Shown here piece by piece: positions 1 to 64,000 of a stretch of DNA of 64,000 nt; the first letter of the stretch is position 1, and each line of letters begins with the position of its first letter. The notes under the pieces are model-generated. The model did not search any database, was not told where the DNA came from, and was given only the letters and a program-made list of their open reading frames with translations. This stretch comes from Desulfobacterales bacterium (lineage in GTDB: Bacteria > Desulfobacterota > Desulfobacteria > Desulfobacterales > SpSt-501), in NCBI GenBank assembly GCA_030834695.1, contig JAUQXK010000124.1, positions 1-64,000 of the forward strand. Direction: 5' to 3'. The translations under genes were made by a program, and so were the position numbers.

Positions 1-55
1 GTGGAGGTTGGAAGCCGGGCCGAAGCGCTGGCCCGAACATGGGAAATGGCGGCGC

Positions 56-580
56 TTATTCCGTGCACACCTCGTCGATCCAGAACTCCTGGCCGCCGAC
101 GGTGAACCCGCTGATGGGGCCCTGCAGGATCATCTCACCGCGGATGCTGCTCGGGGTCTGAACGGCGGTGACGGTCACCTGCACGCCGCCGATCGTTGTG
201 TTGTTGAGGCTGAGAAAGTTCGGCACGTTCCGGAAATCGTTGTTCACCTTGATGTTTTCATTGCCTCCGTAGTCCGCAAACTTGTAAGTGATCTTGGACA
301 GCGGGTAGCCCAGCTGGAAGTTGAAATTGACGTTGTTGGCCCGCAGTTCGTTGGCGGAGCCGCCGGCGAAGTTGGATGCATCGACCTTGGCGTGGCCCGC
401 GGACGTCCAGGTGCCGTTCCCCCATTGAAACGGCTCCACCGCGACGGTCTTTCCTCCGGTCGAAATGGAGCTACCGACCGGATAGATCGTCCCCGGAGCA
501 AGATCGTTGAACTTCAGACAGCATCCCGAAAGCAGAACGGCGATGACGGCCGTCAGTGCGAGGGTTCTGGTCGCGTTCAT
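56..580 (-). CDS. small lipoprotein of unknown function
   Basis: A 174-residue protein that I do not recognise beyond its export signal. The N-terminus is a short hydrophobic signal ending in the lipobox LLSGC, with the lipidated Cys at residue 20, so it should be anchored in a membrane and face the periplasm or the outside. The rest is rich in Asn, Gly, Thr and Val with alternating hydrophobic residues, which suggests a beta-sandwich. I chose the ATG at 580 because a strong ribosome binding site (AAAGGAGG) lies just before it; an upstream in-frame start at 757 would add 59 residues with no export logic. It follows the HD-domain gene on the same strand after a gap of about 220 bases. Function unknown. 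Confidence 0.7.
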   Translation of the reverse strand: MNATRTLALTAVIAVLLSGCCLKFNDLAPGTIYPVGSSISTGGKTVAVEPFQWGNGTWTSAGHAKVDASNFAGGSANELRANNVNFNFQLGYPLSKITYKFADYGGNENIKVNNDFRNVPNFLSLNNTTIGGVQVTVTAVQTPSSIRGEMILQGPISGFTVGGQEFWIDEVCTE

Positions 581-800
581 GGGATTTTCCTCCTTTCGAT
601 GCAGGCATGGGGTCATGGAAGGGCGGCGGAAAAGCATCCGCCGGGGCTGGAACCGGATGCAATGAATGCCTCGGGCGGCTGATCGGCGGGAATCCCCCGA
701 AGCAAAATGTAACACAAGGATAATCCCTGCCGCCGGTGGTGGCAAGACCGACACCAAGAAGCCCCGGCTTCGGGCGGGACCGCCGATGTCGGCCCGGCCT

Positions 801-1958
801 TCAGGCCGCTTCGATGCCCTCGATGCTGATGCCGCGGATGAAGTAGCGCGGGTCGTTGAGAAAGCCCAGGAAGATGACGATGAAGGCGAGGGAAGCCTGG
901 ATCATCAGGGGTTTGTTCTGGTAGAGGCTGGCCAGCTGCTGTTTTAGGACCCTTCCGTCCGTGGGTGCAAAGTAGGTCGCGAACAGCCCATCCAGCATGC
1001 GCTCGTCCGGCTTGGTGACAAGGTCGCTGCGGCCGCTGAAGCAGTAGTCCATGGCGTCCAGGATCAACTCGCGCTGAGCGCGGTGGTCTTTGAAATGGTA
1101 CCCCAGCACGTGCATGAAGCTGCGCTGGGCTTCCTTGAGGCTGGCCTCCGCCACGGCATTGAACAGCGTTCGGCGCGCCGGAGTTTCGACGCTAAAGGCC
1201 AACTGCCGAATGAGTGACAACAGCACGGCGCTTTTGTAGAGCTGGTGCAGCCGTCGCGCGCCGTTCATGGCGCTGGCCGGCTGGTGCTCATTCCGCGGCA
1301 GGTAGCCGGGGTAGTTGTTCACAAAGAGCATTTGAAAGATGTTCTGAAAGCAGTCGATGCCGACCAGCGGGTCCTCGAGGTCGATGCGCATGTCCAGCGT
1401 GTTGTCCAGCCGGTCCGCCAGCTTCACCTCCACCACATCGGGAAAGGCGGCCGAGCATTCCAGCATCCGGCCGATGTAGCGGTAATAGGATTCGGACTTG
1501 GTGCGGGTGAGGCATTTCAGGCGCTGAATGAGCCGGGACTCCTCCTCCGGCGCCATGTGCGCCAGCATATCGAAGAGCCGCTGTTCCATGTCCCGCCATT
1601 CCTGGACTTCGAAATCAACGGATTGCACGTCTTCCAGGATATCGTGGAAGAGCACGGTCAGAAGGCTGTCCAGGTTGGGGGCTTCATGGGCACGCGTCAT
1701 CAAGGCGGCGGCCCGCAGCGGGTGCAGAACCGCCATGGGCCCGAGACGCCGGCGCTTGTGGCTGTATGCGCTGAACAGATACCCCAGGGCCTCCATCATG
1801 AGGCTTTTCTTTTCCAGCTCCAGCCGGTCGTCGGTGTCCAGCCGCTTGCCGCCGAGGATGTACAACAATACGTTATAGCGGTTGAGCGACGCCGCGCTCA
1901 AATTGTAGTTGAGCACCGAAGACAGCTTGAAGAATTCAGTCAGATCGAACGCGGACAT
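801..1958 (-). CDS. HD-domain protein resembling the RelA/SpoT hydrolase domain
   Basis: A 385-residue protein whose first half carries the metal-dependent HD signature in the arrangement seen in RelA/SpoT and Mesh1-type (p)ppGpp hydrolases: HPLRAA near residue 79, FHDILED at 104-110, and VKLADRLDN near 178-186. No synthetase (RelA_SpoT), TGS or ACT domain follows, so if it acts on alarmones it would be a hydrolase-only enzyme, which is inference. The C-terminal half is mostly helical and unfamiliar, with a hydrophobic stretch around residues 347-363 that may touch the membrane. A GAGG ribosome binding site lies about 6 bases before the start. It is divergent from pepD. A general HD phosphohydrolase acting on another nucleotide is the alternative. 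Confidence 0.75.
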   Translation of the reverse strand: MSAFDLTEFFKLSSVLNYNLSAASLNRYNVLLYILGGKRLDTDDRLELEKKSLMMEALGYLFSAYSHKRRRLGPMAVLHPLRAAALMTRAHEAPNLDSLLTVLFHDILEDVQSVDFEVQEWRDMEQRLFDMLAHMAPEEESRLIQRLKCLTRTKSESYYRYIGRMLECSAAFPDVVEVKLADRLDNTLDMRIDLEDPLVGIDCFQNIFQMLFVNNYPGYLPRNEHQPASAMNGARRLHQLYKSAVLLSLIRQLAFSVETPARRTLFNAVAEASLKEAQRSFMHVLGYHFKDHRAQRELILDAMDYCFSGRSDLVTKPDERMLDGLFATYFAPTDGRVLKQQLASLYQNKPLMIQASLAFIVIFLGFLNDPRYFIRGISIEGIEAA

Positions 1959-2154
1959 GGGCCACCTCGGACGAGAGCGGACATTGGAGTGATGACGCTG
2001 GCATCGTCGCCGGCCATCGGCCGGCCGGGAGCGCGGAGGATTGCGTCGATAATTCTTGTGATTGGCGCTGTATTATGACAAACCATCCTGAAAAGTCAAC
2101 GCCGTCGGGATGGCAGGCCCGCATGCGGCCGCAGCTCACTATCCGGGAGGATCG

Positions 2155-3609
2155 ATGATGAAGACTCACTTCCAGCGCGTCCTGGAGCGTTTCGAGCAAA
2201 TCAGCCGGATCCCGCGTTGCTCCAAGAACGAGCAAGCCGTCGCCCAATGGTTTGAAGGCTGGGCCGAGAACCACGGCTGGACGTCCCGGCGCGACCCGGC
2301 GGGCAATCTGATGATTCGCGTGCCGGCCTCGCCGGGCTCCGAGAGGGCGCCGGTCGTCGTCGTTCAGGGCCATCTGGACATGGTGTGCGAAAAAACACCG
2401 GAATCGGCGCACGACTTCGCGCGCGACCCCATCCGGGTCATCCGGAACGGGGATTGGATCCATGCGGACCGGACCACCTTGGGGGCCGACAACGGGGTGG
2501 CGCTGGCGCTTGGGGCGGCGATCGCCGAAGATTCGGAGCTGCGCCGGCCGGCGATCGAACTGCTCTTCACGGTCGACGAGGAAACCGGGCTGACCGGCGC
2601 CAAGAACCTGGCTCCCGGCTTGTTCGAGGGCCGGCTCCTCATCAACCTGGATTCGGAGACCGAGGGCGTTTTCACGGTCGGCTGCGCCGGCGGCCGGGAT
2701 GTCCAGATCCGCCGCGAGCTCCAATTCGCACCCGTACCCGAAGACCGGCGCTGGATGCAGCTGACCGTCGGCGGTCTGTGCGGCGGACATTCGGGAATCG
2801 ACATTCACCGGCCGCGGGCCAACGCCAACAAGCTTCTGGCTCGAACCCTGCGTGCCTTGATGCAGGCCGGCGACCTGCAGCTGGCCGCCGTCTCCGGCGG
2901 CAGCCGGCGCAACGCCATCCCCCGGGATGCCCGGGCCGTGGTCGCCGGCCGGTCCGATGCTGCCGAGTCTTTCCGCCGCCGAACGGCGGAGTGCGCCGAA
3001 CGGTTCCGCGGCGAGTTCTCATCCGAACCGTCGCTGGAACTCCGCCTGGTGGACCTGCCGGCTTCCGCTTTCGATTTGACCGCCATGACCTCCGCGGACG
3101 CGGCGCTTGCGATCAACCTCCTGCTGGCCCTGCCGCACGGAGTCGCCCAGATGGCGCCGGATTTCAACGATCTGGTGCTGACCTCGAACAACCTGGCACT
3201 GGTCGCTACGGTCGACCGTCGGCTTGAAATCGCCACCAGCCAGCGCAGCCTGGTCGATTTCGGTCTGGACGCCATGTCCGACCAAGTTCGCGCGGCCGCG
3301 GCACTGGCCGGTGCGCACACCCAAACCGAATCGGAATACCCGCCGTGGACGCCGAATCCCGCATCGCCGCTGCTGGACCGTTGCCGCGCCATCTACCGGG
3401 ATCTTTACCAAAGGGACCCGGAGGTGCGGGCCCTTCATGCCGGATTGGAGTGTGCCATCATCGGCCGCACCTGCCCGGGCATGGACATGATCTCGATCGG
3501 CCCCACGACCGAAAATGCCCATTCGCCGACGGAGCGGCTGAATGTGCCTTCACTCCATCGGATCGCGGAATTTCTGCGAGCGCTCCTGACGTCCATGACG
3601 CTGAAATGA
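2155..3609 (+). CDS. pepD: aminoacyl-histidine dipeptidase (Xaa-His dipeptidase), M20 family
   Basis: A cytosolic di-zinc peptidase of 484 residues, the usual PepD length, that cleaves dipeptides such as carnosine-type Xaa-His and recycles amino acids. M20 motifs are in order: GHLDMVCEK (first metal His and Asp), LGADNGVALALG (bridging Asp), VDEETGLTGA (catalytic Glu pair), NLDSETEG, and GGHSGIDIH in the lid domain. Near the C-terminus HAGLECAIIG and SIGPTTENAHSPTE complete the family pattern. The start is at the first of two adjacent ATG codons, preceded by GGGAGG. It is divergent from the HD-domain gene and convergent with the lonB-like gene, whose end lies 40 bases away. Nothing unusual is seen in it. 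Confidence 0.93.
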   Translation: MMKTHFQRVLERFEQISRIPRCSKNEQAVAQWFEGWAENHGWTSRRDPAGNLMIRVPASPGSERAPVVVVQGHLDMVCEKTPESAHDFARDPIRVIRNGDWIHADRTTLGADNGVALALGAAIAEDSELRRPAIELLFTVDEETGLTGAKNLAPGLFEGRLLINLDSETEGVFTVGCAGGRDVQIRRELQFAPVPEDRRWMQLTVGGLCGGHSGIDIHRPRANANKLLARTLRALMQAGDLQLAAVSGGSRRNAIPRDARAVVAGRSDAAESFRRRTAECAERFRGEFSSEPSLELRLVDLPASAFDLTAMTSADAALAINLLLALPHGVAQMAPDFNDLVLTSNNLALVATVDRRLEIATSQRSLVDFGLDAMSDQVRAAAALAGAHTQTESEYPPWTPNPASPLLDRCRAIYRDLYQRDPEVRALHAGLECAIIGRTCPGMDMISIGPTTENAHSPTERLNVPSLHRIAEFLRALLTSMTLK

Positions 3610-3649
3610 CGACCGGTGCGCGCCGGCGGATGGGAGCGGCTGGCGGTGC

Positions 3650-5932
3650 TTAAGCGGGAAGGCTTTGAAGCGCCCCGTTCATGGAGTTGGCGGGCCTTGA
3701 AAATTCGAGGTCCTGGCGGCTGCGCTCGACCATGCGCGCTTCCACGGCCTCCTTGCCCAGGCCCATGAGAATCCGATAGACGTTGTACTTCGTTTTGCAG
3801 AAATAGATGTCAAACGGCTCCGCCCGACCTTCCCGGCGATAGATGCGGATGCCCGGAACGTCGTCGTTCCGGATGAACTCGGCTTGTGCGTTGATCAGCA
3901 GCGGTTCGACATCGTGTTTGTTCAGCCAGGGGATGCAGGCCCCTTCCATGCCGAGCTCGGGGTCCATGATCGAGCGGACCTTCTCGGTGACCCCGCCGAC
4001 CGCCAGGATGATGTCGCCGGTGAGCGATCCGGTCACGCCGTAGCGCTGGTTGACGGGCTGCTTGATGAAATCCGAGATGAGGGCGATGTCCATGGCCACC
4101 GAGGCGCTGTCGCCTTCCACCCCGCCGTGCGCCTGGATGTACTCCACGTGCATCTCGTAGCCCACGTTCGGCGCACCGATCTTCTTCAGCACTTTCTTGA
4201 TGGAGGCCCGGACGTTCTGGGCGGCCGCCTTGGCGATTTCGCCCATTTTCCCCGGCGCCGCCACCTTGTCCGCGCTGCCCACGTTGATCTGGCAGTGAAT
4301 CGGCAGCGGCTGGCCGTACATCTGCCCGCTGGACTTGGCATAGATGACGGCCAGGCCGACGACGTAGCCGATGGAGTCGGTCATCGACGTGATGTATTTC
4401 TTCAGGTACTTCTTGTGCTCGCCGATTTCCCGCGAAAGACTGCCCTCCAGGCTGAGGTGCTCCTCGAGCGCCTTGCGGACATGGACCGGTTCCACCCGGG
4501 CGGAGTTCTCTAGGATGGCTTCAAACTCCGCGGATTTGACGATCCCGTTGATCGGTCGCAGGATGGCGCTCAACTTGCCGTCGGCGGCGCGGCAGCGCAG
4601 CTCCTTGACGAGCTCCATGACCGCATTGCGCGAAAACTCGCGTTCTTGCAGGCGAAAATCCGCCGGCAGCCGGCGACCGAAAATATGCTCGCTGCGCTCG
4701 CGCACGCTCGCGTGCCCCTCGCGGGTGATCACCTCGCCCCAGGAACGCTGGAAATCGCGGCCGAGATTGACGATCTCCTGTTTCACGTATTGCGCCACAT
4801 GCCGGACGATTTCCGGGGTCTCGGCCACGGCGCTCTCCATCTGCACCACCTCGCCCTTGTCCTCGATTCGCGAGAGAAAGGCGCCGTCGCCCTCTTCCTG
4901 AAGATAAGCCAGGGTATCGTGGTTGCAGCACGCCACGATGATGTTCTCCGCCCGCAGGGGATTCTCGGAGCGGTCGGCGGCGCCGCTGCCCGCGTTCTTG
5001 CCGCCCTCCAGGATGTATTGCTGGTTTTGCATGATCTCCAGCAGGTCCGCCATGTAATGCATCTTGATCAGCGTCTTGAGCTCGTCGATGTAGATGATGG
5101 GGGCCGTGGCGTGCGCCCCCAGGTAGGCGCGCTTGTGGCAGGGGGTGTGCAGATTGCCGGACTGGTAAGGGTCGTGCCGGAACCCGCCCTTCATGTTGCG
5201 CGCGCTCGGCTCCGAGATGCGCGCCATGAGCTCCTTTTCCTTGCGCGGGTCGTAGAGCACCTCCGGAACCATGTCGTAGAGGTGCTTGACGTCCGGGCGC
5301 AGGCTGCCGGCGGCCTCGCGCTGGACCTTCTCCTGAACGCGGTGGTTGTTTTCCTGGAGATACAGGAAAATGGCGCCCATCCCGGCCAGGCCGGTGGCGA
5401 TGAAGGCCGGAGCGAACCAGATGCCCGCCGCAGCGCTGGCGCCGGCGGCGGCCAGCAGCCAGCGCTTGACATTGCGGATGGAGCCGATCTGATCCTCCAG
5501 GCTGAACTCCTCGCCGCTGTTTTGGGCGGTATCGAGCGCCTGCTGGATGTTCTCCAACACGCCTTCGACTTTTTCCGGGTTTTCGTATGCCACCCGAATG
5601 TGGTTCTTGTCCTTGCCCGGGAAGGCCACGATGGCATCCTGGGGACGCAGGTAATCGCCGATCGACCGATCCAGCACCTCCCGAAACATGTCCGCCAGCA
5701 TGGACTTGCCGGTGCCGGGGCGGCCAACCATCAACATGTGCCCGCGGTTCTGCGCGACTTTGCGGATGGCCATCTTGGCCCGCTCCTGGAAAATGACGCG
5801 TTCGATCGGATCCTCGGGAATACGGATCTGGGAGGTGTCGTCAAAAAATGCCAGGCGCTCTTCCAGGACACGGGGATAGTCGAGCAGTTCCCGGATCCAG
5901 TCGTAGTCGGTCTCTTTGTAGTCAGTCGGCAT
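3650..5932 (-). CDS. LonB-type membrane-anchored ATP-dependent protease
   Basis: A 760-residue AAA+ protease of the archaeal LonB layout, predicted to degrade proteins at the cytoplasmic face of the membrane. The Walker A motif GRPGTGKS is at residues 70-77. A hydrophobic segment at about 157-193, long enough for two short membrane spans, is inserted in the AAA domain as in LonB, and Walker B (IIYIDEL) is near 279-285. The C-terminal S16 protease domain has EGDSAS with Ser609 and GGVTEK with Lys651 as the expected Ser-Lys dyad. There is no large N-terminal LonA domain. I chose the ATG at 5932, giving an 11-base overlap with the gene before it; an in-frame ATG at 5962 is possible. It is the last gene of a four-gene operon. 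Confidence 0.88.
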   Translation of the reverse strand: MPTDYKETDYDWIRELLDYPRVLEERLAFFDDTSQIRIPEDPIERVIFQERAKMAIRKVAQNRGHMLMVGRPGTGKSMLADMFREVLDRSIGDYLRPQDAIVAFPGKDKNHIRVAYENPEKVEGVLENIQQALDTAQNSGEEFSLEDQIGSIRNVKRWLLAAAGASAAAGIWFAPAFIATGLAGMGAIFLYLQENNHRVQEKVQREAAGSLRPDVKHLYDMVPEVLYDPRKEKELMARISEPSARNMKGGFRHDPYQSGNLHTPCHKRAYLGAHATAPIIYIDELKTLIKMHYMADLLEIMQNQQYILEGGKNAGSGAADRSENPLRAENIIVACCNHDTLAYLQEEGDGAFLSRIEDKGEVVQMESAVAETPEIVRHVAQYVKQEIVNLGRDFQRSWGEVITREGHASVRERSEHIFGRRLPADFRLQEREFSRNAVMELVKELRCRAADGKLSAILRPINGIVKSAEFEAILENSARVEPVHVRKALEEHLSLEGSLSREIGEHKKYLKKYITSMTDSIGYVVGLAVIYAKSSGQMYGQPLPIHCQINVGSADKVAAPGKMGEIAKAAAQNVRASIKKVLKKIGAPNVGYEMHVEYIQAHGGVEGDSASVAMDIALISDFIKQPVNQRYGVTGSLTGDIILAVGGVTEKVRSIMDPELGMEGACIPWLNKHDVEPLLINAQAEFIRNDDVPGIRIYRREGRAEPFDIYFCKTKYNVYRILMGLGKEAVEARMVERSRQDLEFSRPANSMNGALQSLPA

Positions 5933-7088
5933 GAGTGCTTCCCGTGATGGAGTCCAGAACATAATACCGGCCGGCCTCGGAGCTGAAAGCCCGCTGGCTC
6001 ATCTCGGCGTAAACGGCCGGCAGGCTCTTGCGCAGCGGCTCGAGCGCCCGCAGGTCGTGCAGGATGCAGATGTGCGTGAACAGCCGCTGGTCGGCGCTGT
6101 CCGGCGGCAGGAGGTAGCTCAGCGAGACGGCCACCTGAAGGTAGTTCAGCACCGGTTTCACCAGATTGCGGCCGGAAAGGGCCGTCGCGGAGTTGCGGAA
6201 GGCGTCGCGGTAGATTTCGGGCAGGTTGGCCTTGGAGTAATCCACCTCCAACTGCCGGTTGAAAAAAAGCCGCACCGGCCGACAGCGGCCTGCAAAACAG
6301 GCCTCAAAGCATCGCCGGAACTCCGGGCTCGAAGACAGGACGTGTTCGAGCAGGCTCAGATACTTCACCGCCTGGGGATCAGGCAGACGGTAGTCCAGGT
6401 TCCCGAGGGAGGTGAGCACGCAGGCCGCCGGCTGACCATCCCGGCTGTAAGCGTAAAGCCGGTAGGTATGGGCCGCGTCGAAACCCGTTGCCGGGTAGGC
6501 GCGCAGCTCAAACATCCCATCGCTCACATGCGCCCGATGAATCGTCACACGCACCGCCCGTCCCGCGTGGCTGGAAAGGTATCGGATTTTTTCGTCAGCG
6601 GAACCCTGCAATTTTAGATAGGAATACCCGCCGCCGATGTCTTCGCAGATGCCGATGAGATGCGACAAGCGCCGGGGCGCCAGGCGGGCCAGTTTCTTGG
6701 CGAAGGGGTCAAAGCCGCGCAGCTCGTCGACCATTTTCTTGAAGTGGGCGTCGAGGTCCGGATCCCGGAAGGCCGGAAACTTCAGCTTGAGCCCCGTCAG
6801 AAGGACGTCCGGCTTGCGGCGGCGGGTCTTGCCCCAGCCGGGCACCCGCTGCAGTGCGCGGTTCAGCATCGTCGGCTTCGGGTGGGCCTCGCAGCCTACC
6901 AGCCGTTTGCGGATTTCGATCGGCCCGGGGTTGAGCAGGTATCGGCCGATTTCGGAAATGCGATATTCTTTTACGACGCCCTTTTCAGCCTCGGGATCAA
7001 ACTCGGTGGGGTCCTGCCGAACCGGCCGGCCCTCCGTAATGACCCAGCTGTCGGGACGGCTGGGTGCCGTTTCAAGTTGAGCGTCCAT
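5922..7088 (-). CDS. conserved-looking protein of unknown function between HDOD and lonB genes
   Basis: A 388-residue soluble protein I cannot assign to any family. It has no signal peptide or clear membrane span. The N-terminal third is charged and Arg/Lys-rich (KTRRRKPDVLL near residue 88), followed by mixed alpha/beta sequence and a helical C-terminal third with hydrophobic patches. Its ATG shares one base with the stop codon of the HDOD gene (TGATG), and its own end overlaps the lonB start by 11 bases, so the four genes are almost certainly translated as a coupled unit. That placement suggests a partner, adaptor or substrate of the LonB protease or HDOD protein, which is inference from position only. 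An in-frame TTG one codon upstream is less likely than the ATG used. Confidence 0.75.
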   Translation of the reverse strand: MDAQLETAPSRPDSWVITEGRPVRQDPTEFDPEAEKGVVKEYRISEIGRYLLNPGPIEIRKRLVGCEAHPKPTMLNRALQRVPGWGKTRRRKPDVLLTGLKLKFPAFRDPDLDAHFKKMVDELRGFDPFAKKLARLAPRRLSHLIGICEDIGGGYSYLKLQGSADEKIRYLSSHAGRAVRVTIHRAHVSDGMFELRAYPATGFDAAHTYRLYAYSRDGQPAACVLTSLGNLDYRLPDPQAVKYLSLLEHVLSSSPEFRRCFEACFAGRCRPVRLFFNRQLEVDYSKANLPEIYRDAFRNSATALSGRNLVKPVLNYLQVAVSLSYLLPPDSADQRLFTHICILHDLRALEPLRKSLPAVYAEMSQRAFSSEAGRYYVLDSITGSTHAD

Positions 7089-7936
7089 CAATTCTTAGTC
7101 CCCAGTGCTTGCGTGTCCTCGAGCATAATCTCCATTTTGGCTAGGTCCACTTCGGTCATGTGGAGCTCGTTGGCCTCTGGAGTCGCCAAGAGCACCGTGG
7201 CGGAGTCCTGGCGCAAACCGATCCCCATCTTGTTGCAGGTCTTGTCCGCCAGCCGCACGGTGAGGGAGAGGTAATTCTCCGTATCCGGCGCTTCGGCATG
7301 GTGGCTGCGGGCCACTTCCGCATATTTTTCCGGCAGGTTCCAGTGCTTCATAAGGGTGTAGCCGTGGCCGGTGTGCAAGTGGTCCATGGCCTCCATCAAC
7401 AGCGAAACGGAGGGGTTGATCGGAAGCCGTCCGGATTTCATGAGGTCGTCGATCACCATGAGGATGAAAAGCTTGCCGACGTCGTGGAGCAGCCCCGCGA
7501 AGAAGGCCTCATGGGCGATCCCGTGCAGGCCGCAATGGCCACACAGCCAGTGGGCGGCGACGGCGGTTCCTAAAGCATGGCGCCAGAGCTTGCTCATTAC
7601 GCCGTGGCGAAATGGGTCTTTGGAGTGGAACTGACTCGCGTGGGTCACGGTCATGACGATGTTGGACACCTCGTTGACACCGAGACGCACAATGGCGTTG
7701 CGCACCGTCGCGACCTGGTTCAGCCCCTTGTAAAAGGAGGAATTCGAGTATCGCAGCACTTCCGCCGTCAAGGCCTGATCGCTGACGATGAGGTTTTCGA
7801 TCCGCCGCAAATCCGGTTCGTCTTTCGCGATCTCCTGCTGGACCCGGGCGGCGGTGGTGTTGAACACGGGCAGACGCGCTCGGCTGGAGGTGATCAGGTT
7901 ATCGACAATCTCGATAAACGATCGGGGATCGCCCAT
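7088..7936 (-). CDS. HDOD-domain signalling protein
   Basis: A 282-residue protein made almost entirely of one HDOD domain, a degenerate relative of HD phosphohydrolases found in bacterial signalling and motility proteins. Family marks include LPVFNTTAARVQQ, DLRRIENLIVSDQALTAEVL, NAIVRLGVNEVSNIV and the retained LLHDVGKL at the helix where HD enzymes bind metal. No GGDEF, EAL or receiver domain is attached. I chose the ATG at 7936, which lies 2 bases past the stop of the GspE-like gene and has GGAGG 7 bases upstream inside that gene; a longer in-frame start at 8002 would overlap it heavily. Its own stop overlaps the next start. Its role is probably to relay a signal to the neighbouring ATPase or protease, which is inference. 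Confidence 0.88.
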   Translation of the reverse strand: MGDPRSFIEIVDNLITSSRARLPVFNTTAARVQQEIAKDEPDLRRIENLIVSDQALTAEVLRYSNSSFYKGLNQVATVRNAIVRLGVNEVSNIVMTVTHASQFHSKDPFRHGVMSKLWRHALGTAVAAHWLCGHCGLHGIAHEAFFAGLLHDVGKLFILMVIDDLMKSGRLPINPSVSLLMEAMDHLHTGHGYTLMKHWNLPEKYAEVARSHHAEAPDTENYLSLTVRLADKTCNKMGIGLRQDSATVLLATPEANELHMTEVDLAKMEIMLEDTQALGTKN

Positions 7937-7938
7937 GG

Positions 7939-9861
7939 TTAGGCCTCCAGCAACCGCTTCAACACCGGCAGCGGCCTTGGTTTTTGCAGCCGCGGCAAAC
8001 ACCGCAACAGTTCCTGTATCGTGGTGATCCCGGCGGCGGCCTTGATGAGCCCGTCCTCCATGAGGGTCACCAGGTCGGTGGCTTCGATGCTGATTCGACG
8101 GATCTCCTGGCTGGTCTTGTGTTCGATCATCGCATTGCGGATGCCCTCATTGAGGATCAACAACTCGAAAATACCGACGCGCCCGCGGTAGCCGGTATAC
8201 TGGCAGCGAGAACACCCTTGCCCGCGCATGAAGGTCGAGCCTTGGATATCCGCGTAACCATAGCCCAGGCGTTGCAGGTCGAGCGGAGTCGGCCGATAGG
8301 CCACGGCGCACTCCGGGCAGACCCGCCGGAGCAGCCGCTGGGCCATGACACTGACCACCGTTGAGGAGATCAAAAAGGCTTCGATGTTCATGTTGAGCAG
8401 CCGGATCAGGCCGCCGATGCTGTCTTCGGTATGAAAGGTGGTGAGAACCTTGTGGCCGGTCAGTGCCGCTTGAACGGCGATCTCCGCCGAAAACGTGTCG
8501 CGAATCTCGCCGATGACGATGACGTCCGGGTCCTGACGCACAATGTGTCGGAGCGTCTCTTCATAAGTCAGCTGGATGCGCGGGTTGATGGAGCACTGGG
8601 ATATGCCGTCGATGACATACTCCACCGGCTCCTCGGCCGTGATGATGCTGGTCTGCGGATCGTTGATGTGATTGATGCAGCTGTAGACCGTGGTGGTCTT
8701 GCCCGAACCCGTGGGCCCGGTGACGAGGATGACGCCGCTCGGCAGGTACAGGGCGTCTTCCTTGAAGCGTTCGAGCATGCGCGGCGACAGGCCGAGCGCT
8801 TCCATTGGAATCAGGACTCCCTGGCGGTTCAGCAGCCGCAGGACGATCTTCTCGCCGTGCACCGTCACGTAAAACGAGGCCCGCAGGTCGAGCTGGGTGT
8901 CGCTGTTTTCGAAAAAGAAACGCCCGCCCTGGTGCCGGCGCTTCTCGGTGATGTCCACATCGCACATCACCTTCAACCGGTTGGTGACGGCCCCCATCAG
9001 GCTGGAGGGGAAATCCTCGTAATGGACCAGGACCCCGTCCTGGCGGAAACGGACCCGGATATGCTCCTTCAAAGGCTCGATGTGAATATCGCTCGCCTTG
9101 CGGCTGATGGCGGCCGTGATGATGCCGTTGACCAGCGCGACGATCGAATTTTCATCGGACGGTGAGATGCGTTCGCGCTGTTTGGCGTTCTGAACGCGCT
9201 TGACGGCCCGCGCGATGGAAGCGCTGCGCGCGATGGCCACGACCATGTGGGGACCGAAGATCTCGCGGGCGGCCGCCAGTTCCCCTTTGTCCATCGGGTC
9301 TGAAAATGCGACCAGGGGGGCCCCGTTTTCAAGCCGCACCGGGATGAAGCTGTGGTTTTCGTACCATTTTGGTGGCACGCGCTGAAATAGCTTGGGATCG
9401 ATTTCGACGAAATCGGGCTCCACATATGGAAAGCCCATTTGAAGCGAGAGCACCTCGATCAGGCTGCGTTCGTCGACCATGCGCCGCTCCAGCAGAATCT
9501 CGCCCAGTCGTCGGTGCGGCTTGGTTTCGGCCTGGATTTTGAGAGCGACGTCGAGATCGGCTTTCCGAATGTGCCCGAGCTCGACCAGAAGGTTTCCGAT
9601 GGTCACGGGCTCCTTGATTTTACGGACGACCTCCTTGACCTGCGCCTCTGATACGAAATTGAGCTCCTTCAGGAGCTCCAGGATGGGACGCGGCGAATCC
9701 AGCTTGCTCTGGATCCGCCGAGCGTAAGCCAGGCTCTCGCGGCTCAACTTGCCAGCGGCGATCAGAAGTTCGACAATGTCCACGAGGTTGGTATTAGAAC
9801 CTCCGGCGGCGGATGATATGGCTGCACCGGTCTCTGCGGTCTTGGCGTGTGGAATCACCAT
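7939..9861 (-). CDS. GspE/PilB-type secretion ATPase with MshEN-like N-terminus
   Basis: A 640-residue ATPase of the type II secretion / type IV pilus assembly family, which powers pilin or pseudopilin polymerisation from the cytoplasm. Two N-terminal repeats (around TIGNLLVELG and RLGEILLERR) match the MshEN pattern known to bind cyclic di-GMP in some homologues, although the usual Gly of the second repeat is Arg. Next come the Asp box, Walker A GPTGSGKTTT, Walker B VIVIGEIRD, the His box TTFHTED, and the tetracysteine zinc site CPEC to CSRC near the C-terminus. The start at 9861 has GAAGGA upstream. No other secretion or pilus gene is in the window, so the machine it serves is unknown. It heads a four-gene operon with HDOD, unknown and lonB genes. 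Confidence 0.9.
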   Translation of the reverse strand: MVIPHAKTAETGAAISSAAGGSNTNLVDIVELLIAAGKLSRESLAYARRIQSKLDSPRPILELLKELNFVSEAQVKEVVRKIKEPVTIGNLLVELGHIRKADLDVALKIQAETKPHRRLGEILLERRMVDERSLIEVLSLQMGFPYVEPDFVEIDPKLFQRVPPKWYENHSFIPVRLENGAPLVAFSDPMDKGELAAAREIFGPHMVVAIARSASIARAVKRVQNAKQRERISPSDENSIVALVNGIITAAISRKASDIHIEPLKEHIRVRFRQDGVLVHYEDFPSSLMGAVTNRLKVMCDVDITEKRRHQGGRFFFENSDTQLDLRASFYVTVHGEKIVLRLLNRQGVLIPMEALGLSPRMLERFKEDALYLPSGVILVTGPTGSGKTTTVYSCINHINDPQTSIITAEEPVEYVIDGISQCSINPRIQLTYEETLRHIVRQDPDVIVIGEIRDTFSAEIAVQAALTGHKVLTTFHTEDSIGGLIRLLNMNIEAFLISSTVVSVMAQRLLRRVCPECAVAYRPTPLDLQRLGYGYADIQGSTFMRGQGCSRCQYTGYRGRVGIFELLILNEGIRNAMIEHKTSQEIRRISIEATDLVTLMEDGLIKAAAGITTIQELLRCLPRLQKPRPLPVLKRLLEA

Positions 9862-10186
9862 ATCGGTTCCTTCGTTCGAAAATGTTGCCGGCAGCGCTTT
9901 CGAAGATGGTTTGGCCGGCCAGCCGAATCGCATGTCGATGCTCCGACCGGCCGGACGCCTGCCTCGGTGGTGGTATCGGCATTATTACTCCGGCACTTAA
10001 GTATGCCGGATGCGGTCAGGCCACCCCTCGCTGCCGCGGGATCTCGGCCGCTGAAGGCGGCAGGGGTCGATGCCCGTCCCGCCGGCTTCACCGAACGGCC
10101 TGCATTCCCTGCTTGTCACCGGCCGCTTCCGGTCGTATAATGCACCCATTTTCCGATTCGAAAAAAACGCGAGGTGACGATCAGCT
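9862..10186. other. intergenic region between divergent operons
   Basis: This 325-base gap separates the GspE operon (minus) from the aminotransferase gene (plus). It holds a 7-bp inverted repeat, TCCGGCA/TGCCGGA, around 9990-10011. The sequence just around its left arm (ATTATTACTCCGGCA) matches the end of the 315-bp palindromic element at 28.3 kb, so it may be a decayed fragment of that family. A good sigma-70 promoter for the plus-strand gene lies near its right end. No gene was found in it. Confidence 0.5.
10113..10141 (+). promoter_or_regulatory. sigma-70 type promoter for the aminotransferase/trxB genes
   Basis: TTGTCA, a 17-base spacer and a perfect TATAAT. The predicted start of transcription is near 10148, giving a leader of about 40 bases before the aminotransferase ATG at 10187. 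The spacing and -10 match are among the best in the window. Confidence 0.7.
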
Positions 10187-11032
10187 ATGGCGAATGTCTA
10201 TTACGTGGATGGAAAGTTTGTGCCGGATTCCGAAGCCGTGTTCCCCCTTAACGACCTCGGTCTGCTGCGGGGATATGGGTGCTTCGATTTCATGCGCACC
10301 TATAACGGCAAGGTGATCTTCATCAAGGACCACGTCCAGCGCCTGGTTCGATCGGCGATGCAGATCGGCATCGAGCTGCCGGTTTCCGAAAGCGAATTGA
10401 TCCAGCTGGTGCTGGATACCCTGAAGCGCAACCCGCCCGTCGAATCCAGCATCCGCATCCTGGTTACAGGGGGCTCGAGCCCGGATTTCATCACCCCCCA
10501 GGGACGGCCGCGAATGGCCATCATGGTATCGGCCCTCAGTGCATACCCCCCGGCCTGGTACCTGGAGGGAGCCAAAATTATCACCGCGCCCCACACCCGC
10601 GCCATCCCCGGTGCGAAGAGCATCGACTACATTCGCGCCATGCTGGTCCTGGCAGAGGCCCGCCAAAAAGGCGCGATCGAGGCGGTGTACGTCGACCCCG
10701 GGAACCGGGTCCGCGAGGGCACGACCAGCAACATCTTCGCCTTCATCGGGGATCGCCTGGTAACGCCGGGCACGGACATTTTAAACGGAATTACACGCCA
10801 GAAAGTGCTGGGCTTGGCCGAAGACCGATACAACGTCGAAATCCGCGACATCCAGCGCGGCGAACTCATCCAAGCCGACGAAGTCTTCATCACCTCCTCC
10901 AACCGGCTCATTGTGCCCATCGTCCGCGTGGACGACGAACCGATCGGCAGCGGCCGGCCCGGCGACCGGACCCGGTCGGTCATGCAGGCCTTCGCCGACT
11001 TCACCGACCGGCTTTCCAAATCCGGCAGCTAA
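10187..11032 (+). CDS. class IV aminotransferase (branched-chain amino acid / D-amino acid type)
   Basis: A 281-residue PLP enzyme of fold type IV. It should transfer amino groups between amino acids and 2-oxo acids; branched-chain aminotransferase is the most likely activity, with D-alanine aminotransferase or aminodeoxychorismate lyase as alternatives that sequence alone does not settle. GAKSIDY contains the predicted PLP lysine (Lys144), REGTTSNIF supplies the conserved Glu and phosphate-binding residues, and NGITRQKVL and EVFITSSNR follow as usual. The length fits the family. GAGGTGA lies upstream of the ATG. It is followed after 11 bases by a thioredoxin reductase gene, so the two are probably co-transcribed from the promoter at 10113-10141. 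Confidence 0.88.
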   Translation: MANVYYVDGKFVPDSEAVFPLNDLGLLRGYGCFDFMRTYNGKVIFIKDHVQRLVRSAMQIGIELPVSESELIQLVLDTLKRNPPVESSIRILVTGGSSPDFITPQGRPRMAIMVSALSAYPPAWYLEGAKIITAPHTRAIPGAKSIDYIRAMLVLAEARQKGAIEAVYVDPGNRVREGTTSNIFAFIGDRLVTPGTDILNGITRQKVLGLAEDRYNVEIRDIQRGELIQADEVFITSSNRLIVPIVRVDDEPIGSGRPGDRTRSVMQAFADFTDRLSKSGS

Positions 11033-11043
11033 GGGAGCGCTCC

Positions 11044-12027
11044 ATGACCTGTCTCGGAATCTACGACCTGATCATTATCGGCGGCGGACCCGGCGGCCTG
11101 ACCGCCGGGATTTACGCCATGCGCGCCGCGCTCAAAACCGTCCTGGTGGAAATGGGGGCGCCGGGAGGGCAGGTGAACCTGTCCGACAGCGTTGAAAACT
11201 GGCCGGGGGACGAACACATCGGCGGTTCGGAACTCTCGATGAGAATGTACAGCCACGCCCAGTCCTACGGGCTGGAGACCCGCTCCGATGAAGTCGTGGC
11301 CATCGAGCCGGGCTTGGATTTTCATACGGTCCGGTTGGCGGGCGGCGAATGCCTGCAGGGGCATGCCGTCATCCTCGCCACCGGCGGGAGCCCCCGCAAA
11401 CTGGAGATTCCCGGGGAAAAAGAACTTTACGGCAAGGGCGTATCCTATTGCGCCGTGTGCGACGGGTTTTTCTTCCGCAACAAGACCGTGGCGGTCGTCG
11501 GCGGCGGGGATTCGGCGATCGAGGAATCGCTCTACCTGGCCAAGCTGGCGAAGCAGGTCCACATCGTCCATCGCCGGGAGCAACTGCGTGCCGGCGCCCT
11601 TCTCCAGCAGCGTGCCAAGGCGGAGTGCAAGATCGAGTTCGTCTGGAACTCGGTCGTAACGGCCATCAAAGCCGATGCCAACGGGGTCTGCGCGGTGGAT
11701 CTTAAAAACGTTCAAAACGGGGAAACGCGCCAGCTGGCAACCGACGGGATTTTCATCTTCATCGGCTTTGTCCCCAACGATCGTTTGGTTCCGGCCGGCA
11801 TCCGCAGAAACCCCGAAGGTTACGTGATTACCGATGAGAAGTGCGCCACGACCATCCCGGGCATCTATGTCATCGGCGACCTGCGGGAGAAATACGCCCG
11901 CCAGATCGTCGTCGCGGCAGCCGACGGCTGCACCGCGGCCCTGGCCGCGGCCCACTACGTGGAAGCCCGCAAAGCCGCCCAGGAATGCGAGCTGCCGGAA
12001 AGCATGAAAACCAGCTGGGCCCACTAG
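11044..12027 (+). CDS. trxB: thioredoxin reductase (thioredoxin-disulfide reductase)
   Basis: A 327-residue FAD/NAD(P)H oxidoreductase that reduces thioredoxin and so supplies electrons for disulfide reduction in the cytoplasm. The N-terminal FAD motif GGGPGGLTAGIYA is at residues 13-25, the redox-active CAVC pair is Cys136/Cys139, the second nucleotide site is VVGGGDSAIEE, and GIYVIGDLR near the C-terminus closes the FAD site. Length and order match low-molecular-weight bacterial TrxB. No thioredoxin gene is next to it. It follows the aminotransferase gene after 11 bases with GGGAG in the gap. Downstream a 155-bp repeat separates it from the next gene. Confidence 0.92.
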   Translation: MTCLGIYDLIIIGGGPGGLTAGIYAMRAALKTVLVEMGAPGGQVNLSDSVENWPGDEHIGGSELSMRMYSHAQSYGLETRSDEVVAIEPGLDFHTVRLAGGECLQGHAVILATGGSPRKLEIPGEKELYGKGVSYCAVCDGFFFRNKTVAVVGGGDSAIEESLYLAKLAKQVHIVHRREQLRAGALLQQRAKAECKIEFVWNSVVTAIKADANGVCAVDLKNVQNGETRQLATDGIFIFIGFVPNDRLVPAGIRRNPEGYVITDEKCATTIPGIYVIGDLREKYARQIVVAAADGCTAALAAAHYVEARKAAQECELPESMKTSWAH

Positions 12028-12064
12028 CCGGCAGCATCCTGTTGGCGGATTCCTTATGCGTGTC

Positions 12065-12220
12065 TTATTAAGGGTCTCATAATTGTCTTTACGCCGTCAT
12101 TCCGGCAGTCTTTAAGCCGGAATCCAGTGAATTCAACCCGTTCTGGATGCCGGACAAGTCTGCCCCGGAAGTCGTTGATCCGGGGTCCGGCATGACGGTA
12201 CTATTTCGAGACGATTAATA
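12065..12220. repeat. MITE-like palindromic repeat, family A, copy 1
   Basis: An approximately 155-bp element with imperfect inverted ends: both begin TTATTAA when read inward, then a GTCTC motif and an arm carrying CCGTCATTCCGG or CCGTCATGCCGG. A near-identical copy lies at 27324-27480. The right end of this copy runs into the start codon of the membrane-protein gene (the A of ATG at 12220). No transposase is encoded, so mobilisation in trans is assumed. Confidence 0.8.
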
Positions 12221-13338
12221 TGCCGCGCATTAAAACCTTCCTGCTGACGTTCATCCCCCTGGCGATGATGCTGACTGCGCTGCCATTGGTGGGGGTCTGG
12301 CTGGCCGGGAAACCCCTTGATCCCTTCTTTGAGTTCCCACCGCAGACCCGTTTCGTGCCGCACGCACCCTTTTCCTGGACGGTCTTCGGTTTTTATGCGG
12401 CGCTGATTGCCGGTTCGCTGTCGGCGCTGGTCCATCGGGCCGCCCGGTCTTATCGCGCCACGCCCGCGCGCGTGCCGGTCCGGCCGCTGCCCTTTCCGTG
12501 GTGGGGCTGGGTCGCCGGGTTTTTCGGCGCCATCGCATGGGTTCTGGCCTGGACCCGCCTGGCCTGGTTTGCCTCCTTCCAGCCCCACACCTTCACCCCG
12601 CTCTGGCTCGCCTATATCGCCATGGTCAACGCGCTATGCTGCCGCCGGACCGGCCGCTCGCTGCTGACCGACCGCCCGCGGTTTTTCCTCAGCCTGTTTC
12701 CGGCGAGTGCGCTCTTCTGGTGGTTCTTCGAGTACCTCAACCGCTTCGTCCAAAACTGGTACTATACCGGAGCTTATTTCAGCCCATGGGAGTATTTTTG
12801 GTACGCCACCCTGCCCTTTGCCACGGTTCTGCCGGCCGTCCTCAGCACCCGGGAGCTGGTCCGGTCCGTTGCCTGGGTTCAGCGCGCGTTCGGCCGGGTG
12901 CAACCCATTGCCGTCAGCGACCGCCCCCGGCGGCCGTGGCTCTGGTTGGTCGCCGCGGCCGGGGGGCTGGCCGCCACCGGGGTATGGCCGAGCTGTTTTT
13001 ATTCTCTGGTTTGGGTGGCGCCGCTGCTGATCATGGCGGCCCTGAGAAGCCTGCAGCGCGAATCTCACCCGCTGCAGGACCTGGCCCGCACAGATTGGAC
13101 GGGTCCGGCCTCGGCGATGCTGGCGGCGCTCGTCTGCGGCTTTTTCTGGGAAATGTGGAACATCTTCAGCCTGGCCCAATGGCGATACAGCATCCCCTTT
13201 GTTCACCGGTTTGAGATTTTCGCCATGCCGCTGCTCGGGTACGCCGGCTATCTTCCGTTCGGCCTGGAATGTGCCGCGATAGCCGACCTGCTGGAAGGGG
13301 TTTTCCGGAAAGAAGGGATGCCATCCGAGAAGGAATGA
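12220..13338 (+). CDS. multi-spanning membrane protein of unknown function
   Basis: A 372-residue integral membrane protein rich in Trp, Phe and Pro. I count roughly nine hydrophobic segments: near residues 5-27, 48-66, 94-118, 122-138, 155-170, 190-206, 244-265, 290-312 and 335-352. There is no motif I can tie to a known transporter or enzyme. Conserved-looking aromatic and charged clusters in the loops (WWFFEYLNRF, FFWEMWNIFS) suggest a specific function rather than drift. The ribosome binding site is poor because a repeat element ends at the start codon, so translation may be weak or the true start later. It is convergent with htpX. Confidence 0.65.
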   Translation: MPRIKTFLLTFIPLAMMLTALPLVGVWLAGKPLDPFFEFPPQTRFVPHAPFSWTVFGFYAALIAGSLSALVHRAARSYRATPARVPVRPLPFPWWGWVAGFFGAIAWVLAWTRLAWFASFQPHTFTPLWLAYIAMVNALCCRRTGRSLLTDRPRFFLSLFPASALFWWFFEYLNRFVQNWYYTGAYFSPWEYFWYATLPFATVLPAVLSTRELVRSVAWVQRAFGRVQPIAVSDRPRRPWLWLVAAAGGLAATGVWPSCFYSLVWVAPLLIMAALRSLQRESHPLQDLARTDWTGPASAMLAALVCGFFWEMWNIFSLAQWRYSIPFVHRFEIFAMPLLGYAGYLPFGLECAAIADLLEGVFRKEGMPSEKE

Positions 13339-13380
13339 GAAAACCGCTATACGGGATGCGACCTCGCTGAGATGTCCCGC

Positions 13381-14322
13381 CTAATCCTTGCCGGAAAGCC
13401 GATCCCACATCGCGCGCGCCTGGCCCTGGCGGTCAGACCGGCCGGAACCCGGAGGCGCCTGAATGCTGTTGAATCGCTGGCCGCGCAGGCGGGCAATCCG
13501 CTCCTCCAGAGGCGGGTGCGTGGAAAAAAGGCTCATCAGGCTGCGCCCGGACAGCGGGTTGACGATGAACATATGCGCGGTGGACGGGCTGGCATTCATC
13601 GGCAGCTGCTTGGAGTAAGCTCCTAATTTCTCCAGGGCCCGTGCCAACCCTTCCGGCGTTCCGGCAAAAACCGCTCCCGTGGCGTCGGCCAGATATTCCC
13701 GCGAACGCGAGATCGCCATCTGGATCAGCATGGCCGCCAGGGGCGCAATGATGGACATCAGGATCAACCCCAGCCCGCCGCCACCGCCGCCCTCCTCACG
13801 ATCACGGTGGCCGCCGCCGAAAATGGCCGACCAGCGGGCCATGTCGGCCAACATCATGATGGCGCCGGCCATGGTGGCCGCAATGCTGCCGATCAGAATG
13901 TCCCGGTTTTTTACATGAGCGAGTTCGTGGGCCAGCACCCCCATGGCCTCCTCGCGCGACATGCGTTTCAGCAGGCCTTCGGTCACGGCCACGGCGGCAT
14001 GCTCCGGATTGCGCCCGGTGGCGAAAGCGTTCGGAGCATCCTGAGGGATGATGTAAACCTTCGGCATCGGAAGGTTGGCACGGCGGCAAAGTTCCTGCAC
14101 CATGCCGAAGAGCTCGGGTCCATCCTGCGGCCCCACCTCCTGTGCGCTGTACATCCGCAGCACAATCTTGTCGGAGAACCAGTAACTGAAAAAATTCATG
14201 CCTGCGGCGACCAGCAGGGCGATCATCATTCCCTGGCGGCCGCCGATCCATTGCCCGATCAGCAGAATCAACCCGGTCAACAACGCCATCAATACCGTGG
14301 TCCGGATCTGATTACCCATCAT
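13381..14322 (-). CDS. htpX: HtpX-type M48 membrane zinc metalloprotease
   Basis: A 313-residue integral membrane protease for quality control of inner-membrane proteins. Two N-terminal membrane spans (about residues 8-24 and 30-48) precede the zinc motif HELAH at 132-136, with [16 protein letters not shown] and SREYLADA supplying the other family marks. Further hydrophobic helices lie at about 147-165 and 180-200, the latter after a Gly-rich stretch. The start is the first of two adjacent ATG codons with GGGAG 6 bases upstream. It is convergent with the gene of the unknown membrane protein. A second, lipoprotein-type M48 protease lies at 48.3 kb. Confidence 0.9.
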
Positions 14323-14848
14323 TGGAGGCTCCCTTCACGTGCGAATCTGACTTGTTATTGCTTCGGCAGTTAAATAGGCCAAAATTAATAAATTCGTAAA
14401 AAGCCTGAAAATGCTGTTTTGTGTCATTCCGGCAGACCCCGGGTCATGCCCAGGCAGGCGCCGGAATCCTGTTAATTTAATTAGTTCTGGATACCGGATC
14501 AAGCCTGGCGTGACAGCCTTTGCGTTTTGCGTATTCAGATGGCGGCCTGATAACGGTTAAAAAAACCGGCCCGGATCGGTTGTGGTCAGAAGATAGTTCA
14601 AAATGTTGAAAAGGCAACTTAGCAATAATTATAATTAGTTGCGCAATATTAATCTGGATATGCGGCTACGGATTAGTCTTGCATCAGTGGCATTCATCTG
14701 CTAAGAATTTACTTTCCTATTTTTGGGTAGTTTCATTCTCTACTCAAATAGGCTTTGTCGCATGCAGCTTGGGGAATAATGGACCGCTTTGGGTGACCTG
14801 CAAGACCGGAAGGCCAAAACGGCAGCAGGCCCTCTCGATAGTCGGATC
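14323..14848. other. AT-rich intergenic region with a decayed repeat
   Basis: This gap of over 500 bases lies between the divergent htpX and PilZ-fusion genes. It holds a family B repeat (14391-14530) and a clearly AT-rich stretch around 14590-14720 that contrasts with the GC-rich neighbours and probably carries the promoters. A short inverted repeat GCAACT/AGTTGC lies near 14614-14642. No gene was found in it. Confidence 0.45.
14391..14530. repeat. palindromic repeat, family B, decayed copy
   Basis: It starts CGTAAAAAGCC, followed by an AATGCTGTTTT segment and GTCATTCCGG. It has an internal GCCGGAAT arm and ends near GCGTGACAGCC. The left end matches, in inverted form, the right end of the copy at 20024-20172. 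The right end has drifted. Confidence 0.55.
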
Positions 14849-17008
14849 ATGATGAAAAAAATGACCGTAAAAAAGCCTACCCGTTTCGATGAAGATACCC
14901 CTGGGATCGACCACCTCCCTATAGCATCCGAATCCAGGGATTCAACCGAGGTTACCGGCCAAGAGAAGGCAGAGTTGGCCGCGGCCATTCCCGACCGCTC
15001 CAAATCCACTCTGGAAGATGCCGGCCGCAAGATCACCCTGGACCATCTGATCAATCGACTGAATTTCGTCAATTTTCAAGATGGCCGCATCCAACTGCAT
15101 TTTTCCAACCGCGACTCCGGCCGCAGCCGGCTCATCCCGGCCTTCCCGCTGCCGTGCTCCGGACCGGAATTGGAATGCGTATGGTCCGGAGAACCCGATG
15201 GGGCCTGCCTCGGTCAGACCCATGAGCTGAAATGCATTCTCGTGCCGCATGGTGAAAAATTCATTCAAGCGGCTCCCGAAGTGATCGAGATTCATCCCGA
15301 CGGCTGCCGATTGGCACTGCCGGAGATCAGCCGTGAGATCAGCCATCGCCGAATCGAGCGTCAGCGCTGCCAAAACATCACCGTCCATCTGGTTCAAAAC
15401 AGCTCCTCTTTTCCGGGTTCGCTCTTGGATTTCACTTCATCCTCCTTCCGGGTCGACCTCCGGGCGGTTCCTCCCCAGCGCTTTGACTGGATCGATGCTG
15501 CGCGGCCGGTGCAAGTTGTTTTCCACTCCGGCCGGCAGACGCTGTATTCCAGCGAATGCCGCATCCTGCGCGTCACGCCGGGACGCGACACGCACAGTTA
15601 CGCGCTGGAGCCCTTAAAACACGAAATCCAGCGCTACCGCAAAGCCGAGTTTCGCAGCGACCGACAGGTTCTGAACCCTTCGCCCAACATCATCTTCCGT
15701 CATCCTCTCACGCAGAAGCGGGTGGATATAAAAGTGGTTGATCTATCCGGATCGGGCTTTGCGGTGGAGGAGGACGAAGCCGCCAGCGTGCTGCTGCCCG
15801 GCTTGATTTTGCCCGAGGTGGAGCTTTCCTTCGGCAACATTTTCAAGATCCGGTGCAGCGTCCAAGTGGTCTTTCGCAAGCCGCTGACCGGCCCGGAGAA
15901 GCGACAGCGCGTGCGGTGCGGGCTGGCGTTGATCGACGTGAGCGCCCATGACCACATTAAGCTGTTGGGGATGTTGCATCAGGTGAAGGACCGGAACGCC
16001 TATATCTGCAACGACATCGACCTGGAGGCCCTGTGGGATTTCCTGTTTGAGACCGGCTTCATTTATCCCGCCAAATACACACTGATCGAAAAAAACAAAA
16101 AAGAGATCAAGGAAACATACGCGAAACTATACCAGCGCAGCCCGGACATCGCCCGCCATTTTGTCTACCAGGACAACGGCGTGATCCTCGGTCACATGGC
16201 CACCATCCGTTTCTGGGAAAGGACCTGGCTCATCCACCACCATGCCGCCCGAAAATCCGCACTGCCCAAAGCCGGATTGGTCGTACTCGACCAGATCGGC
16301 CGGTTCGTGCACGACACGTTCCGGATCCGCGGTCTGCACATGGACTACATGGTGTGCTACTATCGGCCTCAGAACCGTTTTCCGAGCCGCGTCTTCGGCG
16401 GGGTGGCCCGCTATATCAACAACCCCCAAGATTGCTCCGTCGATCCGTTTGCCTACGTAAGAATTCCGGACGCCGTCACCGCTGCCCCCGTGCTGCCGGC
16501 CGGGTGGGAGATCGAACCCGCTACCCAAGAGGATCTGGAGCAGCTTACGTTTTTTTATGAACAGGCCTCCGGCGGGGTCATGGTCAAGGCCATCGACCTC
16601 GATCCCGGCGGATGGCGGGAAGAGGCCCTTTGCCAGGAGTTTCAGAACTACGGTTTCAGACGCGAAAGGCATCTGTTCGCGTTGAGAGCGAGTGGCCGCC
16701 TGAAGGCCTTGATCGTCGTCAATATCTCGGACATCGGCCTCAATCTTTCGGACCTGGTTCATTGCCTCAACGTTTTTATTCTGGAGCCGCGCGGCCTGCC
16801 GCCGGAAATTCTTTATTCCGCGCTGCAGCAGACGCTGAGGACCACCGGCCAGCAACAAATCCCGGCTCTGATTTTTCCTCTATCCTACGCCGAGGAAAAC
16901 GGGATCGCGATTGAAAAGGTCTACCACTTCTGGGCTTTCCATACGGTTCACGGCAACAATCAGGCCTACTACAAATACCTCAGCCGCCTGACCCGATACG
17001 TCCAGTAG
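14849..17008 (+). CDS. tandem PilZ protein with C-terminal GNAT-like region
   Basis: A 719-residue cytosolic protein that appears to join cyclic di-GMP sensing to an acyltransferase-like fold. A first PilZ-like domain (about residues 155-240) has the Arg-rich entry RRIERQRC and a degenerate LLDFTSSSFRV. A second (about 265-370) has RSDRQ followed by VVDLSGSGFAVEE, close to the canonical RxxxR and D/NxSxxG ligand motifs. The C-terminal half (about 375-719) reads like two linked GNAT-type units, with WEIEPATQEDLEQLTFFYEQ opening the second; this is recognition by style, not by a firm motif. The ATG at 14849 is my choice; a TTG at 14789 would add 20 residues, and neither has a strong ribosome binding site. 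It is a single gene flanked by unrelated genes. Confidence 0.65.
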   Translation: MMKKMTVKKPTRFDEDTPGIDHLPIASESRDSTEVTGQEKAELAAAIPDRSKSTLEDAGRKITLDHLINRLNFVNFQDGRIQLHFSNRDSGRSRLIPAFPLPCSGPELECVWSGEPDGACLGQTHELKCILVPHGEKFIQAAPEVIEIHPDGCRLALPEISREISHRRIERQRCQNITVHLVQNSSSFPGSLLDFTSSSFRVDLRAVPPQRFDWIDAARPVQVVFHSGRQTLYSSECRILRVTPGRDTHSYALEPLKHEIQRYRKAEFRSDRQVLNPSPNIIFRHPLTQKRVDIKVVDLSGSGFAVEEDEAASVLLPGLILPEVELSFGNIFKIRCSVQVVFRKPLTGPEKRQRVRCGLALIDVSAHDHIKLLGMLHQVKDRNAYICNDIDLEALWDFLFETGFIYPAKYTLIEKNKKEIKETYAKLYQRSPDIARHFVYQDNGVILGHMATIRFWERTWLIHHHAARKSALPKAGLVVLDQIGRFVHDTFRIRGLHMDYMVCYYRPQNRFPSRVFGGVARYINNPQDCSVDPFAYVRIPDAVTAAPVLPAGWEIEPATQEDLEQLTFFYEQASGGVMVKAIDLDPGGWREEALCQEFQNYGFRRERHLFALRASGRLKALIVVNISDIGLNLSDLVHCLNVFILEPRGLPPEILYSALQQTLRTTGQQQIPALIFPLSYAEENGIAIEKVYHFWAFHTVHGNNQAYYKYLSRLTRYVQ

Positions 17009-17023
17009 GTACCGGGAAGCGCA

Positions 17024-17854
17024 TCACGATTCCGGCTTTCGTCCCCGGCAGACCATCAGCGGTGTGTAGGTGAAAACCCGTGGGTCGGCAAACAATCGGT
17101 CCAGCTCCGAGATGAACTCCGCGTAGCCTCCCGGGTATTCCTCGAAATCGTAACCCGATAGTTTTCCGGCGATCTCCGCTTTCTTACGCCAATTGAATTT
17201 TGCGTTCTCCTGAAAGGTGGCATAGATGAGGTTGTGGGGCGCGACCAAGACCTGGAGGTCTTGGAAACCCAAGTCGTAGAGGTAGGAATAGAGCTTGACT
17301 CCGACATAAGGATCGAAATTGCGCCGAGCCTCCAGCAGCTCCATGATACGGCCGACGGCCCTCTCGGTCCGCGGGGGGAAACCGTGAAACCGCAGGCAGT
17401 TGCAATCCAGATCGATCAGGCACATCGTGCCGCCGGGCCGGAGCGCATCCGCCACGTGGCGAACGAGATCGAAGCTTTGAGCGCGGTAGTACTCCAGGAC
17501 GAATCGGATCCAGATAAAATCGAATTGACCCAACTCGCCGAGCGGCTCGCGGATGTCCTTTACGAGAAACTCGAGCCCTTCGGCCCGGTAGTGCTGCCGC
17601 GCGAAATCAATCCGCTGGGCGGTCATGTCGACGCCCAGCGTTCCGCCGCCGGGCTGGGCCAGACGGTTCAAATGAAACGTGGTCTTGCCCGAGCCGCAGC
17701 CCAAATCGGCCACGCGCTGCCCGGGCTTCAAACCCGCCCAGCGGGCATGTTCCTCCACCGTCCGGCCGTCCGTCTTGACGTCCAGCCGGGTGGCCTCATC
17801 ATCGCTTTCCATCAGATACCCGCGCTCCGCCGCGGGCGGCGTCGATCGAGTCAT
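17024..17854 (-). CDS. SAM-dependent class I methyltransferase
   Basis: A 276-residue cytosolic methyltransferase. Motif I, VADLGCGSGKTT, binds S-adenosylmethionine. It is followed by LGVDMTAQRIDFA (acidic residue contacting the ribose), FLVKDIRE and FDFIWIRFVLEYY (motifs II-III) and ALRPGGTMCLIDLDC (motif IV), the Methyltransf_11/25 order. The substrate is unknown; there is no RNA- or quinone-specific mark I can see. The start is uncertain: the ATG at 17854 has no strong ribosome binding site, 17812 is another choice and 17950 would overlap the promoter zone of the divergent S1 gene. It is convergent with the PilZ-fusion gene. Confidence 0.8.
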   Translation of the reverse strand: MTRSTPPAAERGYLMESDDEATRLDVKTDGRTVEEHARWAGLKPGQRVADLGCGSGKTTFHLNRLAQPGGGTLGVDMTAQRIDFARQHYRAEGLEFLVKDIREPLGELGQFDFIWIRFVLEYYRAQSFDLVRHVADALRPGGTMCLIDLDCNCLRFHGFPPRTERAVGRIMELLEARRNFDPYVGVKLYSYLYDLGFQDLQVLVAPHNLIYATFQENAKFNWRKKAEIAGKLSGYDFEEYPGGYAEFISELDRLFADPRVFTYTPLMVCRGRKPES

Positions 17855-18022
17855 GCCGTATGCCGTAACCCAGGCCGTTGCGGTTGTCAATCCATAGACC
17901 GGAACCCGTTTAGCGGAACCGAGGCCGGCGGCCGTCCCGCCGGGTTCCAACTGTGCTTGTAATTGGTGAGCGTTTCTGCTATGGGGTGCGGTCTGGTATC
18001 ACGTATGGGAGGAACGACGTTC

Positions 18023-19477
18023 ATGACAAATCAACCAGAGACGCCCGCGTCTGAAGAGAATTTTGCCGAGCTGCTTGAAGCCTTCAGCCCGGGTGCACGC
18101 GCCGAAACCCGCGTCGGTGACCGGGTCAAGGGCCGGGTCATTTCGATCGGTAAGGACACGGTATTCGTAGACACCGGAATGAAAATCGATGCGGTGGTCG
18201 ACCGCAGCGAACTGCTGGACTCGGAACAGAACCTCACGTGTGCCGAGGGGGACGAGCTCGAGCTTTACGTGGCCGCCGTGGGAGAAAACGAGATCCGGCT
18301 CTCACGGGCCATTTCCGGAATTGGCGGTGCGCACATCCTGCGCGAGGCGCACCAGAAATCAGCCCCCGTCGAGGGCAAAGTCAAAGAAACCTGCAAGGGC
18401 GGCTTCCACATCGAAATCCTGCAGCGCCGCGCGTTCTGTCCGATCAGTCAGATCGACATCTCGCCGGTACCGGACCCGGCGGTGCATGTCGGAGCGACCT
18501 ATCAGTTCTTGATTACCCGCTTCGAAGAAAAGGGTCGCAACATCGTCGTGTCCCGGCGCGCGCTGCTCAACCGGGAGCTCGAAGTCGAGCGCAAGCGGTT
18601 TCTGGCAGCGTTGAATACCGGCGAGGTGCTCGACGGAAAAGTCACGCGGATTATGCCCTTCGGCGCATTCGTGGAGCTCACCCCCGGGTTGGAAGGCATG
18701 GTCCACATATCGGAGATCAGCTGGTCCAAGACGGCGGACCCGGCCGAGGTTCTTAAGCCCGGGAGCCGCCTGCGGGTCAAGGTCTTGGGAATCGAGGCGG
18801 CCGGCGAAAAAGGCCAGCCGCGGATCAGCCTTTCCGTCAAACAGCTCGAAGAGGACCCCTGGCTCACCGTTGAAGACAAGTTCCGCGAGGGGGATGTCGT
18901 TCACGGGAAGGTCACGCGCTGCATGAACTTCGGAGCCTTCGTCGAAATTGCCCCGGGCATAGAGGGCATGATCCACATCAGCGAGTTGAGCTACACCCGC
19001 CGGGTTCATAAGACCGAGGATGTCGTCAACCCTGGAGACAGCGTCAACGTGGCGGTCAAGGCCGTAGACACGGAGAAAAAGCGCATCTCGCTGAGCCTGC
19101 GCGACGCCGAAGGCGATCCGTGGGTCGAGGTCCTTGAGCGCTTTTCGGTCGGTCAGCGGGTGGACGGGGTCATCGAAAAAAAGGAAAAGTTCGGCTTTTT
19201 CATCCGGCTGGCGCCGGGCGTCACCGGACTGCTTCCGATGAGCAGCATCCGCCGCTCGTCATCCGCTGCCGCCCTGGAAAAATCAAGGGAAGGCGACACG
19301 CTGAACGTCGCCATCGAGGAGATCAACCTTCAACGGCGCCGAATTTCGCTGACCCCCTCCAGCTCAGCGGACGAGGGTGAATGGCAGCGCTTCACGCCCA
19401 ACAGCCGCGGATCGTCCCTCGGTTCGCTGGCCGAAAAACTGCAGAGCGCCATTTCCTCTCAGAAGAAATCCCGATAA
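18023..19477 (+). CDS. S1 RNA-binding repeat protein (ribosomal protein S1 homologue)
   Basis: A 484-residue protein built of about five S1 (OB-fold) RNA-binding repeats: near residues 33-100, 118-185 (weak), 203-272, 290-360 and 375-445. The two best, with GKVTRIMPFGAFVEL and GKVTRCMNFGAFVEI followed by GMVHISE and GMIHISE, are typical of ribosomal S1 and polynucleotide phosphorylase. It is shorter than six-repeat E. coli S1, so it may be the S1 of this lineage, a paralogue, or a regulator such as a Tex-like accessory; position gives no help. GGGAGGA lies before the ATG at 18023; an earlier in-frame start at 17963 has no such site. A terminator follows directly. Confidence 0.82.
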   Translation: MTNQPETPASEENFAELLEAFSPGARAETRVGDRVKGRVISIGKDTVFVDTGMKIDAVVDRSELLDSEQNLTCAEGDELELYVAAVGENEIRLSRAISGIGGAHILREAHQKSAPVEGKVKETCKGGFHIEILQRRAFCPISQIDISPVPDPAVHVGATYQFLITRFEEKGRNIVVSRRALLNRELEVERKRFLAALNTGEVLDGKVTRIMPFGAFVELTPGLEGMVHISEISWSKTADPAEVLKPGSRLRVKVLGIEAAGEKGQPRISLSVKQLEEDPWLTVEDKFREGDVVHGKVTRCMNFGAFVEIAPGIEGMIHISELSYTRRVHKTEDVVNPGDSVNVAVKAVDTEKKRISLSLRDAEGDPWVEVLERFSVGQRVDGVIEKKEKFGFFIRLAPGVTGLLPMSSIRRSSSAAALEKSREGDTLNVAIEEINLQRRRISLTPSSSADEGEWQRFTPNSRGSSLGSLAEKLQSAISSQKKSR

Positions 19478-19492
19478 CCACCCTCGATTCCC

Positions 19493-19525
19493 AAGGGGGC
19501 TCCGCCAACGGCCGGGCCCCCTTTT
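19493..19525 (+). terminator. rho-independent terminator after the S1 gene
   Basis: An 8-bp perfect stem AAGGGGGC/GCCCCCTT with a GC-rich loop, followed by two more T residues, begins 15 bases after the S1 stop codon. It also separates the convergent NrdD-tail-like gene. Confidence 0.7.
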
Positions 19526-19541
19526 AACCGATTTCGGCCGT

Positions 19542-19877
19542 CTACGGGCGGTAAGCCCTGCGCTCCTTGAACTCCGCCTGCTTGCCCGCATTCCACTGCG
19601 CAACCGGACGAAGGTATCCCACCACGCGGCTGTAAACTTCGCAGCGACGGTAGTTCGTGAGTTCCGGATTCTCTTTGAAACACGCCGTGCACTTGTTGTT
19701 GAACTTGCCGGGCTCCGGCTCGTACAGCGCTCCGCCGCTGATCGCAAAGCCTTCGGAGGTGAGCGCCACGTCAACCCGCACATCTTTTCCGCAGTCATGA
19801 CAGGTTCCGGGAAAGCACAGCTTCGCTTTTCCGGGATTCTCATCGAACAGCTCGTGCAGCCTTTGAATCGTCATCAT
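19542..19877 (-). CDS. stand-alone NrdD C-terminal (glycyl-radical) domain-like protein
   Basis: A 111-residue protein resembling only the last part of anaerobic ribonucleoside-triphosphate reductase (NrdD). The stretch CEVYSRVVGYLRPVAQWN, followed by GKQAEFKERRAY at the very end, matches the NrdD glycyl-radical loop, with Gly87 in the position that carries the radical. Two CxxC pairs (Cys26/29 and Cys63/66) precede it and resemble the NrdD zinc site, though they are spaced more widely. No catalytic barrel or activase (NrdG) is encoded nearby. GGAGGT lies 7 bases before the first of two ATG codons, so it is an intact gene rather than a fragment. It may act as a spare radical domain, as GrcA does for pyruvate formate-lyase; that role is inference. 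Confidence 0.75.
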   Translation of the reverse strand: MMTIQRLHELFDENPGKAKLCFPGTCHDCGKDVRVDVALTSEGFAISGGALYEPEPGKFNNKCTACFKENPELTNYRRCEVYSRVVGYLRPVAQWNAGKQAEFKERRAYRP

Positions 19878-20295
19878 CTTTCGACCTCCGCCGCTTCTGG
19901 ATGGGCATTTCAGAAAAGTTTACACCCGCTTCCTATGGTGTGTCAACTTTATGTCGGCCACCACTAATTGTATTGTATTGAATTATTGACGAAAAATTAT
20001 ATTTTTCAACCCCATGGTTGATGGACTCGTAAAAAGTCGTCACTCCGGCGGAGCCGGAGTCCAGGGGATTTCTAACTGCTTGTAAATGCTTGATTCCGGC
20101 GCCTGTCCTGGACCTGATCCAGGATTCGCCGGAATGACAAAAAAAACAGCATGTTCAGACTTTTTGCGAAATTATCACAGGTGTGCAAGCCGTAATCGAA
20201 TTCGAAGTTTAACGAATGCGGATTGAAACAAACTTGGTTGAATTAACAGGATCAGTGGTTAGAATCGAATATTCCCTGAAGCGGAGGGCAACCCG
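19878..20295. other. intergenic region with AT-rich start and family B repeat
   Basis: This gap of about 420 bases lies between the divergent NrdD-tail-like and AsmA genes. AT-rich sequence near 19960-20010 probably holds promoters. The middle is a family B repeat. No gene was found in it. Confidence 0.45.
20024..20172. repeat. MITE-like palindromic repeat, family B
   Basis: An approximately 150-bp element bounded by inverted ends GACTCGTAAAAAGTC and GACTTTTTGCGAAATT, enclosing arms with GTCACTCCGG and CCGGAATGAC. An AAACAGCATGTTCAGAC segment near the right end matches in inverted form the left part of the copy at 14391. No coding capacity. Confidence 0.7.
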
Positions 20296-22263
20296 ATGAA
20301 ATCAGCCTTGAAATGGTCGGCCATCGTCGCTGCAGCGCTGATCGTGGTTGTGATCGGCACCCTTCTGATCATCCCCAATTTCATCGATCCGAATCGGTAC
20401 AAACCCGAGTTGGAGCAGTACGTGCTGGAAACGACCGGCCGACGGCTGAGCGTCGACGGTGACGTGCGCCTGAGCCTGTTCCCCTGGGCCGGAGTGGCTT
20501 TCTCCGATCTCCGGCTGGGCAATCCCCCGTCGTTCGTCGAGAAGGACTTTCTCACGGTAAAATCCTTTGATGTACGGGTAAAACTCTGGCCCCTGCTGTC
20601 CAAACAGGTCGAGGTGGACCGCCTGGTGGTCAGCGAACCGCACCTTTCGCTCGTGACGAACCGGGACGGCGGAGTCAGCTGGGATTTCGGCGCGAAGCCG
20701 GCGCAGGCCAAACCACCTTCGGGCCCATCCGGATCCGAGCCGAAAGCCGGGCTGCCCATCGCATCGCTTCTGGTCGGCGAGCTCTCCGTTCAAAATGGCC
20801 GGATCCTGGTCATTGATCACACCAAGGGATCGCGTCAGGAAATCTCTGAATTGAACCTGGCGCTGCGGGATGTGTCTTTCGATCGTCCCGTGCGGTTGAC
20901 GCTCTCGGCCATGGCGGATCGCAAACCCCTATCGGTCGAAGGCCGCTTCGGACCGCTGGGCAGCACCCTCGGGCAGGGCCTTGTCCCGCTGGAGTTATCG
21001 GCGGATGCCTTTGACCATCTTAAGCTCAGAGTCAAGGGCACGCTGGAGAACTGGCCGGTCGCTCCGCTGGTGCGCGTCGAAGTGGAGGCAGCGGAATTTT
21101 CACCGCGCCGGCTGCTGGCCGCCATCGAGCAGCCGGCGCCGCCCACCGCGGACCTCAAGGTGCTGGAGCGCGCAGCTCTCAAGGCCCATATAGATGCGGA
21201 TGCCAAAGCCGTGAGGGTTTCCGATGCGGTGTTGATTCTCGACGATTCGAAACTGGACTTTTCTGCCAAGATAAAGGATTTTGCCAGGCCCAATGTCGCC
21301 TTCGACCTCCATCTCGATCAAATCGACATCGACCGCTACCTGCCGCCCCCATCCAAGGCTGGTGCCGGTTCGGCGCCCACCGGCCAACCGTCCGGGCCCG
21401 CCCCGCCGAAAACGGACTACACCCCACTGCGAAAACTGATACTGGACGGTCGTGCCCGGATCGACAAGTTGACCGTTGCCAACGCTCGGGCGCAAGATGT
21501 GATCCTGAAGATCGCCGCTAAAGACGGCGTTCTCTCGCTCGATCCTTTTTCCATGAAGCTTTACCAGGGGACGGCGGCCGGCAAGACCGTGGTGAATGTT
21601 ACGGGTGAAAGCCCGGTCACCGAATCCCACCTGGATTTGGACCGGGTTCAGGTAAATCCGTTGCTGAAAGATATTGCCGACAAAGACTTTCTGGAGGGCT
21701 CCACCCAGGCCCGGATCACGATCTCGACGACCGGAGATGATCCCGCCCGCATCAAGCGGAACCTGAACGGCAGGGGCAACCTCGTTCTCAGCGATGGCGC
21801 CATCGTCGGGGTCGATCTGGCCAACATGGTGCGCAACGCCAAGGCGACCCTCGGCGGAGAGGTGAAAACCGGCCGGAAGCCGCGCACGGACTTCGCCGAG
21901 TTGGCCGTGCCCTTCACGATCGAAAACGGGATCTTTCACACGCCGGAATCCGTGCTCAAATCACCGCTTCTGCGGCTGCAGGCATCCGGCAGGGCGGATC
22001 TGGTGAAAGAAACCCTGGATTTCCGCGTAGACCCCAAGGTGGTCGGCACGATCAAGGGACAAGGGGATGACAAGGACCGCGCCGGGCTGGGGGCGCCCGT
22101 CATCGTATCCGGAACCTTCGCCAGCCCCGCCTTCCGGCCCGATCTGGAAGGTCTGGCCAGGGACCGGCTCAAGCAGGCTCTCGGCCCATCTGCACCCGGC
22201 GGAGCGCCGGTCAAGGAAAAAGCCGGCGAACTGATAAAGGGCCTGCTGCCCGGCAAGAAGTAG
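20296..22263 (+). CDS. AsmA family envelope protein
   Basis: A 655-residue protein of the AsmA family, inner-membrane-anchored proteins with a long periplasmic beta-structure implicated in lipid transport and outer-membrane homeostasis. A single N-terminal membrane span (about residues 10-28) is followed by the typical opening FIDPNRYKPELEQYV and GRRLSVDGDVRLSLFPW, and VAFSDLRLGNP. A C-terminal AsmA_2-like part (from about residue 400) contains SQARITISTTGDDPARIKRN and LNGRGNLVLSDGAIVGVDL. A Pro/Gly/Ser linker lies at about 352-374. GGAGGG lies just before the ATG. The LEA14-like lipoprotein gene follows after 42 bases and is probably co-transcribed. Confidence 0.88.
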   Translation: MKSALKWSAIVAAALIVVVIGTLLIIPNFIDPNRYKPELEQYVLETTGRRLSVDGDVRLSLFPWAGVAFSDLRLGNPPSFVEKDFLTVKSFDVRVKLWPLLSKQVEVDRLVVSEPHLSLVTNRDGGVSWDFGAKPAQAKPPSGPSGSEPKAGLPIASLLVGELSVQNGRILVIDHTKGSRQEISELNLALRDVSFDRPVRLTLSAMADRKPLSVEGRFGPLGSTLGQGLVPLELSADAFDHLKLRVKGTLENWPVAPLVRVEVEAAEFSPRRLLAAIEQPAPPTADLKVLERAALKAHIDADAKAVRVSDAVLILDDSKLDFSAKIKDFARPNVAFDLHLDQIDIDRYLPPPSKAGAGSAPTGQPSGPAPPKTDYTPLRKLILDGRARIDKLTVANARAQDVILKIAAKDGVLSLDPFSMKLYQGTAAGKTVVNVTGESPVTESHLDLDRVQVNPLLKDIADKDFLEGSTQARITISTTGDDPARIKRNLNGRGNLVLSDGAIVGVDLANMVRNAKATLGGEVKTGRKPRTDFAELAVPFTIENGIFHTPESVLKSPLLRLQASGRADLVKETLDFRVDPKVVGTIKGQGDDKDRAGLGAPVIVSGTFASPAFRPDLEGLARDRLKQALGPSAPGGAPVKEKAGELIKGLLPGKK

Positions 22264-22305
22264 GGACAGCGCCGGTGGCGCTGCGATCGAAAGGAGAGAG
22301 CATCC

Positions 22306-22803
22306 ATGAAAAGACCGTTTCCGTATCGGGGTGCCGTCGTAATCGGGTTGGCCGGCTTGATTGCGGGCTGCGCCGGACTGGGCAAACCGCTCGAAACGCC
22401 GCGCATCTCTCTCTCCAATATCCAGATGCTGGAGGCCAGCGGCATGGAGTCCGCCTTCCTGGTCCAGCTGCGGGTTCAGAACCCGAACGAGGTGGACTTG
22501 GATATCCGCGGGGTGGACTGCGATGTCGAAATCAACGGCAGGCCCTTTGCCTACGGCATGTCCAACACCCCCGTCAGAATTCCGGCCTTCGGCTCCGATA
22601 CGGTCCCGGTCAAGGTCTACACGTCGGTGATCGATATTTTCAGAGGGCTGCTCAACCTCCAGGGCCGTGAGGATCTCAGCTATCAGGTGAAGGGCCGAGT
22701 GCGCATGAGCGGCGGCGCGTTTCTGCCCTCCTCGCTGCCCTTCGACTCCCAGGGTACCATTTCCGTCAAAGACCTATCCGCCGGCCGGCGCGGCTCATTC
22801 TGA
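22306..22803 (+). CDS. LEA14-like (LEA type 2 / WHy domain) lipoprotein
   Basis: A 165-residue lipoprotein: signal peptide with lipobox LIAGC and lipidated Cys22, then one immunoglobulin-like LEA type 2 domain. RVQNPNEVDLDIRGVDCDV and the NGRPFAYG segment are typical of the WHy family, found in plant desiccation proteins and in many Gram-negative lipoproteins. In bacteria its function is not settled, though it may stabilise envelope proteins under stress. AAGGAGA lies upstream of the ATG. It is the second gene after asmA and is followed by a strong terminator about 100 bases downstream. Confidence 0.85.
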   Translation: MKRPFPYRGAVVIGLAGLIAGCAGLGKPLETPRISLSNIQMLEASGMESAFLVQLRVQNPNEVDLDIRGVDCDVEINGRPFAYGMSNTPVRIPAFGSDTVPVKVYTSVIDIFRGLLNLQGREDLSYQVKGRVRMSGGAFLPSSLPFDSQGTISVKDLSAGRRGSF

Positions 22804-22903
22804 CCGGCCGCCAGCCGGAAGCCGACTTCGGGCGAGCTGGGGTTGATTCAAAGAACACCTGTGATATAAGCAACCTTACGTTGGAAATCGCAACTTGCTC
22901 ACC

Positions 22904-22937
22904 ACCGCCTGCGCCCTTCCGGTGCAGGCGGTTTTTT
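22904..22937 (+). terminator. strong rho-independent terminator abutting the next start codon
   Basis: An 11-bp stem beginning CCGCCTGC and closing GCAGGCGG, with a 5-base loop and a run of six T. It should end asmA-LEA14 transcripts. The ATG of the BT1-family transporter gene begins only 4 bases after the T-run, which is unusual. Confidence 0.8.
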
Positions 22938-22941
22938 GGCT

Positions 22942-24543
22942 ATGGCAAACCCGGCAAGCGCACATCGCACGAGCGGCCTGCTCAGCCGCGTGTGGCAGTG
23001 GTTCAGCATGGATTTCCTCGGCATCGTTCGGGAAATGCGGCTGAGCTATCTCCCGCCGTTGATGGTCTATCTGGCAGCCGGCGTCTCGGGATTCACGGGG
23101 ATCATCGAAAGCTTTTTCGTCAAGGACCAGCTGGGGCTGTCCGCCGCATTCCTCGCCGGCCTGGGATTCTGGGCCGGATTGCCCTGGGCGCTCAAGATGC
23201 CGATCGGCCACCTGGTCGACCTCTTTTGGCAGCGCAAGTCGTTTTTTGTTTATTTCGGGGCGCTGCTGATGGCGGCCGGCCTGCTGATCATGGTGGGGCT
23301 CACCGGCTACCGGGATTGGATGGCGGGCGTTCTGCCGCCGGACGTCTGGTACATCGTCTCCGCATTGATATCGCCCGCCGGCTTCGTCTTCCAGGACGTA
23401 GTGGCCGACGCCATGACGGTGGAGGCCGTCCCCCGTCACACGCCGGACGGCGAGCCGATCCCGGACGGCGAGCTGCAGCGTATGCACATCACCATGCAGA
23501 CGCTGGGGCGGATCGCCATCATCGGCGGTGCCGCCCTGGTGGCCGGAATGGGCGGCTGGCTGGCCAAGACCCTTTCGTATGCCGCGATGTACTGGATCTC
23601 GCTCGTCATACCGCTGATCTCGATCGCGGGCGTAACCCTGGGAGATATCAACTCCGGGCTGCGCCGGAGGCGCTACCGGAGCCGCGGCTTTTCCGAAGCG
23701 GAAATCCGCACGATGCTGCACGCCGAGAGGCCGGCCCTGGCGCCGAACTGGTACATTTTGGGCGGCAGTGCGGCTTTCGTCGCCATGAGTCTGGTGCTGG
23801 GGCTGTCCGATCTGGCGATCCGGATGGAGGCGATCTTCCTTGCCTCTCTGGCCATCATCGGCTATCTGGTCCATCAGCTCGTGGCGCCCATGGCGCCGGA
23901 CAAACGGCGAGAGATCATCGGCATCGCCCTGATCGTCTTCGTCTTCCGTGCCATGCCCTCGATCGGAGCCGGAGCCAGTTGGTGGCAGATCGACGTGCTC
24001 GGGTTCGACGAAGCCTTTTTCGGCACCCTGCGCCAGATTTCAGCGATCCTGGCCATTACGGGCTTGTTTGCCCTGCGGGGCTGGATGAGCCGTCGTCCGA
24101 TCCCGTACCTGGTGGTGTTTCTGTCGCTTTACGGCTCGGTGATGATGCTGCCCTTTATCGGCATGTTTTACGGGCTGCACGAATGGACTGAACGGGTGCT
24201 CGGGTTCGGCGCGCACGCCATCGCCCTGATCGACACCATGGCCGATTCCCCGCTGGGGCAGGTCGCCATGGTGCCCATGCTGGCCTGGATCGCGCGGGAG
24301 GCGCCCCAAGAACAGAAGGCCACTTATTTCGCGGTGATGGCGGCTTTCACCAACCTGGCGCTTTCCGGCGCCAGCCTCGGCACCAATTACATGAACCAAA
24401 TTTTTATCGTCGAACGCGGCAGCTACGGCGAGTTGGGCCGCTTGATGATCGCCGTGAACCTCATCGGCTTGATCCTTCCCATCGCGACGGTCCTGCTCGT
24501 CAACCGCTGGAGCTTTCGGCGGCCCGCAAACGCCGTGGTTTGA
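22942..24543 (+). CDS. BT1 (folate-biopterin transporter) family MFS membrane protein
   Basis: A 533-residue integral membrane protein with about 12 to 14 predicted spans. Its N-terminal half matches the BT1/folate-biopterin transporter branch of the major facilitator superfamily: ALKMPIGHLVDLF and the helix SPAGFVFQDVVADAMTVEA, equivalent to the DxxVDxM signature. A Gly/Asp-rich insert (about residues 170-185) and a basic loop after span 6 (RRRRYRSRGF) are cytosolic. Substrate is unknown: bacterial members of this family are largely uncharacterised and folate transport should not be assumed. There is no ribosome binding site before the ATG because a terminator sits there; a start further in, such as the Met before DFLGIV (residue 23), is possible. 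Confidence 0.8.
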   Translation: MANPASAHRTSGLLSRVWQWFSMDFLGIVREMRLSYLPPLMVYLAAGVSGFTGIIESFFVKDQLGLSAAFLAGLGFWAGLPWALKMPIGHLVDLFWQRKSFFVYFGALLMAAGLLIMVGLTGYRDWMAGVLPPDVWYIVSALISPAGFVFQDVVADAMTVEAVPRHTPDGEPIPDGELQRMHITMQTLGRIAIIGGAALVAGMGGWLAKTLSYAAMYWISLVIPLISIAGVTLGDINSGLRRRRYRSRGFSEAEIRTMLHAERPALAPNWYILGGSAAFVAMSLVLGLSDLAIRMEAIFLASLAIIGYLVHQLVAPMAPDKRREIIGIALIVFVFRAMPSIGAGASWWQIDVLGFDEAFFGTLRQISAILAITGLFALRGWMSRRPIPYLVVFLSLYGSVMMLPFIGMFYGLHEWTERVLGFGAHAIALIDTMADSPLGQVAMVPMLAWIAREAPQEQKATYFAVMAAFTNLALSGASLGTNYMNQIFIVERGSYGELGRLMIAVNLIGLILPIATVLLVNRWSFRRPANAVV

Positions 24544-24561
24544 ATTCATAGGTGGATAATC

Positions 24562-25572
24562 ATGAAACTTGGAATCATCGGTCTTCCGCTCTCCGGACGC
24601 TCAACGACCTTTGAAGCGCTGACCCGCCAGGGCGGGGAAACCGCCGCACGCGGGGAGGACCGCCTGGCGGTGGTGCGCGTGCCGGATGAACGCGTGGACC
24701 GGCTCAGCCGGATGTTCGAACCCCAGAAGACCATCTATGCCCAGGTGGAATATTTTTTGGCGGGACCGGGCAGCCAGAAGAAAGAAGCCAATCCCTGGCT
24801 GCCCGTGAAGGACTGCGACGCTCTGATTCTGGTGGTCCGCAACCATGGCCCCATCCGCCATCCGGTCGCGGATTTTCACACGGTCAACCAGGAGTTGATC
24901 CTCTCGGACCTCGTGCAGGTGGAAAAGCGCCTGGAACGCATCGAGCAGGATCATCGGCGCGGGAAGAAATTGAACGCCGACGAGCAAGCGCTGCTGATCG
25001 AATGTCGCAAGCGGCTGGAAAGCGAAACCCCGCTGCGCCACTGTCCCGAGCTGGCGGACGCCAAGCCCCTGAGAGGGTTTGCCCTGCTCACCGCCAAACC
25101 CATGTTGGTGGTCTTCAACAACGAGGAATCCGACCTGCAGATGCCGGAGATCGGCGAGTTGGCCGCCGGTGAAACCTGCCTGACCCTGCGCGCTAAAATC
25201 GAACAGGAGCTGGCGCGTATGAGCCCGGAGGAGGCGGCCGAATTCCTTAAGGAGTACCGGATCGGGGACTCCGCGATGGACCGCGTGATCCGCCTGTCCT
25301 ACGAGGTCATGGGCCTGATGTCTTTTTTCACGGTCGGCGACGACGAAGTGCGCGCCTGGACGATCCGCCGCGGCACGCCTGCAGTGGAAGCGGCCGGCGT
25401 AATTCACAGCGACATTCAGAAAGGATTCATCCGGGCCGAGGTGATCAGCTACGCGGATCTGATGGCGGCCGGCTCGACCGCCGAGGCGCGCCGCCGCGGG
25501 ACATTCCGCCTGGAAGGAAAAACGTATGAAGTCCGGGACGGCGACATCATCAACTTCCGGTTCAACGTCTGA
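24562..25572 (+). CDS. divergent YchF/Obg-related GTPase-like protein with TGS domain
   Basis: A 336-residue relative of YchF (OLA1), a ribosome-associated nucleotidase. The C-terminal TGS domain is strongly YchF-like: EVRAWTIRRGTPAVEAAGVI, then KGFIRAEVISYADL and GDIINFRFNV. The N-terminal G domain is altered: the P-loop reads GLPLSGRST with Arg where the catalytic Lys is expected, no clear DxxG motif follows (YFLAGPG instead), and the G4-like VVFNNEES retains NxxE. It is therefore either a nucleotidase with changed chemistry or a non-hydrolysing paralogue. AGGTGG precedes the ATG. The KAS III gene follows after 10 bases, so the two are probably co-translated. Confidence 0.82.
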   Translation: MKLGIIGLPLSGRSTTFEALTRQGGETAARGEDRLAVVRVPDERVDRLSRMFEPQKTIYAQVEYFLAGPGSQKKEANPWLPVKDCDALILVVRNHGPIRHPVADFHTVNQELILSDLVQVEKRLERIEQDHRRGKKLNADEQALLIECRKRLESETPLRHCPELADAKPLRGFALLTAKPMLVVFNNEESDLQMPEIGELAAGETCLTLRAKIEQELARMSPEEAAEFLKEYRIGDSAMDRVIRLSYEVMGLMSFFTVGDDEVRAWTIRRGTPAVEAAGVIHSDIQKGFIRAEVISYADLMAAGSTAEARRRGTFRLEGKTYEVRDGDIINFRFNV

Positions 25573-25582
25573 GGAGTCATTG

Positions 25583-27115
25583 ATGACCCAGGATTGTGTT
25601 TTAGACATCGTCGCCCAGGGGGCCTGGAACGGCGGCACCCTGGTCGACAACGCGATGTATGAAAACAAGGGCATGGTGTTCAAGGGCGGCATCCCCGTCA
25701 CCCGTGAAACCATTGAGGAGCGCATCGGGGTCCGCACCCGCAGGGTCGCCCCGATGGACGAGCGCATCGGAGTTCTGGCGTTCCAGGACCTGCTCGACAC
25801 CACCGGCATCGACCCGGCGCGCATACGGGTGCTCATCGCGGCCACCAACGTCGGCGAGGACAAGTTCGACCCCGGACCGACCAGCCTCTTTCTTCACGAC
25901 CGCATCCGAAAATTTTGCCCGCAGGCACTCGTGTTCGACCTCTATGCCGGCTGCCCGGGCTTCAATGTCAGCGTGGAGGCGCTTTACATGCTGGCGCTGG
26001 CGGGGCTGCTGGCATCCGGCGATCTGGCCGTGATCGTCGGCGCTGAGAACATCCACCGTGCCAGGGCCTTCCCGCCGCTGGACACCGCCAACATCATCTT
26101 CGGCGACGACGCCATGGCCACCGCGCTCCGGGTCGGGGGATCCGCCGGCCGCTCGGCCCCCGGCCGAATCGTAGCCGAGTCGGCGATCGACGCAGGCGAA
26201 AACTTCATCGCTGCGATTGCGACGGCGCTTCTGCCTTGGGCGGCCGAGGGACGTCTGGACGGCATCATCATCGACAACCAGATGGGTCGGGTCGAATGCC
26301 GGGTACCGGCGACCGCCGCTCGGGTCCAGCATGCACTGATGAAACGACTTTTTCCGAAAGAGGACACAGCCGGGGCATTCCAGAATTTCCGCACGGCTTT
26401 TGAAATCTACGAAGGCTATAGGGCCGGCTTCGCCTATGACCTGATGACCGCCGGCGGCAACCCCCAAACCGTGCAGCGTATTACCAGCGCCTACACCGCC
26501 TCGGGCAGATACCGGCGGCTGGCGGCGGTGTTTCTGAAGAGCGGGCAGCCGGTTCGCCTCAGCCTCATCGAGGGCTCGGCCGCCGCGGCCGGTTCTCCCG
26601 GCCAGGGGGTCGTCGACACCCTGACATCCAGCCACGGCTGCTTTGCGGGTTTCATCGAAGCCAATTTCGAACATGGGGAGGCCTACGGTGCGATGGACGG
26701 CAAAGGGGTGTTCCTTTATGCCACCCGCGGGGCCAGGGCGCATTTGTCGACGCTGCTTTCCGCCAACCGGCTGACCATGCAGGACGTCGATCTGCTGATC
26801 GAGCACCAGGCCAATTTCGCTATGCTGCCCCTGACCCTCGATCAGGTGCTGGGAGATGGAAAAGCGCCGGAGCGCACGGATGTGGCCCGCTTCCTGGCCG
26901 AGAAGATGGTCGTCAACATCCACGAACGCGGCAACTGCTCGGTGGTCTGCATGCAGCGGCTGCCCTACGACCTCGCCCGCGGCGCCCTCACGCCCGACAC
27001 CATCCAGGGTTTCCCCGTCAACCGCAACCTGGAGCGACTAAAGGATGCGCGCCGGATCCTCTACGACTCGGTCGGCGCCGGCATGACCCGCAGCTCGTTT
27101 TTGCTGAGAAAATGA
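25583..27115 (+). CDS. oversized 3-oxoacyl-ACP synthase III (FabH/KAS III) family protein
   Basis: A 510-residue thiolase-fold protein, far longer than the 310-340 residues of FabH. KAS III enzymes condense an acyl-CoA or acyl carrier with a malonyl unit. The nucleophile loop [16 protein letters not shown] has Cys124, [10 protein letters not shown] follows, and near the C-terminus [10 protein letters not shown] gives the catalytic His; the usual Asn loop is represented by [11 protein letters not shown]. Extra sequence (about residues 195-350) separates the two halves. Possible roles include initiation of an unusual fatty acid or polyketide, or head-to-head condensation like OleA; I cannot choose. 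GAGGAG precedes the ATG. It follows the YchF-like gene, and a patch of broken genes lies downstream. Confidence 0.8.
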
Positions 27116-27183
27116 TCTGCGCAACCCGCTGCAGGTCCATGGGCGTATCCACATCGGCTGGTCTTGAATTCGCGCAGAAACGT
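27110..27183 (-). pseudogene. remnant of a MobA/glycosyltransferase-A-type nucleotidyltransferase C-terminus
   Basis: On the minus strand one frame encodes [16 protein letters not shown], which matches the conserved C-terminal segment of MobA-like nucleotidyltransferases and TIGR04282-type glycosyltransferases (DVDTPEDL). It has no start, no body and no proper end. It abuts the radical SAM remnant in a different frame. The short length makes this tentative. Confidence 0.35.
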
Positions 27184-27620
27184 CACCATGGCGGTGACGA
27201 TACCGCTTTTTTGAATGAATTCGATCTGGCGCTGGAAGATGGACAGCGGATCACCGTCAAATCCCACGATGACCCCGCCCTGAACCTGCAACCCCGCCCG
27301 CTGAATGCGTTTGACGCTGGCCATTATTAAGGGCCTCATAATTGTCTTTACGTCGTCATTCCGGCATGCTTTTAGCCGGAATCCAGTGGATTCAACCCGT
27401 TCTGGATCCCGGACAAGCCTGCCCCGGAATTCGTTGATCCGGGGTCCGGCATGACAGTACTATTTCGAGACGATTAATAAATCGCGGCGGCGGTTCTGCA
27501 ATTTGTTGCATTCCGTCAGGCTGTCCTCCTCTGGCGTTTCGATCCCAACGAAGATGGAGTTGAACCCGGCCGCCACCATCCGTTCCATCAGGCCGGAGCC
27601 GGTCTTTCCACGTTGAGATC
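27184..27620 (-). pseudogene. radical SAM (B12-binding type) gene remnant interrupted by a family A repeat
   Basis: Two minus-strand segments in the family style of B12-binding radical SAM proteins with a DUF4070-type tail flank the repeat at 27324-27480. Upstream: [18 protein letters not shown] followed by EDSLTECNKLQNRRRDL. Downstream: [16 protein letters not shown] then [18 protein letters not shown] and [11 protein letters not shown]. Joined without the repeat, they read as one continuous segment of the barrel. The CxxxCxxC cluster, the N-terminal domain and the C-terminus are missing, so the gene is dead. Sequence beyond GIVTAMV switches to the nucleotidyltransferase remnant. Confidence 0.7.
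27324..27480. repeat. MITE-like palindromic repeat, family A, copy 2
   Basis: Nearly identical to 12065-12220, in the same orientation. Both ends begin TTATTAA read inward. The copy interrupts a radical SAM gene remnant between residues corresponding to NRRRDL and ASVKRIQ, direct evidence that the unit moved as a discrete element. Confidence 0.82.
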
Positions 27621-27663
27621 CGCAAGACGCTTCGGCCATTCAACCGGCAGCATCATCGATCGC

Positions 27664-27691
27664 TTGACATCGTGGGATTTTCGTTTATTTT
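27664..27691 (+). promoter_or_regulatory. sigma-70 type promoter for the cyclophilin gene
   Basis: A perfect TTGACA, a 16-base spacer and TATTTT. Transcription would begin near 27698, about 30 bases before the cyclophilin ATG. Confidence 0.6.
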
Positions 27692-27728
27692 GCAAAGGTA
27701 TTTCAATTCATGGAATGGAGAAGAACTG

Positions 27729-28295
27729 ATGAAATTTGCATGGATTTCCGCACTCAGCGTCCTCGCCGCCGTCACGCCGGCCGCTGCCGGGGAAGCCTCA
27801 AAGGTGGCCCTCGAGACCGACAAGGGCAAGATCGTGATCGAGCTTTACCCGGACAAGGCGCCGAAAACCGTTCAGAACTTTCTGGACTACGTGGATGCCG
27901 GTCATTACAACAGCACGATCTTTCATCGTGTCATCCCCACCTTCATGATCCAGGGCGGCGGCATGACCGCCAGCATGAAGGAAAAATCCACCAAACCGCC
28001 GATCAAGAACGAAGCGGACAACGGCCTGAAAAACCAGCGCGGCACCATCGCCATGGCCCGCACCCAGGTGCCGGACAGCGCAACCGCCCAGTTCTTCATC
28101 AACATGGTGGACAACGATTTCCTGGATTTCAAAGCCAAGACGCCCCAAGGCTGGGGCTATGCCGTCTTCGGCAAGGTGGTGGACGGCATGGAGGTGGTGG
28201 ACGCTATCGCCAAGGTCAAGACGGCCAACCGCAGCGGCCACCAGGACGTACCGGTCGACACCGTCATGATCATTAAAGCCGAACGCGTAAAATAA
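27729..28295 (+). CDS. exported cyclophilin-type peptidyl-prolyl cis-trans isomerase
   Basis: A 188-residue protein with an N-terminal signal peptide (about 20 residues, ending PAAAG) and one cyclophilin domain, so it should assist folding of envelope proteins in the periplasm. Family residues are present: [13 protein letters not shown] (catalytic Arg and the Phe/Gln of the active site), [21 protein letters not shown] and [15 protein letters not shown]. It resembles PpiA/PpiB; the signal peptide favours the periplasmic PpiA role. The ATG at 27729 is preceded by GGAG and gives a proper signal; the earlier in-frame start at 27672 does not. It has its own promoter and terminator. Confidence 0.9.
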
Positions 28296-28299
28296 AAAT

Positions 28300-28326
28300 C
28301 CGTTCGCCGGTTCGAACGGGCTTTTA
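28300..28326 (+). terminator. rho-independent terminator after the cyclophilin gene
   Basis: A 7-bp perfect stem CCGTTCG/CGAACGG with a 6-base loop, then GCTTTTATT, starting 5 bases after the stop codon. Confidence 0.7.
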
Positions 28327-28639
28327 TTACTCCGGCAATTGAACAGGTACACCTCCAGCCGAGGTCCGGCGGGGCGGGTTTTCGGCCGCAGCGCGCCGCA
28401 ACCATCCGTTCAACGAACCAGCGTACGGCAGCAAGCCCGCTCCATATGGTTCCGGACAGCCCCGGAGGACCCATGCCCACGCAGCCGTCAGTCGTCTCTG
28501 CCTGTCTGCAGTTCCTCTAGACGGCTTGGGGGCGTGGCAGGGTCGCCTGAAAATTTGGTTGCGGCGCGCTGCGGCCGAAAACCCGCCCCGCCGATGAGTA
28601 ATAGGGCCGCATTGAACATATTTTATTGCCGGAGTAATA
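28325..28639. repeat. 315-bp nested palindromic element, family C
   Basis: The element is bounded by 15-bp perfect inverted ends (TATTACTCCGGCAAT at 28325-28339 and its complement at 28625-28639). Inside lies a second, 38-bp perfect inverted repeat with arms at 28367-28404 and 28556-28593. The centre shows no convincing gene. Partial matches to the ends lie near 9984 and 14352. It may be a MITE or carry a structured RNA. Confidence 0.75.
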
Positions 28640-28654
28640 TTTTAATGAAGATAG

Positions 28655-28699
28655 AAAAACCGAAGCGGCAGCGCCCGGGCGCGACCGCTTCGGTTTTTT
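28655..28699. terminator. bidirectional terminator between cyclophilin and exporter genes
   Basis: A 13-bp stem with ACCGAAGCGG/CCGCTTCGGT at its core, flanked by A residues on the left and six T on the right, so it can work on both strands. It lies 20 bases past the exporter stop codon and also backs up the cyclophilin terminator. Confidence 0.78.
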
Positions 28700-28718
28700 A
28701 AGTTGGCGCAACAGCGTT

Positions 28719-30542
28719 TCACATGTTGTCGGACGGAACGGATCCCGCTATCTCATCCGGAACGCCGCCCGCCTCGGCGGCAGCCGGATTCTGGAACTGG
28801 GTGGCCACCAGCTGGGCGAAGAACCCGCCCTGGCGCACCAGCTCGCTGAAGTTTCCGCGCTCGATGATGCGGCCCTCCTGGAAAACCAGAATCAAGTCTG
28901 CATCGCGAATGGTCGCCAGACGATGGGCGATGACAAAGGTGGTGCGCCCCTGCTTCAGGTTCTTGATGGCCTGCTGCACCAGAGCCTCCGTGGCCGCATC
29001 GAGAGCGCTGGTGGCCTCGTCCAGAATCAGGATCGGCGGGTTCTTGAGCAGCACCCGCGCGATCGACAGACGCTGGCGTTCCCCGCCGCTCAGATTGGCG
29101 CCGCGCTCGCCGATGCGGGTCTGGTAGCCGCGCGGTTGCCGCAGGATGAAATCGTGGGCGCAGGCCAAACGCGCCGCCGCCGCCAGATCGGCGTCGCTGG
29201 CATCTGGTTGGCCCACGCGCAGATTGTCGGCGATGCTGCGGTAGAACAGCAAGCTTTCCTGAAAAACCACCCCGATCTGCGCACGGAGCGAATCGAGCGT
29301 CACGTCCCGGATGTCGACGCCGTCGATGCGGATGGCGCCGGATTGCGGGTCGTCCTGGCGGTGCAGCAACCCCATGGCCGTGCTTTTACCGGCGCCGGTC
29401 TCCCCGACCAGGGCCACGGTTCGACCTGGCTCCACCGCGAAGCTGACGTCGTCCAGCGCCTTACGGGGGGCCTCGTAGCTGTAGTGCACATGGTCGAACT
29501 CGACGCGGCCGCGGACGTTCTCAAGCGGCCGGGCTCCCGGGCGATCGCATACCGCCGACGGGGTATCCAGCACCTCGAAAAACTCCTTCAGCCCGTGAAC
29601 GTCCATGAACAGGCTGTTGACGAACCCCACCACCTGGTCCATGCGGCCGATGAGGTGCGTGGCGAACCCCATGAAGGTGACGACCTCGCCCACCGTGGCC
29701 TCTCCCTTGAGGTTGAGCCAGGCGCCCATGGCAAAGATGCTGATGACCGTGATGGTCGCCACCGCGCCCTGCAGGACGCTCACGACCGCCCACCAGTTGA
29801 GCACCGGGAATTGGGCCGAGAGCAGGCGCTCGATCACCTCTCGCATCATGCGCATTTCGGCCGACAGCCGCACGAAGCTCTGCACCAGCACCACGTTGCC
29901 GATCGCATCGCCGGCGCGTTCGGCGAGATCGGTGTGATAAGCTTGAACCACGCCCTGGGCGCTCAGCGTGCGCCGCGTGACATAGCCGGTCAGCAGCGCC
30001 GAGCTCATGATTAGAACGATCATCAGCGTGGCGAGCCGCCAGTTCAGCAATATCGTCATCGGCAGCAGGATCAGCAGCGCCACGAGGGTGGAGAGGTGTT
30101 CCCGGAACATGGACACCCACAGTCCGAAGAGCTGGTCTCCGCCCTGCAGCATGATCTTGAGCAGTCGGCCGGAGTGCGAACGGCGGTGGTAGGCCAGGTG
30201 CAGCTGCAGGACGTGCTCGAAGAACATCGCCGTGACGTTCTGGCGCTGGCGATGGGCCAGCCGGTCGGCGTGCAGGGACACCAGGATGCTTGCGCCGATG
30301 CCGCCGACGCCGACGGCCGTCCATAGACCGAATATCCGCACGCCGTCATGGAAGGTGGCCTCGGCGCCCCGCGCGGCGACGTTGGCAAGAAGGTCGATCG
30401 CTTTTCCGAACAGGATGGGGTCGACAAACGGCACGGCGGCGAGCGCCAGATTGGCGAGAGTCAACGTGATGGCCAACCCGCGCACCGGCCTCAGCAGACC
30501 GAGAACGCGGCCGTAAATGGCAAAGAAGACGGGAATGCGCAT
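28719..30542 (-). CDS. ABC exporter, NdvA/ChvA (cyclic beta-glucan) type permease-ATPase
   Basis: A 607-residue half-transporter: six predicted membrane helices in the first 330 residues followed by an ATPase domain. Walker A is GETGAGKST, the signature is LSGGERQRLSIA, Walker B is ILILDEATSALD and the switch His lies in VIAHRL. The N-terminal part and overall length resemble NdvA/ChvA, which export cyclic beta-1,2-glucan in rhizobia and agrobacteria, and their MsbA-like relatives. No glucan synthase (NdvB) lies in the window, so the cargo could equally be another glycan or lipid. It should work as a homodimer in the inner membrane. The ribosome binding site is weak. It stands alone, with a strong terminator after it. 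Confidence 0.85.
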   Translation of the reverse strand: MRIPVFFAIYGRVLGLLRPVRGLAITLTLANLALAAVPFVDPILFGKAIDLLANVAARGAEATFHDGVRIFGLWTAVGVGGIGASILVSLHADRLAHRQRQNVTAMFFEHVLQLHLAYHRRSHSGRLLKIMLQGGDQLFGLWVSMFREHLSTLVALLILLPMTILLNWRLATLMIVLIMSSALLTGYVTRRTLSAQGVVQAYHTDLAERAGDAIGNVVLVQSFVRLSAEMRMMREVIERLLSAQFPVLNWWAVVSVLQGAVATITVISIFAMGAWLNLKGEATVGEVVTFMGFATHLIGRMDQVVGFVNSLFMDVHGLKEFFEVLDTPSAVCDRPGARPLENVRGRVEFDHVHYSYEAPRKALDDVSFAVEPGRTVALVGETGAGKSTAMGLLHRQDDPQSGAIRIDGVDIRDVTLDSLRAQIGVVFQESLLFYRSIADNLRVGQPDASDADLAAAARLACAHDFILRQPRGYQTRIGERGANLSGGERQRLSIARVLLKNPPILILDEATSALDAATEALVQQAIKNLKQGRTTFVIAHRLATIRDADLILVFQEGRIIERGNFSELVRQGGFFAQLVATQFQNPAAAEAGGVPDEIAGSVPSDNM

Positions 30543-30723
30543 GGATACAAAAACCAGCGATAGTCATTTAACCAGACCACCGCTATCTCCCAATCGATAA
30601 CGCGACGAATCTATCCGAGTTGATAATAGCCGTCAAGGACCCACCGTCGGCGCATATCGAACAGCGGGTGCGAGACTGCAGGATTTTTCTTTTATTCCAC
30701 TAACGTCTGAGGTAGAAACCGGT

Positions 30724-30755
30724 CTCCCCCTTTGGCAAAGGGGCGGGGGGATTTT
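30724..30755. repeat. short palindromic repeat, family D, copy 1
   Basis: A near-palindrome CCCCCTTTGGCAAAGGGG followed by a G-rich run and ATTTT. A second copy lies at 42524-42555, upstream of purF. It sits about 80 bases before the paaK start and may affect its leader. Confidence 0.6.
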
Positions 30756-30835
30756 AATAAGGGAACCGAGGTTAGAACCAACGGGAATGACAGGCCATGC
30801 ATCCGAGCCGTCACGGAGAAAAGAGGGTAAAACGC

Positions 30836-32137
30836 ATGATTTTCAATGAAGAGTTCGAAACCATGCCGCGCGAGGCCCTGGAGGCCATCCAGCTGAGACG
30901 TCTGCAGGCGACGGTGGCGCGGGTCTACAACACCGTTCCGTTTTATCGCCGGCGGTTCGACGAGGCCGGCGTGAAGCCCGAGGACATCCGCGTCCTGGCG
31001 GACCTGCACAAGCTTCCCTTCACCTACAAGAACGACCTTCGGGACAACTATCCCTATGGCATGTTCGCCGTGCCCATGGACCTCGTTACGCGCATCCATG
31101 CCTCCTCCGGCACCACCGGCAAGCCCACCGTGGTGGGGTACACCGCCCGCGACATTCAGACCTGGGCCGAGCTCATGGCGCGCACGCTGACCGCCGCCGG
31201 CACGCGCAAGGAAGATATCGTCCACAATGCTTATGGCTACGGCCTTTTCACCGGCGGACTCGGGGTCCATTACGGTGCCGAAAAATTGGGCGCCTCGGTC
31301 ATCCCGATCTCCGGCGGCAACACCAAGCGCCAGGTGATGATCATGAAGGACTTCGGCCCGACGGTGCTCACCTGCACGCCTTCCTATGCGCTGCACGTGG
31401 CGGAGGCGGCGGAAGAGATGGGCGTCAGCTTCCGCGACCTCAAGTTCAAGGCAGGCATCTTCGGAGCCGAACCCTGGTCCGAGCGCATGCGCCAGGAAAT
31501 TGAACGGAAGCTCAATGTCAAGGCGATGGACGTCTACGGCTTGAGCGAAGTGATGGGGCCCGGAGTGGCCATCGAATGCATTGAAGCGCAGAACGGCCTT
31601 CATGTTTTCGAAGACCATTTCATCCCCGAGATCATCCATCCCCGGACCGGCGAGGCCCTGCCGTATGGGACGCCGGGCGAACTGGTGTTCACCACCATCA
31701 CCAAAGAGGCCTTCCCGGTGATCCGCTACCGCACGCGGGATCTCTCGGTGCTGCACCCCGAACCGTGCCGCTGCGGCCGCACCATCGTCCGCATGGGCCG
31801 CATTCAAGGCCGCAGCGATGACATGCTCATCATCCGCGGGGTGAACGTGTTTCCGTCCCAGATTGAAAGCGTCATCATGGAAACGCGGCAATTCGCACCG
31901 CACTACCAGCTGATGGTGGAGCGGGTGGGCAACCTGGACCAGCTGACCGTGCTCGTGGAGGTCAACGAAGGCATGTTCTCCGACGAGATCAAGAATCTGC
32001 AGTCCATCGAACGCGACCTGGAAAAGAACATCCGCGAAACCCTGGGGGTGACCACGCGGGTCAAGCTGGTGGAGCCCAAGAGCATCCAGCGCAGCGAGGG
32101 CAAGGCGGTACGGGTGATCGATAAACGCAACATCTAA
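30836..32137 (+). CDS. paaK: phenylacetate-CoA ligase
   Basis: A 433-residue adenylate-forming enzyme that activates phenylacetate, or a related aryl acid, with CoA and ATP. The AMP-binding loop [14 protein letters not shown], the family segment [15 protein letters not shown] and the C-terminal hinge [19 protein letters not shown] are all present, and the length fits PaaK. In anaerobes such ligases often serve uptake of aromatic acids or of 2-oxo acid products such as phenylacetate and indoleacetate; no phenylacetate oxygenase genes are nearby, which fits an anaerobic route. AGAGGG precedes the ATG at 30836. It is followed after 11 bases by an ACT-domain gene, its usual partner. Confidence 0.92.
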
Positions 32138-32148
32138 CGGAGGCGGAC

Positions 32149-32580
32149 ATGAACGTTAAGCAAATCTCCATATTCCTGGAAAACAAACCCGGGCGGCTTG
32201 CGGAAGTGACGCGCATCTTCGAAGAGAGTCAGATCAACATCCGGGCGCTGGCACTGGCCGACACCTCGGAGTTCGGCATCCTGCGGCTGATCGTGAACGA
32301 CAACGAAAAGGCCCAGCGGATGTTGAAAGATCGCGGATACACGGTGGGGGTCACCGAAGTGGTCGCCGTCGAGGTGGAGGACCGTCCCGGCGGGCTGCAT
32401 CGCATCCTCGCAGCCCTTTCCAAAGACCATATCAACGTGGAATACATGTACGCCTTTGTCCGGCAGAGCGGCCGGAACGCCGTGCTCATCTTCCGCTTCG
32501 ACGACGTCGCCTCGGCCGTCAAACGGCTCGCCGCCGAAGGCATGCGGGTTATTGACGGCAAGGACCTCTACGCCATGTGA
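32149..32580 (+). CDS. tandem ACT-domain protein paired with PaaK
   Basis: A 143-residue cytosolic protein consisting of two ACT domains (about residues 4-70 and 72-138), opened by FLENKPGRLAEVTRIFEES and VEDRPGGLHRILAALSKD. ACT domains bind amino acids and give feedback control, so this protein may sense phenylalanine or another aromatic amino acid and tune the ligase or its pathway; that link rests on the very common paaK-ACT gene pairing in anaerobes and archaea. GGAGG precedes the ATG. There is no catalytic domain. Confidence 0.9.
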   Translation: MNVKQISIFLENKPGRLAEVTRIFEESQINIRALALADTSEFGILRLIVNDNEKAQRMLKDRGYTVGVTEVVAVEVEDRPGGLHRILAALSKDHINVEYMYAFVRQSGRNAVLIFRFDDVASAVKRLAAEGMRVIDGKDLYAM

Positions 32581-32663
32581 TCCGGACGGAATTTTTGCAG
32601 CCGGCCGCCCAAACAACCGATTCATCTTCATGCGGACGCTGCGATTCGGATGAGCCGAAACGG

Positions 32664-35600
32664 TCAGACCGGCTCAGCGAGCGGGCGGGCCGGTTCCGAC
32701 GGGTCTTTCTTAAGGACCCGGCGAATGGCGTCATCCATCTCGTTGATTAAAATGGGCTTCATGACCAGAGCTTGAATTCCCTTTTCCTTGGCCTTCTGAG
32801 CATCGATCAATTGGCTGTAACCGGTACAGAGAATCACCGGAATTTGCGGGTTGATCCGCATGAGCTCGCCGGCGAGCGCGTCTCCGGTCATGCCGGGCAT
32901 CGTCTGGTCCGAGATCACGAGATCAAAGGCGTGGGGGTCGGCCTTGAAAATTTCGAGCGCAGCGGCCGGGCTGGTTCGTGAGACAACGTCATAGCCTAAG
33001 CGTTTAAGAATTCTTTCTCCGATATCGGCGATCATTCCCTCGTCATCCACAAACAGTATCCTGCCCGAGCCCCCCTGCGGCGGCGGGGAGGGGCTCGGCG
33101 AAGCCGCTGACGGAAAATCAAGTTGGGGCAGGTAAATACTGAAGCGCGATCCCTGTCCCGACCGGTTTGCGACCCGAATGGTTCCGTTTGATTTCTTGAC
33201 GATTCCATGAACGACGGCCAGCCCCAGGCCGGTGCCGACACCCTTTTCTTTTGTCGTAAAGTACGGATCGAAAATTCGCTCCATAATTTCAGGGCGAATT
33301 CCCTGACCGGTGTCTGCTACCGAAAGCTCCACAAAAATTCCCGGCTCCAAATCGGGGAAGGCGTTTCGTTGGTTTGCCGTGATTGCCATCCGACGAACTC
33401 GAATTTCCACGCTGCCCGCCTGGCTGCCGATGGCGTGCACCGCATTGGTGCAAAGATTCATCAGGATCTGGTGCAGCTCGACCGAATTCGCCAGCACCGA
33501 TCCGGCATTTCCATCGACGTGGCATTGGATGTCGATGGTGGCGGGAATGCTGGCTCTTAAAAACTTCGCAACCTCCTTGACGACCATGCCGACATGCACC
33601 GGTATTCTCTGTTCATCCGTTTGCCGGCTGAATGATAAGATCTGCTTAACCAAATCCTTGGCCCGGTTGGCCGCCCTCAGCGCCTCCTGCAGGTAGTCGA
33701 CCGGCGCGCCGTCGCTGAGCATGGACAGCTCGGTATACCCGATGATGGCGGACAGGATATTGTTGAAATCGTGAGCAATCCCTCCCGCCAGCGACCCGAT
33801 CGCCTCCATTTTCTGAGCTTGCAGCAGCTGGGATTCGAGCTTACCCCTTTCTTCATCGGCCTTCTTGCGGGCCGTGAGGTCCTGAACCAATGAAATGAAA
33901 TAAAGGGGCCGCCCATTTTGATCCCGATGCAGGCTGGCCCAAATCGACGTCCAAACCGTTGAGCCGTCCTTGTGGACAAAACGTCGTTCCTGCTCACCGG
34001 AGGAAATTCGGCCTTCCAAAAGATCACTCAAGAACTGGGATCTTGCGCCAAGGTCGTCCGGGTGGGTAAAATCTGCGACCGGCCGGCCGATCATATCCGC
34101 CCGACGGTATCCGATCATTTTGGCAAGAGCCAGATTGACCTCCAGATATACCCCGTGAAGATCCACCAACGTCATTCCCACGGACGCGTTTTCAAAGGCG
34201 GTTCGAAAACGCGCCTCGCTGTTGCGGAGCGCCTCCTCCGAAAGCTTGCGCTCCGTGATATCCTTGATGCTGCCTTCGTAATACTGCACCTGCCCGGCGC
34301 TGTCTCGGAAAACGGTTGACTGGTTTTCGACCCATAGCGTGGTGCCGTCATAGCGGCGCATCTGGCACTCATAATGCCGGCCGGCCGTTCGCTTGAATAC
34401 TTCGCGCTCTTCGGCCGATACATACAACTCCTCGGCGCGGCGCGAAAGAAAGGCCTCTTTATCAGAGTACCCGAACATTCTGACGAGCGTCGGGTTGGCA
34501 TCGAGGACCACGCCGGCCGGCGTTGTTCGGTAGAGCCCTATGGGCAGGTTGTCGAACAGGCTGCGATAATGGGTTTCGCTTTTTTTCAGCGCTTCCTGGA
34601 TCGACTTCAACTGGCTGTAGTTGCCCACAAGCTTTTGGATCTGGCTGCTGATCTGCAGCCGCATGCGACGGAATGCCCTGGCCAACGCGCCGATCTCATC
34701 CGGGCGATCGAGAATCACGGAAGCATCCTCAATGTCCATCCGGCCCTCGCCGAATCCTTCGGCCGCATCGGCAAGATGGACGATCGGATAAATGAACCGG
34801 CGGGCCGCACGCTGGCTGAGCAAATAGACCGCGATCAGCGTTAAGGACAAGATGACGGCGATGATGCTCCCGATGAGCATCACCTGCTTCACAATAAAGC
34901 GTTGATAGTCGGCGTTCACCTCTTCCGACTTCTTGTGCATGGTCAGGACGGGAACGGAAAACTCGTCAATGTAGGTCGTCGCCGCGATTATGAGCGTTCG
35001 ACCCTGAACCTTCAGGGCGACGGGGGCCATCGCCATATATTTGCTTCGCACGCGCCCATCCGGTTCGATCCAATCGTAATAGCCGGAAATTTCCTTTCCG
35101 GCCAATGACGGTTCGAAAATGGCCCACCATGCCGGCAGCTTTTCGGATAGAAACCGCATGTCGCGATCGACCAGGTCGGAGTTGGGATGCACACGCATGA
35201 TGCCCGTCCCGGCCTCATACATGCAGGTATACCCGCTGACCCCTACGGTTTGAACGGCAATCGATTTAAACGATTCAATAGTCTGAAGCTGCGGCACATC
35301 GAGGTGCGGGTTGAAACCGAGAAACAGCTCGACTTGAGCGGCTACGTCCTTGGCTCGGTTCTGGATAATGGCTTGGCCGATTTCCTCGAGTTGCTTCTTG
35401 GCATACTCGCCGAGCTGATAGTTTGAACGATGAATAAGCTCGGCGACATAGCGCTCCGAAAAAATGGCGGCCAACGCCGTGCAGATAAAGAAGGTAACAA
35501 CCGGTATCAGCGAGAGAAATAAATATTCGCGGGTAAATTTTCTTACCAATGATTGCGAGGCGGTTTCGGAGCACTCCTGATGCTGGGCTTCCGTATCATG

Positions 35601-35666
35601 CGAACAGCCCGACCTTCCCGGACGAAGCGAGGTCGCCGCGTCGCGACTGTGAAAGGAAATCGTCAT
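32664..35666 (-). CDS. hybrid sensor histidine kinase (Cache-HAMP-PAS-PAS-HK-REC)
   Basis: A 1000-residue membrane sensor. A membrane span at about 49-70 and another at about 262-286 enclose a periplasmic Cache-like domain (containing GVSGYTCMYEAGTGIMRVHP and EISGYYDWIEPDGR). Next come a HAMP linker, two PAS/PAC units (about 365-490 and 490-615), the dimerisation helix with phospho-acceptor GGIAHDFNNIL, the ATP-binding domain with FDPYFTTKEKGVGTGLGL, and a C-terminal receiver domain with phospho-accepting Asp in DLVISDQTMPG. The Cache fold suggests a small external ligand such as an organic acid or amino acid. No response regulator with a DNA-binding domain is adjacent. AAGGTG precedes the start. 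Confidence 0.9.
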   Translation of the reverse strand: MTISFHSRDAATSLRPGRSGCSHDTEAQHQECSETASQSLVRKFTREYLFLSLIPVVTFFICTALAAIFSERYVAELIHRSNYQLGEYAKKQLEEIGQAIIQNRAKDVAAQVELFLGFNPHLDVPQLQTIESFKSIAVQTVGVSGYTCMYEAGTGIMRVHPNSDLVDRDMRFLSEKLPAWWAIFEPSLAGKEISGYYDWIEPDGRVRSKYMAMAPVALKVQGRTLIIAATTYIDEFSVPVLTMHKKSEEVNADYQRFIVKQVMLIGSIIAVILSLTLIAVYLLSQRAARRFIYPIVHLADAAEGFGEGRMDIEDASVILDRPDEIGALARAFRRMRLQISSQIQKLVGNYSQLKSIQEALKKSETHYRSLFDNLPIGLYRTTPAGVVLDANPTLVRMFGYSDKEAFLSRRAEELYVSAEEREVFKRTAGRHYECQMRRYDGTTLWVENQSTVFRDSAGQVQYYEGSIKDITERKLSEEALRNSEARFRTAFENASVGMTLVDLHGVYLEVNLALAKMIGYRRADMIGRPVADFTHPDDLGARSQFLSDLLEGRISSGEQERRFVHKDGSTVWTSIWASLHRDQNGRPLYFISLVQDLTARKKADEERGKLESQLLQAQKMEAIGSLAGGIAHDFNNILSAIIGYTELSMLSDGAPVDYLQEALRAANRAKDLVKQILSFSRQTDEQRIPVHVGMVVKEVAKFLRASIPATIDIQCHVDGNAGSVLANSVELHQILMNLCTNAVHAIGSQAGSVEIRVRRMAITANQRNAFPDLEPGIFVELSVADTGQGIRPEIMERIFDPYFTTKEKGVGTGLGLAVVHGIVKKSNGTIRVANRSGQGSRFSIYLPQLDFPSAASPSPSPPPQGGSGRILFVDDEGMIADIGERILKRLGYDVVSRTSPAAALEIFKADPHAFDLVISDQTMPGMTGDALAGELMRINPQIPVILCTGYSQLIDAQKAKEKGIQALVMKPILINEMDDAIRRVLKKDPSEPARPLAEPV

Positions 35667-35940
35667 TTGACACCTTGCCGTTGGATGTTCGGCGCCGCTC
35701 CTTTCTGCGCTTATGGTGATATCGACACTAAATCGAAGAACTCAAATTCCGGCTCAGGCGCGAATCGGGCCTTATAGCCGTATTCGGGTTTCAACTGCTT
35801 GCAAGAATTCGAAGAACCCACTATGGTTGGGTCCGATGCTTTTCTGTATTTTGCTGATTCGCTGCGTGGAAACTGGATCGACAGGAACCGCCCCCTGGGG
35901 ATCGAAGGGCGTAAAGCTAATCGACCGGCGGAGGTAAAAC

Positions 35941-36474
35941 ATGGCGTCGTCTATTCCTCAAATCAAAAGAATCCTGTTTACCACCGATCTGTCGAAACAG
36001 GCGGGTTATGCCTTCGATTACGCCGTAGGGCTTTCCAGCCAATATGGCGCCGGGCTGACGATTCTCTTTGTCATGGAAGACAACCCGCGGGTCCATGCTG
36101 AAGATTTTAAGGATTTTTTGGGCGAAACACGCTGGGCGGAGGTGCAAAAATCCCATGAGGACGAGGTCCGTCAAACACTGATCGGGAAAAAGCGTGAGGG
36201 CGATATGATTCGGCAGACGCTGGAGGAGATGCTGGCGGCGGCTCAAGGCCACCTCGGAGGCCAGAGCCGACCCACGGATCGGATGGTGGTGGCCCGCGGC
36301 GATGTCGTCGAGTCCATTGTGAGCGAAGCCCGGGCCAATCAAATAGACCTGATCGTGATGGGCTATCATGCCAGGGGCAGACTGGAGGAGGCCGTCGCGG
36401 GCAGCGTCAGCCGCAGTGTGTTGCGAAAGGTTGATGTGCCGGTTCTGCTGGTGAGGCTACCGGGGGACAGTTGA
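35941..36474 (+). CDS. universal stress protein (UspA family)
   Basis: A 177-residue single-domain cytosolic stress protein. It begins with RILFTTDLSKQAGYAFDYAV and ends with the nucleotide-loop region LIVMGYHARGRLEEAVAGS then VSRSVLRKVDVPVLLVR. In ATP-binding members the loop reads GxxGx9GS; here the second Gly is Ala followed by ArgGly, so ATP binding is uncertain. A charged insert around residues 55-90 makes it longer than typical 145-residue members. GGAGG precedes the ATG. It is divergent from the sensor kinase and convergent with nrfA. Confidence 0.9.
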   Translation: MASSIPQIKRILFTTDLSKQAGYAFDYAVGLSSQYGAGLTILFVMEDNPRVHAEDFKDFLGETRWAEVQKSHEDEVRQTLIGKKREGDMIRQTLEEMLAAAQGHLGGQSRPTDRMVVARGDVVESIVSEARANQIDLIVMGYHARGRLEEAVAGSVSRSVLRKVDVPVLLVRLPGDS

Positions 36475-36528
36475 TGCGGAATCGATAGCGAAACGTTACG
36501 GCAGCTATGCCCTGCCGCTTCAAAAAAT

Positions 36529-36563
36529 TGAAAGCCTCCGGTTCAGCTCACCGGAGGCTTTCA
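36529..36563. terminator. bidirectional terminator between usp and nrfA
   Basis: A 13-bp perfect stem TGAAAGCCTCCGG/CCGGAGGCTTTCA with a 9-base loop. It lies between two convergent genes, about 30 bases from the nrfA stop codon. Confidence 0.75.
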
Positions 36564-36591
36564 ACTATCTATAACAGGATTTCAGAACCGG

Positions 36592-38058
36592 CTAAAAAAA
36601 CTTCTCCTGCAGGCCGTAAGGATCCTTGACCTCCAGCGCGGGGTCGAACTTGAGTTTTTTCGTGCCGCGCTGATCGACGTACTTCATGATCTCGAGATCC
36701 ACCTTGAGCGGGACCTCGATGCCGGCCTTGGTCAGGGCCTGGCGCAGATAGGCTTCGGCCCGGCTGCCGAAGGCGATGGAATCACCCAGGATGCGCAGCC
36801 CCTCCGGCGGGTTGTGGAACCCGATCGAGTTCTCAGCGCCGATGAAAAGAACCCGGTAGAAGGCATCTTCGTAGAATTCCTTGGCCTTGTCGTAAAGCTG
36901 CTGATCAATGGTCTTGCCCTCCGCCTGGGCCTTGTGGGCGGTCTCCAGCAGCTTGGCCACTGTGGCGGTCTGATACCCGGCACGGATCATGATGGACACC
37001 GTGCGGTCCTGGATAGCGAACACGCGCTCGCGCAGCCAGTCGGGGCTCTCGGCGTGGCACTGCTTGCAGGCCTTCATGTCGGCCTGCACCGGACTCATCA
37101 CGCGGTGGTCCGAAACCTTGTGCACGCCGGCGATGGTGTACGGCATGTGGCAGTCGGCGCAGGAGGCGCCCGCCTTAAAGTGGGTGCTGTTGTAAGTCCA
37201 GAATTCGTATTCGGGGTGCCGGATGAAGCCCATCTTGAACCCGGTGACCGTCTGTTTCCATTCCTTGACCGTCTCATCCTTGCGGATCTGCTTGATGATG
37301 TCCTCGATCGTGATGGCGCCGAACTTGCTGTTCTGCCACGGGAAGTAGAGCCCGACCGACTTGTTCTCCTTGTCCTTGGGGATGTTGTAGGTCACGTGGC
37401 ACTGGGCGCAGACGGCCGAGCGCATTTCCTGTCGGGTCAGCTTGGCGGGGTCGACGCCCATGGACTTGTAAGCCTCGATCAGGGTAAACCCGCGGGAGAT
37501 CTTGAGGCTTTGGTCTTTGTTGTCGTGGCAGTCGATGCAGGCGACCCCGAGATCCCGGTTCTTCTCCGGGATCATGCCCAGCACTTCCTTGAAGGGCTTC
37601 TTGTAGTAATCGGTCCCCATCTCCTTCTGAAGCCCGGGCGAATAAGGGCTCTTGCAGCTCAGGCAGACGCCGCCGGCGCCGATGCGCGATGCGTCGATGT
37701 CGACCTGGTCGCGCACCATGTATGCGTGGCCGCGCGGCTCGTTGTACTCCACGCCGAACCCCCACCCGTTGAACAGCAGCGCCATGTAAGGATACATGGA
37801 AAGCTTGTCCACGCTGACCGACCCGCCGTCCATGCCGATCTTGTACTTGCTGCGCCGGGTCGCGACGGGCTCCGCGGTTTTCTTCCAGAGCTCGTATTCC
37901 TCGGGATAGGCCTTGCCCCAGACCGCCGGGTCGATCTCGCCATCCGGGATGTTGACGGTCTTCACCGCCTGCGGTTTGGGTTGCTCGCAGCCGACGAGGA
38001 CGAATGCCAGCATGATGCACACGCTGACCGCCAGGATGTGTTTTACGCTGTTGGACAT
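36592..38058 (-). CDS. nrfA: ammonia-forming cytochrome c nitrite reductase, catalytic subunit
   Basis: A 488-residue pentahaem enzyme that reduces nitrite to ammonium with six electrons. Haem 1, the catalytic site, has the diagnostic CLSCK at residues 132-136; four CxxCH sites follow (CIDCH, CAQCH, CADCH, CKQCH). NSIGFHNPPEG supplies the conserved distal His. The N-terminus is a signal ending VLVGC with lipidated Cys24, so the enzyme is a lipoprotein, as in several deltaproteobacterial and epsilonproteobacterial NrfA. GAGGAGGGG lies before the ATG at 38058. nrfH precedes it by 47 bases, forming the NrfHA membrane complex that takes electrons from the quinone pool. Confidence 0.96.
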   Translation of the reverse strand: MSNSVKHILAVSVCIMLAFVLVGCEQPKPQAVKTVNIPDGEIDPAVWGKAYPEEYELWKKTAEPVATRRSKYKIGMDGGSVSVDKLSMYPYMALLFNGWGFGVEYNEPRGHAYMVRDQVDIDASRIGAGGVCLSCKSPYSPGLQKEMGTDYYKKPFKEVLGMIPEKNRDLGVACIDCHDNKDQSLKISRGFTLIEAYKSMGVDPAKLTRQEMRSAVCAQCHVTYNIPKDKENKSVGLYFPWQNSKFGAITIEDIIKQIRKDETVKEWKQTVTGFKMGFIRHPEYEFWTYNSTHFKAGASCADCHMPYTIAGVHKVSDHRVMSPVQADMKACKQCHAESPDWLRERVFAIQDRTVSIMIRAGYQTATVAKLLETAHKAQAEGKTIDQQLYDKAKEFYEDAFYRVLFIGAENSIGFHNPPEGLRILGDSIAFGSRAEAYLRQALTKAGIEVPLKVDLEIMKYVDQRGTKKLKFDPALEVKDPYGLQEKFF

Positions 38059-38105
38059 CTGCCCCTCCTCAGATTTGGTATTGGATTGAATGGGACCGTT
38101 GGGTT

Positions 38106-38567
38106 TCAGTTCGTCAGCCGAACGCCGGCCAACTGGTGCTGCAAAAACCGATGGCAGTCCCAGCAGTTGCGCTCCTGGTTGATCATCGCCACGCGTTCGG
38201 AATGACAGCGGATGCAATTGGCTTGTACGAATTTTTTCCCATGCTCGGAAATGGTGATGTTCTGCGGTGTCCTGCCGGAATAAAAAACGACCACGTCCTT
38301 CATGCCGTCGATCGTTTTCCAGACGTAGTAAGCCGGCAGATTTTCATGCGGCAGATGGCAGTCCACGCAGCGGATGGTGCGGTGCGCACCCACGTTGAAC
38401 CAAGCCTCGAACCGGGATTCCATGACATGGCAGGAGTTGCAGAAAAGCGGGGATTCGGTTTTGGCCATGAGCTGGGGCGGGCCGAAAGAGAGAAAGCCAC
38501 CGATCGCACCGCCCAGAATGGCCAGCAGCACCAACACCTTCCAGTTGAGCTTTTTCAAGAGACTCAT
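38106..38567 (-). CDS. nrfH: cytochrome c nitrite reductase small subunit, quinol oxidase (NapC/NirT family)
   Basis: A 153-residue tetrahaem membrane cytochrome that oxidises menaquinol and passes electrons to NrfA. One N-terminal membrane anchor (about residues 9-28) is followed by four haem sites, CNSCH, CVDCH, CIRCH and CWDCH; the Met in CHVMES after the first site is the expected unusual haem ligand. The length matches NrfH. It is the first gene of the nrfHA operon, with a possible CRP/FNR-type operator about 165 bases upstream of the start codon. Confidence 0.95.
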   Translation of the reverse strand: MSLLKKLNWKVLVLLAILGGAIGGFLSFGPPQLMAKTESPLFCNSCHVMESRFEAWFNVGAHRTIRCVDCHLPHENLPAYYVWKTIDGMKDVVVFYSGRTPQNITISEHGKKFVQANCIRCHSERVAMINQERNCWDCHRFLQHQLAGVRLTN

Positions 38568-38704
38568 CGCTTCGCAACCTTATTTTGGAGGGTTACGGCC
38601 GAGGGGCCTGGTCTGCGCGATGATGCTTGAATCCGGGAGGCCCCATTGTTGCCTCACAACCAACGACTGGAGAGCCTGGGACGGGAAGAGGATCTGGATG
38701 GTTG

Positions 38705-38744
38705 AATATACGATCCCTATAGAAAAAAAATTGACTTAAGTCAA
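38705..38744 (-). promoter_or_regulatory. CRP/FNR-family operator and -10 box upstream of nrfHA
   Basis: A perfect 14-bp palindrome TTGACTTAAGTCAA (38731-38744), with half-sites TTGAC and GTCAA, is followed on the minus strand by TATATT (complement of 38705-38710). The palindrome centre lies about 41 bases before the start of transcription implied by that -10 box, the class II activator position. The leader before nrfH would be about 130 bases. Half-sites of this type are used by some FNR-related regulators of nitrogen-oxide stress; the regulator is not in the window. Confidence 0.6.
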
Positions 38745-38838
38745 TCCGGCTGCCCAGTTCCCGATTCTCGATTCCGGCGGGCTGCCAGCGTGAGCCAGTA
38801 TGATCATACCGGATTTTCAAGCAGAATCAACGAACGGG

Positions 38839-39101
38839 ATGGCCATCCTAATTTATTACGGGGCCGCGGCCCTGCCGGGCGCCATGTGCCTGCTGGCCTA
38901 CCAAGAGAACCTCCCGACCATCGGGATCCCCGCTTGTGGCCGCCCCACTCCCCGACCGTGTTTGATATCCTGCTGCCGCGCCTGCTGGCCGGCGAAGCGC
39001 CGGATCAAAGAGACCTGGCCCGTCTGAGCGTGGGAGGGCCGTGCCGGGACTGCAACGCCTGCCGCTATCCCGCCTGCGCTTTCGGCAAGGCGGTCTCCTG
39101 A
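38839..39101 (+). pseudogene. truncated, frameshifted molybdopterin-binding (MoeA/MogA-like) protein remnant
   Basis: One frame reads MAILIYYGAAALPGAM then CLLAYQENLPTIGIPACG; after about 38950 the sequence continues in the next frame as TVFDILLPRLLAGEAPDQRD, then LARLSVGGPCRDCNACR and YPACAFGK. Together they resemble the C-terminal end of deltaproteobacterial molybdopterin-binding proteins (GIPACGMxHxTxFDxxLPRxLAGE, ending with two CxxC-type pairs). The N-terminal three quarters are absent and the frameshift lies near cgccccactcccc. I read it as a dead fragment. A tiny live protein is possible but unlikely. Confidence 0.6.
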
Positions 39102-39107
39102 ATGCGG

Positions 39108-39413
39108 TCAGGCGCCGCCGGATGAGGGGACGATGCGGAATAACGGATTTTGGAGTTTGGAGCGTCTGCAGCGCGGGCAGCGGCCGGGGCGCGTCAGCCG
39201 CCGACGATCCTCGAACACGTAACCGCACAGCAGACATTGGCTGGGAACGAGGATGAATTTGCCTCCCGCGGCCAGCACCGATCGCTCGACGTGAACCAAG
39301 TGCGCGTAAACTTCTTTTTCCTTGATCCGGAGTTCCTCCGAAAGTCCACGGGCGTCCATCTCGCGATCGTTTAGAAGCGCAATCATCTTGCGGCGCAGGG
39401 TCTGCAACTCCAC
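39108..39413 (-). CDS. HTH/zinc-ribbon transcriptional regulator-like protein (COG3357 type)
   Basis: A 101-residue protein with an N-terminal winged helix-like region (about residues 1-50, KMIALLNDREMDARGLSEEL then EKEVYAHLVHVERS) and a C-terminal zinc ribbon with CLLCGYVF and CPRCRRSK. The arrangement matches the predicted HTH plus zinc-ribbon family found mainly in archaea and anaerobic bacteria; targets are unknown. It follows the radical SAM gene by 18 bases on the same strand and ends next to the broken molybdopterin-binding gene, so it may regulate the radical SAM operon. Confidence 0.8.
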   Translation of the reverse strand: MELQTLRRKMIALLNDREMDARGLSEELRIKEKEVYAHLVHVERSVLAAGGKFILVPSQCLLCGYVFEDRRRLTRPGRCPRCRRSKLQNPLFRIVPSSGGA

Positions 39414-39431
39414 GGCAAATCCTCTGACCCG

Positions 39432-40466
39432 TTATAACGATAGCTCTGGCGCTGGAAAGACTTCCTCTTTCAGCAAACAGCAGGCGATTTTGTATTGCGG
39501 CGATCCATCGGCATGGTCACGAAGATGGTGCGGCTGGATCAGGGTGTTCATGACGCAGCCCTCGGCGAGGTTGAGCCGGAAGAAATCGCTTTCATTCAAG
39601 CGGGGCGCCTCGACCAAGCGGTCTTCCCGGAATTCCAGGCTGTGCACCGGATAGTCCTCGCACAACGGGCAGCGGTAGACCCGCCCGTTCGGGAAAACAA
39701 AGTAGTTGTCGGCCACGAGCCCGGCGCACTCGAATTTTTCCTCAGGCCCGAGAAACACTCTCGGGTAGATCACCTGGATGCCCCGCCTGGCGATCGCCTC
39801 GGCTGCTGCGGGTACATGCTCCAGCCACTCGGGGGGAGGCACCCGCGAGGCTTCCGGCGCGTCCGGATCGCATCCGGTCAGTGCGGCCTTGCCCCTCAGC
39901 CCCAGCACTTGGATGAAAAAGCGCTCGACGTCCAGCTCCGCGAGCAGCGGACCCATCGCGGACAGCTCCTCAAGGTTGGCCCGGCTCACCGTGTAGATCA
40001 GGCTGGATTGAAATCCCTTGGCCCGCGCCCGCCGGATGCCGGATAGGCAGATATCATACGACCCTCTGCCCCGGATTCGATCGTTCGTCGCAGCCGTGGC
40101 GCCGTCCAGGCTGAAGCTGAAGACGTCCACCTCGGCAGGCGTCACGTGGTCCAGAATGTCGTTGAACAAATATCCGTTGGTGTCGATGGTGACGCTGGCA
40201 AACCCCAGGCGCCGGGCGCAGCGCACCACCCGTGGAAGGTCCGGGTGCAAGGTGGGCTCGCCGCCAAGCAGCACCAGATTCGCGCTTGGGCTGCGGGAGG
40301 CGAAAACCGCCAGCCAGCGTTCGATGCGGTCCAGGGGCAGCCGCTTGCGGCCGTGCTGTTCAGGATTGATGTAGCAGTGCCGGCAGCGCAGGTTGCAGCG
40401 GGTCAGCACGTGCAGGAACACATTGGCCGACCGGCGCGAGAAAGCGACGGTCTTGGATGCGGTCAT
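39432..40466 (-). CDS. radical SAM protein with SPASM-like C-terminal cysteines
   Basis: A 344-residue iron-sulfur enzyme. The cluster motif CNLRCRHCY begins at residue 23, followed by LLGGEPTLHPDL (SAM-contacting GGEP) and SVTIDTNGYL. Near residues 255-280 lie Cys residues in FECAGLV and RVYRCPLCEDYPV, in the style of a shortened SPASM domain binding an extra cluster, with a further CVMN and CCLL near the end. Members of this type modify peptides or cofactors; the substrate here is unknown and no short precursor-peptide gene is apparent. Its ATG overlaps the stop of the upstream cyclic-nucleotide-binding gene by four bases (ATGA). Confidence 0.85.
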   Translation of the reverse strand: MTASKTVAFSRRSANVFLHVLTRCNLRCRHCYINPEQHGRKRLPLDRIERWLAVFASRSPSANLVLLGGEPTLHPDLPRVVRCARRLGFASVTIDTNGYLFNDILDHVTPAEVDVFSFSLDGATAATNDRIRGRGSYDICLSGIRRARAKGFQSSLIYTVSRANLEELSAMGPLLAELDVERFFIQVLGLRGKAALTGCDPDAPEASRVPPPEWLEHVPAAAEAIARRGIQVIYPRVFLGPEEKFECAGLVADNYFVFPNGRVYRCPLCEDYPVHSLEFREDRLVEAPRLNESDFFRLNLAEGCVMNTLIQPHHLRDHADGSPQYKIACCLLKEEVFPAPELSL

Positions 40467-40972
40467 ATCTTAGAAATCAGATGCTTGATCTTCTTCTTCG
40501 CGGCGATCAGTTCGTCGTTGGTCGCACGCAGCCGGATGGACATGTATTCGGCGAAAATACGATACAACAGCAGGAGGAAATCCAGCTTTTCCTCCTCCGG
40601 CGTCTGAGTAGAGAACCGGTTCTTGGCAGAGGAATCGACGGCCAGACATACGGTCTTCCCGACAGCCGAGACCGTGGCCGATCGGTGCATGGTGTCGACG
40701 ATGCGCATCTCTCCGAAGATCTCACCTTTCGTGTCGATAACGCCGATCTCGAGGTTTTCTTTGGAGATCCGGATCTTTCCGGACAGCAGGAAATAAAGCC
40801 AGGTGTCCTGGTCGCCCTCCCGGATGATCGCCTCGCCGTTCTCGTATTCACGGATCTTGCTCAGCTTCAGCAGCTTGCCGAGACTTTTGGTCTCGAAGTT
40901 GCGCAGAGCTGGGATCGCCATGAGCTTCTGAATATTCTCGATGTTGTCCTTGAGATATTTGGACTCGATCAT
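40463..40972 (-). CDS. cyclic nucleotide-binding domain protein without a DNA-binding domain
   Basis: A 169-residue protein with one CRP-like sensor domain (about residues 18-130): FETKSLGKLLKLSKIREYE, GEAIIREGDQDTWLYFLLSG and the phosphate-cassette region GEIFGEMRIVDTMHRSATV. The cassette lacks the full cAMP-binding RSA context in part but keeps GEM and RSA. The C-terminal 40 residues form a helix with many charged residues (DELIAAKKKIKHLI) and no helix-turn-helix, so it probably acts by protein contact rather than on DNA. GGGGAGGAG lies before the start. It heads the three-gene operon with the radical SAM and HTH/zinc-ribbon genes. Confidence 0.86.
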   Translation of the reverse strand: MIESKYLKDNIENIQKLMAIPALRNFETKSLGKLLKLSKIREYENGEAIIREGDQDTWLYFLLSGKIRISKENLEIGVIDTKGEIFGEMRIVDTMHRSATVSAVGKTVCLAVDSSAKNRFSTQTPEEEKLDFLLLLYRIFAEYMSIRLRATNDELIAAKKKIKHLISKI

Positions 40973-41062
40973 ACCTCTCCTCCCCTCGCCGATCGCCGGA
41001 CTAAGTATCTAAGATGACATTCTACATCTTGGAGGGTCAAAGGGCAAGTTGGCGAAACCGTT

Positions 41063-42499
41063 TCAGGGGCCTTCGAGGCATCCCTTGGACACCTCGTCGT
41101 CGAACCGGACCGGATAACATCCGTCAAAGCAGGCTTTGCAGAACCGGGTCTCTGCATCGGAGACCCCGGTGGCTTCGAGCAGGCCTTCGATGCTCAAGTA
41201 ATGCAGGGTATCGAGGCCGAGAGTCCGGCAGAGCTCATCCTGGGTCTTGCCGGCGGCAATCAGCTCGCCGCGGGTGGAAAAATCGATGCCGTAGTGGCAG
41301 GGATACCGATGCGGCGGACCCGAAATGCGCATGTGCACCCGCTTGACGCCGAGGCTCCGCAACGCCTTGACGCGGGTCTTCACGGTGGTGCCGCGGATGA
41401 TGGAGTCGTCGATGATGATGATCTCCTTGCCCTTCAGCAGTTCTTTGACGGGGTTGAGCTTCACCCGCACCCCGAAGTCCCGCATGCTTTGGGTCGGCTG
41501 AATGAAGGTGCGCCCGACGTAATGGTTCCGGATCATTCCGATTTCGTAAGGAATCCCGGATTCCTGGGAATACCCTACCGCCGCATAGGTCCCGGAATCC
41601 GGAAACGGCATCACAAAATCGGCCGCGACCGGCGCCTCCTGGGCCAACCGGCGGCCGAAGGCCTTGCGGATCAGGTAGACGTTGCGGCCGTCGATGGTGC
41701 TGTCCGGGCGGGCGAAGTAAATGAACTCGAAAATGCAAAAGGCTCTCCGGTGGGCGGCGGGCGTGCGGATGCTGCGAATTCCGTCGTGGGTGATGATGAT
41801 GATCTCCCCCGGCTCAATCTCGCGGACGAACTCGGCCTCGACCAGATCCAGCGCGCAGCTTTCGGACGCCAGCACGTAGCTGCCGTTGATCTTCCCCAGG
41901 CACAGCGGCCGGAAGCCGTGAGGGTCCCGGATCCCAATGACTTCCCCGCGGCTGGTGAGCATGACGAACGAAAAAGCCCCTTCCAGCCGCGCCACGGATC
42001 GGACCAGCGCCTCCTCGAAGCCGTGCTTTAAGTTTTTGACGAACAGGTGCAGCATGATCTCGCTGTCCATCGTCGACTGGAAGATGGACCCTGCCTGCTC
42101 GAGTTCTTCCTTGAGAATATGGGCGTTGGTGATGTTGCCGTTGTGCCCGACGGCATAGGCCTTCTGGCGGTGCCGGACGATGAACGGCTGCGCGTTGGTG
42201 AGAATCGAACTGCCGGTGGTGGAATAGCGGACATGCCCGATCGCACAGGACCCCTCCAACTCCTCCAGGTGATTGACGTCAAACACCTCGGGCACCAGCC
42301 CCATGCCGCGGTGGGCGTAAATGCCTTCGTTGCGGACGACAGCGATGCCCGCGCTTTCCTGGCCGCGGTGCTGCAGGGCATAAAGGCCGAAGTAGGTCAA
42401 CGCCGCCGCATCCCGATGGCAGCAGATGCCGAAGATGCCGCAGGACTCCCTCGGCTTGTCGGATACATCCATGGCAGTCAACGTACCGTATTTCAACAT
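41063..42499 (-). CDS. purF: amidophosphoribosyltransferase (first step of purine synthesis)
   Basis: A 478-residue enzyme that makes phosphoribosylamine from PRPP and glutamine. The N-terminal Ntn glutaminase begins with ESCGIFGI; Cys20 would be exposed after removal of a 19-residue propeptide. HRGQESAGIA, GHVRYSTTG and HNGNITN follow. The phosphoribosyltransferase domain has the PRPP loop IIIIDDSIIRGTTVKTR, and the C-terminus carries RFCKACFDGCYPV, cysteines of the iron-sulfur-containing B. subtilis type. I chose the ATG at 42499 (GAGG upstream); an in-frame start at 42607 would translate through a palindromic repeat. It lies 135 bases behind the glutamate synthase genes on the same strand. 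Confidence 0.94.
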   Translation of the reverse strand: MLKYGTLTAMDVSDKPRESCGIFGICCHRDAAALTYFGLYALQHRGQESAGIAVVRNEGIYAHRGMGLVPEVFDVNHLEELEGSCAIGHVRYSTTGSSILTNAQPFIVRHRQKAYAVGHNGNITNAHILKEELEQAGSIFQSTMDSEIMLHLFVKNLKHGFEEALVRSVARLEGAFSFVMLTSRGEVIGIRDPHGFRPLCLGKINGSYVLASESCALDLVEAEFVREIEPGEIIIITHDGIRSIRTPAAHRRAFCIFEFIYFARPDSTIDGRNVYLIRKAFGRRLAQEAPVAADFVMPFPDSGTYAAVGYSQESGIPYEIGMIRNHYVGRTFIQPTQSMRDFGVRVKLNPVKELLKGKEIIIIDDSIIRGTTVKTRVKALRSLGVKRVHMRISGPPHRYPCHYGIDFSTRGELIAAGKTQDELCRTLGLDTLHYLSIEGLLEATGVSDAETRFCKACFDGCYPVRFDDEVSKGCLEGP

Positions 42500-42523
42500 C
42501 GGAGCGCCTCTCTCAAACCATTT

Positions 42524-42555
42524 GCCCCCTTTGACAAAGGGGGCTAGGGGGATTT
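42524..42555. repeat. short palindromic repeat, family D, copy 2
   Basis: GCCCCCTTTGACAAAGGGGG followed by CTAGGGGGATTTT. It matches the copy at 30724-30755 and lies in the gap between the glutamate synthase and purF genes, where it could form a hairpin in the mRNA. Confidence 0.65.
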
Positions 42556-42634
42556 TGAAATCGATTTCCTTGCAGGCCTTCTCCATTCCTGCGATGGTAC
42601 TTTTCATCGAAATGGAAGACCGGCACTCCGGTCG

Positions 42635-44983
42635 TCATTCCAAGGGGGTGTTCTCTTCCAGGTTCCAGACTCCGCAAGGGCATGCCCCGGCGCAAAACCC
42701 GCAGCCGATGCACAGATTCTCGTTCACGGCGTATTCGTAGGCCTTGCCGCCCAGATCTTTGCGGCTGATGGCCGCCGGCGGGCAGACCGCCACGCACACC
42801 CCGCAGTCCCGGCAGGCGCCGCAGGACAGACACTGCGAACCGCACTGGTGCACATCCGCAAAGGCCGTGATGCGCGGGTCGAAATATTCGACGGTGACCC
42901 GTCCCTTTTCAATCATCTTTCGTCGGAAGGGGGCCGGGGTCCGGCCGTCGGTCTGGTCGGCGATCGCTTGGGCCACCACGCGGCCGGCACCGATGGCCTC
43001 GGTCAGAAGCCCCGGGCGCACCACGTCGCCGATGGCAAAAATCTTCGGGTCGCTGGTTCGGTAGCTCGGGTCGACTTTGATGAAGCCGCGCTCCACAGCG
43101 ATCCCCTCCGGCAGGAACGAAAGATCCGGCACATCGCCGATGGAGACGATCACCGTGTCGGCCGCAACTTCCTCGCCGTCGGCGAGCGTGATGCCGGAGA
43201 CGGTGATCGCGCGCGTGACAACCGGCCAGCGGAACCGGGCGCCCGCGGCTTCAGCGGCCTGGCGCTCCTTGCCGAAGGAAGCCGGCTGCTGCACATCCAG
43301 CAGCAGGATCTCTTCGGCGCCGAGACGGCGCGCCTCGGTGGCGGCGTCGCAGCCGACGTTGCCCGCGCCGATGACGACCACCCGCCGGCCGCACGCCGCG
43401 GTCCCGGCCTTGGCAGCCTCCAGGAAGTCGAGGGCTGAAATCGCCCGCTCGGCCCCCGGGATGGGCAGCAAGCGCGGCTTCTGGGCGCCGGTGGCCAGCA
43501 CCACGAAATCGAAGTCCTCCCGCATCCGGCCGAGCTCCTCGCGGCCGAGAGGCTGCTGCAGATGGATATGCGGAAGCACGTCCCGGATACGGTTGAGCTC
43601 GGTTTCGACCACCTCGCGCGGGATGCGGCTATCGGGAATGACCCGGGTGAACTTGCCGCCCAGCCGCCCGGCCACTTCGTAAACCGTTGTCGCATGCCCC
43701 TTCAGCCGCAGCTGCCAGGCCACCGACAGCCCGGCCGGCCCGCCGCCGACCACGGCAATGCGCCGGCCGCTGACCGGCGGAAGCTCCGGCAACTGGGCGC
43801 GGATGCTGGCCTGGCCGATCTGGGTTGTATCCACCGGCGCCATCGCGGCGGCCTGGCGGGTGCAGGACTGCATGCACAGGTTCGGACAAAGGTAGCCGCA
43901 GACCGCGGCCGGAAACGGCGTGTAAGCGAGCGCCAAGTCGACGGCTTCGTCGATCCGACCCTCGCGGATGAGCTGCCAGCGCCGCTGCACGGGAATCCCG
44001 GTCGGGCAGCCGGCTTCGCAGGGGGCGGCGTATTTCTGGTTCTCCCAGGTCGGCACGAAGCGCCGCAGCGCACCGGTTGTAATCACCGGGATCACGCTGC
44101 GGTCCAGCTGGCTGAGATCGCCGATCAGGCCGCCCGAGCCGAGCTCGGCGTTCCAGACCTCGCGGTGAAATCCACTCACGGGGCGGACCGATCGACCGGC
44201 TTTCTCGCTCGGAGAGCGGGCGACCAGCAACTGCCATTGGTCCCGCGCGGAGAAGGTGCGCAGCAGCTCGGCGCGGCCGATTTTTTTCAGAAACACCTTC
44301 AGGTTCGCCAGCAGCCAGTTCCAGTCCGGATCCCCGATGGGCGCCATGCGGGCGTCGGTCTGGCTGAAGCCGTCGTGGGGCCCGCGGAAAAAGACCTTGC
44401 CGCCGACCATGCCGACCAACGGCCGGTAGCCGAGAACGTTGTCGGGCGTCTGGGCCTCGTGGCCGCAGATTACGGCGATGCCGCCGGCCATGAACTCCCC
44501 GAAATAATCTCCCACCGATCCCAACACCCACAGCTCCGGTGGACCGAACCGGGGGTTGTGCTTGGTCATGGTCATGCCGCGGGCGCCGATGTTTCCGGCA
44601 ATGCAGAGCCGGCCCTGGGCCATGGCATTGGCGGCGCCGTTGCCGGCATTGCCGTGCACGACGATCTCGGCCCCGGCATTCAGCCAGCCCACGTCGTCGG
44701 AAGCCGGGCCGAGGACTTCGATCACCGTATTCGGAAATCCCATGGACCCGACCCGTTGCCCGGGCTGTCCGGTGACCCGAATAAAAACCGGCTGGTCGCC
44801 GGCGCGCCAGAGGCGGCCGCCGATGCCGTGCTGGCCGTAGGCTTCGATCTGCAGCCGCCGACAGCCTTCGGCCACGGCTTTTTGAATCTGTTCCTCCAGG
44901 ATGCGGGAACGAACGCGTTCACCCTCCTGCCGGCCCGCAATCACGTGGACCGATGTCGGCGTGTTCTGTTTGGGTTCGCTCAT
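42635..44983 (-). CDS. glutamate synthase GXGXG domain fused to GltD-like FAD reductase and ferredoxin
   Basis: A 782-residue fusion. Residues 1-260 are the GltB C-terminal GXGXG beta-helix domain (HGNAGNGAANAMAQGRLCIAG, GMTMTKHN). Residues from about 310 are GltD-like: an iron-sulfur binding part with CEAGCPTGIPVQ and CGYLCPNLCMQSCTR, then the FAD site IAVVGGGPAGLSVAW, the NAD(P)H site VVVIGAGNVGCDAA and FAIGDVVRPGLLTEAIG. The last 70 residues add ferredoxin-type cysteines (CLSCGACRDCGVCVAVCPP, then CIGCGFCAGACPCG), which ordinary GltD lacks. The ATG at 44983 has GGAG upstream. It completes a glutamate synthase with the two genes before it; the extra clusters may let ferredoxin supply electrons. 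Confidence 0.88.
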   Translation of the reverse strand: MSEPKQNTPTSVHVIAGRQEGERVRSRILEEQIQKAVAEGCRRLQIEAYGQHGIGGRLWRAGDQPVFIRVTGQPGQRVGSMGFPNTVIEVLGPASDDVGWLNAGAEIVVHGNAGNGAANAMAQGRLCIAGNIGARGMTMTKHNPRFGPPELWVLGSVGDYFGEFMAGGIAVICGHEAQTPDNVLGYRPLVGMVGGKVFFRGPHDGFSQTDARMAPIGDPDWNWLLANLKVFLKKIGRAELLRTFSARDQWQLLVARSPSEKAGRSVRPVSGFHREVWNAELGSGGLIGDLSQLDRSVIPVITTGALRRFVPTWENQKYAAPCEAGCPTGIPVQRRWQLIREGRIDEAVDLALAYTPFPAAVCGYLCPNLCMQSCTRQAAAMAPVDTTQIGQASIRAQLPELPPVSGRRIAVVGGGPAGLSVAWQLRLKGHATTVYEVAGRLGGKFTRVIPDSRIPREVVETELNRIRDVLPHIHLQQPLGREELGRMREDFDFVVLATGAQKPRLLPIPGAERAISALDFLEAAKAGTAACGRRVVVIGAGNVGCDAATEARRLGAEEILLLDVQQPASFGKERQAAEAAGARFRWPVVTRAITVSGITLADGEEVAADTVIVSIGDVPDLSFLPEGIAVERGFIKVDPSYRTSDPKIFAIGDVVRPGLLTEAIGAGRVVAQAIADQTDGRTPAPFRRKMIEKGRVTVEYFDPRITAFADVHQCGSQCLSCGACRDCGVCVAVCPPAAISRKDLGGKAYEYAVNENLCIGCGFCAGACPCGVWNLEENTPLE

Positions 44984-45030
44984 ATGTCTGCTCCGGGCGC
45001 CGCAGCCGGCGCCGAGGATCTGTCTTTTGC

Positions 45031-46665
45031 TTAAACCACGTACTTGATGCTCAGCCGCTCCGCCGTGTGATGGTCGTCCACCCCCAGGGCATCGGACATG
45101 CCGATGGGCAAGGAGGTCGAACGGCCGAGCGGCGCCACGATTTTCTTGAGCTCGGTGTCGAAGCTCAAAAACACGTCCACGACGCGCTGGGCCACGTCGT
45201 CGACGTCCAGCCGCCGGTACAGTCGCGGATCCTGGGCCGTAATGCCTTTGGGGCAAAGCCCGATGTTGCAGATGTTGCAGCGGTCGGACTCCGAGCCGAG
45301 GCAGCCGGCCGCCGCCTGCATGATGTACTTGCCGACCTGGATGCCGCTGGCGCCGAGCATGATCAGGGCCGCGGCGTTGGCGGCCAGGTTTCCGCTCTTG
45401 CCGATGCCCCCGCCGGCAAACAGCGGCAACTGGTTCTGCATGCCCAGCTTGACGAGCGTCAGATAGGCATCGCGGATGTTGCTGGCGATCGGGTGCCCCA
45501 TGTGGTTCATGGACACGTTGTAGGCCGCCCCCGTGCCGCCGTCTTCGCCGTCGATCGCCAGCCCCGCGGCATAGGGGTTGCGGGTGAGGTTGTTCAGCAC
45601 GGCCAGCGCGGTGGAGGTGCCTGAAATTTTCGGATACACCGGCACGCGGAAGCCCCACGCCATGGACATGGACTGAATCATCTTGGCCACCGACTCCTCG
45701 ATCGAGTACTTGGTCTGGTGGGTCGGCGGACTCGGCAGGTTCACCCCCGGCGGCACCCCGCGGATGGCGGCGATCAGCCGGTTGACCTTGTACCACATGA
45801 GCAGTCCGCCGTCGCCGGGCTTGGCCCCCTGGCCGTACTTGATCTCGATGGCGCAGGGGTCTTCCTTCATCTCGGGGATGGCATGCAGGATCTCGTCCCA
45901 CCCGAAATAGCCGCTGGCGATCTGCAGGATGACGTATTTGAGAAACCGCGAGCGCAGCAGCCGCGGCGGGCACCCGCCTTCGCCGGTGGAGATGCGCACC
46001 GGCATGCCGAGCTCCTCGTTCAGATAGGCCACTCCCAGCTGGAGCCCTTCCCACATGTTGGGCGACAGCGCACCAAAGGACATGCCGCCGACGATCAGCG
46101 GGTAGATCTCCCGCACCGGCGGGATCCAGCCGTTTTCGCGGACGTGCTTGAGATTCTCCTCCGGGGGCAGCACCCGTCCCAGCAGCGTTCGCAGCTCGAA
46201 TTCGTGCCGCCCGGCGTCGAGCGCCGGGTCGGTCAGCATGGAGATGCGGATGAACTTCAACCGGTCCAGCAGCACGCCGGGCACGTTGCGCCGGCCGCCG
46301 CGGCGCCGGGGCTGCCCGCCGCGGTCGACGTGAAACCGCAGCTTGTCGGCCTCATCGGCCCGCACCGGTCCGATGGCGTTGTTGGGGCAGACCAGATTGC
46401 ACATGGCGCAGCCCACGCACGCGTAGGCGGAATCGGTCCGCTGGCGCACGCCGTAGTAGGATTTGTAAACGGTCGCCGGCGCCTCCATGAACCCCAGCGG
46501 GGGTTCGAGCTGCCGCTTGCGGAAGACCCCGAGCTCAATGGCGTTCACCGGGCAGACGGCCGTGCACTTGCCGCACAGGGTGCAGGTGTCGCGGCTCCAG
46601 CGGATCTGCCAGGGCAGGTCCTTGACGCTCAGTGTGGAAGGGGTAATGGCTCTTTCTGACGGCAT
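45031..46665 (-). CDS. glutamate synthase central/FMN-binding domain protein with ferredoxin head
   Basis: A 544-residue protein equivalent to the FMN-binding synthase domain of GltB, where 2-oxoglutarate and ammonia become glutamate. An N-terminal two-cluster ferredoxin region has CTLCGKCTAVCPVNA and CVGCAMCNLVCPNNA. The barrel follows with GGMSFGALSPNMWEGL, STGEGGCPP, EIKYGQGAKPGDGGLL, GEDGGTGAAYNVSMNHMG and the 3Fe-4S cysteines CLGSESDRCNICNIGLCPKG. AGGAGG precedes the ATG at 46665, which overlaps the end of the glutaminase gene by 37 bases. Archaea and several anaerobes have this stand-alone form. Confidence 0.92.
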   Translation of the reverse strand: MPSERAITPSTLSVKDLPWQIRWSRDTCTLCGKCTAVCPVNAIELGVFRKRQLEPPLGFMEAPATVYKSYYGVRQRTDSAYACVGCAMCNLVCPNNAIGPVRADEADKLRFHVDRGGQPRRRGGRRNVPGVLLDRLKFIRISMLTDPALDAGRHEFELRTLLGRVLPPEENLKHVRENGWIPPVREIYPLIVGGMSFGALSPNMWEGLQLGVAYLNEELGMPVRISTGEGGCPPRLLRSRFLKYVILQIASGYFGWDEILHAIPEMKEDPCAIEIKYGQGAKPGDGGLLMWYKVNRLIAAIRGVPPGVNLPSPPTHQTKYSIEESVAKMIQSMSMAWGFRVPVYPKISGTSTALAVLNNLTRNPYAAGLAIDGEDGGTGAAYNVSMNHMGHPIASNIRDAYLTLVKLGMQNQLPLFAGGGIGKSGNLAANAAALIMLGASGIQVGKYIMQAAAGCLGSESDRCNICNIGLCPKGITAQDPRLYRRLDVDDVAQRVVDVFLSFDTELKKIVAPLGRSTSLPIGMSDALGVDDHHTAERLSIKYVV

Positions 46666-47759
46666 ATGCGAACCTCCTGGCGGCCCGGGCCGACGACCGC
46701 CGTGTCCAGATACATGGGCTGAAAATCCCGACTTTTGTCGCGCAGGGGAATGGCGGCGTCCAATCCGCAGATTTCCGATGAGAAAGCGTACACCCCGGGT
46801 TTGCCGCCGACCACCCCCGGTCGCAGCTTCTTGCGGTCCTGGACCATGAACAGGCTCCCGTCGGGCAGGCAGCCGATGACGCAGTTGGGCCCGTCGATGA
46901 TGAGCGGCCGGCAGGCTTGCTTCAGGTTGCGCAGGAAGTGGGCGTCGGGATGCCGGGCGATGTCCTCGTCCTGCAGGGGCGTGATCAGATGTTTATAGGT
47001 TTCGATCCCGAAGCCGAGCGTCCGGGTCATGTAGTGCAGAATGTGCGTGAACACCTCCGAGTCTGAGTTGTAGCCGATGTACCCCGGGAATCCGCGCGAC
47101 TCGAGAAAGGTCCGGATCGGGATGAACGCCGTGTTCTCCCCGTTGGTCATGCTGGCGAACCCCTGAATGAAAAACGGATGGCAGGCGTAAAGATTGATCG
47201 CATAATTGGTGTTCTGACGCCCCTGAGCCAGGATCACCCGTGCCGCGAGTTCCTTGCGATCCAGCTGCAGGTGCCGGGCCACCGCCAGGGGATCGCCGAT
47301 TTCTTTGATCATGATCACGTCCGGCCAGAAGGAAAAAACGATCATGTCCTCTTTTTCCTCGCCCATGGCCCGCAGCTTCAACCGGGTCGTCATCAGCCGC
47401 AGCTGGAGTTCCTCCGGACCGAGCCCCTCCCACTCCTCCGGGTATTCATAGGCCCGAATGAGATAGACGTCCCGCCGCGGCACACCCGCCGGCGGGGTCT
47501 TGGGCACTTTGATGGAGATCTTGTATTTGGTCATGAAGCCGACGTCCATCATGAAGGCGTCCAGGCGCTTCAACCCGGCTTCACTGAAAATCCCCGACAG
47601 GATCGGCGCGTCCTTCATGTCTTCGAAGGGGCCGCTCAAGTCCCGCAGGAACAGGCCGACACCGGATCCGTCATGGCCTTCACGCATAACATTGAGGGCT
47701 TCAATGGCCACCATGGGCGAAAGCGGCTCCCGGCTGGCGATGGCAAACAAGCGGCACAT
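46629..47759 (-). CDS. glutamate synthase glutaminase subunit (class II amidotransferase)
   Basis: A 376-residue Ntn-type glutaminase that releases ammonia from glutamine for the synthase. The ATG at 47759 makes the protein begin Met-Cys-Arg-Leu-Phe, so removal of Met exposes the nucleophile Cys; GAGGAG lies 7 bases upstream, and a longer in-frame start at 47789 would bury this Cys. GHDGSGVGLFLRD, a NTNYAINLYACHPFF segment and YNSDSEVFTHILHY are the class II amidotransferase marks. It is the first gene of a three-gene glutamate synthase operon followed by purF, another glutamine-using enzyme. Confidence 0.9.
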   Translation of the reverse strand: MCRLFAIASREPLSPMVAIEALNVMREGHDGSGVGLFLRDLSGPFEDMKDAPILSGIFSEAGLKRLDAFMMDVGFMTKYKISIKVPKTPPAGVPRRDVYLIRAYEYPEEWEGLGPEELQLRLMTTRLKLRAMGEEKEDMIVFSFWPDVIMIKEIGDPLAVARHLQLDRKELAARVILAQGRQNTNYAINLYACHPFFIQGFASMTNGENTAFIPIRTFLESRGFPGYIGYNSDSEVFTHILHYMTRTLGFGIETYKHLITPLQDEDIARHPDAHFLRNLKQACRPLIIDGPNCVIGCLPDGSLFMVQDRKKLRPGVVGGKPGVYAFSSEICGLDAAIPLRDKSRDFQPMYLDTAVVGPGRQEVRICRQKEPLPLPH

Positions 47760-48278
47760 GCAAAACTCCTCTATGCTGAATTGAGGCAACAGCGCCCGCG
47801 GTCTGGCGGATGGGAGGCTCCTTCCCCAACCAGGGCCGCAGGCGTTTCTTGATTAAGAATACGCCCCCTCATTGCATCGACGGGCAACCAGACCGTTTCT
47901 GGCAGGGCGGTGATGCATCGCGGAAAAATGACGTAATCGGGCGGTCCAAAAATATGAATTAAAAAAAAGGCGGAGTCAACCGAAATTACAGCGGCGGAGT
48001 GGGAAAAAGGTAAATGTTACAAAATTGTCAAGCAAACGACGGCACGGCGGTAACGACGGCGCAAATGGCGGGATGGATCGGTTTGACACTGATTTGGAAT
48101 TCTTCTATCATCCGCCCATCTATTTGACTCGCGCTTTATGGATCGAGCGTCGTCCGTGACACCCCCGGAATATCGATCGCGTCGGCAACCCAAACTCCAG
48201 CCGATCATCCACCATGCCTGAAGGGTGCCACAGGGTCAGCGCGTCTCCCGAATTCTACTTCAAGACCCAGGAGGAGCC
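47760..48278. other. intergenic region between divergent gltB-type operon and M48 protease gene
   Basis: A gap of about 520 bases with no convincing gene. The part at 47930-48010 is AT-rich and probably holds the promoter of the minus-strand glutamate synthase genes. A good plus-strand promoter lies at 48083-48111. Confidence 0.5.
48083..48111 (+). promoter_or_regulatory. sigma-70 type promoter for the M48 lipoprotein gene
   Basis: A perfect TTGACA, a 17-base spacer and TATCAT. Transcription would start near 48118, leaving a leader of about 160 bases before the ATG at 48279, and could run on into glnE. Confidence 0.62.
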
Positions 48279-49616
48279 ATGCCGCCGTCCGGCCTCAACC
48301 CACCTTATCACGGCAATATAACCCGCCGCCGGTTCATGTGGCTGACCGGCATGGCCGCCGCCGGCATGGCCGCCGGTTGCGCCGCCAACCCGGTCACGGG
48401 CAGAAGCCAGTTCATGACGGTCTCCGAGCAGGAGGAGATCCAGATCGACCGTCAGTATTCGCCCATGCAGTTCTCGGACGATTACGGCCCGGTTCAGGAC
48501 GCCGCCCTGAACGCCTACGTCAGCGGGGTCGGCCGCGCCTTGACCCCGCGCACCCACCGGCCCAACATGCCTTACTCGTTCCGGGTGGTCAACGCCACCT
48601 ACATCAATGCCTATGCGTTTCCCGGCGGCAGCATCGCCTGCACGCGGGGCATTCTGCTCAACCTGGACAACGAAGCCGAACTGGCGGCTTTGCTGGGACA
48701 CGAAATCGGCCATGTCAACGCCCGGCACACGGCCGAGCAGATGTCCAAAGGCCAGCTCTCCAGCATCCTGGTCGGCGGGCTGTCGATCATTGCCGACGTG
48801 GCGGCGCCCGGCATGGGCCAAGTCGCCTCAACCCTCGGCGGGGCCGGCGCCGGTGCTTTCCTGGCAAGCTACAGCCGCGACAACGAACGGCAGGCCGACG
48901 CCCTCGGCACCGAATACATGGTAAAGGCCGGCTACGGCCCTGAGGGGATGGTCGACCTGATGGAGATGCTCAACGGTTTGAACAAATCAAAGCCTAGCTC
49001 CATCGAACTCATGTTCGCCACCCACCCCATGAGCGACGAGCGCTATCAAACCGCGGTGAATGCCGTCCGCACTACGTATGCGCAGGCCAAAGGTCTGCCG
49101 CTTTACCGGGAACGCTACATGGACCATACGGCAGCTCTGCGCGCCATCAAAGGTGCCATCGAGGAAATGCAGAAGGGCGACAAGGCTCTCGGTTCCAAAA
49201 ATTTCGGCCAGGCCGAAACCCATTACCAAACCGCCCTGAAGCAGGCTCCCAATGACTATGCCGGTTTGGTCTCGATGGCCAAGTGCCAGCTGATTCAAAA
49301 GAAATTCAACGAGGGCGCCCGGTATGCCCAGCAGGCCCAATCGATTTACCCCCAGGAAGCCCAGGGCCATTATTTAAGCGGCTTCGCCGAGCTAAATCTG
49401 AAGCAGTATGAGGCTGCCTACAAAGACTTCCAGGCCGCCCAGCGCCTTTTGCCGGCAAATCCCAACACGATTTTCTTCATGGGATATGCCCAAGAGGGGA
49501 TGAACCGACGCCCGGAAGCCGCCCAGGAGTATCGACGCTACCTTCAGCAGGTGCGACAGGGGAAATATGCTCAGCATGCCCAACAGCGGCTGCAAGAGTG
49601 GGGGTACGCCCGCTAA
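48279..49616 (+). CDS. M48 zinc metalloprotease lipoprotein with TPR repeats (BepA/YfgC-like)
   Basis: A 445-residue periplasmic protease. The N-terminus has a twin-arginine-style signal (RRRFMWLTG) followed by the lipobox AAGC, so it appears to be a Tat-exported lipoprotein. The protease domain has the zinc motif HEIGH with NAYAFPGGSIACTRG before it and NERQADALG after it. The last 130 residues are tetratricopeptide-like helices (GDKALGSKNFGQAETHYQTA and following). The layout matches BepA/YfgC, which checks outer-membrane protein assembly and lipopolysaccharide transport. AGGAGG precedes the ATG. Its stop codon is immediately followed by the glnE start (TAAATG). Confidence 0.9.
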   Translation: MPPSGLNPPYHGNITRRRFMWLTGMAAAGMAAGCAANPVTGRSQFMTVSEQEEIQIDRQYSPMQFSDDYGPVQDAALNAYVSGVGRALTPRTHRPNMPYSFRVVNATYINAYAFPGGSIACTRGILLNLDNEAELAALLGHEIGHVNARHTAEQMSKGQLSSILVGGLSIIADVAAPGMGQVASTLGGAGAGAFLASYSRDNERQADALGTEYMVKAGYGPEGMVDLMEMLNGLNKSKPSSIELMFATHPMSDERYQTAVNAVRTTYAQAKGLPLYRERYMDHTAALRAIKGAIEEMQKGDKALGSKNFGQAETHYQTALKQAPNDYAGLVSMAKCQLIQKKFNEGARYAQQAQSIYPQEAQGHYLSGFAELNLKQYEAAYKDFQAAQRLLPANPNTIFFMGYAQEGMNRRPEAAQEYRRYLQQVRQGKYAQHAQQRLQEWGYAR

Positions 49617-52523
49617 ATGACCGAGGGGCGAACGGAGCCCATGCTCGCCATCGAGTGCTGGCCGGACATCCTGAAAGCGGACCTCGAAACCCGGCGCCAG
49701 CGGTTGGAACAGGCGTTGCTGGAGGCCGGCACCCGCCTTCCGGCAGACCGTGACCTGCAGGGCCAGCTCGACCGGGCCCTTGTCTTCAGCGACTTCATCA
49801 CCGAGAGCCTCATCCGCGATCCGCTTCTGCTGGACCATCTCTGGCGCAGCGGAACTGGGCAGCACCCGACGGCGCCCGGCGCTTCTGCATCCCGCCTGAT
49901 GGCCGGCCTGGAGGGAACCGAGGGCATCGACGATCTCGCCGGCCGCCTGCGCCGCTTCCGCCGGCGGGAGATGGTCCGCATCGCCTGGCGCGATCTCAAC
50001 GGACTCGCCGATCTGGCCGCAACCACGTCCGACCTTTCCGACCTGGCCGACGCCTGCCTGAATCAAGCCCTCGCCTGGCTGTATGCGGCCCAATGCGGCG
50101 AACGGGGAACCCCGGTTTCCACGGATGGAACCCCCATGGAGCTGGTGGTCCTGGCCCTCGGCAAGCTGGGCGCACGCGAATTGAACTTCTCCTCCGACGT
50201 CGACCTGATCTTTGCGTTTCCCGGCAGCAGCCACCCCCGCGACGGGGAACCGGAGGTCGACCCTGAAGGTTTTTTTGCACGCCTGTGCCGCCGGCTCATC
50301 CAGGTCATCGGCCAGCCGACCACCGAGGGGCTGGTCTTCCGGGTGGATCTGCGGCTGCGGCCCTTCGGCGACAACGGCCCGCTGGTGCTTAGCTTCGATG
50401 CCATGGAGCACTACTATCAGGACCAGGGCCGGGACTGGGAACGCTACGCCTGGATCAAGGCACGCGCCGTCGCGGGCGACGAGCGCGCCGGGCAGGTGCT
50501 GCTCAAGCGCCTGCATCCGTTCGTCTACCGGCGCTATCTCGATTTCGGCGCCTTTGAATCCCTGCGGGCCATGAAGCACATGATAACTCAAGAGGTCGCA
50601 CGCCGGGGAATGCAGCAGAACATCAAGCTCGGCCGGGGCGGTATCCGCGAGATCGAGTTTTTCGGACAGATCTTCCAGCTGATCCGCGGCGGCGTAAGCC
50701 CCGAGCTGCAAAAAAGACCGATCCGCGAGGTTCTGGCAGCGCTGGCCGGCGAAGGCCACATCCCGGAAGCGGTTCATCGCGAGTTGGATGCGGCCTATGT
50801 CTTTTTGCGAACAGCCGAGCATCGCCTCCAGGAGGCGGCCGATCAGCAGACCCACGAACTGCCTTCGGATCCGTTCGGCCAGGCCCGCTTGGCGGCTTCC
50901 ATGGGGTTCGACAGCCATGAGTCCTTCCGGGCTGCCCTCGACCGCCACCGCGATACCGTCCACGGCCACTTTCAGCTGTTGCTCGAAAGCCCTGACGTCG
51001 ACCGGTCCGGCCGGCACCCCGACGACGGCATCAGCCATATCTGGCACCAGAAGATGGACCCGACCGAGGCATCGGCGGTGTTGGCGCAAATGGGGTACCA
51101 TCCGCCGGCGGAGGCGCTTCAGCTCCTGAACGATCTGCACGACGATTCCGCGACCCGCGCGCTCAGTTCCACCGGCCGCCAGCGCCTCGACCGGCTCATC
51201 CCGCTGGTGGTGGCCGAGGCCGGTCGGGCCGACCAGCCCCTCACCGCCCTGCGCCGGCTGGTGGACCTGATCCGAGCGGTGGAGCGGCGCACCAGCTACC
51301 TGGCGCTGCTGCTGGAATACCCGGCCGCGCTGGCGCATCTGGTGAAGCTGGCGGACGCCAGTCCCTGGATCGCTTCGCTTCTGGCGCAGCACCCCGTGCT
51401 GCTGGACGAACTGCTCGATCCCCGCACCCTTTATCGTCCCCCGTCGCGGGAGATGCTGGAAGCCGAGATCAAACGCCGCCTGGACCGCGCCCCGGGCGAG
51501 GATCTCGAGGCGCAAATCGAAACCCTCTGCATCTTCAAGCAAATCAACGTGCTGCGCGTGGCCGCCGCAGACGTCAGCGGCCGGATGCCGCTGATGCGTG
51601 TCAGCGACTATCTCTCGGACATCGCCGAGGTGGCCATCAATGCCGTCGTGGACCTCACCTGGCGCCATCTGGTGGAGCGGCATGGCCGGCCGGAATGCCG
51701 TTTGGAAGGGGTTTCCTGCGAGCGGGGGTTCGGGGTGGTCGCCTACGGCAAGCTGGGTGGGCTTGAATTGGGGTATGGCTCCGACCTGGACCTGGTATTC
51801 CTGCACGCCGGTGTTGACGGTCAGACCCACGACGGCCCCCAGCCCATCGACAACGCGCAGTTTTTCAATCGCCTGGGGCAGCGGGTCATTCATCTTTTAA
51901 CGTCCCACACCCGCGCCGGCCGGGTTTACGAGATCGATATGCGGCTGCGGCCGAGCGGAATTTCCGGCGTCCTGGTGCAGCACGTAGAGGCCTTTCGCGA
52001 CTACCAGTTGAACCACGCCTGGACATGGGAGCATCAGGCCCTCATCAAGGCACGGCCGGTGAGCGGGGAGCACCTCATCACCTCCCGCTTCGAAGCCATC
52101 CGCGCCGAGGTTCTTTCCCGGCAACGACCGCGCGCGAAGCTGCATGCCGACGTGGCGGACATGCGCGCGCGCATGCGGGCCGACCAGCATCGCCTCGCCC
52201 CGGGCCTCTTCGATCTGAAGCAGGATCCGGGCGGAATCGTCGATATCGAATTCCTGGTGCAGTATCTGGTCCTGCGGCATGCCCACCGTTATCCGGAGCT
52301 GGTGCGGTGGACCGACAACGTCCGCCTGATCCAGACCCTGATCGGCTCGGCCGTGCTCAACGAGTACATGGCCCACGTTCTCAAACACGCCTATCTCATC
52401 TACCGCGCCGCCGCCCACCAGCTGAGCCTGCAGGAGAAACCGGCGCGCGTGCCGGCGGAAAAATTCGAGCGCCTGCAGGAGCGCATCCGCCAAATCTGGG
52501 AGGCCTTTTTCCCGGGCCGCTGA
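49617..52523 (+). CDS. glnE: bifunctional glutamine synthetase adenylyltransferase/deadenylylase
   Basis: A 968-residue enzyme, close to the 946 of E. coli, that switches glutamine synthetase off by adding AMP to one tyrosine and on by removing it, under PII control. Both nucleotidyltransferase domains are intact: GKLGARELNFSSDVDLIFAF (deadenylylase, about residue 179) and GKLGGLELGYGSDLDLVFLH (adenylyltransferase, about residue 709), each with its second acidic motif (VDLRLRPFGDNG and IDMRLRPSGISG). The start codon directly follows the M48 stop; an ATG 24 bases later is possible. The target Tyr is present in the glnA encoded at 57.1 kb. Confidence 0.95.
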   Translation: MTEGRTEPMLAIECWPDILKADLETRRQRLEQALLEAGTRLPADRDLQGQLDRALVFSDFITESLIRDPLLLDHLWRSGTGQHPTAPGASASRLMAGLEGTEGIDDLAGRLRRFRRREMVRIAWRDLNGLADLAATTSDLSDLADACLNQALAWLYAAQCGERGTPVSTDGTPMELVVLALGKLGARELNFSSDVDLIFAFPGSSHPRDGEPEVDPEGFFARLCRRLIQVIGQPTTEGLVFRVDLRLRPFGDNGPLVLSFDAMEHYYQDQGRDWERYAWIKARAVAGDERAGQVLLKRLHPFVYRRYLDFGAFESLRAMKHMITQEVARRGMQQNIKLGRGGIREIEFFGQIFQLIRGGVSPELQKRPIREVLAALAGEGHIPEAVHRELDAAYVFLRTAEHRLQEAADQQTHELPSDPFGQARLAASMGFDSHESFRAALDRHRDTVHGHFQLLLESPDVDRSGRHPDDGISHIWHQKMDPTEASAVLAQMGYHPPAEALQLLNDLHDDSATRALSSTGRQRLDRLIPLVVAEAGRADQPLTALRRLVDLIRAVERRTSYLALLLEYPAALAHLVKLADASPWIASLLAQHPVLLDELLDPRTLYRPPSREMLEAEIKRRLDRAPGEDLEAQIETLCIFKQINVLRVAAADVSGRMPLMRVSDYLSDIAEVAINAVVDLTWRHLVERHGRPECRLEGVSCERGFGVVAYGKLGGLELGYGSDLDLVFLHAGVDGQTHDGPQPIDNAQFFNRLGQRVIHLLTSHTRAGRVYEIDMRLRPSGISGVLVQHVEAFRDYQLNHAWTWEHQALIKARPVSGEHLITSRFEAIRAEVLSRQRPRAKLHADVADMRARMRADQHRLAPGLFDLKQDPGGIVDIEFLVQYLVLRHAHRYPELVRWTDNVRLIQTLIGSAVLNEYMAHVLKHAYLIYRAAAHQLSLQEKPARVPAEKFERLQERIRQIWEAFFPGR

Positions 52524-52675
52524 ACCGCGCATCGGATTTTCATACATATTTTACAAATTTGTTATTATATTGATTTTTTTATTAACAATTTTGTTATTTA
52601 ACCCGCCATCCGCTCCGAACGCAACTACGCCCTTAATCAACCGAATTAACTACCATTCCGCAGCGAACGCACGCC

Positions 52676-52691
52676 TGGCACATGCTTTGCT
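52676..52691 (+). promoter_or_regulatory. sigma-54 promoter for glnD-amt-glnB-glnA
   Basis: TGGCAC, five bases, TTGCT: a perfect match to the -24/-12 consensus TGGCAC-N5-TTGCW. The start of transcription would be near 52703, 28 bases before the glnD ATG. About 150 bases of AT-rich sequence lie upstream, suited to an activator and DNA bending, but I could not point to a clear NtrC dyad. Confidence 0.78.
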
Positions 52692-52730
52692 GATCTGACC
52701 AGAGAACGCCGAACCCAACGGGAAATTGAA

Positions 52731-55337
52731 ATGCGCAGCGTCCATGCCACCGCCTCGACCCAGCTGCAGGAAAAAGTGATCGGACTGACCGAGCGATTTC
52801 TTCGCCGGAAACAGCCCGACTTCATGAAGCAGCATTCGCGCGCCCTGGACGATTACTTTGAGCAGGCGTTTGAACGCAGCATGATCGGCCCTCGGATGGA
52901 AATCAACAAAAACCCTTACGCCATCATCGCATTGGGCGGCTACGGCCGGGAGGAGCAAAGCCTCCATTCGGACGTGGACCTGTTGTTTCTGTTCAGCCGG
53001 CGCATCCCGACCGAGGCTGAAAACCTGATCCGCGAAATGATCTATCCGCTCTGGGACATCGGCATGGACGTCGGCTACGCCACGCGCTCGCTCAAAGAAT
53101 GCCTGACGCTGGCGGCCAAGGACCTCAATGTCCTGACGCCGATCCTGGATGCACGCTTCATCTGCGGCATGTCGATGCTCTACTCCGAACTGATGTTCCG
53201 GCTCCGGGAGAAGGTCATCCGCAAGAATTCGGAGCGGATGCTGCGGGAGATCGTGGCCTATACGCGTTCCCGCCACACCCAATACGGGGATTCGGCGCAC
53301 CTGCTGGAACCCAATCTCAAAGAGGGCCAGGGCGGGCTGCGCGATTACCACAGCATGCTCTGGATGGCCAAACTCAACGTCGATTTGAGACAACCCCGCG
53401 ACTTGGAGTATTTCGGCCTGCTGTCCCACGCCGAATTCCAGAACCTGTGGGATGCCCTGGGGTTCGTCTGGGAGGTGCGCAATCACCTGCACCACATCAG
53501 CCGCCGCAAATGCGACCAGCTGCATTTCGAGTCCCAAATCAGCATCGCCGACCGTTTCAAGTTCAAGCCGGAGGCCGGCCAGCAGCCGGTGGAGCGCTTT
53601 CTCGGCGATCTCCACCGCCGGATGGAGTCGGTCAAACAACAGCACCTCATGCTCTTGCATGAGCTGGGCGTGGATAAAAAGGGAGGCCGGCGGGTGGCGC
53701 CCAAAATTCCGGTAGAGGGAATCGAGGCCCTCTCAAGCGGCATGTTGAATTTCACGAGCCCCGAGGCGATCCTGAAGCGCCCCGAGCTGCTGATCCGGAT
53801 CTTCGAAGAAAGCACCCGGCTGAGGGCGCCCCTCGGCGGCGAGGCCAAACGGCTGGTGAAGGAGTTCGTGTATCTCATCGACCCGGGCTATCGCTCCGCA
53901 CCGGAAATCGTCCGGACCTTCGAACGCATCCTGATATCCGCCGAAACCGGCGGACTGCTGGACGACCTGCTGTCCACCGGCTTTCTGGAGGCTTTCATCC
54001 CGGAGTTCCGGGGGATCTCCAACCGCATTCAATACGACGAGTACCACCTTTACCCGGTCGACAAGCACCTGCTGCGCACCGTTCACATTCTTCAGCAGCT
54101 GGCCGGGGAAGACCGGGCCGGCGAGCCGCTGTTCGCCCGTCTCCACCGTGAGCTCAAAAACAAAGTATTGCTGCTGTGGGCTGCGCTGCTGCACGACATC
54201 GGCAAGGGTGCCCCCACGGCCGACCACTCTGAAAGCGGCGCCGATATGGTCCGTCGCATCCTCGCCGAAAAAGGCCTGACACCGGAGGAGGTTGCCACGG
54301 TGGTATTCCTCGTCCGCGAACACCTGTATCTGATCAAAACGGCCACCCGCCGGGACATCCACGACGAGGAAACCGCCATCGCCTGCGCCCGGCGCATCAA
54401 GGATGCGGAACGCCTGAAGATGCTTTATCTGCTCACGGTGGCCGATTCCATGGCGACCGGCCCGGCCGCCTGGAACGATTGGACCTCGCACCTGTTGCGC
54501 GAGTTTTTCCTGAAAGTCTTGAACATCCTCGAAAAGGGAGAACTGGCCAGCGATAAAGCCACCGCCGCCATCGAAAGCAAGCGCAAAGCGCTCCAGGCCG
54601 CCGCCGCTTCCGAGGAGGCGCGGCAGCGGATCGAGACCCTGTTCCCGGCCCTCAGCCCCCGCTACCTGCTCGCCACGCCGGCCGAGCATATCGCGGGCCA
54701 CATCGAGTTGTTTCACCGGCTGCAAAAAACCGATTTCGTCTGGGACATCCAGCCGTCCTCGAAGGGCGCCACCCGCAAGGTGACCATCTGCGCCCAGGAC
54801 CGGCCCGGGCTGGTGGCCAGCATGGCCGGGGTGTTCACCTTGAACAACATCGACATCCTCGACGTCCAGGTGTTCACCTGGCGCAACCGCACGGCCTTGG
54901 ATGTCTTCGAGGTGACCCCGCCGCCGGATACGATTTTTGAAGCGGAAAAATGGCGCCGCGCCGAGGAAAACCTCCATGCCGTCTTGGCGGGAACCCTCGA
55001 CCTCGCCGCTGCTCTTCAGCCGCGCCTGGACGCTGCCCGCGGGGTCAAACCCCGCACCGCAAAACGCCCGCACCGCGTGCGGGTCGACAACACCAGCTCC
55101 AGCTTCTTCACCATCATCGAAGTCTTTACGTACGACTTTCCCGGACTGCTCTACAGCGTCTCCGACGTTCTGTTCCGCTGCGAGCTCGACATCTGGGTGG
55201 CCAAGATCGCCACCAAGGTGGATCAGGTCGTCGACGTTTTTTATGTCCGAGATCTGAGCGGCCAGAAAGTGGACGATCCCGGCCGGGTGTCCGCGATCAA
55301 GGAAGCGCTGCTGCAGCGGCTGCCGCAATTGGATTAG
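52731..55337 (+). CDS. glnD: bifunctional PII uridylyltransferase/uridylyl-removing enzyme
   Basis: An 868-residue nitrogen sensor that adds UMP to PII when glutamine is low and removes it when glutamine is high. Domains in order: nucleotidyltransferase with GGYGREEQSLHSDVDLLFLF (about residues 69-88), the GlnD linker, an HD domain with LLHDIGKGAPTADHS (about 484-498), and two C-terminal ACT domains opening with ICAQDRPGLVASMAGVF and VFTYDFPGLLYSVSDVL, which bind glutamine. It begins an apparent operon with amt, glnB and glnA, 40 bases after a sigma-54 promoter. Confidence 0.95.
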   Translation: MRSVHATASTQLQEKVIGLTERFLRRKQPDFMKQHSRALDDYFEQAFERSMIGPRMEINKNPYAIIALGGYGREEQSLHSDVDLLFLFSRRIPTEAENLIREMIYPLWDIGMDVGYATRSLKECLTLAAKDLNVLTPILDARFICGMSMLYSELMFRLREKVIRKNSERMLREIVAYTRSRHTQYGDSAHLLEPNLKEGQGGLRDYHSMLWMAKLNVDLRQPRDLEYFGLLSHAEFQNLWDALGFVWEVRNHLHHISRRKCDQLHFESQISIADRFKFKPEAGQQPVERFLGDLHRRMESVKQQHLMLLHELGVDKKGGRRVAPKIPVEGIEALSSGMLNFTSPEAILKRPELLIRIFEESTRLRAPLGGEAKRLVKEFVYLIDPGYRSAPEIVRTFERILISAETGGLLDDLLSTGFLEAFIPEFRGISNRIQYDEYHLYPVDKHLLRTVHILQQLAGEDRAGEPLFARLHRELKNKVLLLWAALLHDIGKGAPTADHSESGADMVRRILAEKGLTPEEVATVVFLVREHLYLIKTATRRDIHDEETAIACARRIKDAERLKMLYLLTVADSMATGPAAWNDWTSHLLREFFLKVLNILEKGELASDKATAAIESKRKALQAAAASEEARQRIETLFPALSPRYLLATPAEHIAGHIELFHRLQKTDFVWDIQPSSKGATRKVTICAQDRPGLVASMAGVFTLNNIDILDVQVFTWRNRTALDVFEVTPPPDTIFEAEKWRRAEENLHAVLAGTLDLAAALQPRLDAARGVKPRTAKRPHRVRVDNTSSSFFTIIEVFTYDFPGLLYSVSDVLFRCELDIWVAKIATKVDQVVDVFYVRDLSGQKVDDPGRVSAIKEALLQRLPQLD

Positions 55338-55371
55338 GATTTAACTCCCAAGAAAGGTAGGGAATGGAACC

Positions 55372-56682
55372 ATGATAAAACGTTGGTGGGTTGGTTGTTT
55401 GTTTGGAATGACGGGGATCGGATGCATGCTGGCAGCACCCTCCGCCTGGGCGGCGGATGCCGCGCTGAACTCCGGGGACACGGCCTGGATGATCGTGTCC
55501 ACGGCCCTGGTGATGATGATGACCCCCGCCGGATTGGCCCTTTTCTACGGCGGCATGTCGCGCTACAAGAATTTGCTGAACACCCTGGCCATGACCTTCG
55601 TTGCATACTGCCTGGCCAGCGTCGTCTGGGTGATGTGGGGTTACAGCCTGGCGTTCGGACCGGACAAGGGCGGGATCATCGGAGGGCTGGACTTTTTCTT
55701 TTTCGCGGGGATCACCCCCGCCAGCCTGGAAGGCACCATCCCCACCAACGTATTTGCACTTTTCCAGATGACCTTTGCGTGCATCACCGTGGCGCTGGTG
55801 CTCGGCTCCATCGTCGACCGCATGAAATTTTCAGCCTGGGTGATCTTCACCGTGCTGTGGGTGACATTCGTCTATTGCCCCATCGCTCACTGGGTGTGGG
55901 GCAAAGGCTGGATGGCCTCCATGGGAGCGCTTGACTTCGCCGGCGGAACCGTGGTCCACATCAACGCGGGCGTCGCTGGGCTGGTGCTGGCGCTGGTGCT
56001 CGGCAAGCGCATCGGGTTCGGCAAGGAGGCCATGTTCCCCTCCAGCATCGCCCTGACGGCGCTGGGCGCCGCGCTGCTTTGGTTCGGCTGGTTCGGATTC
56101 AATGCCGGCAGCGCGCTGGTGGCGGACGGCCTGGCCGGCTCGGCCTTCCTGGTGACGAACACCTCGGCGGCGGCGGCCGCGTTGGCATGGATGTTTACCG
56201 AGTGGCGGATCAACAAGAAGCCGACCGTGCTCGGCATCGCTTCGGGCGTAGTGGCGGGGCTGGTTGCGATTACGCCGGCCGCCGGCTTTGTCGGCCTGGG
56301 GTCGTCGATTCTCATCGGCATCGCCGCGGGGGTGCTGGGTTTTTTTTCGGTGGCCCGGTTGAAGCTCAAACTCGGATATGACGACTCGCTCGACGCCTTC
56401 GGCGTCCACGGCATGTGCGGGACCCTCGGGGCGCTCGCAACGGGGCTTTTCGCCGATCCGGCCGTCAATGCCGCCGGCACCGGACTTTTCTTCGGCAACC
56501 CCATGCAGATCGTGATTCAACTGGTTTCCATCCTGGCCACCGCCGTGTTTACGGCGGTCGCGACGCTGGTTTTGATCTATCTGACCAAGGCCTTGACCGG
56601 CGGCCTGCGGGTGGAAGAGGAAAATGAAAGGATCGGACTGGACAGCGCCGTTCACGGCGAGCGGGCCTTCGAAATCGAATAA
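55372..56682 (+). CDS. amt: ammonium transporter
   Basis: A 436-residue Amt/Rh channel with a cleavable N-terminal signal (about 22 residues, ending AWA) and eleven predicted membrane helices; it forms trimers in the inner membrane and admits ammonium when it is scarce. Conserved segments include DTAWMIVSTALVMMMTPAGL, FYGGMSRYKN, the pore His pair in FAGGTVVHINAG and DDSLDAFGVHGMCGT. The cytosolic C-terminal tail (TGGLRVEEENERIGLD) contains the region that PII proteins contact. glnB follows after 33 bases, the classic amt-glnK pairing. Confidence 0.96.
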   Translation: MIKRWWVGCLFGMTGIGCMLAAPSAWAADAALNSGDTAWMIVSTALVMMMTPAGLALFYGGMSRYKNLLNTLAMTFVAYCLASVVWVMWGYSLAFGPDKGGIIGGLDFFFFAGITPASLEGTIPTNVFALFQMTFACITVALVLGSIVDRMKFSAWVIFTVLWVTFVYCPIAHWVWGKGWMASMGALDFAGGTVVHINAGVAGLVLALVLGKRIGFGKEAMFPSSIALTALGAALLWFGWFGFNAGSALVADGLAGSAFLVTNTSAAAAALAWMFTEWRINKKPTVLGIASGVVAGLVAITPAAGFVGLGSSILIGIAAGVLGFFSVARLKLKLGYDDSLDAFGVHGMCGTLGALATGLFADPAVNAAGTGLFFGNPMQIVIQLVSILATAVFTAVATLVLIYLTKALTGGLRVEEENERIGLDSAVHGERAFEIE

Positions 56683-56697
56683 ACCGGGCGGAAATAA

Positions 56698-57057
<360 letters not shown>

Positions 57058-57118
57058 AAAGAAAGATTTAGAAGCTCAAAATAAATACCATCACCCAATC
57101 CCAGAAGGAGGAATTGCA

Positions 57119-58531
57119 ATGAAACCCAAAGACGTATTGGCTTTTGCAAAGGAAAACGGCGCCAAGATGCTGGACCTGCGGTTTATGGATTTTCCCGGTC
57201 TGTGGCAGCATTTTTCGGTGCCGATCGGCCAGTTGGACGAAGGCAGCTTCGAGGACGGCTTCGGCTTCGACGGCTCCAGCATCCGGGGCTGGCAGCCCAT
57301 CAATGCGAGCGACATGCTGGTCATCCCCGACCCGGCTACGGCCAGGATGGACCCCTTCACTCAGGCTCCCACCATGGTGATGATCTGCGACATCGCCGAC
57401 CCGCTGACGCGCGCGCCCTACTCCCGCGATCCCCGCAACATCGCCAAGAAGGCCGAAGCGTATCTTAAAAGCACCGGCATCGGCGACACGGCGTTCATGG
57501 GACCCGAAGCTGAGTTTTTCATTTTCGACGACATTCGCTACGAGTCCAACAGCTACGGTGCGTTTTACGAAATCGACTCCGTCGAGGGCACCTGGAACAC
57601 CGGCCGCGACGAAGCCCCGAACTTGGGCTACAAACCCAGGCCCAAGGAAGGCTACTTTCCGGTCCCGCCGACGGACAAATTCCAGGACCTGCGCAGCGAA
57701 ATGGTGCTCACGTTAGAGCAGCTCGGCATCGAGATCGAAGCGCAGCACCATGAAGTCGCGACCGCCGGCCAGGCCGAGATCGACATGAAATTCAGGCCGC
57801 TCGTGCAGATGGCCGACCAGTTGATGTGGTTCAAATACGTCCTTAAAAATGTCGCCGTCCGCAACAACCACACCGTGACCTTCATGCCCAAGCCGCTCTT
57901 CGGCGACAACGGTTCGGGCATGCACACCCATGTGAGCATCTGGAAGGGCGGCAAGCCGCTGTTTGCCGGCGACAAATATGCCGGCGTCTCCCAGATGGCC
58001 CTCTATGCCATCGGCGGCATTTTAAAGCACTGCAAGGCGCTCTGCGCGATCACCAACCCGACCACCAACTCCTACAAACGGCTGGTGCCGGGCTACGAAG
58101 CGCCGGTCAATCTGGCCTACTCGAGCCGCAACCGCAGCGCCGCCATCCGGATCCCGATGTACTCGACCTCGCCGAAGTCCAAGCGCATCGAGTTCCGCAC
58201 CCCGGACCCTTCCTGCAACGGTTATCTGGCCTTCTCCGCCATCCTGATGGCGGTCATCGACGGCATCCAGAACAAGATCGACCCGGGCGATCCGCTCGAC
58301 AAGAACATCTACGACCTGCCGCCCGAGGAACTGGCCAAAGTGCCCTCGGCGCCGGGTTCGCTGGACGAGGCTTTGAAATGCCTGAAGGAGGACCACGAAT
58401 TCCTGACGAAGGGCGATGTTTTCACCCAGGACGTGTTCGACATGTGGATCGAATACAAGACGACGGCCGAGGTGGACGCGGTGCGACTGCGACCGCATCC
58501 GCATGAATTCTTCCTGTACTTCGACATTTAA
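57119..58531 (+). CDS. glnA: glutamine synthetase type I
   Basis: A 470-residue dodecamer subunit that makes glutamine from glutamate, ammonia and ATP. Signatures in order: [11 protein letters not shown] (signature 1), [25 protein letters not shown], the ATP site [16 protein letters not shown], and the adenylylation site NIYDLPPEE with its target Tyr. That site marks the GSI-beta type controlled by GlnE, whose gene lies 4.6 kb upstream. AAGGAGG lies 8 bases before the ATG at 57119. The gene is followed by an inverted repeat and a terminator. Confidence 0.97.
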
Positions 58532-58550
58532 ACAGGGTGCTGCAGAACAA

Positions 58551-58656
58551 GCCTCGGGCCGTCAGCCAAGGCGCGTAACGATTTGGAAAGCGCAGCCTAT
58601 CGGCTGATCGGTGAGCATTTACAAGAGTCACGCAACGCCGGATCACGGCCCGAGGC
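58551..58656. other. inverted repeat downstream of glnA
   Basis: Perfect 12-bp arms GCCTCGGGCCGT (58551-58562) and ACGGCCCGAGGC (58645-58656) enclose 82 bases with a smaller potential stem (CAGCC and CGGCTG). It lies in the glnA 3' region before the terminator and may fold as a closed multi-branch RNA. It could also be a repeat element. Confidence 0.5.
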
Positions 58657-58715
58657 GCCGTTATCCGGCAGCCTGACAAGTTCCGCCCGGGGAACCTTCG
58701 GGTTCCCCGCCCCCG

Positions 58716-58757
58716 ACGGGCCTGCGCTTCTCCCCCTCCGGAGCGCAGGCCCGTTTT
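58716..58757 (+). terminator. terminator of the glnD-amt-glnB-glnA transcript
   Basis: A 13-bp perfect stem ACGGGCCTGCGCT/AGCGCAGGCCCGT with a 13-base loop followed by TTT and a pyrimidine run. It lies about 185 bases after the glnA stop. Confidence 0.75.
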
Positions 58758-59252
58758 CCTTTTCTGCGATTGGCCCGACCTCATGTGGACGCGATGACGG
58801 TTGTACCCCGCGAATTTGGAACGAACCGGCGATTTTCTGTCCAGACATTTTTGTTCTGCTAAACCCAACCCGCTTCCGCTCGGGTTAAGGTTCGATTTAG
58901 GCACGCTAACCTAAAACATAAAGTTGTCTTCGAATATTTTTTTGCGATGCCTTCAACCTGAGCAGTTAGCGATAGACTAAAAATGACGCCACGTTATGTT
59001 TATTCCGCGATTTCCCGAGTTAGAAATTATACCATTCGCCAAATTCTGACGGGAAGGCCAAAAGAGAGCGAACTCATTCGATCGGCAGCATGGCAGATTG
59101 CCAAGTGCGACCGAATGCATTATTAAACATCATAGTCGAAATACCCCTGCTTTTTTCGTTGCCGCGCCACCCAGCACCTAATTGCCACTTCCGTGGCGAA
59201 ACTTTCCATCGCTCACGCGCGTCTGAACAACACCCTGGCAAGAGGCAACTGC
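58758..59252. other. intergenic region before the trehalose genes
   Basis: About 500 bases with no gene found. It is more AT-rich than its surroundings between 58880 and 59040, with a small inverted repeat TTTAGG/CCTAAA near 58897-58916. A possible promoter for the trehalose genes lies at 59098-59126. Confidence 0.45.
59098..59126 (+). promoter_or_regulatory. possible sigma-70 promoter for the trehalose genes
   Basis: TTGCCA, a 17-base spacer and TATTAA. The -10 box is a partial match. The leader to the ATG at 59253 would be about 120 bases. Confidence 0.35.
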
Positions 59253-62200
59253 ATGGTAGCATTAGCGGGCACAGTCATCGGCACAAACCGAAACTCGCTC
59301 TGGTACAAGGATGCCGTCATTTACCAGCTGCATGTCAAAAGCTTCTACGATAGCGACGGAAACGGTATCGGCGACTTCAACGGGCTCAGCCAGAAGCTCG
59401 ACTACCTCCAGGACCTGGGAGTGTCTGTTCTCTGGTTGATGCCGTTTTGCCGTTCCCCGCTGCGCGACGACGGCTACGACATATCGGATTACCGGGCAAT
59501 TCACCCGGCCTACGGCACTCTCAAGGACTTCAAGACATTTCTGAAACGGGCCCACCAGCGCGGTCTGCGGGTCATCACTGAACTGGTTCTCAACCACACC
59601 TCTGATCAGCACCCGTGGTTCCAGCGCGCACGCCGCTCCAAGCCAGGAAGCCCCTGGCGGGATTGGTATGTCTGGAGCGACACGGTGCAACGTTTCGCCG
59701 ACGCGCGCGTAATCTTCCAGGATTTTGAAACCTCCAACTGGACTTGGGACCCGGTCGCCGGGGCCTATTTCTGGCACCGCTTTTATTCCCATCAACCGGA
59801 TTTGAACTACGACAACCCGAAAGTTCGCAAGGCCATCCACGATATCGTCGACTTCTGGTTGGGGCTGGGGGTTGACGGACTGCGCCTGGACGCCATCCCG
59901 TACCTGTTTGAACGGGAGGGAACCAACTGTGAGAACCTTCCGGAAACGCACCAATTTCTGAAGGAGCTCAGAGCGCATGTGGACGCCAAATATCAGGACC
60001 GCATACTGTTGGGGGAAGCCAACCAATGGCCGGAGGACGCGGTGGCCTATTTCGGCCAGGGCGACGAGTGCCACATGGCATTTCATTTTCCGCTGATGCC
60101 CAGGCTTTTCATGGCCGTCCACATGGAAGACAGCCTCCCTATTCGGGACGTCCTTCAACAGACCCCCGCCCTGCCGGAAACCTGCCAATGGGCCATCTTT
60201 TTGCGCAACCACGACGAGCTGACCTTGGAAATGGTTACGGATGAGGAGCGCGACTACATGTACCGCATTTACGCCCAGGACCCGCGCATGCGGATCAACT
60301 TGGGAATCCGCCGCAGGCTTTTCCCTCTGCTCGGAAATCACCGGCGACGGACGGAGTTGGTCAACGCCTTGCTCTTCTCGCTTCCGGGGACGCCGATCAT
60401 TTATTACGGCGACGAAATCGGCATGGGGGACAACGTCTACCTCGGCGATCGAGACGGAGTCCGGACGCCGATGCAATGGAGCACCGACCGGAATTCGGGA
60501 TTCTCGCAGGCTAACCCCCAGAAACTGTTTCTGCCGGTAATCATCGCGCCCGAATATCATTGCGAGGTCATCAATGTCGAAGTCCAGGAAAACAATCCCC
60601 ACTCCGTCCTGTGGTGGATGCGACGGCTGATTTCCCTCCGTAACAAATTCAAAGCCTTTACCCGCGGCAGCATCGAGATCCTCAATCACGGCAATCCCCG
60701 CATCTTCGCCTTTGTGCGCCGGTTTCAAGACGAACGGCTGCTGGTTGTTGCCAACCTGTCGCGCTTCGTTCAGTATGCCGAGCTCGACCTGGCTGCCTAC
60801 CAGGGCATGGTACCCGTGGAACTTTTCGGCAAGGCGGCCTTCCCGGCTGTCCAGTCCACTCCGTATTTTCTGTCGATCGGGCCGCATAGCTTCTTCTGGT
60901 TCTACCTGACCCCGAGTCGTGCCACCGCGGAGACGGCCTCGACGACACAGGAGGCCGCTGCTCTGCCGGTGCTCGAGGCCGATCTGGATAGGCGGCATTC
61001 TTTTCCCGGCAAAGCGGACAGGCCCGGTCTGGGGGAGGCGCTTTTCGCCTTTGTTACCCGCAGCCCATGGATTGGCAGCCGCGTACGCCCCATTAAACGC
61101 ACGCGCGTCCTTGAGGTGTTTCCGCTGACCCAAGGATCGCGCCGATGGCACCTGGTATTGCTCAAAGCGGAGTACCTCACCGGCGATGATGAGCTCTACG
61201 CCCTTCCCCTCACATGCGCCGACGGCCCCGAAGCCGAGCGGTTGATGGCCGACCATCCATCCGCGGCCGTAGCCACTCTGAAATTCAAGGGGGGCCGTGC
61301 GCCGTGCCTGCTGGCCGATGCAATGGTTGACCCTGCCTTCGGCGAGCTGTTGTTACAGGCCTTTTTCCAAAGACGACACGTCTCGATGAAGCGTTCGCAT
61401 CTCCGCGCAACGATCACGCCGACCTTCCGCAGGCTTCTGCCCAAAGACGGGGTCTTGCCGTCCCCCAAGATTATGCCGGTTGAACAGCGCAACACCACTC
61501 TGCAATTCGGCGACCGGTTGGCGCTCAAGTTCATCCGACGACTATCCTTCGGGATCAGTCCAGACTTTGAAATTGGCCGCCTGCTGACCGAAAAAGGGTT
61601 CCCCCACTGTGCCCCTGTGGGGGGCGCGCTGGAGCTGCAAACCGATAACGGCGAGGTTATGACCATCGCCGTTTTGCAGGGGTACGTGACCCACCAGGGA
61701 GATGCGTGGACTTGCACGCTGGGCCATCTGCGGGAGTTTTTTGAAATTGTCCGATTACGGCGCAGCGGAGAGGCTCCGCCTGCTTTACCACCCGGTTCGC
61801 TCGCAGCGTTGATTGAAATATCTCCCCCGCCGGAGGCCCTCGAGCCGATCGGCGACTTTCTTGAGTTGGCGCGGCTGCTGGGCCGGCGGACGGCGGCGAT
61901 GCATGCCTGCCTGGCCTCGATCACGAACCGGCCGGAATTCAAACCGGAACCCTTCTCGAAACTCTACCAGCGCAGCCTCTATCAATCCATGCGCACACTG
62001 GCCGGCAGGTCCATTCCTCTTTTGCGTTGGCAAATCAACCGACTGCCTAAGGCCGAGCATGGGTTGGCGGCCGAGGTGCTGGAGCGGGAACCCGCGATTA
62101 ACGAGCGTTTCAAGGCGCTCCTCAACAGCAAGATCACCGTGTCTCGGATCCGTTGCCACGGTGACTACCATCTCAGGGAAGTCCTTTATACCGGCAGCGA

Positions 62201-62606
62201 TTTCGTCATCATCGGCTTCGAAGGCAACCCTGACCGCCCGGTTTCTGAACGCTGTATCAAGCGCAGCGCTTTATGGGATGTGGCAGGAATGCTGCGGTCC
62301 TTTCATTATGTGTCCCAGGCGGCCCTGATGGAGGAGGAAAATCGTGCCGGCGGCGCTGCCAATGCGGGCCGGATGCGCGGCTGGGCGGGGTTCTGGAACC
62401 GATGGGTAGGCGCCCAATTTTTGAAGAGCTACCTGCAGGAGATGTCCGACAGCCGGCTGGTGCCGGCCAGCCGCGAGGAACTCCAGCTGTTACTGGACAC
62501 GTTGCTTTTGGAGCGCGCCGTGGGCGAACTGGGTCATGAAATACAGCATCGTCCACAGTGGGCCAAGATCCCGTTATCCGCGATACGGCAACTGCTCACC
62601 GTGTAA
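59253..62606 (+). CDS. treS: trehalose synthase-maltokinase fusion with altered kinase metal site
   Basis: A 1117-residue fusion. The first 560 residues are a complete GH13 trehalose synthase that interconverts maltose and trehalose: VDGLRLDAIPYL (nucleophile Asp), LLGEANQWPED (acid Glu) and FLRNHDELTLE (third acid). The part from about residue 610 resembles maltokinase, which makes maltose 1-phosphate for GlgE. There the loop HGDYHLREVL keeps Asp971, but Glu976 stands where Gln/Asn is usual, and IIGFEGNP has Gly988 in place of the metal-binding Asp of the expected DFEG. The kinase half may therefore be inactive. I chose the ATG at 59253 (AAGAGG upstream) over a GTG at 59193. treZ follows after 33 bases. 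Confidence 0.88.
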   Translation: MVALAGTVIGTNRNSLWYKDAVIYQLHVKSFYDSDGNGIGDFNGLSQKLDYLQDLGVSVLWLMPFCRSPLRDDGYDISDYRAIHPAYGTLKDFKTFLKRAHQRGLRVITELVLNHTSDQHPWFQRARRSKPGSPWRDWYVWSDTVQRFADARVIFQDFETSNWTWDPVAGAYFWHRFYSHQPDLNYDNPKVRKAIHDIVDFWLGLGVDGLRLDAIPYLFEREGTNCENLPETHQFLKELRAHVDAKYQDRILLGEANQWPEDAVAYFGQGDECHMAFHFPLMPRLFMAVHMEDSLPIRDVLQQTPALPETCQWAIFLRNHDELTLEMVTDEERDYMYRIYAQDPRMRINLGIRRRLFPLLGNHRRRTELVNALLFSLPGTPIIYYGDEIGMGDNVYLGDRDGVRTPMQWSTDRNSGFSQANPQKLFLPVIIAPEYHCEVINVEVQENNPHSVLWWMRRLISLRNKFKAFTRGSIEILNHGNPRIFAFVRRFQDERLLVVANLSRFVQYAELDLAAYQGMVPVELFGKAAFPAVQSTPYFLSIGPHSFFWFYLTPSRATAETASTTQEAAALPVLEADLDRRHSFPGKADRPGLGEALFAFVTRSPWIGSRVRPIKRTRVLEVFPLTQGSRRWHLVLLKAEYLTGDDELYALPLTCADGPEAERLMADHPSAAVATLKFKGGRAPCLLADAMVDPAFGELLLQAFFQRRHVSMKRSHLRATITPTFRRLLPKDGVLPSPKIMPVEQRNTTLQFGDRLALKFIRRLSFGISPDFEIGRLLTEKGFPHCAPVGGALELQTDNGEVMTIAVLQGYVTHQGDAWTCTLGHLREFFEIVRLRRSGEAPPALPPGSLAALIEISPPPEALEPIGDFLELARLLGRRTAAMHACLASITNRPEFKPEPFSKLYQRSLYQSMRTLAGRSIPLLRWQINRLPKAEHGLAAEVLEREPAINERFKALLNSKITVSRIRCHGDYHLREVLYTGSDFVIIGFEGNPDRPVSERCIKRSALWDVAGMLRSFHYVSQAALMEEENRAGGAANAGRMRGWAGFWNRWVGAQFLKSYLQEMSDSRLVPASREELQLLLDTLLLERAVGELGHEIQHRPQWAKIPLSAIRQLLTV

Positions 62607-62639
62607 TGTGAAACGCACCGCGGGGAAAAGTGAAAAACC

Positions 62640-64000
62640 ATGTGGCTCGATCCGCTTCGAAAGGAAAAACAATCCCCCGGTCCCCCCGCGGACGAGGCCG
62701 CGCTGGGAGCCGCTCCTCTCGGTGATGGGCGCTGTTGCTTCCGCGTTTGGGCGCCTTTGGCCGAAACGGTGCACGTGCACATCCTGTCTCCGCGGGAGCG
62801 ATTGAGCCGCCTATCTCCGGCCGCGAACGGGTACCACGAAGGCGTCATAGAAGATGTCGGTCCGGGTGCGCTTTACCTGTACCGCCTCGACGCACGCTTG
62901 GAACGCCCCGACCCGGCCTCCCGATTTCAACCCCACGGGGTGCACGGGGCGTCGCAGGTGATGGATTCAACATTTGATTGGGCGGATAGCAAGTGGCGGG
63001 GAATTTCCCTTCACCGTTACATCTTCTATGAACTCCATGTGGGCACCTTCACACCGGAAGGCACTTTCGAGGGTGTGGCCGGTCAACTGGACGACCTGGC
63101 GGCGCTGGGCGCCACCGCCGTGGAGCTGATGCCGGTGGCCCAGTTCCCCGGACACCGCAACTGGGGTTACGACGGGGTCTCTCCCTTTGCCGTGCAAGGT
63201 TCCTATGGCGGTCCGGTCGGGCTGAAGCGGCTGATCAACGCCTGCCACCAAAAGCAGCTGGCCGTTGTTTTAGACGTCGTTTACAACCACCTCGGACCTG
63301 AAGGCAATTACCTTGCGGAGTTCGGCCCTTATTTTTCCGATGCCTACCGTACCCCCTGGGGGGCGCCGCTGAACTTCGACGGGCCCCACAGCGACGAGGT
63401 GCGCCGGTTCTTCATCGATAACGCCCTCTACTGGATCACCGAGTTCCATATCGATGCCCTGCGCCTGGATGCGGTGCACGCCATCATCGACTATTCGGCC
63501 CGGCCGTTCCTGGAAGAGCTCGCCCAGGCGGTTCACCTGAAATCCGCGGGCCTGGGCCGCCGGGTTTATCTCATCGCAGAAAGCGCCCTGAACGACACCC
63601 GGTTGATCCGGCCCCCCGAACGGGTGGGGATGGGCCTCGACGCCCAGTGGAACGACGATCTGCACCACGCCCTGCACGCGGTGGTCACCGGAGAACGCCA
63701 GGGCTATTACGGCGATTTTGGGAAGTTCGAGCAACTGCTCAAGGCCCTGCGGGAGGGATTTGTCTATTCCGGCGAGTACTCCGAATTCCGCAAGCGGCGC
63801 CACGGTAACTCCTCACGCGACATCCCAGCACACCGGTTGGTGGTTTTCGCCCAGAACCACGATCAGGTGGGCAACCGAAGCCGGGGCGACCGGTTGACCC
63901 TCTCGCTTTCGGGCGAAGCCCTCAAAATGATGGCCGGCGTCATTCTGCTTTCACCATACCTGCCGCTGCTGTTCATGGGGGAAGAATACGGCGAGACAGC
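62640..64000 (+). CDS. treZ: malto-oligosyltrehalose trehalohydrolase, cut by window end
   Basis: The first 453 codons of a GH13 enzyme that releases trehalose from the end of maltooligosyl trehalose made by TreY. The N-terminal beta domain has FRVWAPLAETVHVHIL and the diagnostic FQPHGVHGASQ. The catalytic barrel follows: ELMPVAQFPGHRNWGYDGV, VVLDVVYNHLGPEGN, HIDALRLDAVHAI (nucleophile Asp), LIAESALND (acid Glu) and FAQNHDQVGNR (third acid). The frame is open to the window edge, at LFMGEEYGE. The ATG at 62640 follows treS by 33 bases with only a weak purine-rich site upstream. The gene implies trehalose can be made from glucans as well as from maltose. Confidence 0.9.
   Translation, partial: MWLDPLRKEKQSPGPPADEAALGAAPLGDGRCCFRVWAPLAETVHVHILSPRERLSRLSPAANGYHEGVIEDVGPGALYLYRLDARLERPDPASRFQPHGVHGASQVMDSTFDWADSKWRGISLHRYIFYELHVGTFTPEGTFEGVAGQLDDLAALGATAVELMPVAQFPGHRNWGYDGVSPFAVQGSYGGPVGLKRLINACHQKQLAVVLDVVYNHLGPEGNYLAEFGPYFSDAYRTPWGAPLNFDGPHSDEVRRFFIDNALYWITEFHIDALRLDAVHAIIDYSARPFLEELAQAVHLKSAGLGRRVYLIAESALNDTRLIRPPERVGMGLDAQWNDDLHHALHAVVTGERQGYYGDFGKFEQLLKALREGFVYSGEYSEFRKRRHGNSSRDIPAHRLVVFAQNHDQVGNRSRGDRLTLSLSGEALKMMAGVILLSPYLPLLFMGEEYGET

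Follow-up and report, generated by a model that had tools for sequence, protein, structure and literature searches.

What question does this locus raise? It is whether the C-terminal glycyl-radical domain of NrdD, the class III ribonucleotide reductase (RNR), can exist and serve as a protein of its own. In the window, i.e., the whole stretch of 64,000 nucleotides from a Desulfobacterales bacterium that was analyzed, a first-pass annotation had singled out an intact gene of 111 residues as such a free-standing domain, and had suggested that it may be a spare part for NrdD, or a new radical protein, in an anaerobe that meets oxygen. We examine here the protein itself, its occurrence in bacteria and viruses, and the state of the full-length NrdD that accompanies it.

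The small gene and its protein

The intact gene was found as proposed, on the minus strand; it begins with ATG, and the interval given in Table 1 includes the stop codon. The product matches Pfam NRDD with 45.3 bits (cut-off, 26.2; E = 6.6e-12) at profile positions 511 to 562 of 562, and the NCBIfam NrdD profile at E = 5e-11 at positions 538 to 579 of 581, where its score is 41.8 versus a cut-off of 326. The claimed resemblance to the C terminus of NrdD without the barrel was thus recovered by profile search. The ten-stranded barrel with its active-site cysteines is absent from the 111-aa frame, of which the match covers just 52 of the 562 Pfam profile positions. A Pfam scan to E = 1 gave only NRDD and DZR_2 and no match to the PFL-type glycyl-radical family, and the N-terminal part of the protein matched no other family above the cut-off in Pfam or NCBIfam.

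The radical loop takes up the last ~33 residues and lies C-terminal to a four-cysteine module, which consists of the two CxxC pairs seen in the first pass (C26/C29 and C63/C66). A fifth cysteine (C79) opens the loop CEVYSRVVGYLRPVAQWN, and the tail of the small protein is GKQAEFKERRAY. Failure of the Gly-Tyr loop to align with the NrdD glycine had been named as a result that would speak against the resemblance; the loop does align, and Gly87 occupies the place of the radical glycine of NrdD. The cysteine module before the loop is spaced as CxxC-x33-CxxC, whereas the NrdD of this order has CxxHG...CxxC with a short spacer. Among 56 aligned members, chromosomal and viral, Gly87, Arg84, and the four cysteines are kept in 55 or 56 (Table 1); this alignment omits the viral loci L263 and L284, which encode the same proteins as L262 and L283.

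The predicted model of the protein (P0002), built from 31 sequences, has a mean pLDDT of 82 and a pTM of 0.61, with a pLDDT of 59 to 75 in the loop block. A Foldseek search of this model, in which the loop is modeled less surely, gave no match in the PDB at an E value of 0.001 or better; VIA-align returned one row (Z = 2.2), and phmmer against the PDB sequences gave two matches (E = 0.3 to 0.4), neither of which is relevant. These searches do not prove that the fold is new. The intergenic region upstream of the small gene (window positions 20021 to 20145) contains inverted 'ccggcg' elements and has, by eye, the look of a dispersed repeat.

Table 1. Features of the small gene, in window coordinates, and loci with a split NrdD in the operon
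Feature	Position or locus	Strand	Remarks
Stand-alone NrdD-type glycyl-radical domain protein gene (P0002)	19542..19877	-	Pfam NRDD C terminus; loop-bearing relatives in 31/389 order genomes including itself
GGAGG ribosome-binding-like site, 7 nt before ATG	19885..19889	-	Read from sequence
First Cys pair, C26-H-D-C29	19791..19802	-	Kept in 55/56 aligned members; the 56th is without that part (contig end)
Second Cys pair, C63-T-A-C66	19680..19691	-	Both kept in 56/56 aligned members
Glycyl-radical loop, C79-EVYSRVVGYLRPVAQWN-N96	19590..19643	-	Aligns to NrdD C terminus
Predicted radical glycine, Gly87	19617..19619	-	Kept in 56/56 aligned members
Arg84 of RVVGY motif	19626..19628	-	Kept in 55/56 aligned members; counterpart lost in 9/10 decayed NrdDs
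In-operon split NrdD loci	L213, L215, L219, L226-L228, L234-L237, L240-L242, L246, L248, L252-L254, L256		

The genome from which the window is taken (G000; a 5.65-Mb assembly) contains exactly two matches to PF13597, namely, the small gene on contig C62 and a full-length NrdD on contig C30. The latter is a frame of 706 codons that is followed directly by an NrdG2-type activase (204.6 bits; cut-off, 131.15), so that full-length nrdD and nrdG, which the first-pass annotation had advised looking for, are both present on another contig. The small gene is unlinked to nrdD and hence does not lie between nrdD and nrdG. PF02867, the family of the class I/II RNR large chain, is also present in this genome. 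An open reading frame of 650 to 683 codons recurs near the small gene in some loci of the same genus.

Occurrence of the gene and loss of the radical glycine in NrdD

The small gene was found in 12 of 58 genomes in a first sample, the window genome included; the 11 relatives from other genomes are 53 to 86% identical, and none contains an internal stop. Among 389 genomes of the order, the small-protein profile finds 42 at E = 1e-15, 31 with the loop and 11 with the N-terminal part only. At the same threshold, a sample of the phylum gave 3 of 395 genomes (the window genome, one more of the same order, and G343 of another order). The idea that the gene might be conserved beside full-length NrdD across Desulfobacterota thus fails, both on this count and on the separate contigs of the window genome. 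A DNA-pattern scan of an 84,980-species collection, with a pattern that matched none of the full-length NrdDs then in hand, returned 45 stretches: 24 encode the small protein, 19 have NrdD split within its operon, and 2 (L221 and L224) are unassigned. All 24 small-protein stretches come from records titled Desulfobacterales, Desulfobacteraceae, Deltaproteobacteria, or 'Delta 3'.

All 31 carriers of the loop-bearing gene in the order also have NrdD, versus an NRDD match in 292 of the 358 other genomes (p = 0.005, a value that ignores shared ancestry). The loopless form occurs in 11 genomes: 8 of them show no match to NRDD, one more shows a weak partial match, and the other 2 have an intact NrdD. 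Loopless small proteins with an N-terminal Cys4 'GG' module were noted at L193-L204, L402-L404, L045, and L046, most of them from family f22, in which the genomes with this form are largely without NrdD; the one at L202 runs in a single frame into response-regulator-like sequence, as judged by eye. One genome, G574, has two stand-alone copies (L206:4518-4868 and L212), the second of which is placed beside viral forms in a weakly supported tree that leaves out G717.

The C terminus of the full-length NrdD was readable in 30 carriers (of the 31 in the order plus G343). The loop is intact in 20 of them, degenerate with the glycine kept in 2 (the window genome and its relative G005), and without the glycine in 8, where the replacing residue is Lys (G010, G462, and G498), Pro (G038 and G521), Glu (G492), Asp (G574), or Arg (G367). 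The NrdD loops that could not be read are those of G006 (a fragment), G542 (masked), and G522 and G576 (contig end). On the other hand, the glycine is kept in all 129 control genomes read, out of about 292 that have an NRDD match and do not have the loop-bearing small gene; ~163 further NrdD-bearing genomes without the small gene lie outside this set. The controls are made up of 60 late and 69 earlier genomes, among them both high-scoring genomes and 28 from a set of 59 picked as low-scoring or fragmentary; two loci (G057 and G013) were left out of the count because their genomes were already represented, and 9 of the 60 late controls that were missed by the regular expression were read by eye and all keep the glycine. 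Most of the genomes compared are draft assemblies, and the NrdD alignments omit L107 (masked N terminus, loop intact) and L108 (glycine kept). A Fisher test of glycine loss in carriers against 122 controls gave p = 1e-6, ignoring kinship. On a quick tree of 62 NrdDs with their tails removed, which leaves out the further Gly-lost case of G367, the loss amounts to four changes, two of which are forced by well-supported branches.

The arginine of the loop, where lost in decayed NrdDs, is always replaced by Gly. The window genome is among these cases: its NrdD keeps the radical glycine, has lost the loop arginine and other loop residues, and looks intermediate. Since the matching arginine of PFL presumably belongs to the recognition peptide of the activase, the NrdD of the window organism may be poorly activated even though its glycine remains. 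The decayed loops with the Arg-to-Gly change (L001, L060, L061, L063, and L149-L153) seemingly arose in parallel in several lineages; one guess is that the change came from selection against activase competition. An unrelated peculiarity was seen in G017, where the NrdD frame of 1127 codons (L051:543-3923) has, by eye, a large intein-like insert, and the NrdD C terminus occurs a second time in a 93-codon frame downstream (L051:5318-5596).

We put the probability at about 0.8 that the small gene encodes a glycyl-radical domain that is detached from class III RNR and acts in trans on NrdD, as a backup where the NrdD loop is intact and as one half of an obligate pair where the glycine is lost. 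The core idea of the first-pass annotation, a free-standing glycyl-radical domain that serves NrdD, is strongly supported by nrdD and nrdG2 in the window genome, by the presence of NrdD in every carrier of the order, and by glycine loss that, among the loops read, was found only with the gene. Judged by sequence, the small protein probably supplies the radical site where full-length NrdD has lost its own. The Cys4 module would present the RVVGY loop to NrdG2, the radical-SAM activase, for removal of a hydrogen atom from Gly87; the activated loop would then dock into the barrel of full-length NrdD, and Gly87 would make the active-site thiyl radical there, as the loop of NrdD itself normally does. 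The order of events may be like that of YfiD, in which case the small protein would bind NrdD and be activated by NrdG2 in the complex. What we observe is the homology of the loop, the conservation of Gly87, the decay of the NrdD loop, the conserved barrel, and the presence of NrdG2; from these we infer radical formation, docking, activation, and catalysis in trans. With an intact NrdD loop the small protein would be a backup or repair part, whereas in the Gly-lost genomes, of which there are at least eight, NrdD and the small protein would form an obligate two-chain class III enzyme.

The best-surviving alternative, which we nevertheless regard as improbable, is a pure spare part like GrcA/YfiD, which would only rescue NrdD cut by oxygen at the radical glycine, the Gly-lost NrdDs being incidental. 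The small protein has the architecture of YfiD, with a different N-terminal part and a copy of the loop of its partner, and the 20 carriers with an intact NrdD loop fit a backup of this kind; a need for the small protein is shown in none of those 20. According to the accessible part of PMC8683613, only YfiD and Y06I had been validated as spare parts (2021), and other GREs may have such parts. As a full description, however, the spare part that had been proposed is too weak for the Gly-lost genomes: NrdD lacks its radical glycine there, and the small protein would therefore have to be the radical subunit, a role for which no oxygen damage is needed. Among the loops read, a lost glycine combined with a conserved barrel was seen only alongside the small gene, and a part that merely rescues is not expected to relax the loop of its partner so far. 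Ten neighbors from five Gly-lost loci have no family in common, and no oxygen-stress family is found among them.

Viral relatives and the conserved barrel of decayed NrdDs

A viral relative of 144 aa, 44% identical over residues 17 to 109, is found in ANMV-1, which comes from methane-seep sediment. Its gene (L258:5881-6315; accession number KP703175) is annotated as anaerobic ribonucleoside triphosphate reductase and comprises only this domain. In IMG/VR, an alignment query gave at least 26 viral loci with the Cys4 module and the loop, a lower bound because the best 80 of 99 relatives were taken; the ANMV-1 protein alone as query yielded no confirmed relative in the viral contigs. The NrdD barrel was seen in none of the 27 virus records (these 26 and ANMV-1), several of which are fragments, and the loop protein is the sole NRDD match in them. 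The barrel-less records include ANMV-1 (38 kb) and nine of 38 to 91 kb, and virus records may be fragments. L290 and the viral records G796 and G798-G801 match NRDD solely through a loop in a short frame, which at L290 is without the Cys4 module. In viruses the small protein would act on the NrdD of the host; this reading suggests that viruses bring just the radical tip in order to drive dNTP synthesis in the host.

A use of the radical, or of loop mimicry, for some other purpose (to serve a different partner enzyme, to sense oxygen, or to tie up NrdG as a competitor) has only a slight chance of being correct. The N-terminal part does occur without the loop, once in the in-frame fusion of L202 described above, and the small gene and nrdD are unlinked; however, the loop is of the NrdD type with no PFL-type family matched, all carriers of the order have NrdD, and among the loops read, decay of the NrdD loop was found only with the small gene. 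Viruses need dNTPs, which would make a decoy less likely there.

The decayed NrdDs differ from intact ones mainly at the C-terminal end. Of 255 columns that are invariant in 51 intact NrdDs, the final ~35 residues account for 14, and 13 of these differ in at least one decayed NrdD; of the 241 columns upstream, only 2 differ, and both of these changes are conservative. The SMCCR motif is kept in all nine decayed NrdDs that cover it, and the zinc-ribbon motif is kept in 10 of 10, so that the Cys4 module of the small protein would be a second one. The barrel remains under purifying selection: its dN/dS is 0.06 to 0.12 in five pairs of decayed NrdDs versus 0.04 to 0.14 in eight intact pairs, whereas tail dN/dS is 0.28 to 0.66 in four Gly-lost pairs versus 0 to 0.18 in the eight intact pairs; the tail value of the pair formed by the window genome and G005 (0.165) is within the intact range and does not show relaxed selection there. 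An NrdG-type activase adjoins NrdD in all 10 decayed cases, and the 8 of these that were scanned are all above the NrdG2 cut-off.

A further RNR large chain (PF02867) is encoded in each of the Gly-lost genomes, and NrdD activity may thus not be essential there, as would suit Gly-lost NrdDs that are decaying pseudogenes and a small protein that remains as a fragment of an nrdD since lost. This reading is very improbable in view of the low barrel dN/dS, the two changed columns before the tail, and the retained NrdG2; moreover, the NrdD frames are without internal stops (that of G367 is in two pieces on two contigs), and conservation of the small proteins extends over families of the order and to viruses. 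It is hardly conceivable that the Gly-lost NrdDs bear the radical on the replacing residue, as aminoacyl radical enzymes do, with the small protein unrelated: Ala, Ser, or Thr radicals are reported in GRE homologues in the part of PMC11528403 available to us, whereas the replacements here are Lys, Pro, Glu, Asp, and Arg, the neighboring loop residues have decayed too, and the glycine is unchanged in every control genome read.

Returning to the domain that acts in trans on NrdD, we lean toward a wider interpretation, in which a class III RNR has come to use an unlinked radical subunit. A domain common to viruses and bacteria would repeatedly have assumed the role of the radical site, the glycine of NrdD would then have decayed, and the window genome would be part-way along this course. 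If the reading is true, a replaceable glycyl-radical part exists for ribonucleotide reductase, beyond pyruvate formate-lyase, and shows how a part used for repair may turn into an essential subunit; the Gly-lost lineages would be a natural experiment of this kind.

Comparison with known systems

The small protein would work like a YfiD-type part, while by sequence it is neither a member of the GrcA family nor an NrdD. Similar to GrcA/YfiD and to Y06I, a protein of phage T4, it copies the glycyl loop of its partner behind a different N-terminal part, and it has viral homologues. It differs from GrcA/YfiD in that its loop is of the NrdD type and not of the PFL type, in its four conserved cysteines, and in that the partner has lost the glycine in at least eight genomes, a loss that is not known for PFL. 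The text of PMC8683613, as far as it is accessible, states that YfiD, by binding cut PFL, makes activation possible within the complex and that activity comes back to the wild-type level.

Compared with NrdD, the loop CEVYSRVVGYLRPVxQWNxxKxxEFxxR of the small protein aligns to the ends of the profiles of the NrdD C-terminal domain (PF13597, TIGR02487, and NF006126). The zinc ribbon of NrdD lies between the barrel and the loop and reportedly takes part in interactions with NrdG; the loop dips into the barrel (PMC4493059, in part). The four-cysteine module of the small protein is located directly before the loop in the same way; its four cysteines are conserved with a different spacing, and the predicted model matched no solved structure. 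Unlike NrdD, the small protein has neither the barrel nor the ATP cone, has a longer and distinct module of ~75 residues, and is encoded by a separate gene on another contig.

A stand-alone NrdD glycyl domain or a split class III RNR was not described among the matches listed in the open-licence literature; a 1999 publication on nrdDG of C. necator may cover the small gene of that organism. In split class II RNR, NrdJa/NrdJb (PMC9669993), a C-terminal functional part is likewise a separate chain, whereas that enzyme is B12-dependent and without a glycyl radical.

A related arrangement is found on pHG1 of C. necator H16 (L259:1747-4120), where a 676-aa NrdD without the loop is followed by a 66-aa loop gene, annotated as nrdD, and then by nrdG. 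This NrdD belongs to the same NCBIfam family (NF006126) as that of the window organism, and NrdDG is essential for complete denitrification in C. necator, as stated in the available part of PMC2864759 with reference to a 1999 paper. In the 19 in-operon split loci (Table 1), NrdD likewise ends after the zinc ribbon and a downstream open reading frame of 59 to 85 codons (one of them cut by a contig end) holds the loop; the record titles include Alphaproteobacteria, Gammaproteobacteria, Rhodospirillales, Thiorhodococcus, Rugamonas, Aquitalea, Acidobacteria, Omnitrophota, Moraniibacteriota, and the like. The loop gene of C. necator, with the radical loop on its own chain and an NrdD that ends after the zinc ribbon, is a precedent for a loop on a separate chain. 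It lies between nrdD and nrdG and is without the Cys4 module, whereas the small gene of the window is unlinked, has a Cys4 module of its own, and coexists with a full-length NrdD.
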